The notes below the pieces were generated by a model. It was not told where the DNA came from. It made no database searches and saw nothing but the letters and a program-made list of their open reading frames with translations. The position numbers and the translations under genes were made by a program. Of a stretch of 64,000 bases of DNA, positions 1 through 64,000 are shown one piece after another. Every line of letters starts with the position of its first letter. Within the stretch, counting starts at the first letter, position 1. Location: assembly GCA_013368375.1 (NCBI GenBank), contig JAACJP010000034.1:248001-312000 (forward strand). The letters run 5' to 3'. This DNA is from Tricholomella constricta. Its lineage: Eukaryota > Basidiomycota > Agaricomycetes > Agaricales > Lyophyllaceae.

Positions 1-381
1 AGGCTCCGCGAGAGAGTACTCATGCTCTTGAATAATCCGGAATTCTCGAATACGTTGTAGTGGTCGTTGTAGAAGGATGAGCAGGCCCAACATACTTACA
101 CGTGGGGTGCGATTCTCTTGGCATTGGCATTGACATGGAAGAGAATCGTCACTGCGCACTTGAGGCTTTGAAATATACGCTAATGGCCAGATGATAGTGA
201 CTCCGTTCAGGAATAAAAATTTAAACATTGGAATGGGCAAGTTGAACGGAATGAGTTGACATATAAAGCAATGGCCCCCGGCAAGCTCAAATGTTACAAA
301 CGAATGTAGTTGATGCACTAAGGCTCAGAACAGACGAGTCCATGGTATACTGAAACTAACCTCACCGGAACCTACTACCGC
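1..381. other. No gene seen; probable 3' flank of the cupredoxin gene
   Basis: I see no supported coding region here. It lies just downstream of the stop codon of the minus-strand cupredoxin gene, so part of it is presumably that gene's 3' UTR. AT-rich tracts occur around positions 218-232. Confidence 0.5.
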
Positions 382-1163
382 TCAAAGCATGCCGAAGACC
401 AAGAAAGACAGCGCTCCCAGGAGGAGACCACCGGATTGAGCAACCTTCCCAGCTGCGTTGGACGGCGATGAGGGGCCAGGCGAGGTCTCGCTGGGGGCGT
501 TGGTTGCATCGGACTCGCTTGCCGAGCCTCCTGTCGTGGAGGAGGGGGGTGGGGAGGCAGGCTCCTTGGCCGCGTTCTCTTTAAATGCCGCAGCAGTCTG
601 GGTGCTGGTGGGGTTGACGGCCAGGATAGCCCCTTTGTTGCATAGGCCCCCGGCTTCGTCGAAAAACCAGAGAGGGTCGGTGCTGTTCACCGTGACCTCG
701 TACCTGGGAAGCCCGGGAGCATCGACGGTAAGGTCGTCAGATACCTATTGGATTTTTATTAGTGCCCCGTGAAAGTTAACAGAACGATCTGCATACCGTA
801 TGAACGCCGGTATTGATACCACCACTGTCTGTGCATGGGTTCTGGAAGGTAGATTCTGAAGGCGAGTGGGACGCAAGGTGAGAAAGTGACTATTAATAGA
901 CATTAAACGCAGTACGCACGAACAACGCTGTGCTGTCCGCTGCGGAACTCCCAAACAATGGTATCGCCTACTGCGGGGTGGATGACAGAGGGATCAAACC
1001 CAATGCCTTTCTTTCTGTGCTCAGAGTCAGAAAGTATGTGCGAGAAGGTACATGGAGATGACACTGACCCAGTCGTCTCGTCCTTGCCAACTCCAACCAG
1101 ATATTCTGCTCCAAAAACGAGAGGAAGGAGGCTGAGAGAAAGGGTGAGAACGGTGCACTTCAT
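382..1163 (-). CDS. Secreted GPI-anchored cupredoxin-like protein
   Basis: A three-exon gene for an extracellular serine-rich cupredoxin. The start at 1163 gives MKCTVLTLSLSLLPLVFG, a clear signal peptide. The plastocyanin-like domain follows: the segment VGDTIVWEFRSGQHSVVQ, then NPCTDSGGINTG, then VTVNSTDPLWFF with GGLCNKGAILAVNP. The first intron begins GTGCGT after HSVV and ends at a CAG that gives Q-S-T-F-Q-N-P-C. The second begins GTATGC and ends ATAG. After the domain comes a Ser/Thr/Pro-rich stretalk-like linker and a hydrophobic C-terminus (GGLLLGALSFLVFGML), the classic pattern of a GPI-anchored fungal wall protein. Related proteins are abundant in Agaricomycetes; their metal binding and role are mostly untested. 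An upstream in-frame Met at 1286 would bury the signal peptide, so I prefer 1163. Confidence 0.85.
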
Positions 1164-1399
1164 TAGTGGTAAGCAAGTGGTAAGTGAAAGAACAAGAAAA
1201 GAATGACGGGGAGTTAGCGCGAGTGTTGAATGTTCGGAAGCTATTCGCCACTCGGAGATTTGATATTTGTTCTTGTTTGCAAGCACTGTGCCTCTTCCGA
1301 GTCCTGCTCCGATATCTTTTCGATAATATCTGACATCAAGTCCACTAGATCTTCGTCCCCGTCGTGCATCTGTTACTGAAATCTAGGACTTGAGGCAAC

Positions 1400-1740
1400 A
1401 TCTCTCCTTTTCCCTTCACCTCAATGTCGTTGCCACCGCCCCCCAAGGCTTTCGGAAGTGTATGGCATCAGTGCGCCCCAGTAGGTTCTTGGCGACCTCG
1501 TAGTCTGCTCCGAACATGCCGTTCACAATGAGCATGATGTCTCTGTTACATGCTTAAGCGGCCTTGCTCGAGAAACCGTCGGGCGACTGGATTACAACGC
1601 GTCGATATACTGGATGCTAGACAGGTGCGCATTGCTTGCGTCAAGGATGGGAGTCCGGGCAATTGGAACCTTGAGGCCATCCATGGACAGGAAGTGCTTT
1701 TATAATTTGGTACTGTGGCCTCCGTTGCTTTCATCATCGC
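1400..1740 (-). pseudogene. Possible relic of an unidentified minus-strand gene
   Basis: Read on the minus strand, about 1696-1590 gives HFLSMDGLKVPIARTPILD followed by ASNAHLSSIQYIDAL and a stop. About 1530-1420 gives MLIVNGMFGADYEVAKNLLG followed by RTDAIHFRKPWG. Both have protein-like composition but lie in different frames and are separated by stops, with no complete start-to-stop model. I do not recognise the family. It could be a decayed gene or chance. Confidence 0.2.
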
Positions 1741-3104
1741 CTTTCCGTTTTTCTCTTTCTGGTAATATTTAAGACGACGCTTTCTAGTTTCAAGGCTCTG
1801 AAACTCAGCACTTCACTGGAGTAACGCACTCTGCCGCCAAAATGACCTCTGATGTTGCGGGGAGGTGGTATCGGTGTGTTGAATAATTATTCATAAGCCA
1901 GTTACAGGACATACAGTATACCTTGATCTAATCACATATGACTAATTTCTGAAATCGACGAAACTTACTGTATGGTGACTGCCCAAAGTGGCGCAAGGTC
2001 GAACGTAAATATGAGAAGATTTTTGTTTGGATGCACGATCAAGACGAGAAAGTTGGGGTGATTGCCTTGAAGGTATATTCTGCTGGTCATGAATTGACTG
2101 TCATATTGCTAGGTCTCATAGGTTATTGAGATCCATAGTGGAGTGAGCATGTTGCGCAAAAGTCCGAGTACAGGCATTTCACGCCTTCAGGGAGGTCGGA
2201 AGTCCCCAAGACCATCTTTAAGCGCGGGATACGCATCGCGATACGGAATGTCAGCGCCAGCCGAGCTCGGTACATTAAATTAGTTGCTGGAGACGGACAC
2301 GTGAGGGACGGAATGCTCAAAGTAGACTTGTAATACTACTCGGTACTTCTGAAGTATATACATTGGTGGGAAACAGGGAATAACATGGTTACGAAAGGTC
2401 ACAAACGACACGGGAACACAGACTACCTCATATAGAGCTACGAGATGTCCTGGATCCAGACAATAAACTGGCAAGTCAAAGACGCCGTCGTCAGCCTCCG
2501 TAGAATGCAAGGACGAGTGCACGCGAGCTGCAGGAAAAGCTTACCATGGTAGGCTAATGAGGGCTTAGTGGCTTGGTATCAGACGCGTTCCAGGGGCGCC
2601 TGTGCATCCGTCAGAGCCACACTTCACGGGCACTGGTACATATTGGTCGGGTAGTAAAGATCTGCCGCACTTAAGCAGCCCATGTGTCAATGAGCTGTAT
2701 AGGGCGTCCAGGCAATAGACAAGGAGTGGGTAGCTATGATTTCCGCAGACATATAATTCATATGCTAGGTGGCACATGCTTTAGGCTACAACTTCAACCG
2801 ATAAGTCAGGCTGATAGCGTGAGAGGTAGGCTCGAGACTTACAGTTATGACGATCTGGGATGCGTTGGAGACTTGTTAAGAGGGGAGTTGTGGGATGGAA
2901 ACTCTGGATGGCGAGGTCTTTTATATCTTTCAGTCGTCCAATATCCCGAAGTGGAATTAAGGAGATCAAGGAGTTATACAGGAATCGCTGTGCAAGTAGG
3001 AACATCTTGGGAACACGAGGCAGAGAATACGACATTTTGAAGCCCAGGATCAATCTGGTATGGAAGAATCTCTCAGAGTGTGATTCGGAAAGACAGGAAG
3101 AAAC

Positions 3105-3866
3105 ATGTACTATGTGGCGCGATGGAAGTTGAGGACACCCGACCGTGTGAAGATTATCAGAATCAAAGTCGTCCCACGCCCGCCGGCGTTCGTGTACGCT
3201 GCTATTCCTATCTACTTACTAGCACAGCCCAGTCTTCCGGGAGGTGCAACTTTTGCTCAAGTTTGCCTCGAAAATCGAGTCAGTGAAGACTCCTCTCCCA
3301 TTGTCTCGTCTCTGTTTCATGTGGACTACAGGCCTTCAAGTTCCTTCTGACTCCCCGACAAACCTTTCTGCTTTGCGCGACATGTGCACTTGACTGAGGA
3401 GTGTGAATTCTGCTTCATACCTCTCCATCATCGGCGGGCTCTACCACTGGAATTCTCGGATCAGCTGGGAATGTGCTTAGATCGACCGAGCGACCCCTCG
3501 CCTCTTCCTTCACACCACGGTCTGAAAGTGGACTCGTGCAAAATGCTTCGTAATTTGCTAATTCCAATTAACGTGGAAACACTGCACGTTGCCTATACGT
3601 ACTTCACTAGGAAGGATTGCTGGAAATTGGGCCTTGAGAATCAAGAAATTCCGAGCCACTTGTATATACCAAACTCCATCGCAGCATTGTCCGACTGCGT
3701 CCCGCGACTCGAAGGTCTACCACACGATCAACGGAGATTCACCTGCATTGATCAGTCTCTTCTGACAGGGACTAAACAGCGGGGGAGGGGGAAGGGGGGA
3801 GCCTTTGAACAGTTTGCACACCCACATATTCCTTCGTCGCATTCCGTTCTCCATCAGCAGTCCTGA
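3105..3866 (+). pseudogene. Long open frame broken by one stop, no known family
   Basis: This frame is open from 3105 to 3866 except for a single TGA at 3348-3350. The downstream part (3384-3866) encodes 160 residues beginning MHLTEECEFCFIPLHHRR. No domain, signal peptide or repeat is apparent. Either it is a decayed or unannotated gene, or a chance open frame. The neighbouring sequence contains no other coding signal. Confidence 0.15.
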
Positions 3867-5014
3867 TGAACGGCTACGTAAGGCCATAAATCGTGCTGTT
3901 GACACGATCGTCAAGTCAGGATTGCGAGAACTTTCGAATGGGCTTGAAGCGACTTCTTCACTGGTTCCGCCGCCACTGGTTTTCCACTCGATAGCAAAGA
4001 CTCGTCTATCGCAGGTTGCGACTGTAGTGCCTGTTCTCGCTGGCTGCCACTAGTATCTTCTTTTGATCTCGGCATTAGGAATAAACATGTGGCCTCTCGA
4101 TATTCCTACCCTCCTAGCCGCACCATTGCCCTCACATGTCCTGTGTACAGCACCATATCGCAGCACATTTAGAATTGCCTTCACTTCAAGTTCCCGTAAT
4201 ATCAGAGGCGATATGAACTGCCGTGTTTGTCAAATACAGATGCTGCATTTGACGACAGTTGAGAATCACTGTATGATAGGCACTTGTCGCTGCAGCATGT
4301 CCTGGCTAGCATGCACGGCGCACGCCCCGCGCACAAGTTTTGGTCCGAGCCGAGAGTGGAAGCCGGCCACGACAAGGAAGTGATCGTTTGTCTTCAGACG
4401 GTAGCGAGGAAATGCGTTCAGAAAGAAAAAGGCTGCAAAATAGAGAAATTTCCTTGAGGAATGTAATGAGCTTCCAGAACCATGTCGAAAGCTACGATGT
4501 AAAGCTCAAGGTCGCTAAAAGATACTATTATCCGCGTGAAGTCCGCGACGACGTTTCGGTAGTTTATTAGAGAGCTCCCATCTACCCCAGTTTGGAGACG
4601 GCAGTACAAGCGTTATCTCCGCACAGGGATCGGCGGATAAGAGGAATGTCAGTTCAGCGGGTCCCATTGTCACATGGACATCGAACTATTGGAACCTCGA
4701 TAATCAATCCTGTTAGATAATGGCTGTTCCGTCGCACCAATACCGAGAAAGACGGCCGCTTTTCCTTTCTGAAGAATTGAAGGACGTGATGGTTTGCCAG
4801 TGGCAAGATTCGGACCTTATCTTATCGCCTCTCTCCTCCGTGTCCATCAATATCGAATTCGATCTGTACTGCTGACTCTCATTCCTGCAAATTCTCAACA
4901 AGCGTTAAAGTCATTATCAAGGCGAACATTTTAAGTACTAGTGCTCATGGCACATTATTTCTGCGGCTAGTAAGTAGTCCTATCCTCTCGACGATCGTCC
5001 GCAGAGCTCAGCGC

Positions 5015-7052
5015 TCAGCTGCCGCACTGGCCAGGCTTCTTGATGGGCGTCGCGACGAAGGGGCCGTTCGCGCACTGGAATCCGAGGGTATCCTGCTCAC
5101 CGGCCGCGAGCGATGTCGGGTCGCACAATACGTTTGCCTCCTTGGCGTTCGTGTGCGTGCGGATCTCGATGTCCTCGAGGGAGATGTCCACGGCTGTGAG
5201 GACAGGAGAGGGAAAGCGGAAGTCAGCGCTGGGTGAGGGATCGCGAGCTGCAAATAAGACGTACCGGTGCCAGGGTAGAGATCGAAGATAACAGACTTGG
5301 GCTCGTCGAGGCCGGGCACGTAGTTCCAGCACGGGTCGCTGATGCAGGTTCCGTCAGCTGCGAAGGGTGTTAGCAATGGATTGGATTTCGTGGCGCAATG
5401 GCAAATATGATGACGCACTCCAGCTGGTACCGAGGGTGCCCTTGATGTTCTTGTATCGGAAGTTCGAGACGCGGGTGCTCGACTTGTTTGGGTTGTCGGG
5501 GCGGGGGCCCTTATCCTGGTCATAGTAGCTGTTGTAAAGGAGAGACACGGACATGAGGCGAGCACTTAAAGCAGAACAAGCGAGAACTTACTTCTGGGTG
5601 ATGAAGATTCCAGTCGAGACGTTGATGAGAGTGATGTCCTCCCAGGCGATGTTATCCGCGAATCCCTGGCCGCCGGTCCAGCTCTTGAACTACACAAGCC
5701 CACAATCAGCACAACTGTGCCTAATGTTGTGATGGAAGAGAGCAGTTGGAACGCACTCGAGCACCATAGACTGCACCCTCCATCGTCCAGTTCTTGAACA
5801 GCACGTTCTGGACGGTGTGGTTTGCACTGTTGCGGCCGAGAGAGCCAATGGAAAGACCGTGCGAGGCGAAGCCGCAGTAGCCGTTCTTTGCGACGATGTC
5901 CTTGGCGCCGTTGATTACAGAAACACAGTCGTCGCCGTTGTGGCCATAGTAGCTGCAGGTTGCAAATGTTTAGGAGTTGTGACGGAGAGGTAAAAAGAAT
6001 ATGCACCCGTCGACGGTGATGTTATGGCCAGAAAGGTTAAAGCCTGAGATATGGAACGTAAAAGTGAGTTATAGACCGAAGCTGACTGGGGTGTGTAGAT
6101 TACCATCGCTGCGAAAAGGGATGAGCAACTGGCGTAGAATTTCGGATAGAATAAGGAACTTACGTGTTGAAGGGGAAGCTCTGTTAGGGAGGCCAAACGA
6201 GCGATTCATCAGATTCAAATGGAAAGCAAAGCCCAGGGGAATGGCTTACAATGGTCGAGTCGCGTGTGCTGTTGTTGGGCGCTGCGTCGACAAAATGGTT
6301 CTCCACGCGGATGTTCTTTCCGGGGAGGTTCCACCCCCAAGCGATGGGCTTGATGACCTTGAGGTCTTTGAGGAGACCTCCAGTGACGTTGAAGGTCGCC
6401 AGTTGCGGGCGGAGCACCTGAGTGTGTTATCAGATGAGTTTACGAGGTGATACATTGCTAAGAGAGCGCGTACCCGGTTGCCAATGTCCCACCACTGTTG
6501 GCCGTATCCGTTGAAGCGGCCCCATTCGAAATCTTTAGAGCCTACGATGGTAACGTCGGTTCCTTGAATGTAGAACCACGGCGTCGCATAGGTCTGGGTG
6601 GCCGAGGTGTCAGCACGGGGAGCGCAATGCTAGAAGGCATTGTAAGGGCGACGCACACTGGGCTGGTTCTGTGTAACGTTGATGGCGCGCTGAACGGTGC
6701 CCATGTCCTTGGGCAGGTTGAGATTACCATTTAGGTGTACTACGACGTTTTCTATTCACAACAAAAAGTCAGGTCAACAAATATAACCTGTGCTGGAAGT
6801 GCTGAGGAATGACATACTAAGTCCAGCGAGGGTGATTGGCGTGTGAGCATTATAGTCCACCTTCTGAAACTCGATGACCGAGTCCTTCCGGCAATCCTTA
6901 AAGGCCTTCAGGATGTTGTTCGAGTCGTCCTTGCCGTTCTTGTTGTGCTTCACCGTGCACTTTTTGATGTTGATCTTGCCGGCATCGGCGGGAATAGAGA
7001 CTGCCGCCAGCACCAGAACTAGCGCGGCCAGATAGGTTTGGGAGAAGATCAT
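5015..7052 (-). CDS. Secreted GH28 polygalacturonase (exo-acting type)
   Basis: A many-exon glycoside hydrolase family 28 gene. The start at 7052 gives a signal peptide (MIFSQTYLAALVLVLAAVSI, then PADAG). All GH28 hallmarks are present in order: NTD (FPFNTDGFNLSG), the double Asp in HNGDDC, the His in SHGLSIGSLG, and the Arg/Lys pair in YGARFKSW. The hydrolysis catalysts are therefore intact. The R-F-K-S-W form and the N-terminal block resemble exo-polygalacturonases and related exo-pectinases rather than endo enzymes; exact substrate is uncertain. Exons are tiny near the active site: 6164-6180 (17 nt), 6104-6108 (5 nt) and 6007-6043 (37 nt), with introns of 55 and 60 nt between them. The 5-nt exon carries the NTD aspartate. 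Other exons include the N-terminal one down to about 6817, with GTATGT as donor, and the C-terminal one ending KKPGQCGS at 5015. The enzyme would act outside the cell on pectin. Confidence 0.92.
6104..6108 (-). other. 5-nt micro-exon of the GH28 gene (NTD aspartate)
   Basis: On the minus strand the preceding exon ends AAC-AC before GTAAGT. The five bases CGATG lie between an acceptor (TTTTCGCAG) and a donor (GTAATC). The next exon begins GC-TTT-AAC. Joined, they read N-T-D-G-F-N, the universal GH28 signature. Skipping the five bases gives an immediate stop. The two flanking introns would be 55 and 60 nt, normal for this genome. Confidence 0.85.
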
Positions 7053-8017
7053 CTCGACTGCGAGCTTGAGAGGTGGGTGGAAATCAACAGCAGACTGTGA
7101 CTACCCTTAACCTCAGAATTATCCGAGCTTTATGCAATGTTGCCAGCGGGGTAGGTCGAAGGCAGGCGGCCCGGGAGAGACGTCGGACCGCGTACGTTGA
7201 GCGCCCCAAGGGCCCGCAGGCTAGGATCAGTAGCAAAGCGAAATTGCCTGGCAGAAGCCGTGGTGGGGAAATAGGACCATGTGTTGCAAACGACGCCAAG
7301 GGGTGCGGCATCTAAACGGGTGTGGGGAAATTTGGACGGGGCTAGGGATGACGCGAGGGGGAGCAGCTGACTTGCGGTCCATGTGGCAAGCGGGATAGGC
7401 GCGGTTGGCGGCATTGCCTAATCTGGATTGCCCCCGCCGTATCGTCAGTCGCAAGTTTCAGATATTCGACAAATTTCCTTTCCTCACAACCCCTGTCCTA
7501 CCCCCGTTTCGACGCGCTGATCCGGCTGATAAGACACATTTTGAATGTTGGATTCGTAGACGTGGAGGAGGCGGGCCGACGACGGGCCGCATCATCGTAA
7601 TGACGTTCTTCGACTCGAACCTTCCCAACAAGCACCGATGGCGGAGCAAGGGTGTATAGGTGCGGCAGGGACGAGCGCAGGTGTGGTCGGCGTCTTGCAA
7701 GGGGTGCAAATTGTGCCGTGCTATGAAGAAGCATTTCAAAAACAACAACCTGGTAAGGCGCTATGGATATGATAAGCATCTAGTCGTCTGAAATAATATC
7801 CATTTTCGATGAGTGCGCATGTCAAAGGGCGCACTTCGGCGACTCTGCGGTAGATAGTTGAGAAATAAAAATACATCGCTGGACGCGAAAAGCAATCACG
7901 AAAGCAAGTAAGGTATAGATACGAAAAATCTGAGCCGCGCGGCAGCCAAGCATGAGCATTAACCACGGTGACGAGGCATCAGACGCGACTTACATTCATT
8001 CCAAGGTCAAATCAGCC
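7053..8017. other. Intergenic region upstream of the GH28 gene
   Basis: About 965 bp between the GH28 start and the 3' end of the minus-strand gene at 8018. It should contain the GH28 promoter. Several overlapping open frames occur on both strands in this GC-rich part, but none has domain similarity or a coherent start and stop. I see nothing else supportable. Confidence 0.5.
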
Positions 8018-9186
8018 TTAAGGAACAGCAACAGCCTCCTGCGCGTATTCCAGGCCCCCCTCCTCGGCCAGATCATCCACATCCTCCACATCAAGTCCCA
8101 GACACAGCTGCGCGAGACCCAAATCATGCAGCCGCGTCATCTTCATCAGCATGCTAAGCCCCACTCCCACGTCGCCCTGTGCATTGTTCTCCCCGGGCCC
8201 ATTCAGCAGCGCCCATGTGTAGTCATCGAGCTCGTCCTCCGTTTGGCCCCACGCCATACGGATGGCGCCGGGGTAGTTGAATGACGCGACAACGAAGCAT
8301 ACGGGCGAGCCTGCATCGGAGTGAGACGAAGCACCCATCATTCATGAGTATTGGACTGGAAGAGAATAAGACGGGGGTCATACACAGTCCGCTGAGCGCT
8401 TGCTCGCACTGGAGTTGCGACGACGGAAGTAACTCGCTTGGTGAGTCTGGCGCATGGTCTGGCAGGTGGTTGGGGAGGATGTCGCCGAGGCGGTAGAGCC
8501 GCTGGCACGCAGGGCATATTCGACTCGTGGCACGGCTTTTGTTGTACCAGAGGATCTAGAAGTATACAGAGTTCGAGTGAGCATTTGGTGCGAGATAGGG
8601 TGAAAGGAAAGACATACGAGAGCGGTCTCTTCTGGAAGCACCGTCATCAGCATCTGCAGCACCTCTTCCTGCGCAAACTCGGCACATAGCGGGATCTGCA
8701 GCTTTTCAACATGGAAACGGTGAGACATAGAGATATGGGAGAACGCACACTAAGGGCCGGTGGTTGAGCAAAGAACGATCCCAGAAATGCACGCGTGTCG
8801 CGCACACGCGGCCCGTTTCCGGGGTCATGGATAAATGGCAGCTGAGGTGTGGGTATTGGCGCCGCCGCTTCCTCGTCCTCGTCCTTCCGCTCAGACAGAA
8901 GGTACTCACGACGCCCGTGCAACTCGAAATCAGAGCCGTGCGCAAGCCTGTCCTCCACAGGCGAGATTTCGACGTCTTTCATTACCCGGGCGTCGGGCGG
9001 GGGCGTGAGGAGCCGGGCAGGTGAAGGCGAACGGGAAGAGCAACTGTCGCCATCATCGTCCCGGTCGCAATTGAAGCTCGAGGACGCCGAGGACTCCTGT
9101 ACCATCGAGGGGCGGGGCTTGCTGTGGTCCTGTCTACCCCGTTTATGGGATTTCCGTTTCTTCTTTATGTTAGAGGGGCCGGGCAT
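8018..9186 (-). CDS. Conserved basidiomycete protein of unknown function
   Basis: The start at 9186 opens a basic N-terminus (MPGPSNIKKKRKSHKRGRQD), a candidate nuclear localisation signal. An acidic, Ser/Pro-rich low-complexity segment follows (DRDDDGDSCSSRSPSP). The conserved part begins after an intron around 8700-8750 with IPLCAEFAQEEVLQMLMTVL. After a second intron around 8530-8610 it continues ILWYNKSRATSRICPACQRL with YRLGDILPNHL. The paired cysteines in RICPACQRLYRLGD look like half of a zinc-binding knuckle. The last exon begins SPVCFVVASFNYPGAIRMAW and ends with an acidic tail before the stop at 8018. The pattern resembles conserved hypothetical proteins of Agaricomycetes; I cannot assign a function. 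Exon joins are inferred from frame only. Confidence 0.7.
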
Positions 9187-9305
9187 GGCGCGCGAGAGGG
9201 CGCGGATGGATGTTCGAAACGAAGAAAGATTGTGACATGCCCAAGTCGCGTCGGGTCACCAAGTGTCACGCAAGCTACGCGTCGCGTCCGTGACGCTCTC
9301 GCCGG

Positions 9306-10135
9306 AGCACTCAATAACAGGCCTGAACTACTTCTTCAAAAATTACCCCCCTCTTGGAGCACCACTTGCTTCCTTGTCCTTAATCTAGACAGAGCCTAAC
9401 AGGGCTTTGGCCCAGGTCGCATTTCCAGAGGGTGATATTCCCAACTATGGGACGATCATGCAGCCGAAGTTCTGCGGAGAGTAAGCGGTATGTTGTTGCT
9501 TCGAAATACATATCGAGGTAACCCCCTGTATGTCTAGGTATTGGAACACTTGTTTAAACATGAAAGAGTGGAAGAAGGCGCCACAGAGGAATTCTTCATC
9601 TTCACGAAGTCTGCCAAGTTGCGTGAAATGCTCGAGGATGTATTCAAACTCGAGAGGTCGGTCCAGGAGCCCTCTCCCGCAGCTGGCACAGTTCATATTC
9701 ACCAATGATTAATCGCGCACGATCTCCAGGCTATAGACAGGTAATACAAACACGCAACGTCTCTGTCTACCAGCTTTTAGGCGCAGGATGCATGAAATAA
9801 TTTACGCCTGTCAGATCTATAAGCAACAACAGATGGCTATCGGTTCTAAACTTGGCAGTGTTCAGACGAGATGTGGGCTGACTGTACCCCCTTCGTGACC
9901 TTTCATGCGTCCGACAGCCTCCCGAAATGCAGCAAGAAATTATTGCGAAATTGGATGAGACATCGACTCCGATTGAACTTTTGAGGCGTGGTGACCTATC
10001 TGCTTTTAAATTAATTTTGCTCACACGGTGTTTTCAGATTACTGCATGTCAAGGGTCTCGGGCTGGTATGTTCATCGACAATGCGGAGGTTGGAAGTGCC
10101 ATCAAGAGGTGCCACTTGCTGATTCTGGAGCAAAC
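9306..10135 (+). pseudogene. Truncated, decayed copy of the downstream SNF2 helicase gene
   Basis: This stretch is a diverged copy of pieces of the helicase gene at 55,779-60,573, in the same orientation. About 9306-9662 matches 58528-58880; about 9690-9900 matches 59238-59520; and about 9910-10135 matches 60480-60700, including the 3' end and downstream flank. Blocks in between are missing. Introns are retained (for example the one ending GTCTAG before TATTGGAACACTTG), so it arose by DNA duplication and not from mRNA. It is dead: the donor GTTCTTC of the parent reads CTTCTTC, a TGG codon has become TAA near 9480, and several indels are present. No intact reading frame survives. Confidence 0.85.
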
Positions 10136-10718
10136 GTGCAGACATTGAATGGTTCCCTGATGTCGCCGCGTTCCTGAGGTGTTCCCTAGTGTTCCTGACT
10201 GGCGACCCATCGATGTCCCATGGGGAAAATCGTAGCGGAAAGGACGATACCCAAGAAGTGAGAAAAGGGAGGCGGGAACTGGGGAGATTGAGCCAGAATG
10301 ACCAGATGTAGCCTTGTAGAAAGACTTTCTATGAGAAGACAGCGTCGAGAGACCTTGCTCGCGAGTTCAGAGCATTTCTTCTGTTCGATCGCAAGGTGTG
10401 CGCCATGTCGGCGCGCGACGTCGGCAAATACTCGATAAGGCAACAATCATGCATGGATAGATGGACAAAGTGACCTGGCTCAGTGTCTGAGAACAACAAG
10501 GATGGGACCTCGAGGAGCGACGAGAGAGGCTGAGCGCCGACATCTCATCTCACATCAAGAGCGACCCTGATCACGCTGAGCTTGGCCATCAAGACTACTA
10601 AACATTGTCCACTGCGGCCAGCTCACCTTCTATTTAGTACGTTATCACCCTTCTCTCTTGTAGCTGAAGCTTTCAGGGCTCCCCTTCCACTCCTTTACCC
10701 TTCCTCGCCACGGCGGCC
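10136..10718. other. Intergenic region, probable promoter of the GT61 gene
   Basis: About 580 bp without a supported gene. The end nearest the GT61 start has a TATTTAGTA element at about 10631-10639 and a pyrimidine-rich leader (around 10647-10710), as is common in fungal promoters. Confidence 0.45.
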
Positions 10719-12523
10719 ATGATCTTCCGCCATACTCTTTCTCGCAGAGATGCCTTACTGGTTCTAATTGGAGCGACGGTAATGCATGTGTGGTCTATGT
10801 TGAGCTCTACTCGGACCGTTCTCGATCAATCCATTGTAATCGACACTCAGTACCACAACGTTCCCCAACAATCCTATGCCCACCCTCTAACACGTATCTC
10901 AACGCTAGTCTCTACTGAAATCGAGACCCAGACGGAAACGAGCACCGTCTTCCTCGACGCGTCCCCCGCTCCCACGTCGGTCGACACACCACCACCTCTT
11001 GCTCTCAATCATGAGCTTCCGCTCACCTCAATAATCTCTCATGCTCCCGGATGGACTCTATTCCGTAACTTATACATGTCTAATGGAACCCTCTACATTC
11101 TGTCCTCCAACCGTTCCTTCCCCGAAATACGACTGATGACGAGCACGGGCCTTCCCGCACAGAACACCCCCGAAAACATCGCCGCACGCGAACCGACAAC
11201 GCAGAACATGGATTTCATCACACCGGAGCAGGCACGCGATAGGTGGGGCGCCGGAGAGAAGCACCGGGTTCTCTCAGTCGAAGGCAACACCGCAAGTCCT
11301 CCCTCCAACTCCATTGACTCACTAACTTACAATACCATACAGCTCCTCTTCAACGACCCCAGCCAATTCCTACGACACTACTACCACTTTGTCGCCGAGC
11401 TCTTCTTGGGCACCTGGGCCTTCTGGCACGGCGCCTTCTCCACGCCCTCCTCCAATCCCACATCCGCGTTCGGCCTCACACACCCCCCGCCCCCACCCAT
11501 CCACCGCGCCATCTTCGCGCACTCGAACGCGGACGGCTGGCGCGACGACCCCGGGTTCAACGCGTACTTCCTTCGCGCGGCGTTCCCGTCCCTTACGGTC
11601 GAGGTCCAGGAGGATTGGGCCGACCGCATCGCCGTGACCACCCCTGCCCACCCTAACAAGGAGAAGGAGAAGGACCGGGCATGGCACTTCCCGCTCGTCC
11701 TCCTCGCGGACCGCAGCGCCGCCCACCGTGGGGCGGTCTGTGGGAGCCAAACGCAGCGGACGGCGTCGGAGGCGTGGGAGGCGATGAGAAGGGCCGACCA
11801 GCTTATGGGGCACCGCGTTGGGGGGTGGTGGGAACCGCTGAGGAAGGCGGTGTGGGAGTTCGCTGGAGTTCCACGTGGTGTGGTCACTGGTGATAGCATG
11901 CCTGCGCTGGCGATGCCGGAGAAGGTGGTGATCACGTATATCAGCCGGCAGGGCGTGTCGAGGAGGAAGTTGAAGGGGAAAGATCATGAGGGGTTGGTGG
12001 CGGCGCTTGAGGCTCTTGTAGCGAGGAAGGGAGACGGCTGGGAGTTGGTGGTTCTGCAGGCCGAGAAGCTGACGAAGGACGAGCAGGTTCGAGCTGCTGC
12101 GCGGACGACGGTGTGTTGGGCTACTATCCTCATATTTTCTGCATACGAACGATGCGTTTGGTAGATCCTTCTCGGAGTCCATGGGAACGGACTCACACAT
12201 CTAGTATTTATGAAGCCTACGCGCGCCTCTGCCGTGATTGAGCTGTTCTATCCGGGTGGATTCGCGCACGATTACCATTGGACGTCGAGGGCGCTTGGGA
12301 TGGATCATTATGCGGTCTGGGACGACAAGTACGTCTTTTGCCCTTGAGACGTTACGAAGACCGCTGACTGAGAATGCTGGTGTGCAGATCATATACCTAC
12401 CCGGACGAGCCCCCTGTAAACTATCCAGAGCCGGGCTTCCAGGGGAACGAGATACCAGTCAGTGGGCCGGCTGTTGCGCGGCTCATCGAGGAACATGTTG
12501 AGCGAAAACGGACCGCAGTCTAG
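10719..12523 (+). CDS. Glycosyltransferase family 61 protein
   Basis: Three exons, 10719-12110, 12165-12328 and 12388-12523, joined by introns of 54 and 59 nt, give 563 residues. The N-terminus (RDALLVLIGATVMHVWSML) is a single signal-anchor segment, so this is a type II Golgi-style membrane protein. The GT61 (DUF563) domain is recognised from LLFNDPSQFLRHYYHFVAEL, KVVITYISRQGVSRRKL, and, across the first intron, ILLGVHGNGLTHLVFM. VIELFYPGGFAHDYHW and the last exon SYTYPDEPPVNYPEPGFQGN follow. GT61 enzymes transfer sugars such as xylose or GlcNAc to proteins or glycans; the substrate here cannot be told. The gene lies alone, divergent from nothing obvious. Splice joins restore a conserved frame, so the model is good. 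Confidence 0.88.
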
Positions 12524-12847
12524 TGTTCCGCCGATGTGTGCCTTCACTTCTTGTTGTATACGCAATGTTTTTTGCAAGGCTTTTGTTATTGTTATTGTCG
12601 TCTCAGCCTTTTTGTTGCGCTACCTGGGACCGTCGGATATAGATGTGTAGATATGTATGGTATTGACTGCCAACATACATTTCGATAGACGCACGGCGAG
12701 CGAGGATCCGCGATTCTTGGGAAGGAGGCAATCAGGAAGTCCTTATGATGGTTCACGATGACAACCTCTGATGCGAAATTCTGTTTATTAGCGGTTCTAC
12801 GACCTCCCTCTATGTAGATCACAGTATACAATTCCCTATGGAAAAAC
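12524..12847. other. Short tail-to-tail intergenic region
   Basis: Lies between the 3' ends of the plus-strand GT61 gene and the minus-strand leucyl-tRNA synthetase gene. No coding sequence; presumably both 3' UTRs and their polyadenylation signals. Confidence 0.5.
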
Positions 12848-15800
12848 CTAGACGTTACGATATTCGAATGCTGGGCTGCCGGGCTCCGACGTGTCGATGA
12901 TACTCTTGGAATATCCAGGCTCATTCTCCTTCTGCCGCGCCTCGTCGACGGAGAGAACCTCCGCATCCACGAGCCCGAGGGATTTCTTCAGGTAGGGCAG
13001 AATCTCCCGCAGGACCTGGCTCTCCGAGAACGGCAGCGTGCGCCGGAAGGCGGTCTGCGCACCGAATTGGGACATGCGTTTCTATACCGCGATCAGGTTC
13101 AGTGCCAAAATAAAAGAAATCAGCGGAAAGTGCCAACATACCTTGAAGGCCTGCACGAACGGCATCGCGCGCTTATCCTTGATCAGCCCGCGCTCCGTCA
13201 GCAGCTCCCTCACTTTCACATCGTCGACCTTATCCGCCACCTCGTCGTATGCCTCCTTCACCGCCTGCACGCAAGTGTCCTGCCACTCCGGGAACGCCGT
13301 CGCCACATATATCCGCACGCTCTTTGGCTTCTTCGGGTCAAATGCGCCGCCCATTGCGTTCGGCCCCTTCTTGCCCTTGGCCTTCTGCAGCATCTTCAGC
13401 AGCGCTGTCTCTGCGTCGCGGATCGTCTTGATCGTGCCACGCATGTACGAGGCCGCCTCGAGGATGGTCGGGTCCACGGGCTTCTCGGGCGTCGGCCAAG
13501 AGGCGCATTGGATGGACGTCGGCGACTTGAGGATCGCGCTGTAGATGTGCTCGGCGAAGTGCGGTGCGACGGGGGTGACGAGGAGAGCTGCGGTGCGCAT
13601 CCAATAGCGCACGAGGTCGCCGTGCATGCCGATGTCGGAGGTCACCTCGCGGTACCAGTCTCGTGCGCTCTGGAACTCGTAGAAGCCGAATTTGAGCGCG
13701 TCTTTGTAGTTGGTACTGTGTGGATGTGATATAGGGATGGGTAAAATGAGAGAAGGCTCATGAACTTACGCCTCGTAGTGACTCTGCGTGACGTTGATGA
13801 GCTCGTTAATCTCATGTTCGAACACTTCGTCGTGGTACGTGCGGGGCCCATGGCGGAGGGTGGCTTCATCTTTGACCATATCCTAGTTTACTCACCGTCA
13901 GTTATTTGAAGAAAGGTCCAATATGGAGCAATGACCCACTTCACACCATCCGAGCAGAGTATGAATTCTCAGAATGTTGGCGTTGGCGGTCTTCTCCTCA
14001 AAGTTCGCATCCTCCAAACCATCGCCAGCATCAGCCAACGACAGGCGCGTCGCATCAGCGCCAAACTTGCGGATTCCATCGCGCAAAGTCAAGAAGTTGC
14101 CCGCGCTCTTGGACATCTTCTTTCCGTTCAGCGTCAGATGCCCGTTCGTGCGCATGCTTAGCGGCAATTTGTCTTCGGGGAAGATTGCAGCGTGGTTGTA
14201 CAGACAGAACGTCAAGTGGTTCGGCACGAGGTCCTTAGCGGACGAACGAATGTCGAAAGGGTAGAAGTAGTTGTACTCGTGCTTGAGCTTGTCGGCCTTC
14301 TCTCGCGGGAGGGGTGAGGGGTCGGGGAAGGGCCCATCGCAGAAGATGTATTCCCAGATATCGTCCGTCATTTGCTCGGGAACGATACCCAGGGGACCGG
14401 GCTTGGAGCCATCGAGGCTGTTCTCTGTAATTCGCAATGATCAGAGTCAGATGTAGCCTATATTAGAACTCTGAACATACCATGGAGAAGCTGAGCAACG
14501 GTGTAGTAAGACATGTAAATGGTCGAGTCACTCAGGGATTCGACGAGGAAGTGCGGGTCCCACGGGAGCTTAGAGCCAAGGCCGTAGGTACGTGCACAAG
14601 CCCATTTGTTGAGCCACGCCAGCGTCTTCTCGAAAGCATGGCGCGTCTCTGGCGTGTACAGGTTCATCTTCGCCAACAGCCTTCAGATGCTCATTAGTGC
14701 CTTGTATAGAAGAGAGAAACTTCAGCAATACTCACTTCTCGACCTGTCCCCTCCAGACATCTTCTCCGTAGTCCAAATACCACTGGTCCATGAGGGCGAT
14801 CACACACTCGTCCGCACTCCGCGAGATGACAAGGCCCTCCGGCTCGGCGTACGGAAAGGCCAGTCCGGCCTCGATCATGCGATCCCGGACCTTGCCCTTC
14901 GCGTCCTGCACGGGCATGCCCTTGAATTCACCAACGAGCATCGTACCACTGTAGAAGCCCTCTTTATATGCGATTTCCTTCGCTTCCAGCAGCTGCTTGG
15001 TGTCCTTCTGCGACTGCACCTTGAGCGCGGAGAGGAGCGCGGGGGCGCAGAGATCGCCGTAGTTTGGAGTATTGATGACGGGGACGGGATCAATGGCAGC
15101 CCAAGCGGGGTCGATCTTATAAAATGCTGCCTTTTTGCGGAGGTCGAAGAGGGTTTGACAGTCATCGGGCGAGTCGGAGGGCACAGAGGTGACAACACCG
15201 GTTCCCTGAGGGGGCATAGGTTAGATAAATTAGATCGTTAACTTCCTGTGGCGGACCTTGGTAGCGATAACATTGTCCATAGGCAGGACGTATACTTCGG
15301 GATTGATGGCGAAGGGGGCTTTGATCTTGGTGCCAATGAGCTTGTCACCGCTGATCTCGACGAGCTGATTGACGATGCCCCGGGGAGTCGAGGTACCTTG
15401 GAAGGCCATGTTGCGGGCTGCACGATGAGTGCACAGGAAGGCTTCCTTATCGTTGACTGCAAAGACGCCATACTTGATGGACGTGCCGACGTAGCAATTT
15501 GTTTGCCCATACCTGCGATCCGTTAGCTTTGGAAGAAACAGAAGAACCAGAATACTCACATAGTCTCGGGACGGAGCGTCGCAGCCACCAGGAAGACCTT
15601 GCGCCCACCGACCTTGCCTTCAATAGCCTCTTTCGCCGCAGGGCTCCAATTGACCACCTCCATCTTGATGCCGGTGTACTCCTGTGGTCCAATTCCCTCG
15701 CCGTCCGCACGATCGTGGTCCATGCATGGCTGGCCGTCCTTCGGGCTATAGACAGTGTACCGTTCGCCAAATTTGATCTTGCCGAGCGCGTGCAGCTTGT

Positions 15801-16674
15801 TAACTTGCCAACGAACAAAGGAATCATAGTACGGGTTGGCGTCAGTGGTGAGGAACGAGCGTCTCCAGTCGATGCGAGAACCAAAACTATTATTATCATC
15901 CTGTAAAAGAAGTCAGTACCGAACACGAATGATGATATTACACGTACGATGGCGATGGGAGGGAAGATGGTCAACCAGTGGTGGGGGTCGGAGAATTTCT
16001 TGATCTCGGCGCGAGGGATTCCAATAGACTCCATGATTTGGAATTGGTAGGTGTGTCCGGTCGACTTTGCAACAAGCTTTCCCTTCTTCGCCTTGCTCTT
16101 GTCGACTGTGGTCTCGGCAACCTCAGCCTCCTCCTTCGCAGCCTCGGCAGCATCAAGCTCTGCCTGCACCTTCTCATACCGTTCGAAATCCGGCCCAAAC
16201 AGCTCAATCTCGCGAATGATCTTGTCTGCTGAAGCCTGCACACCCATTCAATTTTACATTCAAATGACACATACCGCACGTACCTTGATGGGCATCCCAG
16301 TGACGTGAAAACCATGGGGGAAGAGGACGCGTTTACCGAGCATGCGCTGGTAACCGGCGGCGAATTCGATCTTGGAGATGGTGAACGCATGGCCCAAATG
16401 TAGACTGCCGTTCATGTAGGGAAAGGGAAAGGTGCCGAACCATTTCGGGTGTTTTTCGCGGACCTCTGCGGGGGTGAGGCCAGCGAGCTCCTCCGGAGCA
16501 GGTGCATTGACCTCGAAAAGATGCTCGCTACGCCAGCGCGCCTGGTACTTTTCTTCGAGGGCCTGGAGATGGTCCCGCTTGCCTGTCTATATGGAGATCA
16601 ATAGTGAATTTGAGCACAAACGCTCGGGAGGAGACGACGTGGCGGACCTGTGCAAGTTCTATCGTCTGTGACAT
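12848..16674 (-). CDS. LRS1: Cytosolic leucyl-tRNA synthetase
   Basis: A multi-exon class I aminoacyl-tRNA synthetase of eukaryotic cytosolic type, attaching leucine to tRNA-Leu. The start at 16674 gives MSQTIELAQ, then after a short intron [18 protein letters not shown]. The HIGH motif is in [14 protein letters not shown] and the KMSKS motif in [13 protein letters not shown]. The CP1 editing region lies between, for example [20 protein letters not shown] and [16 protein letters not shown]. The LeuRS-typical [16 protein letters not shown] and the anticodon-binding region ([18 protein letters not shown]) follow. The C-terminus ends [11 protein letters not shown] at 12848. The gene has at least ten exons with introns of about 50-60 nt. 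No breaks or missing motifs seen. I give the yeast-style symbol only as the orthologue name. Confidence 0.96.
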
Positions 16675-17400
16675 AGGGGGTAAACCAGTATGAAGCGAAC
16701 GAGTGAAGGATAGTGTACAAGTCCTGAAAGGACGGGAGCACAACGAGAGAAGATTAAGAGCTCGTATCGTGTAAATCGCGGATGCCTATCGATCCAAGTC
16801 ACGGACAGTCAAATTTTTTTGGTCGCGTGGTCTAATCTTATCTGATAGACTTTAATTGATTTTCCGCACTGAATTGCGCGCCGACGGATTCATGAGGAGT
16901 ACGCTCTGTAAATCTAAGCATAGAATGAGAAATAACTGACCCAGAATTCATGGAAACTAGAGAGGGTACGTATTTCTGGAGTTGAGAGTTCTTAAGGATC
17001 CGTGATTTATTGTTCAGAGCGTTGTTCTTGGCGCCTAGTCTTGATTGTGCCTGGCTACCAAAGAGTAATTGCCAGAAATCTATGTCAGCGTTAATACTTT
17101 AGAAGTCACAGTGGGGGAGAAAGAGAATGTATCAGTGTTGTGCTTAGGATGTATGGTGGAAGGCCATGGAGGTTCAAGTTCGTGATCAAGCCGGCAGAAT
17201 GAGTAACCTGATGTTGTAATTATTCTACGCGACTTCTCCGTCAATTTTTCTTCTAAGAGCTGTCCCTCAATGAAAGGCAGACTTAGCATGGGCTCGTCAT
17301 TCAGTGGAATATAAAGAAGGAAAGTAGGCGGGAAACCAGATCTTATCAGATAAACGCCATTGAAGGTGACGTGCCGAGTGTTGTGATTTATTTACGTTCC
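16675..17400. other. Divergent intergenic region between LeuRS and SFT2
   Basis: About 725 bp between two divergent starts, so it should contain both promoters. AT-rich with a T7 tract near 16814. An upstream in-frame ATG at 17371 extends the SFT2 frame by ten residues and is discussed there. No other feature supported. Confidence 0.5.
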
Positions 17401-18305
17401 ATGGCTCCCGCCTCGTCAGAACAGAATTTTAGGTCCAATCTCTCTCAGTTCCGCTGGGCGCGCGGCAACACCGACGATTCTGCACCAGCCGCCCCAGCGC
17501 CTGCCGGGAACCCATTTTCGCGCTTCTACAATACTGTCGCGGGCGACTACATCCCTTTACGCTCCAGCGAACGCTCAAACGAGGATGAAGCTTGGTTTGC
17601 GCTCTCAAGTTGGGAAAGGTGAGTTGATCCGAGCTTGACGTGACCAGGGAACTCAAGTCGATGGTGTTTCCGTAGGCTACTAGGGTTTGGAGGATGTTTG
17701 GTGGGCGCTGCAGTGTGTTTCTTCGTCTCGTTCTTGACCCTACCACTCCTTGCGATACGGTGCGTCCATATCTTCCAGTATCCTCTAGATCGTGGACTAA
17801 GGATGTACTACAGGCCAGCGAAGTTCGCACTATCATTTAGGTAGGTCTATTTCACCTTCAGCGCGCCTGTCGCATGACCTCACAGATCCGCAGTCTCGGA
17901 AGCCTGCTCGTCATGTTTGGGTATGTGGTCTATTCAAACCACATCATGGCCCTCCTGCCATCTCATATCTCATGCTTCACAGCTTTTCGGTCCTAATAGG
18001 TCCAATAAACCACATCAAACACCTTGTTTCCGCAGAACGCCTCCCTTTTTCCGCCGTCTACTTTGGTAGTCTCGGCCTCACACTCTACTTCTCCCTTGGG
18101 GTACGTCTTCCCTGTAGTTAGTTGAACAGCGATCCTAATTTCGCGCGTTTAGGCCCATTCATACCTAGGCTCCCTTATCTGTGGCGCTGTCCAGGTTGTC
18201 GCCCTTGTCGCCTACGTTCTCGCCTACTTCCCTGGTGGCACACAGACTCTTCGTCTCGGTGGACAACTCGCTCTTCGCGGTGCCGGCGGCATCCTTCCAC
18301 GGTAG
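17401..18305 (+). CDS. SFT2: SFT2/GOT1-like vesicle transport membrane protein
   Basis: A small tetraspan membrane protein of the SFT2 family, which works in retrograde fusion of endosome-derived vesicles with the late Golgi. The cytosolic N-terminus carries AGDYIPLRSSERSNEDEAWF; the conserved ALSSWERLLGFGGCLVGAAV leads into membrane segment one. Later exons read RPAKFALSFSLGSLLVMFGF, SVLIGPINHIKHLVSAERL and FSAVYFGSLGLTLYFSLG. The last one, AHSYLGSLICGAVQVVALVA, ends GAGGILPR before the stop at 18305. Exon 17814-17840 is only 27 nt. The donor before the HSYLG exon is GTACGT and the acceptor TTTAG. The start at 17401 is chosen over 17371 because the extra residues are not family-like. Function is inferred from family membership. 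Confidence 0.93.
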
Positions 18306-18727
18306 CTCCTACGCGATTTGATTTCTGGTGGACTTTAGATTGGCGGGCGTGTGTATTTTTGTATCTACTTTTACATCGAGGTGCTGCTTAAAGGAAGACA
18401 ACATAAAACATCGTTCACTCGTTCGTTTGGATTTTAGCTGTGGATGTGGGATGCTGAGCGTAGGTTATTACACAGCTGGTTGAGGTCCTCAGAGGAGGCC
18501 GCTCGACCATCGGTGAGGGGCTCTGGTGTACGACTTGCTTTGGGATTAATTATATTTATAGTGGTTGAACTGATCAATATTTCAATGGTCGAACGGAGGA
18601 GCTTGAGTGAGGACAAGCTGTACAGGCAATCCTATTTCGTCAGATCTACGCACATACCGTCTATAACAAAGCAGAAGAGAAAGGTTGACGATCACAAAAC
18701 GACAGCACCAATACTGACATCACTTCC
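18306..18727. other. Tail-to-tail intergenic region
   Basis: Between the 3' ends of SFT2 (plus) and the nucleoporin gene (minus). No coding sequence seen. Confidence 0.5.
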
Positions 18728-21700
18728 TCAGTCCTCGTCTCGCGCAGACGGATCGTGCAGCAGCCCTGCACTATCGCGGAGCCGCCGCGCCATAATCTCG
18801 ATATACCCATGGCTCTGGCCGTGTGTCTCCGGATCCTGTACCAAAAAAGGAAAGGGAAAATGAGCAGGGATTTTGCGGATTCTGATTCCACGTCTTCCAA
18901 AGACGGAAGCAATCGCGTATTCAGGACGTACCAGATACAGATCTAGCCCCTCGAGTTTGCCCAGTGCAGGCCCCAACCGTCTTCCCACGTCGGCCTTGAA
19001 GACCTCGGGGTCTGGCGCTGCCAGGAAACGCATCGCTGCGTTTATGCCTAGGGCACCTTGGGGTTTGGCGCTGGTGAAGAGAGTGGAAGAGGATAGGGAC
19101 GCGGTAGGCGCGGGGAGCGCTGCGGCGGGGGAGGCGTAGTGTTGAATATGCCGCCAGATGAGGAGTAGCAGCATTTCAGTGGTGTCTACAGGAAAGAGAT
19201 GTAAATGGGAGTGGCGAGTGGCAGAGGAAGTGATGACATACCTAGCAAGACACGCGCTTCTCTCGTCGCACCCCGCTTGACGTTCTCAAGCTCCTCGCAG
19301 ATTAACTGGCGTTTCTGCCCAATGTCCAGGTCGTGCAATAACGACGCATGAATATCTTGTACAACCTGCGGTATTGCTGAGCCATTGTCTGAAAATTGTC
19401 ATAACGAACTTCGCGTACCTCATTGATATTGTCGACAGTGATATGTTCACGAGCAGCAAGCTCAGCGCTGATATCGGATATTTGTTGAAGTGTGTGAGAA
19501 AGGTCCGTGCAGAGCGCATTGAGCGCTTCCAAGGCGTCGCCGATCGTGGGGATGGTGGCTATATAGTCTTTAGTGGGCTGTTATGAGGAGAAGAGAAGAG
19601 CTCTTACTGAGGAAGTGCGATGGGGCCTGCTCGTCGTGTCGGGGTTGTGTAGTGATTGGGGAAAGTACGACAGTAATCTCAGGTTCTGGATCGTGTCAGT
19701 CGACTCTGTCAGCAAAGTAAGAAAGGAGTAATGTTACCTGTAAAGTCACTGGCGGCACCAATATATACACTTAAGCTTTTCCGCAGAAGTTGTTCCCGTT
19801 GCCGAACCCTAACGTCAAACTTGGAATGCGAACCGTAGCCTGAAATTGAAGACATAAACTGGTTAGGCGGCCCGATAGGTGGTAAATGAACACGACGGAC
19901 CAAATGCGCGTTCATTCGCCCACTGCATTTCCGCATCTGTCTGGGGAACAACATGACCAAAGCACCGGCCACCTCCCAGGCATCGCGTGGCAAGGCCCAG
20001 GATTGCAGCGTGGATGGCACCAAAGCCCGAGTTCGTAGATAGCTGCGAAAGACGGATGAAACTCAGTCGTGACGTCTTAGTGGGGGAAAAGAATTCGCAC
20101 CATTTCACTTTTCGGGACAGAGGGAAGGACACTGGCGGAAAGGGTCACGATAAGGTGAATCTCTTCTAGCAGCGATAACGGAACATAGTCTGTGTCATTT
20201 TTTAGGAGAATCGCAATAGTGGAACTGTGACTGGTGAGAAGATCCAACGCCTGTGAGGTAAGTTAGTAACGATACACAAATCAATGATCACACCGAGACA
20301 TACCTGATTGATGATTGTGCTATGTTTGCTTCCGAGCGTGGCAAGCATACCATCAACCAGCTGCAGCGTGGGCATGAAGAGTTGATGATAACGCTGAATT
20401 GCGGATGGTAGGAAAGAGTCACGGTCTGTTCATTAAAAAAGTCAGATGATCATAAAGACCACGCCGTTGTGGAGAAACAAACCCATAAAAGACTGATCTG
20501 CCTCTGGTCGCGCATCAAGGAAATCGCATTGCGCCAGAACAGGTACCAACTGCGCTTCTAACAGTCGCTCTGCTCCTGCACGCGTTTGAGTCATTCGTAT
20601 AAAGAGTGACATTTTGGCCTCATAGACATAGAGTGGATTCAAGTCATCTACAGGCAATCTCATTAGTAAAGGTGAAATAATAGAGGGACACTGCGCACCA
20701 GGATCAGGCTTGAGCACTGCTAATAAACGCGAGTCTGACTCCTTCAAACCCCTCACGAAGTTCGACAGGATTCCATGCCGGGTCAGTGCCGATAAAACAA
20801 TGTGATGCTTCTCTGCTCCTGAGAGTTGAACAAGGGCATCCAATAGCATAAACGCGACCGTTTTCCATACTTCCGTCCCGTCGATAGCATCTCGTGAGAT
20901 CGTACCAACCAAGCGTTCCATGACACTCTTCATGACTGCCAAGCTCCCGACGCTCAGAGTCCGTTCGGAACCTTGTGATTTCGAAAGGCGGTCTAATGAG
21001 GCGACTGACTGGTTTCCGTCAAAGAAGAAGTCCTCCCGGGCGGTAGACGCTGCCAAAGATAGCGCAAAGTTATCCCTATTCTCGATCACGGCGGTTACAT
21101 CCTTGCTGGAGGAGCTAATCAGATGAACATAGTTGATGAGCGCGGCATAAAGATTTCCGCGAACAAGCTCCACGCGATTGTTTTCGACGATGCACTCCAG
21201 AATACTGCGGAGGATAGAAAATAGGCGCTCAGCGGGCAGGGAGCCAGATTCAGCGTTACCGCCCGCCGATTGGGCAATGAGCTGTTGTCGCCTATCCTCC
21301 CGCAGCTTGGTGATTGATGAAAGAGCAGCCTCAGAAAGCAGTACCGCCGTCGACTCTTCAATGTCTGCGGAACGAATTGCAGTGGGAAGGACATGCAGCA
21401 GGTCGAACAGCATGTTCTCCCGCCGGTCGTGGGGTAGTCGGTCGAAACATTTGGTCAGCGTGAGGTCCAAGAGTCGTCTCCAGGCCTCATAACCACGAGC
21501 CACAGAATAGGTGACCTCTCGACGATGATTTTCGATAACACAGCTTTCCAAGATATACGCGGCTTCTCGCTGGAGTTGTTCTGCATGTGCAGCTGTGACC
21601 ACGTTGCCCTGTGCGTGGAGTGTACGTTTCGCAGCAGTCAAGAGTGATAGGACGGCTGTCCTGTCTATAATTTCGCATCCTGTACTATCTGAACGCACAC

Positions 21701-24700
21701 ACGACTGAAGATTGAGTTGCCCGAGAAACTGGAGCTCAATCGATTCGACAGCCAAGCTGTCTGACCAATCGAACATCAGGGATTGGAGGAACTCGATGAC
21801 ACGCATGTGAGATTGTCCGACTTCCTGGAATTGAGGGAAGGGATCGTCTTCGAGTGCGTCGTGATCGGATGCATTTCCAAAGAGGATTTCGAGTAGCTCG
21901 GAGACGCCTTTCAAGTGACCCTTGTTCGTGAGGATGTGAAGGTCCAGAGCAACGAGGTCGAAGATGCAGGAACGCAGGCGGAGAAACGAGCCTAACGAGG
22001 GAACAGTTGTTATGACACGAGTGCCATCGTTGTATTGTACCTGGACGTAGGGTTGCTGGAGCGTCTGCGGGACTTGAGAGGGTACCCTTGCGAGTTGGCG
22101 AGCAAAAAAATCTTCCCGAGTGCGAAGATAACGAGTGGTGAAGTCTGAGGTCCTGGGATGAGTGCAGAGTTGGTACACAACACGATAGCATTTCTCCGCC
22201 AGTCCTGGCAGGCTGACGAAGAGCGGTGTCGACTGATCCTGGTCACGCTCCCTGCCCTTGCCTCTCACACGAGGTACACCAGCGTTCACCAGATCGAGAA
22301 GGACGTGAATACTGGTTCGGCGTGCTCCCAATGCATGAGGATCCTGAATCTGCTGATCCTGCTTTGCTGCACCGAAAAGCAAGAAATGTGCGATGTTCGG
22401 GAATGGGCGGGTAGGTTCTGTCTCTTGAATTAACAGATCGAGAGCTGCAAGCCTGATAGCCTGTGCGAGTTGAGGGGTTTCATCCAAATCCGGCGCTCCA
22501 GCACCCGTAGTCTCTTCAGCGAGAGTTTCGGCGTCCGCAACGTCCTCCAAGGTCTCTACGTTCATAATATCTACAAAACCCGCCATTATGCGCTCGGAAT
22601 CGCTGCTTCGATCAATCAACGTGGCCAGGTTGGACGACGGCGAGCTTGTTGACAGTGCTGAAATGATCTTGACGGACAAAAGCACCAATTCTGAGTAATT
22701 CGGGAAAGCGACATAAGCTGCAAGGGCTGGAATGTAGTGAGGGCCAAACGTCAATTCTTGATCGAACTTCGTGTAAAATGAGCGTGAATGGGCTTGACCA
22801 ACGATAGGGGCACTGTCGATTTCCATCAACAATGGAACGAGAACGTCAAGGAATATATCTTGGATTTCCAAGATGCGATGTACTATGCGAAGGACGCGTA
22901 TGATGGTGCTCGCGAAATATGGTTCTTCTTCTGCAAAGTCCTTCTCAAAGCCCTTAACACCTTCCACGATATACGACAAGATGCTGGCTTGAAGAGGAGT
23001 ACGCGTGAGCAGGCACTTCATGACGTCGTAACCAGGGTGCACCAGCAGAGGAATGAGAGTGTCACCCTTGAGCGGCACGCCTTCCGGATTGTTGACCAAG
23101 GATTCTAGATCAAAGCTAGCCAGTGCCCGTTCGATGTAACACAAACATAGGTCGTTCGTTTGCCATCGATCCGAGGGACGAGAATATTCTCGATTGGGAA
23201 TATTGGCAAAGACATTGTCAATGATGAACGCAGTGAAGGGGTGGATACCTGGAAGGCGGTACGGCTGACCCAACGTCTCTGGAACAGTGTTCATGGGCTG
23301 GGCATCAACAAGACGGTCTTTGAAGGGAATTCGCTTAGGAGTGTGAATCATTGTGCTAAGCAGCTTCAAAAACGGGATGGTGGACGGGTACAGCTTGTGC
23401 ACAGCTTCAATCTCCTCCAACTCGGCCTCGACACCCTTGACAGGCGCAACAGTCCCAAATGGTCCCGCTGGATTGACCCGGACATTGATGACTTCAAGCC
23501 TTTCCATCAATGTCCATACAGCTTTGCAGATCTCCACACCCGGAACGCCCGCTCCAGGTTCGCAGAAGGCCGAGAGAGTCTCAAATAGGGCGCCTTTTAA
23601 TTCCAATGGGATCCCCAGGGGAATGAGCGACACTAATGTCGGGATGACGCGGAAGTGCGCATGTCCTGAAATGGTGACACGGACGGCGACTGAATGGGTG
23701 ACGACTGTTGACAAAAGGTGAAGGAACGATTGGGCGAGCAGAACGTCTTTTGGACCGATACTTATATGTTGTGAGGGTGGTGGACGAGATGGAGAGAGAT
23801 TCGCGGAACTGCCGCCCAAACTATTGAAGCCAAGGTGTTGTTGTTGCTGCTGCTGCGGACGAGGATTCGTCGAGCTCGAAGCCCAAGATTCCAAGATACC
23901 GAACACGGCAGTCCATGACACGGAAGGCCCTGCCGACGAGGATGAGGGCAGCATGCTTCCCGGAATAACTTCTCCACTGCCTCTGGCCATAAAGTTGTAA
24001 GCAAGCTCACTGCATTGCTGGCCCTTGGCCAGGCCACCTAGCATGTCGTAGAGTGCCGTCGACATGGTAATATCGTTCCCAGGCGTCGACCACACTGCCC
24101 ACTGCAAGAATGCAGGGAGCCTTCCCGCGGTAGTTTCAATGTATTCGAGATACGACGTCCGCGATGCATCAGGTTGTGGACCCGATCCCCAGAACTGTAG
24201 CGCGCGTTCGGGAGGAAGAGAGGAGTATAACAGCCCGATGAAGGAGTAAAGTGTGGCTATGTCGGTACGAGGAGTTGCTGCTGATTTGTCCAAGTCGGAC
24301 GGAGAAATACTGGCCGCAAAGCGGGATGCTGTCCTCGTCCGGTCAGTACGAGCGCTGGCAAGGTCTTCTTGACGTTGTTTGATTTTGCGAAGTTCCGAGG
24401 AGGCATGGGTAATGAGGAGGCGTATTAGGTCCTCGAAAGCTGCCAGAACGAAGGGCTTAAATTCTTCTGGAGGCACGGCGCGGTGATCTTGTTGCTCGAC
24501 GGTCAGGGAAAGGGTGTTCACGAGGGAGGCGGCCGGTGCACTGCCCCGCTTTCGTTGAAGCTGTAAAACTGCGAGGGCGAGGTACGTAAATGCGTCTCCC
24601 TGGACCGCATTCCACACCTGCGTCTCCAACTCTTCCGCACGAAAACCGTCACGATTTTCCAAATTCGGGTCACGGTGCCTCGCTTCAGTCTGAAAAAGAG

Positions 24701-25786
24701 TCCACTTGAGTAGGATTGCGGCTTTGAGACCGGCGTCCTTCCACGCTTGCGGAGACGATGGTGCCATTACCCGGGTCATGTAGTCGGTTAAAACTGGTTT
24801 GTTAACAGTCTGTTGGCGTCGTAACCATTGTTCGGAGTGTGGACCTGCTGTGTCGAAAGCGGTGAACGCTGCCGTCAGCATGTAAAAGGCCATGGGGTGG
24901 TTTGGATTGCGGGCCAGCCAGTCAAGGGTCACCTTGACTTCGTTCGGGGAAAAACATCCCAGGCGAGATAATGTGGCGAACGCATTGGCGAGTTTCCGGC
25001 GTTCATACTTCAACGACTCGTAACGTGAGTTCAGAACGTCATATCCCAGCGTGATACTCGCTGGCAAACACGGTCAGTGGGGCTTGGGATAGAAAAATAG
25101 GCTAATCAAAGGCAAACCTTGAGGGCCCTGGGCCAGAACCGTCGTGCTACCCGCGTTTTTCCTCGCATTATCAGCGTTCACGAGAACGGCCTCCAAACTG
25201 TCAATTGCCTTGAATATCCTGAGGCCGAAAACGTCGTCCTCTTGTTTGATCCCGCATATGAGCTGGTTATTAACGAATTCGGCAAGGTGTTGGACTATAG
25301 ACGGGGGGTTTGGAGCTTCTGCTGCTTCAAATGCCTTGAACAGAAGATCTAGGCAGTCAACCAGATCCCGGCGCCTCTGGTGGAATTCGGCGATGGTGAC
25401 TTCAAGGCAATGTATAGGATCAATGTTCGGGTTTTCGGCCATCACATTGTACAGCAGCCCGGCCACATATCTTTCGGAGCAGTCGAGTTGTTGAGAGAGG
25501 AATATGGCTTGTCGCGCGAAGTCTGAATTTACCGCTACCTGTTTGCCGTCGATGATCGTCCTACCTGCTCAAAAATGAAATAAGGTTTTATACTGAGAGA
25601 GACGAAGGGCGTACCGGACTCAATCTCCTTCTGCTCTTGCGCATTCCTCGCCCCGGTATTCAGAAGACGCAGCAGAACGGGTTTTTGAACCATCAGCTCA
25701 TCAAAGAGCTCTTGTTCGCCATGTTGATATCGTTCACTTTCTAGTGTTCTGACAAGGATTTCTCGGAGCCTAGTTATTGAATTCAT
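18728..25786 (-). CDS. NUP192: Inner-ring nucleoporin Nup192/Nup205
   Basis: A large scaffold nucleoporin of about 1,900-2,000 residues, the inner-ring member that binds Nic96/Nup93. The main exon (25,0xx down to about 20,45x) is about 4.6 kb without interruption. Family blocks include SITLGYDVLNSRYESLKYE, IMAGFVDIMNVETLEDVADA, QDPHALGARRTSIHVLLDLV and LAEKCYRVVYQLCTHPRTSD. They also include FTTRYLRTREDFFARQLARV, which parallels human NUP205. Upstream exons add RTIIDGKQVAVNSDFARQAI, then FLSQQLDCSERYVAGLLYNV. Downstream, several short exons run to the end; the last reads DPETHGQSHGYIEIMARRL and ends SARDED at 18728. I chose the start at 25786 (MNSITRLREILVRTLESERY) because it aligns with the family's N-terminus. 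An in-frame Met at 25891 would add 35 residues. The exons between 18.9 and 20.4 kb are placed by frame only. Confidence 0.93.
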
Positions 25787-26045
25787 GGTCAGGCGAGAGA
25801 TGGGATCGTATAGCCAGGAGACCAAGGCGGAGAAGAACGAGGCGCGTTCAAGAAAGCGCGTAAATACAGGCAAACACGAATGTGATTCCAACTCTGTGAT
25901 GTATTCAACAAGAAGAATATGTATATGTATATTGTAGGTATATAATCAAGCGTATGTCTCGTAATAGAGAAAGACGATTATACTTTCTGAGATATTTCTT
26001 AATAGGTATAATGTAGTCGATGCAGAACAGGCTTTGAGAGAAGGT
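25787..26045. other. Short head-to-tail intergenic region
   Basis: Between the nucleoporin start and the stop codon of the next minus-strand gene. An AT-rich tract with repeated TATATG lies at about 25918-25945 and may be part of the nucleoporin promoter. Confidence 0.4.
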
Positions 26046-27568
26046 TCACCGACTGGCCAGATATTCTTTAATGGCGCCTGGCGCATCCTGTAGCAGAGTC
26101 TCCTCGGGTTCCCACGTGTCGTCCTGATCTGTGTACCCGAACCAAGAAACTTTGTACTCCTTTCCATTTGCACCGTTCCGATGCGCTTTAACCCGAGAGA
26201 CGATATATCGTGACTCCTTGGTGGGACGATCACCAGGCCAAATACGCAGGACTCTACGGCTAGGATGATTCCACGCCTTTGGTAGCACCGGCGTTGGAGG
26301 ATAAACGCCGGGGGAAGGGTTGAACAGGACACGTATTTCTGTTCGTTTCCCTTTAAATTGAGGGTGCGCTTTCCGGGAGTACTTGTCGACTTCACATAAA
26401 GCGTGCTCGACGTCGGCCAAGTCCATCGGTAGACAATCGGGGCCCAGGCCCGAAAATTTTAAATTCAGTCGTTCGAACTGCGAGCCTTGATTTTCCGCCA
26501 GCCATCGGATAATCTCCTCCTCGATGCCGGGGACGGTTTCCTTCGCGGTTTTTATCTTCTGGAGGCCAAACATCTTTCCAAGACCGGAGGATGCTCCCGG
26601 GCCAGAAATGACAAAGTCCATGTTCGAAAAGTTGAGGAGTTCCGTATATGAAAGGCTGAGCATGAGTTGGTATGTCGCGAATTCGCCCATACTGGGAAAG
26701 GACAGAAGGAGTTCATACACCTGAGCCAGATATTTCGCATTCAGGAATCGGCCAGGAAGGTCGCTCTCCATTAAAACCTCGAGTAGGCATAGATGATTGA
26801 CGTGTGCATCTTTAAACTCGAATTTGGGAGCTGGTTTCTGGAATGCCCCAGTGTAAAGCGTCGTCCCTGCCTGCTTGGCCCTGGTGAGGACTTTTCGATA
26901 TGCCTCGCGCTTATATCGCGCCCACGTGAGAGGCCCAAGCTCACTGACGAGAAGTTCCCATGTCTCTATTTTTGTGAACGTGTTGAATAAGGTAACGCGG
27001 AAGAGCACCTCTTGGGGATCCTGGGGGCCCTTTTCGATAACCTCTCGAATAATGTATTGCGAAAGCTTGTCCAGCACGCGAAACGTGTTACAAAATGCGT
27101 ATTTTTGGAATATCGGATCGTCAGACCACCTGAATAAGAAATTTTGACATGAAGGTTTGATCTTTGATGGGCAAAAGCGAAACTCTCAAGTACTCACGGC
27201 TGGGGCATTCCTGCACGACGTCGATCATCAATTGCCTTCCTTTCGGTGACGAAATGCCAAAATGTGTCGAAAACGACAGTCGGTTGAAAAGTGATGCCCT
27301 TTATGGTAATGGGATCTGCAAGACACTTTGATTTCGCAGCAGGGGCCTTCGACCCTCCTGGCCTCCCCATATTCTGAGTGTGGATTGATACTGAGGCGGC
27401 TTGGCTGCTAAGATGTCGTGCCGGGTGACCCATGTGGTGATCAAGATCGCCATCTGAGAAACTCGTCAAGTCCGAAGAATCCCCAGTAATGAACGATTGT
27501 CGCGATGATCGTCTAAGGCCTGAAACAGGTGCTATTGACGCGCCGGCTCCTGTGCGAATCGCCGGCAT
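26046..27568 (-). CDS. 5-hmdU DNA kinase-type helical domain fused to a chromodomain
   Basis: Two exons joined by an intron of about 60 nt near 27,134-27,196 (CC|GTGAGT to TTCAG|G) give 484 residues. Residues 1-90 are Ser/Gly/Arg-rich and disordered. Residues about 95-330 match the helical domain first defined in phage 5-hydroxymethyl-dUMP DNA kinases. The blocks are FDTFWHFVTERKAIDDRRRA, WSDDPIFQKYAFCNTFRVLD, KLSQYIIREVIEKGPQDPQE and VLFRVTLFNTFTKIETWELL. Residues about 415-484 are a chromodomain: ESRYIVSRVKAHRNGANGKE then YKVSWFGYTDQDDTWEPEET, with the expected aromatic positions. No P-loop kinase domain is present, so kinase activity is unlikely. The fusion suggests recruitment to methylated histone tails or heterochromatin together with binding or processing of modified DNA. 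That is inference. No TET/JBP gene lies in this window. Confidence 0.85.
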
Positions 27569-29323
27569 GCGTATACAATGAGCGACTGGAAGACCGATTT
27601 AACACGTTGTATCAAAGTGAAAGATACCTGTTTTGAAACGTAGGTTGTCAACAAAACAACGAAACAACGAAAAAAACCAATTTACAATAAGGGGAGAGGC
27701 TGCAATAACGACTAGAGACGTTTGCCAGCGTTGTGTTCGTTGTTGTGGGGATGCAAAGGTTCTCACGGCCTCTGCGTCGTTTCACCCGGCGATTACGATT
27801 ACCACAAATTTGCATCGCTTAGATTGTACTCGCTCGCGCCCCCAATATGTTCATTAAACATGCGAAGATCATAAGCTCGCCTAATGTCCAGTCTTTGCAT
27901 CAAAAGATGCACAATGTATTCTCCAATATCGGTGGTTGATCACACCCGTGCCAGCGATCAGGGGCGCCAAAGAAGAGAAGAGTTGAAATTCACCTGCGTA
28001 TGTAGATCATGTCCCTTCATGTCCTTCCTTGTCCCTGAATCTCCTTCGACTGCTGCTGCCAGGTCGCAGAGGCCAACTTGACGACCATATCAAGTTGCAT
28101 ATGCTCGTATAGACCAGTTGGATCCCAGTTGACCCCGGTAAGCAGGACGCCGGATGCTGAAGTGAATCGACTCACGGTGGATTTCATAGACATCCAATTG
28201 AGTATTCGCTGCTTTATACTGCACTGTGAGTTTATTGCAGTGCAGCAAATATTTATCAGAGCTGCCATAGCAGGCCGCTCGCTTGGAAGAAAACACTGTT
28301 TATGCTTACTGGCAGCCTTGCATAGCTGTAGGCTCCTAAGCAGAAGATCATTTAATCTCTGACGCATTTTGAAAATAATTGGAACTTATTGGACGTTTTC
28401 CTTGCGTCGGATTTAGAAGCTTGCGTATCAAGATACAATTACCACACTTGCAAGTTGCGCGAGAGGATGGCGTTAAGAAACGAATCGGATTTGTTGGGAG
28501 TCGCTTCCGCCTGTGTTAACGAACCGCCGGCGGACTTGAATCCTGATTAAATCCCGGGCCATAAGGGCATCAGCTCCCGGCATCCTGGAACGATACCATC
28601 CATCAGGCGTCAGGGGGTTGGGGATGGTGATCCCAAATCCCAGGCCGTGGACGCGTCGGTTCAGCATTTCCATCAGACCCGAGTATGCGGTCGGCGGGAT
28701 TAGAATTGTCCCTGTTGACCTGGAGAGATTTAGGAGAGCTCAAGCATTAGCAAAACTTTGCGTCCGCGGAGACAGGACCAATTGCAAGGGGTAAAGTTGT
28801 TTTTTGCGCCTGAAATACGAAGATATGCCATTTCAATTTCGCGACATGGAGTGTGAAATTCCTACTTTACACTTACACCGGCAGTTTTGCTTAAACAATT
28901 TTCGACTCGACCGTCGGTAGGTACGTTACAAATCGTGATCCATAACCTTCGGTGCAAAGGCGATCTTTCTGTCTCCCGCCTGCATGACTTCCTCCGTTTT
29001 GCGCGTGGAGCGAATTCAGAGGGTCGGCGTCGGAAAACACCATTTGCATGGGTGTATGATCCTTGATGTCGTTGGAGACTCGGGAGAAGCGCCACTGTTG
29101 TTGAAAAAGCGTCGCCTGCCTCAACGATTTCGCCGGCAAACTGCGGCAGGTTAACGACCTCCTTCATCAACACGAGCAAACAACGCCTTGGTGTTCGAAC
29201 CTCTACAATTCACGACAAAACTATGCACTGAGACGAGACTGCCTGTCTTCGAAAACTGTAATAGACCGAAATTCTACAGGACTAGAAGCAGCAGAAGCAC
29301 AACCTGGCCCTGAAGCATACACC
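27569..29323. other. Long divergent intergenic region
   Basis: About 1.75 kb between the divergent HMUDK-helical/chromodomain and METTL14-like genes. It should carry both promoters. A minus-strand stretch at about 28,540-28,720 reads ILIPPTAYSGLMEMLNRRVH and GLGFGITIPNPLTPDGWYRS, which is protein-like but has no start, stop or known family. Short open frames at 28,862-29,179 (minus) do not match anything. Confidence 0.45.
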
Positions 29324-31279
29324 ATGTCCGCGACAGTCACAACATTGGAAATAATCAGTTCCGCCAATGAATTGCTCGCTTCACACAGTGCCCTCGTCGC
29401 AAACATCCGAAGTTCCCAGAAGAACCATCGCTTGCAGTTGCAACGACTCCACTCACCCTCACACGAACTTCTGAAACTCCCACTCATCCCGTCGCCTCCG
29501 TCCTCTCCAACCTCGGACGCTTCTCCTCCGACTTCACCGGGGTTTCAACTGCAGGATACATATCGTCCAGATTTACCGCCGGCGAAACGCGCGAGGCTAG
29601 CTCGATATGCGAATTACGTACCTGAAGAAGAGACCGTTCGGAACGATTACTCCCAACGTTATGTTGACGCCGGTGAGTGGCCACAGAATTGGGTGTTGGG
29701 CGCGGAACCGGAACATCGGTTTGAAGAGTCAGTCGTTCTCGATCGGACATTCACTGTCGATTGGTGTGCTCAATGTTGCGCAAACTAGATATCCCAAACA
29801 GCAGCGTCTGCTAAACCTGAAAAAGGCGTCCGTTGCGAGCACATCCCATCCTCCAGCGTATCTTTCTTACTCGGAGCTACTGTCTATACAACCGTGTAAA
29901 TTCGACGTCATCCTGCTAGACCCTCCATTTTCATCCTCGTTTACTTGGGATCACCTCCAGGAACTCCCAATTCCAAGTTTTGCAGGCGACCCCAGTTTTG
30001 TATTTCTGTGGGTTGGCAGTGGGGCTGGCGAGGGATTAGAAAGGGGGCGGGAGGTGCTGGCGAAGTGGGGATATCGCCGGTGTGAAGATGTTGTCTGGGT
30101 CAAAACCAATAAAACGAGTAACAAGGGGCCTGGAGTACGTCGCTCATAATATCCTCTCAAGTTTGACTCATTGCATTTATAGACTGACCCACCAACCACG
30201 TCGCTGCTTACTCGCACCAAACAACATTGTCTCATTGGGATACGTGGAACAGTGCGGCGGTCAACAGACAGCTGGTTTGTTCATTGCAACGTCGGTGCGT
30301 GATACAAGGTGGGCTCTTGTGGTCAATCAGATCAATATTTCGAACAGACACGGACGTGATTTTCTGGGAAGGGGACTCCTTGGATCCAACGAGGAAGCCC
30401 CCAGAAATGTACACTCTCATCGAAAACTTCTGTCTCGGGCTGCGTCGCCTTGAAATATTCGGGCGACCTTCGTCTCTCCGCCGTGGATGGGTCACAGTCC
30501 TGGCAGAGGGTCAGCACGAACGTTTACCTCCACCCGCGGACGCACGAGGCACAATCCACGTCGAGGGCGAAGAGGGCGGGCTCGCGACGAGGTGGGAGCG
30601 GGAGACCTGGGAAGAGGCGATCAAGGAGCGGGCGAATGGGGGCAAGGCAGTTGTGCCGATGACGCCAGAGATCGATGCCCTGCGGCCGAAATCGCCATTC
30701 CGCCCGGGGCAGACGAATGCGAATGCGAATTCGCAGGGGGGAGGGGGCACCTCGGGCCCACGATTCACGAGCGGAAACCGGATGGGCTTCGCAGGTGCTG
30801 GGCCGGCTGCGCAGGGCCAGGGACTCGGGCAGAATCAGATGATGGCGCAGCCAATAATGGGTATGGGAATGAATGCGATGGGCATGGGAATAGGTGGGGC
30901 TGTGGGGGTGGATGAGATGATGGGAGCTTGGAACCCTATGATGGGCGGGATGGGAGGGATGAATGTCGGAGGAATGGGCAATATGAATATGGGGAATATG
31001 GGTAGAATGAACCCAGGGATGGCAAGGATGACGATGCCTATGATGGGGAATATGGGCATGGGCGGAGGTGGCTACGGAGTTGGTGGAGGTATGTTCAATC
31101 CTGGAATGAATAACGGTGGGATGGGATGGGCTGAGCAGGGGCAGTTTGGTATGGAAGGTGGGTGGGACGGTGACGGGATGATGAATGTGGGTGTGAATGG
31201 CATGACCATGAATCCCATGAATATGCCTGGTGGCGGGATGGGAATGGGTCAGTGGGGTTCCGGTGCTGGGACCTTTTAG
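29324..31279 (+). CDS. METTL14: METTL14-like MT-A70 RNA methyltransferase subunit
   Basis: Four exons, 29324-29727, 29789-30134, 30183-30294 and 30348-31279, give 597 residues; introns are 61, 48 and 53 nt. The MT-A70 domain (about residues 135-400) matches METTL14: [60 protein letters not shown] and [20 protein letters not shown]. It ends with the conserved [15 protein letters not shown]. Human METTL14 is the RNA-binding, non-catalytic partner of METTL3 in N6-methyladenosine writing. Here the catalytic-loop position reads DPPF (residues 179-182) where animal METTL14 has EPPL. Residues about 430-597 are a Met/Gly/Asn-rich low-complexity tail ([20 protein letters not shown]) in place of the RGG tail of animals. 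The METTL3-type partner is not in the window. Confidence 0.9.
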
Positions 31280-32571
31280 GTGGTCTGGGATTCCATCCAT
31301 GTTTTATATATACAACACTGTACTCCAGCTATCTCAGGACGTTTTTGTACCCATACTATTGCTAACTACTACTTCCGATGGAACAACACCCGCGCCGTGC
31401 GAGTCAACGTCAGCACAGTCAGGTTGGGGCACGTCCCATGTCCTCCAGTGTTCGCTGCACTGAGTGTCTTGTACACGAGACGACGCTCAGGATATGTTAC
31501 GCTCGCGGGTTATAGCATTCTTACCGCGTGTTGTCCTTGATGGTCCTGGTGCTGAAACAGGCACGGATCCCAGACGAGGAGGTCGGCTTTCTATCACCTT
31601 GCTCGAAAGCAATACCAACCGAGAACCCTGCGGACATGTCCGTTACCAGCCATGTGGCGTACGCCTGTTAGGCGGTTAACAGACATTGTCCGGCACAAAG
31701 GTCCGATGGAGGCGCGGGGGATGTCTCCGGTGTCAAGGTATAGTTTGAAGATGAAGTATTAATTAAAGCGCAGTACCGGCGCCACATACGTCAGATGCTT
31801 GGCGTCATTCAAGCCGCGGCTTGTGCCATCGTTTTATATTCGCTGCCTGAATTTTTGCGACGGTCCACAAAGTTCTACATCTCATTCCATCCATCCATCC
31901 ATCCATCCATTCCCATCTCTCTCCGCGCTCTCTTCTTTTCTACCGTCGCTTTTGCTCAAGGGATTGCATATTGCCTGTAGAAAAGGTTGGAGACCTGTTA
32001 TCTTCATCACAACGCATTGGTCATCGGGGGCTAGGGACGGGCGGCCTGGCGGTTTTTTTGTTTTAACCATCCTTGGTATTAAGTGTTTATGTATCTATAA
32101 TATAGTGGGGATCCTTGAGGTCTCTTTGCCACATTTATATTGTCTAGCGCTGTATTGACTTTTTGATTACTTTCTGGGTACTTTTGAACTTCTTGTGTAA
32201 AAGATACATTTTCTTTCACCATACACTGGTGCTGCTAACGACCTATACGATACTGATACTATTCATCCTGGCTCAACTCGCCACACCGTTTGCGAACCAA
32301 TATTTAGAACTATTCGTGATGTTCCGGTCATTTTGCAGTGCAAGAATATGCGGCGAAAATAGGAGCCACAAACCACAGTTACCTCCGTAAATTTATATGG
32401 CCTCAAATAGTTATGATGTTGTATGTAGCAAGCCGGGTTTTGTGCAAGTATTCCGAAAGGATTCTAGGTACCCCGATCGTGATCTCACCCGTGATCGAGA
32501 TTACATAATCCAGCAGCGAGATTTTTTTGGACGCCGTGCTACATAGACGCGATTCACGACTTGTTGCAGAC
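31280..32571. other. Intergenic region with a CCAT microsatellite
   Basis: About 1.3 kb between METTL14-like and NOC2, both plus strand. Contains the CCAT repeat annotated separately and a T-rich stretch around 32,155-32,215. No supported gene. Confidence 0.5.
31887..31910. repeat. (CCAT)6 microsatellite
   Basis: Six perfect tandem CCAT units. Too short to be more than an ordinary microsatellite. Confidence 0.95.
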
Positions 32572-35334
32572 ATGGGCAAAAAAAAAGCCTCCAAGGCGAC
32601 CAAAAAGTTCGCGTCCAGCGGGCAGCTTAAAAAGGTCATCCAGGCTCGGCATAAGCACCAGCAGATCCGGAAGAGGACGCAAGGACGGCGCGGCGGTGCG
32701 AAGGATGGGAAGGAGGAGCCAGAGAACGCAGATGGCGAGAGGGACAAGATAGAGAAGTCTGCACCTACGAAAGAGAAGAAGAGGTGAGTTCACAGTACTG
32801 GCGCTTTGTATTTATCGAAGTGGAGACTAACGCCGAGCATAGTAAGAAGGGCATGTCTGTTGACGACCTGTTGGGAGCCGGATTCATGGACGGGTCTGAC
32901 GATAGCGAGGATGATGATGATCAGGTTAGTCTGTATCGGAATTTATACTATGCCCGTAATAATCTTGGACCAGGACATGGCTGGAGAGGAGTCCGAGGAG
33001 GAGGACGGCGAGGATGATTTTCACGACGATGCATCTTTCGCTTCAGTGGATGATCTTGAAAGTTTGGGATATTTTACTGCTTCATCTTACCGCCCAACTC
33101 ATGCCGCGTTTTCTCTGCAGAGGAAGGTGAAGCCCATCTCATGGAGCTGTCGAAGCTCGCGGAGAAGGATCCCGAATTCTACAAGTACCTGCAGGAAAAC
33201 GATCAAGAGTTGCTTGACTTCAATCTCGACAAGGGAGGCGATATGAATTCTGACGAGGATGAGGAAGGCGCAGAGGGCGACGAGGACATAGACATGGAGG
33301 ATGAGAAAATGCCGACATTGACTATGGCCTTGCTCCGTAAATGGCAAAAAGCCCTCCTTGACGTGTGTTATCTTGCAAACTCTTGGATACCTGCACTGAC
33401 GAGCTGAATGGTGCGTGTTAGCAACGCTCCCTAAGGGCACTGCGGAAGATGTTGATCGCTTTCCGTGCGGCGGCACATTTGAACGAGGACGGTCAAGTAC
33501 TCGCGTGGAGTATTGATAGCTCGTCAGGTCCGTTTCCTTTTCCGACGTTTCACGCCTCTGTCTGACGGAGTCCTTCCGTAGTCTATAACAAATTGGTGAC
33601 CACAACACTCAGGTACACGCCTGTTGTGCTGGAGCATCATGTACCATACAAAACGTTGGCGAATGGGAAGTTGTACGTACATTCCCTGATTTTGTATCTT
33701 TATTTGCTGACTCTTCTTTCAGTAAGCCCCCAACACAGACACCAAAGTTCAAAACGCTTCAGAAGCTGATTTTGGCATACTTCCACAACGTAATTCACAT
33801 CCTTTCTCAACTTACGGACAACGATTTGCTCCAGCTTGCTGTTACGGAGAGCGCCAAGCTGATACCGTACATCGTGAGCAGTCGCAAGGCAGTCAAATTA
33901 TATCTCAAGGTCAGCATCATCAGAAAATGATTAATAGCTGAATGATTGACCCTCTTCTCCGCAGAAATGCCTGGAGCTGTGGTCAAGTGCTCAGGATAGC
34001 ATACGGATAGCTGCATTTTTAGCCATCAGGAGACTTGCGTCAGTCACCGACGAGTCGATCATGGATAACGTCTTGAAGGTACGTGTTTCAGATTCGACAC
34101 ATGGTATAGCATAGTCCCTTTCTTACGCCGATCTCTGGCACCAGGGTATTTACTTGACCTTGATTCGGTCGTCGAAGTCCACGAGTGTCCATACCCTCCC
34201 ATCTATCAACCTGATGAAGAACTCGGCGTCCGAGATATTCTGCATCGATCACTCTACGGCCTACCAGCATGCGTTTGGGTATATCCGCCAACTTGCCATC
34301 CACTTGCGGAATAGCATGAAAGTCAAGACTAAAGTTTGTCTCTTGTAATCATACGTGTGACATCCGCTGACGGGATATTCCCGCCTGTCAGGAAGCTTAC
34401 AAGCAAGTCTACAATTGGCAATACGTCCACTGTATTGATTTCTGGTCGATCGTGCTCGCGCGGGCATGCGACGCCCGGACGCAAGCCGAAAACGGTGGCA
34501 AGGAGAGCGATCTCAAGCCACTGATCTATCCATTCGTCCAGGTCTGCCTTGGAGCAATCAAGTGAGCAATCTATCAACGTTATCGATATCCATCCATCGC
34601 TGACGGAATAACACCTGGTCGGCATTCAGGCTCATTTCCACCAGCCGCTCGTATCCTTTCCACCTCCACATCATACGCTCACTCCTTCATCTTACCAAAC
34701 ACAGCGAAACATTTATCCCTCTTTCGCCGTACCTTGTCCCCATTCTTACCGCGACCCTCGCCCCATCGACTCGGGCCAAACCGTCCACCCTTCGACCACT
34801 TGACCTGGAGGTTCAGATCCGCGCACCTCAGCAATACGTGAAAACGCGGGTGTATTATGAAGGTATCCTAGAGGAGACAACGTTCTTGCTGGCGGAATGG
34901 CTCGCAAGTCCGGCGGTGCAGGGCAGCATCGCGTTTTCGGAGATCGTTGTGCCAATTGTGGTCCTCCTGCGCAAAGCCTTGAAAAGTGCCAGAACAGGAT
35001 CCGGGTCCGGGGCAGGGTCTGGTAAGGATCAGGGACTGGTTAAGATTCTGCTTGAGCGAATAGAGGAGAGCGGGCGCTGGATCGAGCAGCAGCGGAAAGG
35101 CGTATCGTTTGCGCCTGGTAAGCTTGAAGATGTGGAGGAGTGGGAACGTGTGGTGAGGGGCAAGGTTGCGGAGTCGGCGCTGGGCAAGTATGTCAAAATA
35201 CAAAACAAGACACGGGAAAAGCGTCGGAAACTTGTGGAGAAGGTTAGTGCTCATTGCCGAGTTCCAATGGGGATCTTACTGACGAGCGTTGACAGGCTCG
35301 GGAAGGCGAAGATGAGATTCTCGATGAGTCCTGA
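32572..35334 (+). CDS. NOC2: Nucleolar complex protein 2 (60S ribosome assembly)
   Basis: A multi-exon NOC2 homologue. NOC2 pairs with NOC1 and then NOC3 to move pre-60S particles through the nucleolus and nucleoplasm. The start at 32572 gives a very basic N-terminus ([20 protein letters not shown]), chosen over an upstream in-frame ATG at 32527. Acidic stretches follow ([26 protein letters not shown]). The core has [60 protein letters not shown] and [20 protein letters not shown]. The C-terminal part is [20 protein letters not shown] and ends [13 protein letters not shown] at 35334. A short basic coiled segment ([13 protein letters not shown]) precedes the last intron. The last exon begins right after GACAG at 35295. 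All motifs expected of the family are seen. Confidence 0.93.
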
Positions 35335-35689
35335 GGGGAGATTCTATTAAGGTTGGGGTTGCATCGATATTTTTAGACCGCCAACATTCAGTGCGACACA
35401 AGCTGGGCGACAGAGGCACGGCATCAGGCGTTTCCCATGAACGTGTGCATATGATAACACTTCAATGACAACTTTCGTTCACACTGATCCATCTGGTGGC
35501 TGCGGCATCTTGCGATGCGCGATAGCTCTGAGATTCCAGAATCCTAAGGAGATACGGTGAATCAGAGAACGGATATCAGCGAGCGATGAATTCTACAAAA
35601 GGCCCATGCTAGATACATGCTGCTCGGCGCATGTCGGAGGTGAGCATCGCGCACCGATGGTTTACGCCTCCGAGAATACCTACCATCAA
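35335..35689. other. Tail-to-tail intergenic region
   Basis: Between NOC2 (plus) and the small minus-strand gene at 35690. No coding sequence seen. Confidence 0.45.
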
Positions 35690-36075
35690 CTACCATATCC
35701 CAAAAAAGACCTTCCACCAGGGTCTTCCGATGCCCTTCGCGCTCTTTTCGAAACCTTCGACAAGCCGATCATAGTGAAGAGGCATTGACACGGGTTGTAA
35801 TGTTTTCTTGGAAAGGGGATACTAAGAAAAGTAAAACAAATCCGGATTAGTGGGAGGCTTTGAGGTTCGCGGGAGAAGCACACCTGCTTATACATCTCAT
35901 TATCTCTCAAGGCACGTGTGGCTTGCACGGCCTGGGGAGTGAGCCTCGGGTGCGTGGCTAGGGACTGCCACAAGGTCTGCAGCTGCAGATTCGGGCGAAA
36001 TGGATCTTTGACCCACGTCGCAGCGATCCCGCTCATTTTCTGCGCTAGTTTCGTGGGGGCTTGAGTGGTCGCCAT
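35690..36075 (-). CDS. Small conserved protein, possibly mitochondrial
   Basis: Two exons. The first gives MATTQAPTKLAQKMSGIAAT, then WVKDPFRPNLQLQTLWQSLA and THPRLTPQAVQATRALRDNE. It ends before GTGTGC. After an intron of about 77 nt ending CCAAG, the second exon reads TLQPVSMPLHYDRLVEGFEK then SAKGIGRPWWKVFFGIW and stops at 35690-35692. The total is about 105 residues. The conserved-looking aromatic C-terminus (RPWWKVFFGIW) and basic/amphipathic N-terminus suggest a small mitochondrial or membrane-associated protein. I do not recognise a named family and the location is inference. Continuing in the first exon's frame across the intron would give a different, less coherent tail. Confidence 0.7.
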
Positions 36076-37904
36076 GAGGGATAGCCTTTCTGACACGCCT
36101 GCCCGGTCGTAAACAGGTTTAAAACAGTTGATGCGTCGCGGTTGAGGTTGGGATGTCGCACGTCATTAGCGGCGCTTAATTATATTAGAACTCCGCCCGT
36201 TCCGACATCGGCGGCCAAGCTCGGCCAAGTTTCATTTTTGACTTTCACCACCAGTGCATGTGCATTGCTCCTTCGCGGTGCCAATATTCTGAGCTTGAGC
36301 CTAAGAGACAGTCTTGCTCATACACCGCCATTATGCTGCCACACAAGTCATCTCGAAAACCCCTTGACGCAGGATATATCATCACGCTCAAGGCGGCTCC
36401 TCGTAGCCGACTTGTGCGAGCGACATGATATCTTTCAATAATTCTTACAAAGTCTTTTTCGTTTCGCGAGCCGATGGGAAAAATTCTCTTCTGCAAGGAT
36501 GTTAAACAGAGCATGTTCCTGCCCATCTATCACGCCATCGCCATCTTTTTCCATTCCCTGGACGTGCGGGATAATTTCCCGGCTACAGTCTTATAGTTAC
36601 CCTTCGATTGGCATGGGACTAGGGCCTTTTCCGACTCCCTATGGGGTAGAGTTATCTTCTGCAGCCATCTGATAAATTAGATTGCCCCGGCGGCAGGAAC
36701 CTTGTCCCCGTTCACACCTTACTTTTGCTGGGAGAAAAACATGGTGCACCCGAACATGCGTCATCTAAAGGAATATCCAGGGCATTGGCACGCTCGCGAG
36801 TTCTGGATGGTGTTACTGCATGATGCATAGGCTCGCTCGCGATCCGGAAAAACCTGAAATCGCTTGGTGATGCGAGCCGACGTGCCCACTTCGCTCCGTC
36901 TGCCAGCCATCTCACGAGAATAATACTGGGATCTGGTTACAAACACAGACATGGTCATGCTCGACTCTGACAAGATGTATGTGTGCGCTTCTTAGCGCTG
37001 TTTTCCGTCGGCTGCAGGATTCGCCAGGCCGCACCTTCTTCTTTTCCCCGGCGCCATATATGTCCGTGGCAAGGGATACACAACCGCACAAATACTCTCA
37101 ATTCCCTCGTTGGGATAGGTGGATATACATCTACGACACGGCTCGATCCGAACTTCTCTTGCGTCTTCCTGTGCCAGATATGTCTGCTTCACGAACTTTC
37201 CACATTGACAATGGGGCTAATGCTCTGGGCCATGGTCAACTAACCTCCGAAGGCGTGTGTATTGCGGCCGATGGCACCCTTTTCCAGTCAACCGAATCTA
37301 TTCCCGACCTTGCGAATTTAGTGACATAGGCTTTGTGAATGCTCCATGGCCCAAAGCATGTTGGTTGGATACGTCCTTTTCTTCCTGCCAGTTCGATGTA
37401 TCCTCGGGTTCAACAACGCAAGCCGTGGGTGTCGAGATCTCGTCCTGTTTGAGGTGCCGATAAAGTTGAGGTTCGAAGAGTCATTGGCAAGGAGATTGGT
37501 ACCGGAAAAAAGAACTATATATGTAGATATTGTCGCGTTTCCTGTGCAGAGGGCCCTGGTAAAAAATAGTATGGTCTCGACGTTGGTCCTCGGAGCCTCA
37601 GCCAACACAAGGACCACGCCGACCCCCGAAATGACATCAGTTGTGATCGATCGATGTCGACGACCGAAAACCCGTTCCGAATGTTTGTGCGACTCTGTTA
37701 ATTGCAAGCTACTGAGCATGCGTCGCCGCTGCCAGTGTCGTCGAGTGCCTTTCGTTTCGTGTCTTCGCAGAGTCGGCGCAGACGCCGCAGATGATACACA
37801 GCCACTCAGGCACCCACGCTTGACTGGTGTCCTCACGAGGCATCTGATGGGCATTTTAATTGAGAGCACGCCTTTAGCCTCTTTCAACACTCAACGAGCT
37901 CACC
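36076..37904. other. Long intergenic region with overlapping open frames
   Basis: About 1.8 kb upstream of the Hsp70-like gene. Two long open frames overlap on opposite strands (37346-37930 plus, 194 codons; 37318-37890 minus, 190 codons). A 116-codon plus frame lies at 36979-37329. None shows domain similarity, and the overlap means at most one could be real. I see no recognisable gene. Confidence 0.4.
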
Positions 37905-40900
37905 ATGGGTTGTTGCGGCGAGCCCGTTGACACTGCAACGCCCCAGCAGCCCACCCACGTATACACTGGTACCATCACCCAACAGCCTGCTCTGCAACCT
38001 GGACTGGAGAAGCCGCCCGTGTTCCAGCAATCGACAATATCGACTCCACCGCCAGCGCATGCACTGGACGGGGCTTCTGCGCCATGGGGACAGTCGTTCT
38101 CGTCTCCACCGGTGACCCAGTTTGGAAGCCACACGCCGCCTGGATCCCCACCGCCGGGAAGTGGCCATAATTACAATGGTTCAATTTACAATGCGTCAGG
38201 TGGCTTCTCGTCCATGAACGAGCCGTTGGCGCAGCCAGGCTCAGTGCGCCACGCACACCACCCCTCGTACACCTCAGTAACGTCTCCGCCGCTCCTGTCA
38301 ATTAGTCTGTCGTCGCCGCCGAAGGCAGCATCCCCACCCCCTAACGAAGGCAAGATGTCCATCTCGATCGATTTTGGTATTTTGCTTCCGCTGGCCACTC
38401 ATTCTCTCAGCTGATATGGAATGTACAGGAACCACCTTCTCCGGCGTTGTGCGTAGATCTTAGCAACCATCCACACATTACCCCAATCTGATAATTGTCC
38501 ATCTCTGGTAGGCATATGGTTCTTCTCGGATTGCCGGTGGGCAGGTACAGCAGATCCTCAACTGGCCAGGGTCCTTCGAGACCTTCCGGAAAGCAAGCAA
38601 TCTTTTTTCTCGCCCTGTGTTGCGCGCTTACGATTGATTGATATGTCACCAGATTCCTACATGCCTCCTGTATGACGAACACGGGAGAATCCTGGCATGG
38701 GGCTTAGAAGCTAAGAATGCTAGCCCCATGCCGGGAACGACGTGCTGCGAGTGGTTCAAATTATTCTTGGAACCCCATGCGCTTCGTGACGAATCTGCCG
38801 TGGACCCTCGTCTTCCACAACTGCCGGTTGGTGTGCACGATAGCCTGATGAGAACGCGAATTGACATATGAAATTATTAACAGTTTGGCAAGCGTGCCAT
38901 TGACCTCATCGTCGACTTCCTCACCTGCCTGTGGGAATATGCCAAAGAACAGATCACCCGTGATATAGGGGCCGTCGCTGACCTAAGTACGTTCTTGGTC
39001 ACTCATCATTCGGAGGGCAACGCGCGCTGACAATTCTCGTTGCAGACTCTGCCGACGTCTGGCTCACGGTCCCTGCCGCGTGGGATGCGAAGGGTTGTGA
39101 CATCATGCGCGAGGCGGCGATTGCGGCTGGCCTCGTTCAGAGCGCCAGGGCTGACGACGTCAACTGGAGAGAGCGACTGCGAATTATCACAGAGCCTGAG
39201 GCGGCGGCGGTACATTGCGCGTACCTGACGGACCTGCACCGCCTCAAGCCGTCCCAGAACTTCGTCGTGGTCGATGCTGGAGGAGGAACTGTGGATTTGG
39301 TCAGCACTGTCTTTTCTCGAATTCCTTTTTACCCATTCAAACGCCGGCGTTGATCGGGATTTGTAGGCTGTTTACAAGGTATGCATGCTCCCGCCTGATC
39401 ATACTCTCCGTTTCACCCCGTTGCTGGATCTGACCTCGCTGTCCGCGGCGCTAGATTACTGGTCAAATGGCTAACCTGGAGATCGCTGAGATGTGCGCGA
39501 GGTCGGGGGCCAATTGCGGTAGTTTGTTCCTCGACCTGCGATTTCGGGAACTCGTCAAGGTGGGCTCTGGAATACGCCGAGGAAGTTCGTTTTTGACAGG
39601 TTGAGACAGGTGCTTCTGGAAGGACACCCAGCCCACCTGGATCCTGCTTCCTTGGCATATTTCAGTAAGTGTTCAGAACGTCTCGGTATTTATTATTTTA
39701 TGACATTTACATCACCAAGTGCATTCTTTCAGTGAAACAGAAAAATTAGCGTATGCTGGTGTAAGCGACGACCGTACGTCCATAAACCTGAAAAGTTCTG
39801 TTGCTCTTATAGATTCATTTTTCCTTAGAGAATATGTTCCATTTTACATGCTTCAACGTCGAAGATCCCGACGACCCCTCGGTCGGTCTTGTCAACGGAC
39901 AATTGTCCGTCCCAGGAAATCTATTACGCCGAGAAGTTTTCGATCCTGTCGTCGGAGAGGTGCGAATGTTCGCTTTGTTGCCGAGAAAATCTTCTCTGAA
40001 AGATCACGTTTTGTTGTCAGGTGCTGCAGCTTATCGAGGAGCAAATCCGGAGACTTGATCAAAGAATTGATGCCCTTTTGCTCGTGGGAGGCTTTGCAGG
40101 AAGTGAATATCTGAAACAACGGGTCGAGGTGTGTGTGTTACCTTTGGGGAAAAATCGTCCTCCATGGCACATTTCTCACATTGGCGCGCGCACGACAGGA
40201 ACAATTTTCGTCGAGAATTAAGGTTATTGCGAGACCCGCCGATGCTGACACTGCGACCCTGCGCGGCGCAGCACAGTATGGTTTAGCCCGGCGCCCGCTC
40301 GTCTCCAGCGTTATCGCACCAAGATCGTACATTATGAAAGTAGGCACTCGACCCCAATCGATCCAACGTGGCGCCCTCGTTTTGTTTACGCTGTTACGTT
40401 CTTTCCATTAGGTAAAACTGCCTGCAGACCAGGAGGATTGGCTGAAACGGCCTGCATACATCAAAAACAATGACGCAGGAGTTCCGATATGCGAAAACAG
40501 GTACGCCACCATGGCTTCTTTCGTCGCGCGGATCTCAACTTGCCGGCGGCTCGGACGTTTACCAGATTGCAATACCTTGTATCGAAGGGAGCTATTCTTC
40601 GGAAGGGGTGGGTCGCTTGTTTATATATGTATCTCTTTCCCATGTGGTTGCTGACCTGCGACCCTAGCCAACGGCTCACGACGAAGTTCTGGTACGCCTC
40701 CCAAGCCTCTCGGCGTCGAGTTATGTGCTGACACGTTACCTCTGGCAGCAAATTCTCGCAGACTACCCAAGGTACTATACCGCATGAGCTACGCCTTAGA
40801 GCCATGAAGTCTATATTTCTCACTGTTTCCCAGATTCCACGTTCGTCGCCGTGCTTTACACTAGCGATACGGAGAGGATCATGCGGTACACGGATGAAGG

Positions 40901-41211
40901 GGAAACCTCCGAACTGTGTAAATGGACTGTTGACCTTTCATCCCTTCCCACATTCCAGCAGAACGCTACAATGCCTCAGCCCGGCGGGTTTTACACTGGT
41001 AAGAGATTAAAGGTCTTACTCTGGTGGCTGAGCTAAACTTTGATTAGAATTCGAGCTGGGATTGGAGCTGGATAGTGCCGAAGTCCGTGGAATCTTATTG
41101 TACAATAGCCAAGAATGGGGAAGGTAAGCTTGCTTACTTCCCTTGCCTTGGTTCTAGATTGGACTGACGCTCGACACGCACGGCAGGGTGACCTTTGACT
41201 TTCTGAGCTAA
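37905..41211 (+). CDS. HSPA12-like Hsp70-family ATPase
   Basis: A gene of more than a dozen exons for an actin/Hsp70-fold ATPase of the HSPA12-like kind expanded in mushrooms. The N-terminus is MGCCGEPVDTATPQQPTHVY followed by about 150 Pro/Ser-rich residues. The ATPase domain then begins MSISIDFGTTFSGVAYG (phosphate loop 1), rebuilt over exon 38429-38448 (20 nt). Further blocks are DVWLTVPAAWDAKGCDIMRE, RLRIITEPEAAAVHCAYL, FVVVDAGGGTVDL (phosphate loop 2) plus AVYK from a 12-nt exon (39367-39378), and ALLLVGGFAGSEYLKQRVE (adenosine motif). The C-terminal part (SKGAILRKG, FVAVLYTSDTERIMRYTDEG) ends at GRVTFDFLS, stop 41211. It lacks the classical Hsp70 substrate-binding domain, as HSPA12 proteins do. 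The client and role are unknown. Gly2-Cys3-Cys4 suggests lipidation. Exons between 38.6 and 39.0 kb and near 39.7-39.8 kb are less certain. Confidence 0.88.
38429..38448 (+). other. 20-nt micro-exon encoding Hsp70 phosphate loop 1
   Basis: The previous exon ends ATC-GAT-TTT-G before GTATTT. These 20 bases follow GTACAG and precede GTGCGT. The next exon starts after GGTAG with GCA-TAT-GGT. Together they read I-D-F-G-T-T-F-S-G-V-A-Y-G, the nucleotide-binding loop shared by Hsp70 ATPases. Confidence 0.8.
39367..39378 (+). other. 12-nt micro-exon after Hsp70 phosphate loop 2
   Basis: Four codons (AVYK) between TTGTAG and GTATGC. They join DAGGGTVDL upstream to ITGQMANLEIAEMCARSGAN downstream, matching the strand that follows phosphate loop 2 in this family. 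Confidence 0.75.
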
Positions 41212-41902
41212 CGCCGCCACGCTTTTTTTTTTGTTTTATTGCGATTTTACCAGGATGTGCTTGTTATATGGGTTTTCTTGTTTATTGGATTCGGATTCGG
41301 ACTTCACCGAAGTGCCATGTGATTGGGTTCTTGGAATGGTCCGTCAGTGTCGCACCGAAACGCTGCTCGCCCATCACAACGATGGAACCTTGCGAATGTT
41401 GCCTGGTTAATCTGGTTATTATGAGAGGATCTCTGGCTTGGCTGCCGATGCATGGCCCAGCCTATTAATAACGGTTTTTTACATTGTATCAGAGACAAAT
41501 CTGACGATTTTGACGAACAGAACGACGACGGACGGTGTTTCCGACTCCCGAGGTCCCAAGCTAACGGCTGGAGATCTGCACGACTACAGATAATTTATAT
41601 TATTTTTAGGCGAGCTTGGGGCAATTGGTCCTTGTGGTGGCAACCAAAGTGGCAGGATTTCTCAGCATCATGGCATGCGCCTCGGTACCTGTGTTCGGCG
41701 TCTCAGGCATCAGGCTTTCAGGACCAGCATGGATATCGAGATCGGGGAAGGGGCGTTATCCGGAGAATGCCGAGATTCCGCAACTCCGGCCCAAGCCGCG
41801 ACTCGTCCCGGGCGATCGATCGGGCAGCGTCATCTATCTACATCAGCCTCAGCAACTTATAAAGCGCAAAAAAAGTTTGTCGAAATTCTATCAGAGTCAG
41901 CC
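41212..41902. other. Intergenic region between Hsp70-like and ALO1
   Basis: About 690 bp. Contains a T-rich tract at about 41,224-41,240. No supported gene; the proximal part is presumably the ALO1 promoter. Confidence 0.45.
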
Positions 41903-43592
41903 ATGTCCACACAACTTACTGCGAGCCTCACTGACATCCCCCTGCAGACCCTCTACCGTCTGCTCCAGCCCATTACCGTCCACTCCACCTCTTCCCATCC
42001 AATTTTCTCAAATTGGGGCAAGACCTATCATTGTACCCCTCTCGCAGTCTTTGAGCCCGAATCCGAATTCCAGTGCGAGCTCGTCCTTGAGCTTGCCCGC
42101 CGCGAGGGCAAGGTCGTCAAGGCTGTCGGCGTCGGCCACAGTCCAAGTGATCTAGCTTGCACCAATGAATACATGCTCCGGACCACAAAATTGAATCGGC
42201 TCCTTGAGGTACGATTTAAGCTTTTTATGTTTGACGCTGTTTAAATCCCGCGCCTCTTCTCTTCAGAACGCTGACTTGTTCTTTCCGTACTGTAGGTTAA
42301 CGCAGAAAAACGCTATGTTGTCGCACAAGGCGGGATCACCCTCCATGATCTACACGCACAGCTCGCCCAACATGGCTTGGCCATGATGAATGTCGGCTCT
42401 ATATCTGACCAGACTCTAGCGGGTATTGTCACCACCGCCACACACGGCTCGGGCATCACCTACGGTGTAATGTCCACCCACGCTTTGGGCTTGAATCTCC
42501 TGCTCGCAGACGGCTCTCGCGTCTTTTGTTCTCGCAACGAAAGACCGGACTTGTTCATTGCCTCTATCTGTGGCCTCGGAGCTACTGGCTTGATCCTCAG
42601 CGTTCAGCTGGAGGTCGAGCCGGCGTTTCGACTCAAAGAAATACAGGAGTCCATGTCGTTTGATGAATTCATGCATCGTTACGACCAGCTTGTCTATTCA
42701 GCACAGCATGTCCGGTTCTGGTGGTTCCCGTCATCCGACACTGTGCGATGTAGCTATTCGGATCGCTCAAAAGAGGTACGTGACTGACATAGATCATCTA
42801 AATGGCGTTGACATCCTTTTACAGCCGAAAAATCCGGCAGGGAGCTGGTGGTGGCACACATTTTGGGGATACCATGTCACTCAGCTCTTTCTCTTCTTCG
42901 CTCGATACTTTTTATTCCTCAACACCTGGATCTCGCATTATACCTGCTGGTTGATCAGCTCGCGGACTGTTGGTGTCGACGACGGTCATTCGATATTTAA
43001 CGTGGATTGTCGAGTATGTCCCTCGTTCCATGTCTACACGCAACCTCTCAAATAATTGCCAGTACCCTCAACATACGACTGAGTGGGCTGTACCCTACCG
43101 CAAGTCACAAGCATGTCTTCGTGAAATCCGGACATGGTTAGAAGAGGAAAGTATGGACCCTAATGGCATCCGTCCCCACGTTCCCGTGGAGATTCGTTTC
43201 TCTGCGCCAGACGACATCTGGCTTAGTCCCAGCAATGGTCAGCGGACATGTTGGATCGGAATTGTACAGTACAAGTGAGCATATTGACTTTTCAACTTAC
43301 CGCTTGTTAATCTTACCGGTGCGATGAAAGGCCATACGGATTTAACGTGCCTTATCGACGATACTTCGGTGGTTACGAAACGATCGTGGCTCGGCATCAG
43401 GGCCGGCCACATTGGGCCAAAGCTCATCAACTCCAGCCTGACGCTCTTCGGAAATTATACCCGCGCTTCGACGATTTCATTCAAGTCATCGAAGACGTCG
43501 ACCCGAATGGCATGTTTCGCAACGAATACATTCAGCGACATATTTTTGGAATGCCAGTCAGCGGAAGGATATTCAAATCGCGCCCAGCTTAA
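41903..43592 (+). CDS. ALO1: D-arabinono-1,4-lactone oxidase
   Basis: A VAO-family flavoenzyme that makes D-erythroascorbate, the fungal vitamin C analogue, in the mitochondrial outer membrane. The start at 41903 gives MSTQLTASLTDIPLQTLYRL. The FAD-binding domain carries VVKAVGVGHSPSDLACTNEY, where His79 is the expected covalent FAD attachment site, and VVAQGGITLHDLHAQLAQHG, ATHGSGITYGVMSTHALGL and GLGATGLILSVQLEVEP. The C-terminal domain has WWWHTFWGYHVTQLFLFFAR, EWAVPYRKSQACLREIRTWL and ARHQGRPHWAKAHQLQPDAL, and ends SGRIFKSRPA at 43592. There are five introns, near 42,208-42,295, 42,776-42,824, 43,013-43,062 and 43,274-43,330 among others. All catalytic-type motifs are present. It is tail-to-tail with the UBC7-type gene. 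Confidence 0.95.
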
Positions 43593-43675
43593 ACCATTCT
43601 TCATATAACCGCGCTAATATCATACATTACATGTTCGAGCAACAATACGCGAACTATACACGTATATTCCACATT

Positions 43676-44570
43676 CTATAACCCTAGTTGTTCCTTTATA
43701 GACTCTCGTACTATCCGCTCGTATTCCTCTCGATTGTCTCGGTACAACTTGCAGCAATCTATGTTAGCACCGCTCTCAAGGTTCGGTTCTTGATTGAAAG
43801 CGGGGTGATCGGTGATCCACGACATGCGAGTGGACTGATTTAGCTTACCTGCCAACATGGATATGACGCTGAGTATGACCTTCTCGACGCTCTGCACGGG
43901 GCTCCAGCGCTCCGACGCCTGTTCATACATGGTGGGATCGTCCCCAGGCGTGTGCAATATCGAGATGCACACGTTCCCATCGGCATAAACTAAATAAAAG
44001 TGCCCCATCAGCAGAGTGAAAAAAACACTCGCGATCGCGCCCCTCTCACTGTTCGGATGGAACAACGGGGGGTCAAATTTCATCTTGAATGGGGATAGGG
44101 GATAGTCTGACGGCTGGGGCGGTGGCGAGCAGTCAGTTTCCGTGTGGTATATGTCAAATTTCGGGGTGATCACATAACGTACGAATGTCAGTTTCGCTGC
44201 AAATACACCGCCTTCCTGCAGAAATGTAAGTGAACGATTTATGCGCGTCCTACGGCCACCGAGCTGCCGCTTACAAAAGGCGTATCCTTGGGGCCACAGA
44301 TGAGCGCCTCCCAGGTGAAGAAGTCCGACTCGGAGATTGGGCCTGTGCGAGATGAGAAAAAAGATTAATTCGGCGCAGGACATCACTGTAAGGAATGGCA
44401 GATTGTACCCGCAGTGAACATCCCATCGGGAGAGCCTGGCGTGTAGAATGACTTGATCAGGAAGCTGAACTTGAGAAAGATCAGCGTGATTACATACCTC
44501 CCGAGGTCAACTGCTTGTATTCAGTCATGAGGCGACGCAACGCCGTTGCACTCGAGCTCCTGCCAGCCAT
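43676..44570 (-). CDS. UBC7: Ubiquitin-conjugating enzyme E2, UBC7/UBE2G2 type
   Basis: The start at 44570 gives [25 protein letters not shown] 27-nt exon (44409-44435) adds SPDGMFTA, then [20 protein letters not shown]. Later exons add [31 protein letters not shown] and [20 protein letters not shown]. Cys at about residue 96 (GNVCISIL) is the thioester cysteine. The acidic insertion after it ([20 protein letters not shown]) is the hallmark of the UBE2G/UBC7 class. It ends [12 protein letters not shown], stop at 43676. Family members work with Doa10/Hrd1-type ligases in endoplasmic-reticulum-associated degradation. This is a separate class member from the UBE2G1-type gene at 54.6 kb. Confidence 0.93.
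44409..44435 (-). other. 27-nt micro-exon of UBC7
   Basis: Minus-strand bases between an acceptor ending CGCCAG and a donor GTACAA. They restore the frame [17 protein letters not shown] expected of UBE2G2 proteins. Confidence 0.8.
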
Positions 44571-45039
44571 TGTTTTCAACAGCCTGAATGCGCGCCGGGT
44601 TATGGGAAGAAACAGAACGCTGTCTCGTGCAAGGAGTTGATTGTTAGGGCTGTCACATGACGCCTTAACCCCGGCGCGAACAGGTCGGTCATGGCGAGGT
44701 GGCGACCTCTTTAACAACCGCACGACCATCATCACTGCTCTCTGTCAATTCAATGATCCAAGTATCCCATGGAGACTTATGGTGTTGTGACCTGAATTTC
44801 ATTTCGTAGATGCGCCGCAGCAAATGGTATATTGTACACACGTCAGTCCTTTTACATATATATAATACCTTGGGCTTTGATCATGACACTCATCAGCCCC
44901 AAATGTCGCAGTCAGCAGACGCACGCCATCTCGGGTGCAAAAAGAATGCAAAGTCGGAAATCTGTGGCATGAATGGCGATAGATGTGCCACAGATTATTC
45001 CCGACGAAAGGCGAAGCAAATGGAAAATTCCAGTACGCT
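44571..45039. other. Intergenic region between UBC7 and RPC2
   Basis: About 470 bp upstream of UBC7 and downstream of RPC2, both minus strand. No supported gene. Confidence 0.5.
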
Positions 45040-48000
45040 TTAGGCATCATCAAGGACGAGCCGGGGTACAACATTCATTGCCATTAGCTGGTGAACAATT
45101 TATCGGTAAGGAAGAGGGTAAATTCATTCGACATAGGAGCGCGTACCTCTTGGAACAACAGCTTCGCTGCATATGGGATGGTCAACTGCGCCATCTTTTT
45201 AGAGCTCTTGCAGTACGTGCACCAGCCATTGTAGCCCATGAGGCCGCACTCTTCGCAGGCGTTGACCTCAAATTTGTCGGATGAAATCATCAACCGCTCG
45301 AGTAGCAGCTGTGTTGCTCCGTATCCAATCAGACAGTCCCGCTCCATCTCCCCTAATCGGAGGCCACCTTCTCTTGACCTACCTTCCGTCGGTTGACGGG
45401 TCAGCGTTGCGCGAGGCCCCCTGTGTCCAGAAGAGAGGGTCATAAGGGTGATATTTGGAGTTTAGGAGGATCTAAAGCCCCACCTTGCTCGAGCGTGCAT
45501 TTTGTCCATCACCATGTGTTCTTTAAAATGTCAGTGAGAGGCGGTACAGACCATCACCAAGATATTGACTTACTGAGTTTCTGTGGGAAGTGCTTCAGTA
45601 GTCCATATAAGTTAAGCTTGGTATATTGGGCTCACCTGGTAATAGATGGGGCCGAAAAAGACGTATGCCTCGAGAGGCTCGCCAGTTATGCCACTGGTCA
45701 GCATATCCTTACCGGCATAACTGAATCCGTTTTCCATCAATATGCTACTCATGTCTTCGACCTATGACGAATCTCAACGCCCGTCCTGTTTCCACGGATC
45801 GGACACTTACTTTGGAACCGCCGAATGCAGTGCCATACTGGAGGTTACCGCTAAGAACACCAGCCTGATAACTCGTCAGGAGGTATGATCTACAATTCAC
45901 CACAACAACGCACCTTGCCGGCCAACAGCTCGATCATCTTCCCAACAGTCATTCGGGAAGGGAACCCGTGAGGATTCATGATTGTATCTGTGTAGACAAT
46001 GAGCGGAACGTGCAGCGAGCTATTTTGGGTTAACCTACCCGGGCAGATTCCGCTATCATTGAAGGGCATGTCCTCCTGATTTACAATGAGTCCACAAACA
46101 CCCTTCTGCCCATGCCTCGACGAGAACTTGTCCCCCAACTCGGGTCTCCGCGTCTGGCGGATCAGGACTTTGATCAGTGTCTGGTCGTTCTCCGTGTCGC
46201 TAATCATGACTTTGTCGATGTTCCCTGCGACAGGTGATTTGTAGGTCATCGGTGTGTTCTTGTAAGGCACTGACGCGGCCTGTCCTGTGAAAGTATTGTC
46301 TGTTGCGTTAGTCGGTGACTGCTTGTTGATGTAGATGTCGCCGGGATCAACACGCTCGCCAACACCTGCCAATCCATCCATCTGGATGATGTCATATTTC
46401 TTTGCAACCTGCCCGTTTTCGTCGATGGGCGCGTCGGCTAGGCGATCGAATCTATGGAAGGAGTTAAAAGTTGAAGCAAGAAGCATTGTCCTTGGACGCT
46501 CGTCAACTCACGTGCCGTTGGGATATTTGCGGATGAGAGTTGCATTCTTCCGCAGGACTTGACATCGCCCATAGCCGCGGTCAAGACTGGCCTATGACTA
46601 GGAGTTAATTGTATCCCGCGAGGAAACGTGTGTAGCGCCTAACCTTATTTAAGATAAGTGCGTCTTCAATATCATAGCCGGAGAAACTCATGACTGCAAC
46701 CGTCGCGTTTTGGCCGGCTGGAAGGCGGTCGTATCCAATTAGCTCGATGGTTTTAGTCTTTACCATCGGCTGCTGGGGATATACGAGGAGGTAGAGGAGT
46801 GTGTCGATTCGGTTGAGTTGGTTGTAGGCGATGACACCAATGGCTTGTTTACCCATCGCGCACTGATAGGTATTTCGTGGTGATTGATTGTGATGAGGGT
46901 AGGGAATCAGTCCCGCAACGGCACCGAGCAACGTGAAGGGCTCGATCTCCAGATGCGTCGTAGTAGGGACGATGTCCGATTCGTAAAGCGCGATATAGGT
47001 ATCGTTCTCCTCGTTGACATCGAGATATTCCACAAGGCCCTTACGAAGGAAATCATCAAACGTAACGGTGCCTTTCTTGAGAAGCTGTAGTTAAGACGTC
47101 AGTGCCAGGTTCCGGATTCCAGCTGAAATCCGATCGTACTGCAATATGCTCCGAGGTAACTTTTGGTCGCCCATTCTCCACAATGATCATGGGACGACAG
47201 ATCCGGCCACCATCGCTCGCGATATGCACAGCGTGGTGGTGATTGTTAATGTAGACGCTGACGAATTCGCTCATACGTCGGGCGCGCCGAAGTTTTCGGA
47301 ATTGCGCCACGAAGCGGGTGGGATACCGGGTAAGGCCAATAATGGTACCGTTCACGTTGACGACGAAGGTGTGTGGACCGTATATCTCCGTTCCCGTGGC
47401 TAAGCTGATGTCTAAAAAGGACGCTGTCTGCCATTGGTCTGATGCAGGTCGTTTGATAAAACGCACCTTCTACACCTAGCATAAACGCAAGGCATATGAT
47501 TGGCTGCTCATCCACGTCTGTGGTGATGTGCGTCATTAACGCCAGGTTCTTAACCAGACCACAGGCTTCGCCTTCGGGAGTATCACTGGGACAGAGGACA
47601 CCCCATTGACTTGGCTGCAGCGCTCTCGGACCGCTGACCTTCCTGGTTTTTTCGAACTGTGAGGAAATTCGAGTCATCATGCCCAGCGCAGAGATAAAAC
47701 TCAAGCGACTGAGGACGTGTGTGACTCCTGCGCGCTCCATCTTGAACCGCTTTAATGACCAGTTCCCGGTGGAAATGGCACGAACAAATCCCGACGTCAG
47801 GTGGTCCCCTTGAAATTGCATAGTGTTGAAGGCATCGAATTCGCTGGTCCTGGAGGGTTTCTTCAAGACTTTGTCGATCGCAGATTTAAGATTGGTGTTA
47901 TATGTCTTGAATAGATCTTCGAAGAGTAGGGCAAGCAGTTGACCGGCACTATGAGACGATCAGAATCACAAAGAACAAATGGGACCGAACTCATACAGTT

Positions 48001-49229
48001 CCAGTCGCTTGTTTCCGACGTAATCACGATCGTCGACCATTTTTTCATCGTCCATAGCCATCAGCACGCGACGTGTCATCGTCGCCACGAAAATTGCTTT
48101 GGAACGGAAATCGAGACCGTTAACGGGTACGTGAGCGAGTACAATAGTCGCAAGAGCCTCCAATGCTTCCTCCCATGCTGGACGTCGAGGACCCATGACG
48201 CGTCGATTGATCTTGACTCGGCTTCCGATGTATTCGAGAGCTTGGTGCCGCGTGAAAACGCTGAGTTTAGCAGCCTCCTCGAGACTCGCTGAAAAAGCGC
48301 TTTTATACGCTTCGGTATTACCAGCGGTGAGCAGGAGAATTTCCTTGTCGGACTGAATCCCCAGTGCTTTGAGTGCTATTGCGATTGGTATGTCTTCATG
48401 AACGCAGTTGTGCCGAAGGTAAATTTTGCCCTTCTTCGTCGCCACGTACGTCTTGGATTTCAGACCGCCATGAGTAGACCTAAAGTAATATGATTCACAT
48501 AGGATGCCATATTATGTAGAAGGGCAAACGTACGATGTACAAGATGCCTGAACAATACCCTTCACGCTGTCCGTTTCCACGATGATTCGATTCTTGCTCA
48601 GCTGCTCTTGGACAAGAATGACCTTCTCTGTGCCTTTCACAACGAAGTATCCACCAGGATCAAGGGGGCATTCGATCATACGTGCAAGGTCGCTTTCACA
48701 CCTGCCAGTCAACACACACTTGCTACTTCTCAGCATGATAGGCAGCCGGCCAATGTTGACATTCCGTTGGACGATGGATCGCCCTCGCGTGTATTGAATG
48801 GTGACCATAATCGGCGCAGCATAAGTGATATCCCGAAGTCGGCACTCATTCGGCGTGACTTTCTTGTCGATGGACGACATTTCATTACGATCGGGAAAGC
48901 CGACGTTAATGTCTGTGTACTTGAGCCAGAAGCGAGGATCGACATCGGAGGTGACCTTATTGTTGGCTTTGACAATGTTCTTGATATCGACGTCCACGAA
49001 ATAATTGAAAGAGTCAATATGTTGCTTCACGAGACCCTTCACCTTCAGGAAGGCAGGGAGAAGCAACCATTTGTCCTGTAAACGTTCACGTCAAGGCTTG
49101 CGATAGGAACATGACAACGCACATGCACACCTCGACACTCTTGATGGGGTCTGTGAGACCCAACCCTCGCCAGTTCTTTGCGTTTATCTGGTCCCACTCA
49201 TTCTCATCCACATCCATTGCGTTGCCCAT
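45040..49229 (-). CDS. RPC2: RNA polymerase III second-largest subunit
   Basis: The beta-like catalytic subunit of RNA polymerase III (RET1/POLR3B), which makes tRNA and 5S rRNA in the nucleus. The start at 49229 gives [33 protein letters not shown]. Pol III-specific blocks follow: [60 protein letters not shown] and [20 protein letters not shown]. Shared polymerase blocks are [59 protein letters not shown] and [20 protein letters not shown]. The C-terminus has the zinc-binding cysteines ([19 protein letters not shown]) and ends [12 protein letters not shown] at 45040. About a dozen short introns. RPC2, not RPB2 or RPA2, is chosen from the N-terminal and C-terminal sequences. Its start lies 222 bp from a retrotransposon insertion. 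Confidence 0.95.
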
Positions 49230-49451
49230 GAGCTAAGTCCCGTGCCAGTAGTCAACAGCGGGGCTAGTTGAAAGATGTCTGGTCGTCTCTTCTGACTTTA
49301 GAGATGCGCAAAGGAATAAAGCGAAGAAATGTTCAGATCGCGTCTCCGTGAGGCCGAACCATCCTAAATCTATGCTACTTCCAAGTTCATCGCTTGCGCA
49401 TCCCGGAAAAAAATCACACGTGCCTCAGAACCTTGTATCACGTGAGTTTAG
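49230..49451. promoter_or_regulatory. Proximal promoter of RPC2, bordered by a transposon
   Basis: The 222 bp between the RPC2 start and the Ngaro element. A CACGTG E-box-like palindrome lies near 49,418-49,423. Before the insertion this region would have joined the UBE2G1 upstream region at about 53,829, making one divergent promoter. Regulatory function is inference. Confidence 0.4.
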
Positions 49452-49586
49452 TTTCGTGCTGTTTCCTTGCTCTGACTCGGCAAATAAATGATATTGAATA
49501 AGCGTACAAACTCCGATGCAACGATGGGCAACTCAGCGGCCTTTCGGCGTGAGCAGGGGTCTGAATGAGCAGGTAAGGAAAACCCA
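49452..49586. repeat. Split direct repeat B, outer copy (B2)
   Basis: 135 bp identical to 50680-50814, beginning TTTCGTGCTG and ending GGAAAACCCA. Forms the 3' terminus of the element. Confidence 0.95.
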
Positions 49587-50549
49587 AGAACACTCAGTAC
49601 ATAAGAGCATGTACACGTATTCAACACTTCTTTATACCGAAATGAAAAAGAACATTTTGTTTAGAAGACCATAAAACGTAAATGGAGAGAAAAGGGAGAA
49701 GGAGGGTGGGCCAAAGATTGTGAATCTCCGAACTGGACAAGTTACGGCGTGTACGGTGCACCAGCTGTATCAGCCAGGATTTCAACTTCGTATTGATCAA
49801 TTCTTAAATTCAAGTGAAGGTTAGTCGGAAATAGTGACGATACGCGTTGAGATTTTGTCCAAATTACCATCATGCTTCAACGGATTTTGCCATCAACGCG
49901 ATCTATGGTGTTCGATGGCTTTGTTCACGTTGAGCTACAATCTGTTTTCTGCCAACAACATCAGAAACTCCACGTTACACATCTTTATTATTATCAATTT
50001 GCGCTCATTTAAACAGACTGGAGTTCATGCTAGAATATTGTCACTGACCCTGGTATGTTGGTTGTGTGCTAATACGTTAGCCCTCTGTGCTCACAACATG
50101 TTTGAGACCAATAATTCTCGCCATGTGTGCTGAGAATTCTCTGGCTGATACAGAATTTACTGATCTTCCTACCAGGTGCTATAAGAATAAAGTTTGACAG
50201 CTCTTCCGCCAACCAGCATCAAAAATTTTCCACAAGAGACCCTGTTCGTCGGGGATACTAACAGTCTTGTGAGCGTCGGCATTCAAGAAATTGAAAGAAA
50301 GGCAGGGTATTGAAACATTCCATGCGGATTGAGGCGCAAATTTGAAGTCAGGAATTCCATTCTACAGAAGAGGAAAATTGTTTTCTATTTATCTGGGGAA
50401 CAGCAGAAACCGCCTTGGCCATATTACCAGTGATAACGCTCATAGAAAGCTGTCGCATAGTGGTTCGAAATTATGTAAGTTACTTCTCAACGTCTTTGGT
50501 TCTGTCAAGTTGCAATCCTGGCTGATACAGCTGGTGCACCGTAGGCGCG
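49587..50549. other. Spacer between the A2 and B2 repeats of the Ngaro element
   Basis: 963 bp, AT-rich, between the internal and outer repeats. Short frames exist (for example 49834-50133 plus) but none has protein-like similarity. Some animal Ngaro elements carry an extra hydrolase gene here; I see none. Confidence 0.6.
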
Positions 50550-50679
50550 TGAGGCGCCTAGAGAACGCGTCTATGAAGGAGATGTTGGGAGAGAAGGATC
50601 AAGGAACGTGAGTCATGTGCCGGTCACGGCCCAAAACGTGTTCCTCTCTCATCCCGTGCCTCCTTTCAGAGGATCTTCA
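50550..50679. repeat. Split direct repeat A, internal copy (A2)
   Basis: 130 bp identical to 53699-53828, beginning TGAGGCGCCTAGAG and ending GAGGATCTTCA. It directly abuts the internal B copy at 50679/50680. Confidence 0.95.
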
Positions 50680-50814
50680 TTTCGTGCTGTTTCCTTGCTC
50701 TGACTCGGCAAATAAATGATATTGAATAAGCGTACAAACTCCGATGCAACGATGGGCAACTCAGCGGCCTTTCGGCGTGAGCAGGGGTCTGAATGAGCAG
50801 GTAAGGAAAACCCA
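50680..50814. repeat. Split direct repeat B, internal copy (B1)
   Basis: 135 bp identical to 49452-49586. Lies 52 bp past the recombinase stop codon and abuts repeat A2. Confidence 0.95.
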
Positions 50815-50865
50815 GAACGAAGGGAGCCGAAGGAACCATCGAGCCTCGAGAAGATGAACCCGAAA

Positions 50866-52032
50866 CTAAGACGAAGGGCGACCTTCACTGTTGAGGATGG
50901 GCCGGAGCAGCTCCGCGTGCAATGGCGCGATGATTTCAAGCGAGCGCCAATAACGCAAAAATGCGTCGGAGGACCAGCGGCCCATCAGTTTGACAATGTC
51001 GGGTGGGACACCCGCGAGTAGGAGGTGCGTCGTACCCCCGATGCGGAAACAATGACCAGGGATTCCATCGAAGCCAGCGCCCAAGAGAATATCGTTCACA
51101 CGCTTCACGAATTTTTGCTTGGTCAGAGATACCCGAGTATTGGGATCTAACCAGTAGGAAGCGACGTGATCGCTCGGAATAGAACCGTTAACGTTCTGGT
51201 GGAGGAGTAGAGCAGCAATGGGGTCGGATTGAATCTGACGGGTAATAATGACGTTCTCGCCGGCAGTTCCTCCTGTTTTGGTCCGCGGCAGGTGCAGCAC
51301 ACGAGAACCGTTAGCGTTGGGTCTCTTCAAGTCCTCCCACCGGGGGAAGTCGCCGAGAACAAACCCAGAGGAACGCGATGGGAGGATTTCCCCGAGACGA
51401 AGCTGGCCCCAGAAGGCGGTTGTCGCCACAAAAAGCACGCAGACATCAAACGGATTTGATAGATCTAGCTTGGCGGAAAGGACGTCTAGCATTTCGGATG
51501 TGACAGCCGGCCGGTCGGGCCTAAGAGAGTGAGGAGGACGCATGTTTTCTGCACCCTTGATGACGTAAGATAACTGGATGCCGCCGAACCAAGGAACATT
51601 GTGCTGGATGTGCCAGCCGCGTAGTGCGGAGCATTCATTTCGAATGGTACTACCAGCGTTGTGACCTGCCAGTGAGGAAGCGTAGTCGCACAGAAGAGCT
51701 TCAGACGCGGGCAAGCAGTAAGAGAAAGGGATGCCCCTGGAAGCGCAGAAATCGGTGAACTGAGAGACTGCGAGCGCGTACCGTCCCGCAGTGGAAGGGC
51801 GCCATGCACGAGAGATCATGCTATTAATGCGACGGCGAGCAGCACTGTCGGGTTGCCAAGCTTGAAAACCCGAGTCACGGCTTTCATGTTCAGTCGGCCG
51901 GGGTATGTCAACCAACAATGGCGGACCGCACGGCTTCTTATCGACCGTGGGAGCCGGTGGGTCAGAAAACGTCTGTCCCGCATAATGGCGGGCAGAAGAG
52001 GAGGACAGTCCTGCGGAGCGTCTGCAGGGCAT
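50866..52032 (-). CDS. Tyrosine recombinase of the Ngaro element
   Basis: 388 residues without interruption. The Arg of LRLGEI (R212), the His-x-x-Arg of GHCFRIGGTT (H327, R330), the Trp of LMGRWSSDAF (W353) and the nucleophile Tyr of FLRYWRSLE (Y361) give a complete tyrosine-recombinase active site. The N-terminal core-binding part is near WRPSTAGRYALAVSQFTDFC. The enzyme would recombine a circular DNA copy with the genome in place of an integrase. The first Met at 52032 is taken as the start, but no independent evidence fixes it. It lies 188 bp downstream of the reverse-transcriptase stop. Confidence 0.92.
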   Translation of the reverse strand: MPCRRSAGLSSSSARHYAGQTFSDPPAPTVDKKPCGPPLLVDIPRPTEHESRDSGFQAWQPDSAARRRINSMISRAWRPSTAGRYALAVSQFTDFCASRGIPFSYCLPASEALLCDYASSLAGHNAGSTIRNECSALRGWHIQHNVPWFGGIQLSYVIKGAENMRPPHSLRPDRPAVTSEMLDVLSAKLDLSNPFDVCVLFVATTAFWGQLRLGEILPSRSSGFVLGDFPRWEDLKRPNANGSRVLHLPRTKTGGTAGENVIITRQIQSDPIAALLLHQNVNGSIPSDHVASYWLDPNTRVSLTKQKFVKRVNDILLGAGFDGIPGHCFRIGGTTHLLLAGVPPDIVKLMGRWSSDAFLRYWRSLEIIAPLHAELLRPILNSEGRPSS

Positions 52033-52219
52033 AATCAGGGGTGAGGGAGATTCGGCAGGCGGCCGACAGAAGCGCAGAACAAAAACAAACGGTCAGCCAC
52101 GTGAGGTACTCAGCTTTCCGATCGGAGCTCAGCGAGGGGGCAACCGCAGAAGAACGAGAGGGGAACATAATGAATTCATGTATAATATACAGCGATGCGG
52201 AGAAAGAAATCAGAGAGGA

Positions 52220-53719
52220 CTACGACGGAATATCGTGGTAGCCGACGGAAGGGGAAACATAAGGCTTCAGATATCCCGGGACAGCCGGCGGATGGGGGAA
52301 AAGAAGGGAACGCGGTGGGAACACGCCGCGAGACGGCCCGTCGGCCAGATTATCAGCCGTTGGTATCCAGGTGAGGGTCAGCCAAAGGTTGTGGCACTGG
52401 AAGTTCGCGACGATTTGACGCAGGATAGCGTTTTGCTGGGAGTTACGCGAACGGCCAGCAGCAAGAGCGCCAACGACTCCAGCGTTATCAGAACGGACGA
52501 CCAGGTGGCAATTTGAGAAGCCGGCAGCTATGATAGCTCGAAGAGCAAGATCAACGGCAACCATTTCACCCCAGCCGATATCCCTTCCGTCGGTCTTCCA
52601 TCCCGGTAACAGCTTCCAGGCTAGCCACTTTCCGTTCAGGAGAAAACCAATGCCCCATGAAGTAGAGGCATCGACAAGTATCGGGACATCCAAGGGTTCG
52701 GGAGGACGTCTGATGTCCAAAGAGCAAGGTGAATTGCGGAGGGTGTCGGTCCACCACTCGATTTCGACGCTCACTGCAGGCGTGACGCGATGTTGCAGCC
52801 AGGGAGGGGCAGAGGCAGGGAAGCCCGAGCGGAAGCGGTAGAGCGCAGGCATATGGGATCGCCCATGGGGAACGACGAGAGTGACGTGGTTTAGAGTCCC
52901 AATGAGTGACTCGACATCGCGAAGGGAGACAGGCGCACGGGGAGACCATGATTCCATTTTTTTGAGGTATTTCTCCCGTTTGAGGAGAGGAAGCGAGACT
53001 GTTTTGGCGCTGAGTGACCAGAGGAAACCGATGTAGGTAAATGCGGTAGAAAACGGTGCAAATTTTTCGGGGGCCCAGGGCCAGCCGAGGTCATCTGCAA
53101 TCGACCAAATAAGGGATTCGTCGTAGGTGAATGAAGGCAAGCCGGTTGAAAGGAGACGGCGTGGATAACAAAAGAAAATAAAATCATCCACCCATTTAAT
53201 CACCGCGTCGATGCCTTTATGGAGGTAGATCCATACGATAGCGTCTGCTACAAGGCCAAAGATACCTGGTGCAGGGCAAATGCCAAAGTTCAGGCGGCCA
53301 TCGAGATGTATGAGTCCGTTTATTGAAATAGCAGTGGCTGTGCGGTGGAGGGGGTGGGTAGGAATATTGCGGAACGCGGCATCCACGTCGAAGACGCAGG
53401 CCTCTGTACCGGGAGGGGCATCGGCCACCAGGAGATAGCAGATACTAAATGTGCCCCAGGAGCACTGGAAACGGGCAGAATCGATTACTGAATTAACGGA
53501 AGGTACAAGTGGATTATTGCAAGGGAAGGAGTGATCGACGGTTACACGAAGTTTACCAGAGGTGCTTTCAATTACGTTCAGCGGGGCGGTACGGTAACAA
53601 CCGAAGAGTTCCGTAGCTAAGGAAGGTGGGTAACCAGGAGAAACTCTGCCGAGGCGGATCTCTTCCGCGTATTTCTTAAGGACAAATGCATGGTGTTCTG
53701 AGGCGCCTAGAGAACGCGT
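52220..53719 (-). CDS. Reverse transcriptase-RNase H of the Ngaro element, start missing
   Basis: An open frame of 499 codons with no ATG at its 5' end. It is open to a stop at 53720-53722, which is inside terminal repeat A1. RT motifs are LRVTVDHSFPCNNPLVPSVN, CVFDVDAAFRNIPTHPLHR (motif A) and IKWVDDFIFF (the YVDD box). RNase H follows with ILVDASTSWGIGF, EMVAVDLALRAII, LVVRSDNAGVVGAL and PTADNLADGPSRG, so all four acidic catalysts are present. The frame joins repeat A1 almost at once, leaving no room for a gag or for a usual N-terminal extension. I therefore read it as 5'-truncated by deletion. Spliced expression from upstream is an alternative. Confidence 0.88.
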   Translation of the reverse strand, partial: TRSLGASEHHAFVLKKYAEEIRLGRVSPGYPPSLATELFGCYRTAPLNVIESTSGKLRVTVDHSFPCNNPLVPSVNSVIDSARFQCSWGTFSICYLLVADAPPGTEACVFDVDAAFRNIPTHPLHRTATAISINGLIHLDGRLNFGICPAPGIFGLVADAIVWIYLHKGIDAVIKWVDDFIFFCYPRRLLSTGLPSFTYDESLIWSIADDLGWPWAPEKFAPFSTAFTYIGFLWSLSAKTVSLPLLKREKYLKKMESWSPRAPVSLRDVESLIGTLNHVTLVVPHGRSHMPALYRFRSGFPASAPPWLQHRVTPAVSVEIEWWTDTLRNSPCSLDIRRPPEPLDVPILVDASTSWGIGFLLNGKWLAWKLLPGWKTDGRDIGWGEMVAVDLALRAIIAAGFSNCHLVVRSDNAGVVGALAAGRSRNSQQNAILRQIVANFQCHNLWLTLTWIPTADNLADGPSRGVFPPRSLLFPHPPAVPGYLKPYVSPSVGYHDIPS

Positions 53720-53828
53720 CTATGAAGGAGATGTTGGGAGAGAAGGATCAAGGAACGTGAGTCATGTGCCGGTCACGGCCCAAAACGTGTTCCTCTCTCA
53801 TCCCGTGCCTCCTTTCAGAGGATCTTCA
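53699..53828. repeat. Split direct repeat A, outer copy (A1)
   Basis: 130 bp identical to 50550-50679. Forms the 5' terminus of the element. The reverse-transcriptase frame opens inside it. Confidence 0.95.
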
Positions 53829-54557
53829 ATTTGACGACGCGCCCGGCGTTGCGGATTCGAGCCACAGGAAAGGACGCTTAAACAGTGTTTCCACGCGAAA
53901 TGTGAGTACAATTAAACCACGAAAATATCACACGAGGCTCACAGCTCTATTTGCCGTCGAACCCGCCGGCTACGTAGAAATTCAGGGGCTCGGACTCAAA
54001 AATCTGGTTTGTGAATAGATTTACGTTGACGCGGCGCATGATGTAGATGTATCGAGTCCAGCTTGCAGCACAACGATGCGATGCGGCGTGAAGCGCGATG
54101 ATATCTTGTCACATTACGATCCGTTGTTCAGCTCATTTATTGTTGTCCTTGACGAATCACCGAGGACAAGGAAGAATGAGAATGAGATGGAGATTGAATG
54201 AAGCCTATGGCCTGAGTGGTGACTATATATATCAATCAATTATCGGCGAGATCTCATCAATTCAGGGTTGCCCGGTCAGAACAGAAGCTGACTGGCATTC
54301 AAATTACTTAAGTTATTATTCCTTGGCCACAAGATGTTCTCCGCTCTGCATTTTCCACCTTATTTTCTAGGAACAATTACAAAACTCACAACAAGGAACT
54401 CTAGACCTCATGGATTCGCCACAAAAAACAAATGAGCTTGACAATGACAGCAGCTAAAGCCCTTCACCAAATTGTCACGTGGACGCTCATCATTTAAAGG
54501 GCCACGAGTGGCTGAATCCTGACATCCACTCCGACATCGCGATATATCAACTCGACC
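53829..54557. other. Region between the Ngaro element and the UBE2G1 gene
   Basis: About 730 bp. A short plus-strand frame that crosses the transposon end runs to 54018 (ending VEPAGYVEIQGLGLKNLVCE) but has no start or known family. The 54.4-54.55 kb part is presumably the UBE2G1 promoter. Confidence 0.4.
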
Positions 54558-55476
54558 ATGTCTAAGCCCGGAACAGGCAGCGCTTCAAACACACTGCTCC
54601 TTCGTCGACAGTTGACGGAACTGACTAAACGCCCAGTGGAAGGATTCTCAGCAGGCCAGTCTTCGCCCTTTCTCCCATGTTAAAACCGCTACTGAGATAG
54701 ACACCTTTAGGCCTCGTCGACGATGACAACCTTTACGAGTGGGAGATCTTGGTAATCGGGTATGTTCTGTCTTCGTATATATCATCACCGTATAGTATAT
54801 TCACATCGCCCTAGCCCCCCTGACACTTTGTAGTAGGTGCAATTCCTGACTCGCGATGAACACCATGCTGATGCAGATCTACTACAGTGAAGGGGGATTC
54901 TACAAAGCGCGATTGTCATTTCCCCCAGAGTTTCCTCTTTTGCCACCGAAAATGCGGTTCTTGACTCAGATGTGGCACCCAAATAGTAGGGAATTGTTTC
55001 CTTCCTTTCACGTTTCCGGAGCTTTTGTAACCTACTTGCGCTCGCAGTCTACCCAGATGGCACCGTCTGTGTCTCCATCCTGGTGAGCCAACCTTTCCGA
55101 TGTATTGGATGATAACTTACGCCCTCTGCCCTCATAGCATGCACCTGGTGACGACCAGTATGGCTACGAAGATGCGGGAGAGAGATGGATGCCGGTGCAT
55201 ACAGTAGAATCAATTGTGAGTCCCGGCTTCCAGCCTCCTCACCTTTTGCACGCTGATCACCCTTGGATCGTAGCTCATCAGCGTTATATCTCTATTGTCG
55301 TCCGATACGCCCAACCTCGACAGTCCGGCCAATGTTGACGCGGCGAAGGAAGTCAGGACTGATATTGATGGTATGTGAACATGACCTGTCTCTGTTGGAT
55401 ACTTTTCTTACCTGGCCTTCAAGGGTACCGAAAGAAAGTTCGAAGGTTGGCCCGAAGGAGTGCCGAGGATGCCTGA
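54558..55476 (+). CDS. UBE2G1: Ubiquitin-conjugating enzyme E2, UBE2G1 type
   Basis: Eight exons: 54558-54654, 54711-54759, 54815-54829, 54888-54985, 55048-55082, 55138-55215, 55274-55370 and 55424-55476. They sum to 522 nt, or 173 residues. The protein reads TLLLRRQLTELTKRPVEGFS, LVDDDNLYEWEILVIGPPDT and EGGFYKARLSFPPEFPLLPP. It continues YPDGTVCVSILHAPGDDQYG and GERWMPVHTVESI. Cys94 is the thioester cysteine. The long acidic insertion after it is the UBE2G signature. LDSPANVDAAKEVRTDID and a basic tail end at 55476. It parallels human UBE2G1. The first intron uses a GC donor, and exon three is 15 nt. The E3 partner is unknown. Confidence 0.92.
54655..54710 (+). other. Candidate GC-AG intron in the UBE2G1 gene
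   Basis: The frame requires GCA-G joined to GC-CTC-GTC, which gives GFSAGLVDD as in UBE2G1. The only way to do so is a 56-nt intron starting GCCAGT and ending CTTTAG. A GT donor four bases downstream gives an early stop. Confidence 0.7.
54815..54829 (+). other. 15-nt micro-exon of the UBE2G1 gene
   Basis: Bases CCCCCCTGACACTTT between GCCCTAG and GTAGTA. They encode the GPPDT core of the E2 fold, split between three exons. The next exon begins T-GAA-GGG-GGA after CTACTACAG. Without it the frame is lost. Confidence 0.75.
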
Positions 55477-55778
55477 TCTCGGTTCCTGCCTCCTGAAGCT
55501 CTATCAATCCCCTCGTTCCACTGCATCTCCCGGAGCTCTAGCATTTTATCCTCCTGTTTTCATACGCATTCTTAATCCTCTATCATGTGTCACTAGTGAA
55601 TTTATTCTCTTCAAGTTCCCTGCTCGTTCCCCGTTCCGACATCCGGTGGGTGGCATTCCAAAAAAGGTAATTTAATCACGTGCGCAACGCGAAGTCAATA
55701 TGTGTCAGGGCCGCCATTAATCGTGTTTTGTTAACTTACTACACCTACTTACACCCTCGATCTTACGAACGATTCTCT
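55477..55778. other. Intergenic region upstream of the SNF2 helicase
   Basis: About 300 bp between UBE2G1 and the helicase start, both plus strand. No supported gene; presumed promoter. Confidence 0.5.
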
Positions 55779-58700
55779 ATGTCGAAGCCGCCGAAGGAGT
55801 CAGCATATGCCAAGCGTACGAGTTCTGTGTCAACTCTATTCAGGAATTAGTTGCTGACTTCCTTGCCAGGGAACATAACGTCGATACCTGCTCCCCTTGG
55901 TTCGTGGCCCGTAATGGTCGCGTTGAACGCATTCTGATTTATCTGAACAGAAGTAGACTCTGATTCTGACTTTGCTCCAGGAGCTTATGTTCCTGAGCCA
56001 GCGAAGAAGCGTAAGAGAGGCAGTACCATCGCGTCGACCTCATCTGGGGTTCGGCCACAGCGTAAGAGAAGGAATGATGTTCTTGGTGCAGGCACGTCTT
56101 CGCCGAAGGCAAAACGCGGTGTGTTTGTATATGAACTCTCCCGAGTATTGGAAATCTCAACAGTCGATGACTCTAGTGCCGCGTCGTTCCGCCGAGCTTC
56201 AGGAACCTAACCCACTGCTGAAGTATTTTGGTGAATCCCTGAATATTTTGATAAATTGCATCGTAATTGATATTTGTCAATAGCGGAGGAGAATCTTGAT
56301 CTTCATTCAGAGTCAGAAGGTGAAAATGACGAGCACGAAAGCATGGAAGACGCGGAAGAGGAGGATGATGAGCCGGTGGTATTGAAAACATTTGTCGGTT
56401 TTATTCGCGACAAGGACAAGACCCCAATGTCCCCAAGTCCCAGTAATAAAGGCAAAACGATTGATGCTGCTGCTGATGATTCTGCGACAGGTATAAGTTG
56501 TGTTCGAACCTGTTGTTCAATTTTTGTTAATCTTTTCTGAATAGAATCAGACTCTGAAGCGGAAGGTGACTTTCCAAGGATGCCTGCCCGAATGCCAGAC
56601 CAACTATACCCCAGTAAACGAGCCAGGGTGGAGAAACGTTGAGCTTAATGAATCCCGTGAAAGGCAATAGCTAACTTCATTGTGCAGCGCCGGACGAATC
56701 GGTAACGGAACCCGAATCTGATGTGGATGAAGATTGGCCAATACACGCAGTGAAGTCACAACCATCTTCTGCATCTGATTCGGAAACAGAGTCCGACTCT
56801 GAATATGATTTGGCGGACCCGGTAATTATTCGTTCATGATTATTAACCCTTTCCCTGATGCCCGCTCATCTCACTTGTCATTTAGCGTCTCAACCCTCGA
56901 CCAGGCTTCCCACTTGCGCCTGGACAGCCACAACAAGGCCCCTTGATTCTCGACGAAGACAAGAAAATAGCGGTTCCTTCGTCGATCAATACATATCTTC
57001 GCGACTATCAGCGGGACGGCGTGCAGTTCTTTTGGAAGCAATATTCAGAGGGCCGTGGTGGGTTGCTTGGAGATGACATGGGCTTGGTGCGTCAAAGCTT
57101 CTTTTTCCTCGTCACTCTCAATTCAAATCAACCGCCATTCAATGTAGGGTGAGTGTACATGCCAGCCTTCATTTGAAATGACGCTGAAAACGGGAACTAG
57201 GCAAAACCATTCAGGTCATCTCATTTTTGTCCGCCATCATGCAAAAGAAGGGGGTAATTACCGACAAACATCGGCGGAAGAAGCATGTATCTCATCTGCA
57301 GGACCTCAAGGCTTGGAAGAAGAGAAGAGAATTGCCACCTGCCGATGCGACATGGCCTACCTGCCTCATTATTGCTCCGAGTACCGTAGTACATAACTGG
57401 CAACGCGAATTTGAGACGGTGGGTGCATCTCTGCATTTCCCACATCTGGCCTAACCGAGTTCAGTGGGGCTACTTTGAAGTCGGTCTTTACAATGGGAAT
57501 CGAAAAGAGCGCGAGCCAGTACTGCATGATTTCAAGATGGGTAGGCTCGATGTTGGTGCGACTGTTACTCTCCTCTCCATTGCCTTTATAATGCTAAAGC
57601 CCAACTTAGTCCTTACCACATTTGATCTCGCGCGACGTGATATAGATATTTTGGATAGTCTTCCTTGGACCTGCGTCTTCGTTGACGAGGTCCACCGGGT
57701 CAAGAATATCTCTGCCAAGATAACCGTTGCATACCACCAGTTCGTGTGCAACCGCCGATTTGGCCTCACTGGGACCACGATTCAAAATTCTTACAAGGAG
57801 ATGTGGACGATCCTGGACTGGACGAATCCTGCACGACTTGGCACAGCTAGGCAGTGGCAAGGCTTCGTGGTAAAGCCGTTGACAGCTGGGCAGTCTACTG
57901 GAGCGACTGAGGAAGAACGTGCAAAAGCCCTTGTGAGTACTCAATAATCAAATATCGAGCGCTCATAATCTGCTATCTAGGTGGTTGCTCTCGTTTTAAG
58001 AGATAAGCTACTGCCAAACTTCTTTCTCCGAAGGTAGGATTCTACGTATTTGACTCCCATGATGGCCGAGGCCTGACTTTACCTTTCCGACTAGGACGAA
58101 GGATATCATCAGGAGTCAGGTATGCGGTTCTTGTTATCCCTTGTTATCCCCCACTCCTCTGATTACCAAACATCTCCTAGCTTCCCAAGAAAACCGATGA
58201 GGTCGTCTTCTGTCCGTTGACCCTACGGCAAATAGCGGTTTACAAACAGATCCTGAACATGGTGCCTGTTCAGAACTTGATACATCGCGACGATCCATGC
58301 TTCTGTGGTTCTCGGAAAACGTGAGCAACTCCTGACATTTCGTCCACATGTCCATTTTTATTCAATGTGGGTTATCAGGCGGAAGAATTGCTGTGGTCCC
58401 TTTGTCCCTGGAGATGTCTTCAAATACATGTCGATCCTTATTAAATTGTCGAACCATCTTGCGTTGATTCTTCCATGTTGGTCTTCGCTCCTCGATTACC
58501 TTCTATGGCCACTGACATACCGATCCAGCACCCAGTGACAGTCCCGAACAAGTTCTTCAATATTATTCCCCTGAAGCGCCATCTGCTTACCCCTTGCTCT
58601 TGATCTAGATAGCGCGGAATAGGGCTTTGGCCGAGCTCGCATTTCCAGAGGGTAATATTCCCAAATATGGGACGGCCATGATGCAGCCGAAGTTCTGTGG

Positions 58701-60573
58701 GAAGTGGGCAGTACGTTGTTGCTTCGGTCTGCATACCGAGATAATCCACTGACCAAGTCTAGGTATTGGAACACTTGTTAAAAGAGTGGAAGAAAGACGC
58801 CACAAATAAAGTCCTTATCTTCACGAAGTCTGTCAAGTTGCTTGAAATGCTTGAATTTCATTTGAACTCGAGAGGTCGGTGCTCTTGGGCCTGTTCCACC
58901 TCTGTGTGTGTGCTAAGTGCAATATAGGATACGGATTCCTCAAACTGGACGGGAGCACTAAGCAAGCAGATCGTAAGGAGCCTACTCTCGAACGTTACAG
59001 CGGTTAAATTTGATTTGCCCGTAGGTATGCCTATGATTGACAAATTTCAGACGGATCCAGACGTTTTTATATTCCTAATCTCGACGCTTGCTGGTGGAAC
59101 GGGGCTAAATCTTACGGCGGCCAACAAAGTGGTCATTTTCGGTAAGGGCACGCGCGATACTCTGCTATCTATTCGCCTCAGCTTATCAGGCTTTCTATAG
59201 ATCCTAATTGGAGTGAGTCTCTTTCCCTGTGTCGCCTTTCGTATTCACCAACGATTACATCACACATTAGACCCCGCGCACGATCTCCAGGCTATGGACA
59301 GGTAATCCCCGATGGATGACTAAATTTTCTCCGTTCTGATTTTCGCAGAGCGTTTCGCTTCGGCCAAACGCGCGATGTCTCTGTCTACCGGCTTTTAGGC
59401 GCAGGATCTGTGGAAGAATTGATTTACGCACGTCAGATCTACAAGCAGCAACAGATGGCTATCGGTTATGAAGCCAGTGTTCAGACGAGGTGTGGGCTCA
59501 CTGTATCTTCTTCATGGCCTTTCGTGGCTCACCAGACACTAGATACTTCGAGGGCATACAGGGGGATACTGCGAAGAAAGGAGAGCTTTTCGGGATCGAG
59601 AACATCTTCAAGCTCCATGAAGACAAGCTTGCAACGAAAATGGCGGTAAGAGTTCGGCGTCTGTGATACTTGATCTGACATTTCTAGCAGATCGAGAAGG
59701 CAAATCTTGCAGAATTGGACTGGGCACTCTCCCATATGGGAGGGGGGTCCAGACCGAGAAAGCAGAATAAAAATGTCAACGAAGAGTGGTTTGCAGAAGC
59801 TGAGGCAAAAGGTTTGAAAGATAAAGACGATGTGGTGAGCACCAAAGATCATATCGGTGTTTCTTCAGGATAGATCTAACGTAGATCGACAGGGTAATCT
59901 GCGAGGGCTGGGAGCCTTGCTGTTTGATGATGGTAGGATAATCACTGGGTCTGCAATGTCTACGCTAAGCACTTTCAACGGTTGTTAGCCCCGCCATCTG
60001 CCGAAACGCGAGAACAAGATGCGATTCAGAAAACGCTCAGCGCGATCGGCGTCAAGTACAGCCATCACAATGATCAAGTCCTCGTTCCAAGTCGCATTGA
60101 AGAAGAGCGCACGAAGAAGACTTTGCAGGTCAGCTCATCCTCGATGCGTTATATCAGTTCATCATTTACAAACATATTATACAGAAGACACGCCGAAGAA
60201 AGTCAAAGCCTAGGGCCGGGTCTCCTGAAAATGCATCCCCTAAACCGCAATGGCCACCAATCCGGAAACACCATAAGCCTCGACCTTCCCCAGAGGAGCA
60301 GTAAGTGAATCCTCTCATCGAAATCGCCGCCTCTCTCACAACGACCTTCCAGGTTGGCTTCCAGACACCAGGCTCTCATAGAACTCGGAATGATAAACAA
60401 TCCTAGTGATGTTCCAACCTTCGCCCGAGATTTGTGAGTTTCAATTCGACCACTTCCGTTATTGTATTGACATGCAATTGTCATCCAGCGCTCGACAGCC
60501 TCCTGAAATGCAGCAAGAAATCATTGCGGAATTGGATAAGTGGGCTAGGATGCGAGACATCGACTCCGATTGA
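55779..60573 (+). CDS. SNF2-family DNA helicase, ERCC6L2/Rad26-like
   Basis: A many-exon SNF2 ATPase of the ERCC6L2 (Rad26-like) class, linked in other organisms to DNA repair. The start at 55779 gives [12 protein letters not shown]; an acidic/basic disordered region follows ([20 protein letters not shown]). The ATPase reads [39 protein letters not shown] (Walker A), [31 protein letters not shown] (DEVH box), [11 protein letters not shown] and [20 protein letters not shown]. The second lobe reads [40 protein letters not shown] and [20 protein letters not shown]. The end, [20 protein letters not shown], stops at 60573. The exon before 58,608 ends at EQ, with a 51-nt intron starting GTTCTTC. 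A single-nucleotide exon at 57148 is required for Walker A. A partial dead copy lies at 9.3-10.1 kb. Confidence 0.92.
57148..57148 (+). other. Single-nucleotide exon in the helicase Walker A motif
   Basis: The upstream exon ends GAC-ATG-GGC-TTG at 57086 in phase 0, and the downstream exon starts at 57201 with GC-AAA-ACC-ATT. One base is needed to rebuild L-G-K-T. A lone G at 57148 has an acceptor (AATGTAG) directly before it and a canonical donor (GTGAGT) directly after it, giving introns of 61 nt (57087-57147) and 52 nt (57149-57200). See findings for alternatives. Confidence 0.7.
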
Positions 60574-61021
60574 ATATATGGTGCATGGTAATTTATCTGC
60601 TTTGTTTTTGCTCTCATTTCGTCGCACAAAGTGTTTTCGTATTTATGTACAAACTCGCATGTTCATCGTCAACATTCAGGTGGGAGTGTCAACAGGTGCC
60701 AGTGCTTTTGTCAGGTTGTGATCTCCCCGACGCTGAAGAGCGTGTCGGCCAGAGCTTGCTTGGGTTGCATCCAACTGTCTTAGACTGCGCAATGGACAAG
60801 ACCTTGAGTGGCAATGGTCCCAAGTTTGGATTACTTCTCAGGTGTCACTCATGTCATTGTAGATAAATCGCGACATTATTGTCCACCTCGACATAATTGT
60901 CCACCTCATGCTTCTTTAAGCAACGCATGTAGAAAACAGCATTGATAAATGAAAACGCATGGCGGTAGCGTTAAAAGAATAAAATTGATCGAAGAGCAGC
61001 ATATCAAATGAGCGACATGCG
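60574..61021. other. Tail-to-tail intergenic region
   Basis: Between the helicase and carboxypeptidase S 3' ends. The part to about 60,700 is also present in the duplicated copy near 10.0-10.1 kb. A short direct repeat, GACATAATTGTCCACCTC-like, occurs at about 60,871-60,909. No gene seen. Confidence 0.45.
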
Positions 61022-63478
61022 CTACAGATTCGTCGCTTCGTCCGCATTGAGTATGAGAGTCGTAAAGAATCGAATCATCTCCAGGAATGCGTCGATCTCG
61101 ATAGCTATGTCACACATTCACATGTCATTCAGCGCGTTGGGTGACGATGATCAATACGACGTACATTCGTTCACAGTGTGCACGCCGCCCGCGAGCCTGT
61201 TCGTCTTCGTGCCTGAATTTCTGTGGTTGTAGCGGAAAATATGCTTCGTCAAGTCCCAGTAGTAACGCGTATCTGCAGTATTACACCGCATTTGAGCCCC
61301 CACTCCAAGTAGCAGAAGCGATAGTATGATATGATAAAGCTCACCCGTGTTTCCAGATGGCATCCCTGGGCTCACGATGATCTCGTCTGCCCCGGAAAGG
61401 CCCCGATGTGAATTATACGTCGCCTTAATCGTCCCGGAGAGAAGCTGGTAGGGTGCGGCGTGCTTGTCTGTCGGAGTGACGGGTGCAGGCTCCAAGGCGG
61501 TGTGAAAGGCGTCACTGAGGGTCAGTGTCCCACTCGAAGGCGCGCCGTCGGCTTGTGTGGAGAGCCTGGTCCCAAATGCATTGTAAGTAAGGTTAAATTC
61601 TCTTGCAAGATTCTCGAGCAGCTGAGAATCATGGATTTTCACTTCTCCGACGGAGCTGTTTGATATAAGGTTCGGTTTTCAAAGCTGCGAAGCGGTGCCT
61701 GAACATACCTGATGACGGAGATGCGGTGATTGACGACTGCCCAGGCCTGCTCGGGGAGTGCATTGGCTTTTACGCCACCCTCAATCAGAGTGACAGCCTG
61801 CGTCGTGCCCACCATGCTCTTGTATATTGGGTTCCTGAGAATCTCCTTCTCCAACTTGTGCAGATCTTTTTTTGATGACCAAGACCTCTTGATGGTCCTG
61901 CGCAACTCTTCTGGCAAATTCTTGCCATGCTCGGCGAAACACTGAAGTGTGCTGAAGAGGGGATCTTTTTTCGTCTTCGTATGGTATTAGATGTCATACA
62001 AAAGGTCGAAAGGGCAAGTAGCGAACCAGTTGAACTCGGTATGGATTGGCTTCGTATTCGACGAGAAGGGCAGAAAGGATGCCGATGCTCTGGGAGTGTT
62101 GTCGCATCGAATCATTCCAAAATGTCGCGGCAGAAAAGGCTTACAGTGTGCTGTGGAGGTATGCTTGAATGACCACCAGGTGCGGTGACTTCGACACGGA
62201 CGTCCATGTAGCCCTTCTCTGCGATCCCAGGCGTGGCGAAAACAGAGCCATGCTGCTCGACGAATCCTCCTAGGATGTGCATGTGACGATTGCACTCTCA
62301 GTGGATGACAGAACTACATACCACCCTCGTCCACGATGAAAGCAACACCGTCCTTCCCGTAATAGTCAAAGAGGGCTGAAGCGAGGTGTCCGGCGCCCTG
62401 TACAATTGCGGTTTTAAGCGTAGGTCCGAACCGTTCTAAGAGCAAGCATTGCAGACCTGACGCCCACTGACTTCCTCATCGAATCCGTATGCGAGAACCA
62501 CCGTCCGCGTTGGTTTGAAACCCTGTTCGATAAGTGATTCGACACTGGATCTGAACATCCTAGGGTCAGAGTCCGAAGTAGAATAATTGTCGAAAGACAG
62601 ACAGTGAGCCGATGAGCCCGCTCTTGTCATCGGAACTTCCACGACCCCAGATTTTTGTGCCTAACCTCTAAGATTCACTATAAACTCCTTGATCAGCTAC
62701 CTTGGACGTACCATCATAGAACCCCGAGTAAGGGGGTCGTGTCCATTCATCCACGGTCGATGGGTTGACAGGCACCACATCTAAAGGGCGGGTGAGCTTT
62801 CGTGGCTCAGGAAGGGACATACAGAAGTACATACCCTGATGAGCGGCCAAGACGACCGGCTTCAGCAAGGGGTCGGAGCCTTGCCATACATAGATTAGGC
62901 CATACACATTGACCTTGGTCAATTTCAGTGTTGCGTGCCTAAGGAAAGAATGGGCTCGGTTCATGTCCAACAGGCACGGAGATTGAACAACTTACACTAG
63001 CGGGAAAGCGCTGGCAAGATAATTGTGGAAGGGCGCGAACGCATCCCAACGAGCATCCTCACCCACTGGTCCCATGTCATCGTAGGACTCTGTCCTGGGA
63101 TACCCAGGGAGTGTGTTAAATGATAATTTCGACTCCCGACATTGAACGTGTTATAACTCACGGGATTCTGACTGCACCTCCTAACCAATCGATCGCCTTC
63201 GCCTTGAACTTACCCGTCCCGAATGTCGCGCCCAACGACCTCCACAACACGCCATTCTTCTCCGGAACCAGAACATCGCTTTGTGCACAGCGGGAAACAC
63301 CTTCGGCGACCGGCTTCGACCTGATAGCCTGCGTACAATTCCATACGTAGGCTCCGTAGAGCAGGATACCTAGTGAGACCAGGAGCTTGCGTGCGAGGGT
63401 ATTGCGCTTGGGTTGTCGGGCGGGTGGTGAGGGCAACAATGGGCCGACACCTCTTTTCTCGCTGACTGGATGCTCCAT
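61022..63478 (-). CDS. CPS1: Vacuolar carboxypeptidase S (M20 family)
   Basis: A membrane-anchored M20 metallopeptidase that cleaves Gly-Xaa-type peptides in the vacuole lumen. The start at 63478 gives MEHPVSEKRGVGPLLPSPPA. It is followed by one membrane anchor (KLLVSLGILLYGAYVWN). The metal ligands are visible in VVLAAHQDVVPVNPSTVDEW and IWGRGSSDDKSGLIGSL, then AYGFDEEVSGRQ (the catalytic Glu-Glu) and AFIVDEGG. APGGHSSIPPQHTSIGILS is the dimerisation-domain His region. The C-terminal catalytic lobe has SGADEIIVSPGMPSGNT, DTRYYWDLTKHIFRYNHRN and, after a last intron, SIEIDAFLEMIRFFTTLILN, then stop at 61022. It has about ten exons, most joined at introns of 50-60 nt. The start at 63478 is preferred to an upstream in-frame Met at 63676, which would add 66 unlikely residues. 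Confidence 0.93.
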
Positions 63479-64000
63479 AAATGTGGGAACGAGATGCACC
63501 TCGTGGGTTGAAAGCACAAGGGTTCTTATACGAATTTGGGGCCCAACGCGAAGTTGACGACATGATGTGCGAATTTGACGGTTTGAGTAATAAGATAAGA
63601 TGCGATTGAGATTGGCAGTTGCTTGCACAAATTCCGATCTCGGAGGCTTGCTCAACTGAACCAATGATTCGTGCAACCGTAATTCATACTAATTCGTGTA
63701 CTATGAACGGGCTACCGCACTACTATAAGGCTCCTGATTTTCGCGAAAATGCGACTATTGACGACTCTCGCGCCTTCCTGATCGGAGGCCGTTAAAAGTA
63801 CGTCTTCCCGGCGGAACGGGAGGGCCAGCTAGATAGACTCCTTGACGCATGAATAGTCCCAACCACGATGCCTGCCGCCTTGAGATTGAAATACATGTGG
63901 TATCTTGTTTTAGAACTCTTTATCTACAATATCCCCATCTACATCATACTAGAGTGGCGCGTGGGGTCACAACGCTGTGACACATGTCAACTTCAACTTG
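63479..64000. other. Terminal stretch upstream of CPS1
   Basis: About 520 bp presumably containing the CPS1 promoter. No gene supported at the window edge. Confidence 0.4.

Follow-up and report, generated by a model that had tools for sequence, protein, structure and literature searches.

Single-nucleotide exons have been described in a fungal nuclear gene and in plants, as far as the excerpts of the papers available to us extend. The exon of this kind in the Fusarium gene CYP621A is documented by 20 Fusarium orthologues and 18 RNA reads (PMC12940212); the same source also notes a Phanerochaete P450 with an exon of 8 nt, and in it Nelson and Syed propose that a boundary base was lost inside a motif and rescued by a cryptic intronic AGGGT. 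The 1-nt exon of Arabidopsis APC11 was shown experimentally with GFP fusions (PMC4674806), and the 1-nt microexon of plant VPS55 is alternative in some lineages (PMC8831610). A single-nucleotide exon case is also on record for placozoan mitochondria (PMC5436844), and the phrase occurs in two papers on fungal mitochondria (PMC12308204, PMC8208691). A related fungal arrangement is the [D1,2] stwintron, in which an internal intron interrupts the donor of an external intron after the first base of that donor (PMC12403724). A preliminary description of the locus reported here rightly called such exons extremely rare; its single plant precedent is joined, in the excerpts available, by plant VPS55 and Fusarium CYP621A.

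Sequence and gene model

The window, i.e. the whole stretch of 64,000 nucleotides that was analysed, represents positions 248001-312000 of contig C34 of the Tricholomella constricta assembly (44.1 Mb, 118 contigs). The training set of a small gene finder was the window together with C34:1-200000, 264 kb of this genome in all. Reference introns were the finder's own predictions, as a strict set of 63 and a relaxed set of 281, with GT (few GC) donors and AG acceptors only. The introns under study are in neither set; the 281 were checked, and the strict set demands 60 nt or more of exon on either side, which rules out a neighbour of 1 nt. Scans of the window with Rfam (gathering threshold) and ARAGORN found nothing. 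The features discussed below are as follows.

56886..60573, plus strand: core of an SNF2 ATPase gene (finder model with three edits by hand; Pfam domains)
56886..57086, plus strand: upstream coding exon, ending in ...GDDMGL (TTG), phase 0 at its end (sequence, gene model, ERCC-6 alignment)
57087..57147, plus strand: predicted intron 1, 61 nt, GTGCGT...ATGTAG (enumerated path, signal scores)
57148..57148, plus strand: candidate 1-nt exon, a G that would open the glycine codon of Walker A (G/GC) (path enumeration, signal statistics)
57149..57200, plus strand: predicted intron 2, 52 nt, GTGAGT...AACTAG (enumerated path, signal scores)
57201..57418, plus strand: downstream coding exon, starting GC-AAA-ACC (KTIQVISFL...) (sequence, gene model, PF00176 match)

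The gene core comprises 24 exons including the 1-nt exon, with 808 codons open. Three changes were made to the finder's model: an intron called at 57254-57301, inside the downstream exon, was dropped, one at 57541-57609 was added, and one was shifted to 58973-59024. The true start of the gene lies upstream of 56886, perhaps at a putative ATG at 55780. The core matches SNF2-rel_dom (PF00176, 187.9 bits), Helicase_C (PF00271, 85.1 bits) and VIGSSK (PF14773, 27.7 bits), and in a comparison with solved structures the best relatives of the ATPase were ERCC-6 (CSB) chains. The SNF2 and Helicase_C domains and ERCC-6 as closest solved relative place the protein among CSB/ERCC6-like SNF2 ATPases; by its resemblance, it is presumably ERCC6L2-like. 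The window also holds two genes, at 54558-55370 (plus) and about 43676-44649 (minus), roughly 10 kb apart, which presumably encode ubiquitin-conjugating-enzyme-like proteins; the finder fused each of them to a neighbour.

Frame demand and splice paths

The locus reads ATG-GGC-TTG to 57086, GTGCGT from 57087, AG at 57146-57147, G at 57148, GTGAGT at 57149-57154, CTAG to 57200, and GC-AAA-ACC from 57201. Rebuilding GDDMGLGKT from the TTG that ends at 57086 and the GC-AAA-ACC that starts at 57201 takes exactly one added G, as the preliminary description had deduced, and the lone G that it had singled out between an AG and a GTGAGT is indeed found at 57148. Its further premise, that all SNF2 ATPases read DDMGLGKT here, was too strict: this form occurs among paralogous loci of the genome, alongside DEMGLGKT, EEPGLGKT and DEMGMGKT.

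Splice paths were enumerated with GT/GC donors at 57040-57189, AG acceptors at 57060-57230, a minimum intron length of 35 nt, and zero or one internal exon. Among the 54 enumerated paths that stay open through 57419, a single one gives GDDMGLGKT, namely intron 57087-57147, G57148 and intron 57149-57200. With G57148 included, the Walker A motif aligns to the ERCC-6 chains without a gap. Skipping the base (57086 joined to 57201) leads to a stop 19 codons later, and retention of either intron, or of both, also leads to a stop. When SNF2-rel_dom fragments of 213-219 residues from four splice variants were compared in Pfam, the variant with the 1-nt exon scored highest (152.2 bits), followed by those reading GLCKT (148.1) and LVRKT (140.4) and by the variant with GKTIQ deleted (124.4).

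The frame and the motif thus call for exactly one base at a point where one base is bounded by the AG and the GT of two canonical introns of spliceable size, with predicted branch sites. On these sequence features, G57148 is very probably an exon in its own right, flanked by two ordinary U2-type introns and used constitutively. The earlier proposal of such an exon is thereby supported: the only motif-restoring canonical path of the 54 has ordinary signals.

Splice signals and intron lengths

The lengths of 61 and 52 nt given in the preliminary description are correct and lie within the reference range of the genome. For the 281 reference introns (40-250 nt admitted), the median length is 56 nt; 85% measure 45-70 nt, 6% at least 100 nt and 1.8% between 100 and 130 nt. 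A single intron of 114 nt in place of the two would be an outlier, because the modelled gene core otherwise has 21 introns, all of 45-69 nt.

The best branch-like sites in the two introns are as follows.

57116..57121, plus strand: predicted branch-like site of intron 1, TCTCAA, whose A at position 57120 lies 28 nt before the acceptor
57183..57188, plus strand: predicted branch-like site of intron 2, GCTGAA, whose A at position 57187 lies 14 nt before the acceptor

Relative to the 281 introns, intron 1 falls in the 60th percentile for the donor, the 87th for the acceptor, the 26th for the branch and the 66th for the total score; its total falls in the 38th percentile of the strict 63. The corresponding percentiles of intron 2 are 90th, 32nd, 79th and 88th, and in the spliced context TGG (intron 1 gone) its donor falls in the 62nd and its total in the 74th percentile. 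Relative to the strict 63, the total of intron 2 is in the 44th percentile (22nd in the spliced context). Its acceptor at 57200 is weakish, in the 6th percentile of the 63 as well as the 32nd of the 281, and rivals that keep KTIQ need this acceptor too. Both donors, GTGAGT (28 occurrences) and GTGCGT (27), are within the three commonest of the 281 introns, none of which has GTCAAA as its donor.

Scored by signals and lengths, and with no exon-length prior against tiny exons, the two-intron path reached 20.1 vs 6.2 for the single intron 57087-57200, a difference of about 14 natural-log units. Other paths scored 6.6 (57087-57214), 7.1 (a path with T57154 as the single base) and -1.7 (LVRKT). The T57154 path, the second 1-nt candidate of the locus, gives GLCKT and loses the glycine, and was rejected.

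Chance of such a site

Introns of 114 nt with the same ends were simulated 300,000 times, with both halves required to be at least 45 nt. AG-G-GT was present in 1.1% of them, and the sum of acceptor, branch and donor scores was at least as high as observed in 13 of the 300,000 (0.004%). On both strands of the 264 kb, AG-G-GT occurs 427 times and AG-N-GT 1,699 times; the core score of the present site is reached by two of the 427, itself included. The other, at C34:184083 (minus), is the only AG-G-GT there whose core signal score exceeds that of the present site.

When sites near the ends are set aside, 1,696 AG-N-GT remain, of which the present one has the top combined score (28.7, via an acceptor at 57214); with the acceptor at 57200 its score is 27.8 (12.98 + 14.82) vs 27.7 for the runner-up. 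Its first rank on signals alone is narrow, but its position, exactly where the protein needs a base, is not a narrow matter. Searching the genome for the 18-letter context of the site, with up to three mismatches, yielded 115 matches vs 46 for a reversed control, an excess due in part to repeated copies.

Proposed splicing and origin

In the CSB/ERCC6-type SNF2 ATPase, G57148 would begin the codon for the glycine of Walker A (MGL-G-KT). Each of the two short introns may be recognised as a unit (intron definition), and the two would be removed consecutively, in either order; the splice sites are probably too close to each other for simultaneous occupancy. Removal of intron 1 first would leave TTGG/GTGAGT, with a donor that is still good, and removal of intron 2 first would leave GTAG/GGC, with an acceptor that is still good; either order would yield the mRNA ATG-GGC-TTG-G/GC-AAA-ACC. 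What the genome sequence shows is the frame demand, a path that is unique among those enumerated, and the strength of the signals; splicing in this manner, its constitutive use and the order of removal are what we infer from it.

For the origin of the arrangement, duplication of an intron was considered and rejected, as introns 1 and 2 are unlike each other: their local alignment scores 7, and 31% of 500 shuffles do as well or better. The locus also does not resemble an introner or other repeated intron: when a 171-base region across it was compared with the 44.1 Mb assembly at E-values up to 10, no match appeared apart from the region itself, in a search that passes over simple repeats and highly frequent words. 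A scan of viral contigs returned no orthologue. The single intron found at the corresponding point of a paralogous locus (see below) would be compatible with an origin of the kind proposed by Nelson and Syed.

Alternative explanations

A missing G at a junction through an assembly or sequencing error, with one intron of about 114 nt as the true structure, is unlikely. Only the assembly was read, a GG pair is present at each junction (57086-57087 and 57200-57201), and introns of 100-130 nt do make up 1.8% of the 281; however, the mistake would have had to fall on one of a few bases, the resulting intron would be overlong for this gene, and the mid-intron AG-G-GTGAGT would have arisen by a chance met 13 times in the 300,000 simulations. 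A true 1-nt deletion, with the sequenced allele being a non-functional or frameshifted copy, agrees with the truncation of the protein when the G is skipped, but is very unlikely for a gene core whose 808 codons, with SNF2 and Helicase_C domains, are otherwise open, and it too would make a coincidence of the AG-G-GTGAGT. The same mRNA, and LGKT from a single intron, would be obtained with one non-canonical intron, TG-AG at 57088-57200 or, equivalently, GT-TA at 57087-57199. Such borders are very rare among spliceosomal introns, and the internal AG-G-GTGAGT would be left unexplained, so that we consider this solution highly improbable as well. The TG donor at 57088 scores below all 281 reference donors, which is not independent evidence, as donors other than GT/GC and acceptors other than AG are outside what the finder accepts. 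Another way to LGKT, a -1 ribosomal frameshift on TTG-G, was rejected; no slippery site was seen, and the internal site would presumably be left without an explanation.

Two in-frame choices would give a dead ATPase. The preliminary description had noted that a GTCAAA donor at 57091 keeps the frame and gives LVRKT, which is correct; the hexamer is the one absent from the 281 introns, and its donor score lies under all of them. The acceptor at 57214, 14 nt into the downstream exon, outscores 57200 as the acceptor of intron 2 and was preferred by the signal-only search; joining 57086 to 57215 stays in frame and loses GKTIQ, which would make this a possible ATPase-dead isoform. That either choice gives the main product is extremely unlikely, since the Pfam score falls in a protein that is otherwise intact, although one or the other could be used for a minor isoform. 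It is also unlikely that the one-base exon acts as a regulated on/off switch, in which inclusion of G57148 would give the active enzyme, skipping a truncated transcript prone to decay, and the 57091 or 57214 choice an ATPase-dead protein. Constitutive inclusion of G57148 between two canonical introns is thus the reading that we adopt.

Other tiny exons and Walker A introns in the genome

A 7-nt exon at 45574-45580 (minus) of the window, in the gene of the Pol III subunit RPC2, completes YYQKLKHMV; over 197 residues that include it, the protein matches the RPC2 chain of PDB 5fj8 closely and ungapped. A 5-nt exon at 6104-6108 (minus), in a GH28 polygalacturonase-like gene, completes NTDGF, which is aligned with NTDAF of PDB 1ia5. 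Micro-exons in conserved motifs thus seem to be in use in this genome.

In a set of 20 stretches around SNF2 matches of this genome, chosen partly because matches broke there and hence not a neutral selection, 11 are readable with one GT-AG intron (47-62 nt) in or at the Walker A motif, two are unbroken, and in seven the script found no motif. The insertion points and phases differ among the 11 (L029-L035, L042, L043, L046 and L047). In L033 the intron occupies the same point as intron 1 (TTG/GTGAGT...CAG/GGA, 56 nt). An intron after the leucine of the motif is therefore ordinary, and the unusual part of the present locus is a second intron one base further on.

The finder itself called five 1-nt exons in the 264 kb, i.e. 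the present one and those at 41187 and 62835 of the window, C34:40474 and C34:184083. Its own call is weak evidence and was not relied on, because no fewer than two of the remaining four calls appear to be false. Judged by the sequences of the respective families, a plausible coding stretch ending in HQ/D was passed over by the finder at 62835 (M20-type peptidase), and a conserved stretch is missing at C34:40474 (mitochondrial carrier type). The call at C34:184083 would need an intron of 288 nt, and for the call at 41187 no homology support was seen.

Comparison with known systems

The exon described here is a probable addition to the known, very rare class of single-nucleotide exons, judged from its sequence context. 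A literature search that covered mostly titles and the beginnings of abstracts, and few subscription journals, returned no 1-nt exon in a nuclear gene of a basidiomycete; within the same scope, and with the phrase Walker A not among the queries, it returned none in a Walker A motif. The passages on microexons in two fungal genome papers concern aligner settings alone. If confirmed, and within the scope of that search, G57148 would be the first 1-nt exon reported in a basidiomycete nuclear gene and the first inside a Walker A motif. The locus illustrates why annotation pipelines would label such a gene as broken, and it lends itself to a clean test of whether intron definition by itself is enough for the splicing of a one-base exon.

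In common with [D1,2] stwintrons, two fungal introns would be removed from one stretch in consecutive reactions by intron definition (PMC12403724). The locus is nevertheless not a [D1,2] stwintron, as the donor GTGAGT (57149-57154) and the acceptor (57146-57147) are uninterrupted and one exonic base would be kept. Plant VPS55 likewise has a 1-nt exon, there with a conserved GTRAGT donor, but that exon is kept across diverse land plants and is supported by RNA-seq and RT-PCR (PMC8831610). In Arabidopsis APC11 the 1-nt exon is constitutive and needed for the frame, as proposed here; it differs in being a plant exon whose base is an A, in a stretch of 422 nt annotated as one intron (PMC4674806).

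The Fusarium exon belongs to an ascomycete P450 and supplies the middle base of a codon, whereas G57148 would supply the first base of a codon in the Walker A motif of an SNF2 ATPase; the Fusarium case has RNA reads and orthologues, whereas the present exon was read from genome sequence alone (PMC12940212). In both cases the gene is fungal, the exon is the central G of AGGGT and contributes to the glycine codon of a conserved motif (PKG in CYP621A), and two short introns would make up an apparent single intron of excessive length (139 nt in F. graminearum and 114 nt here).
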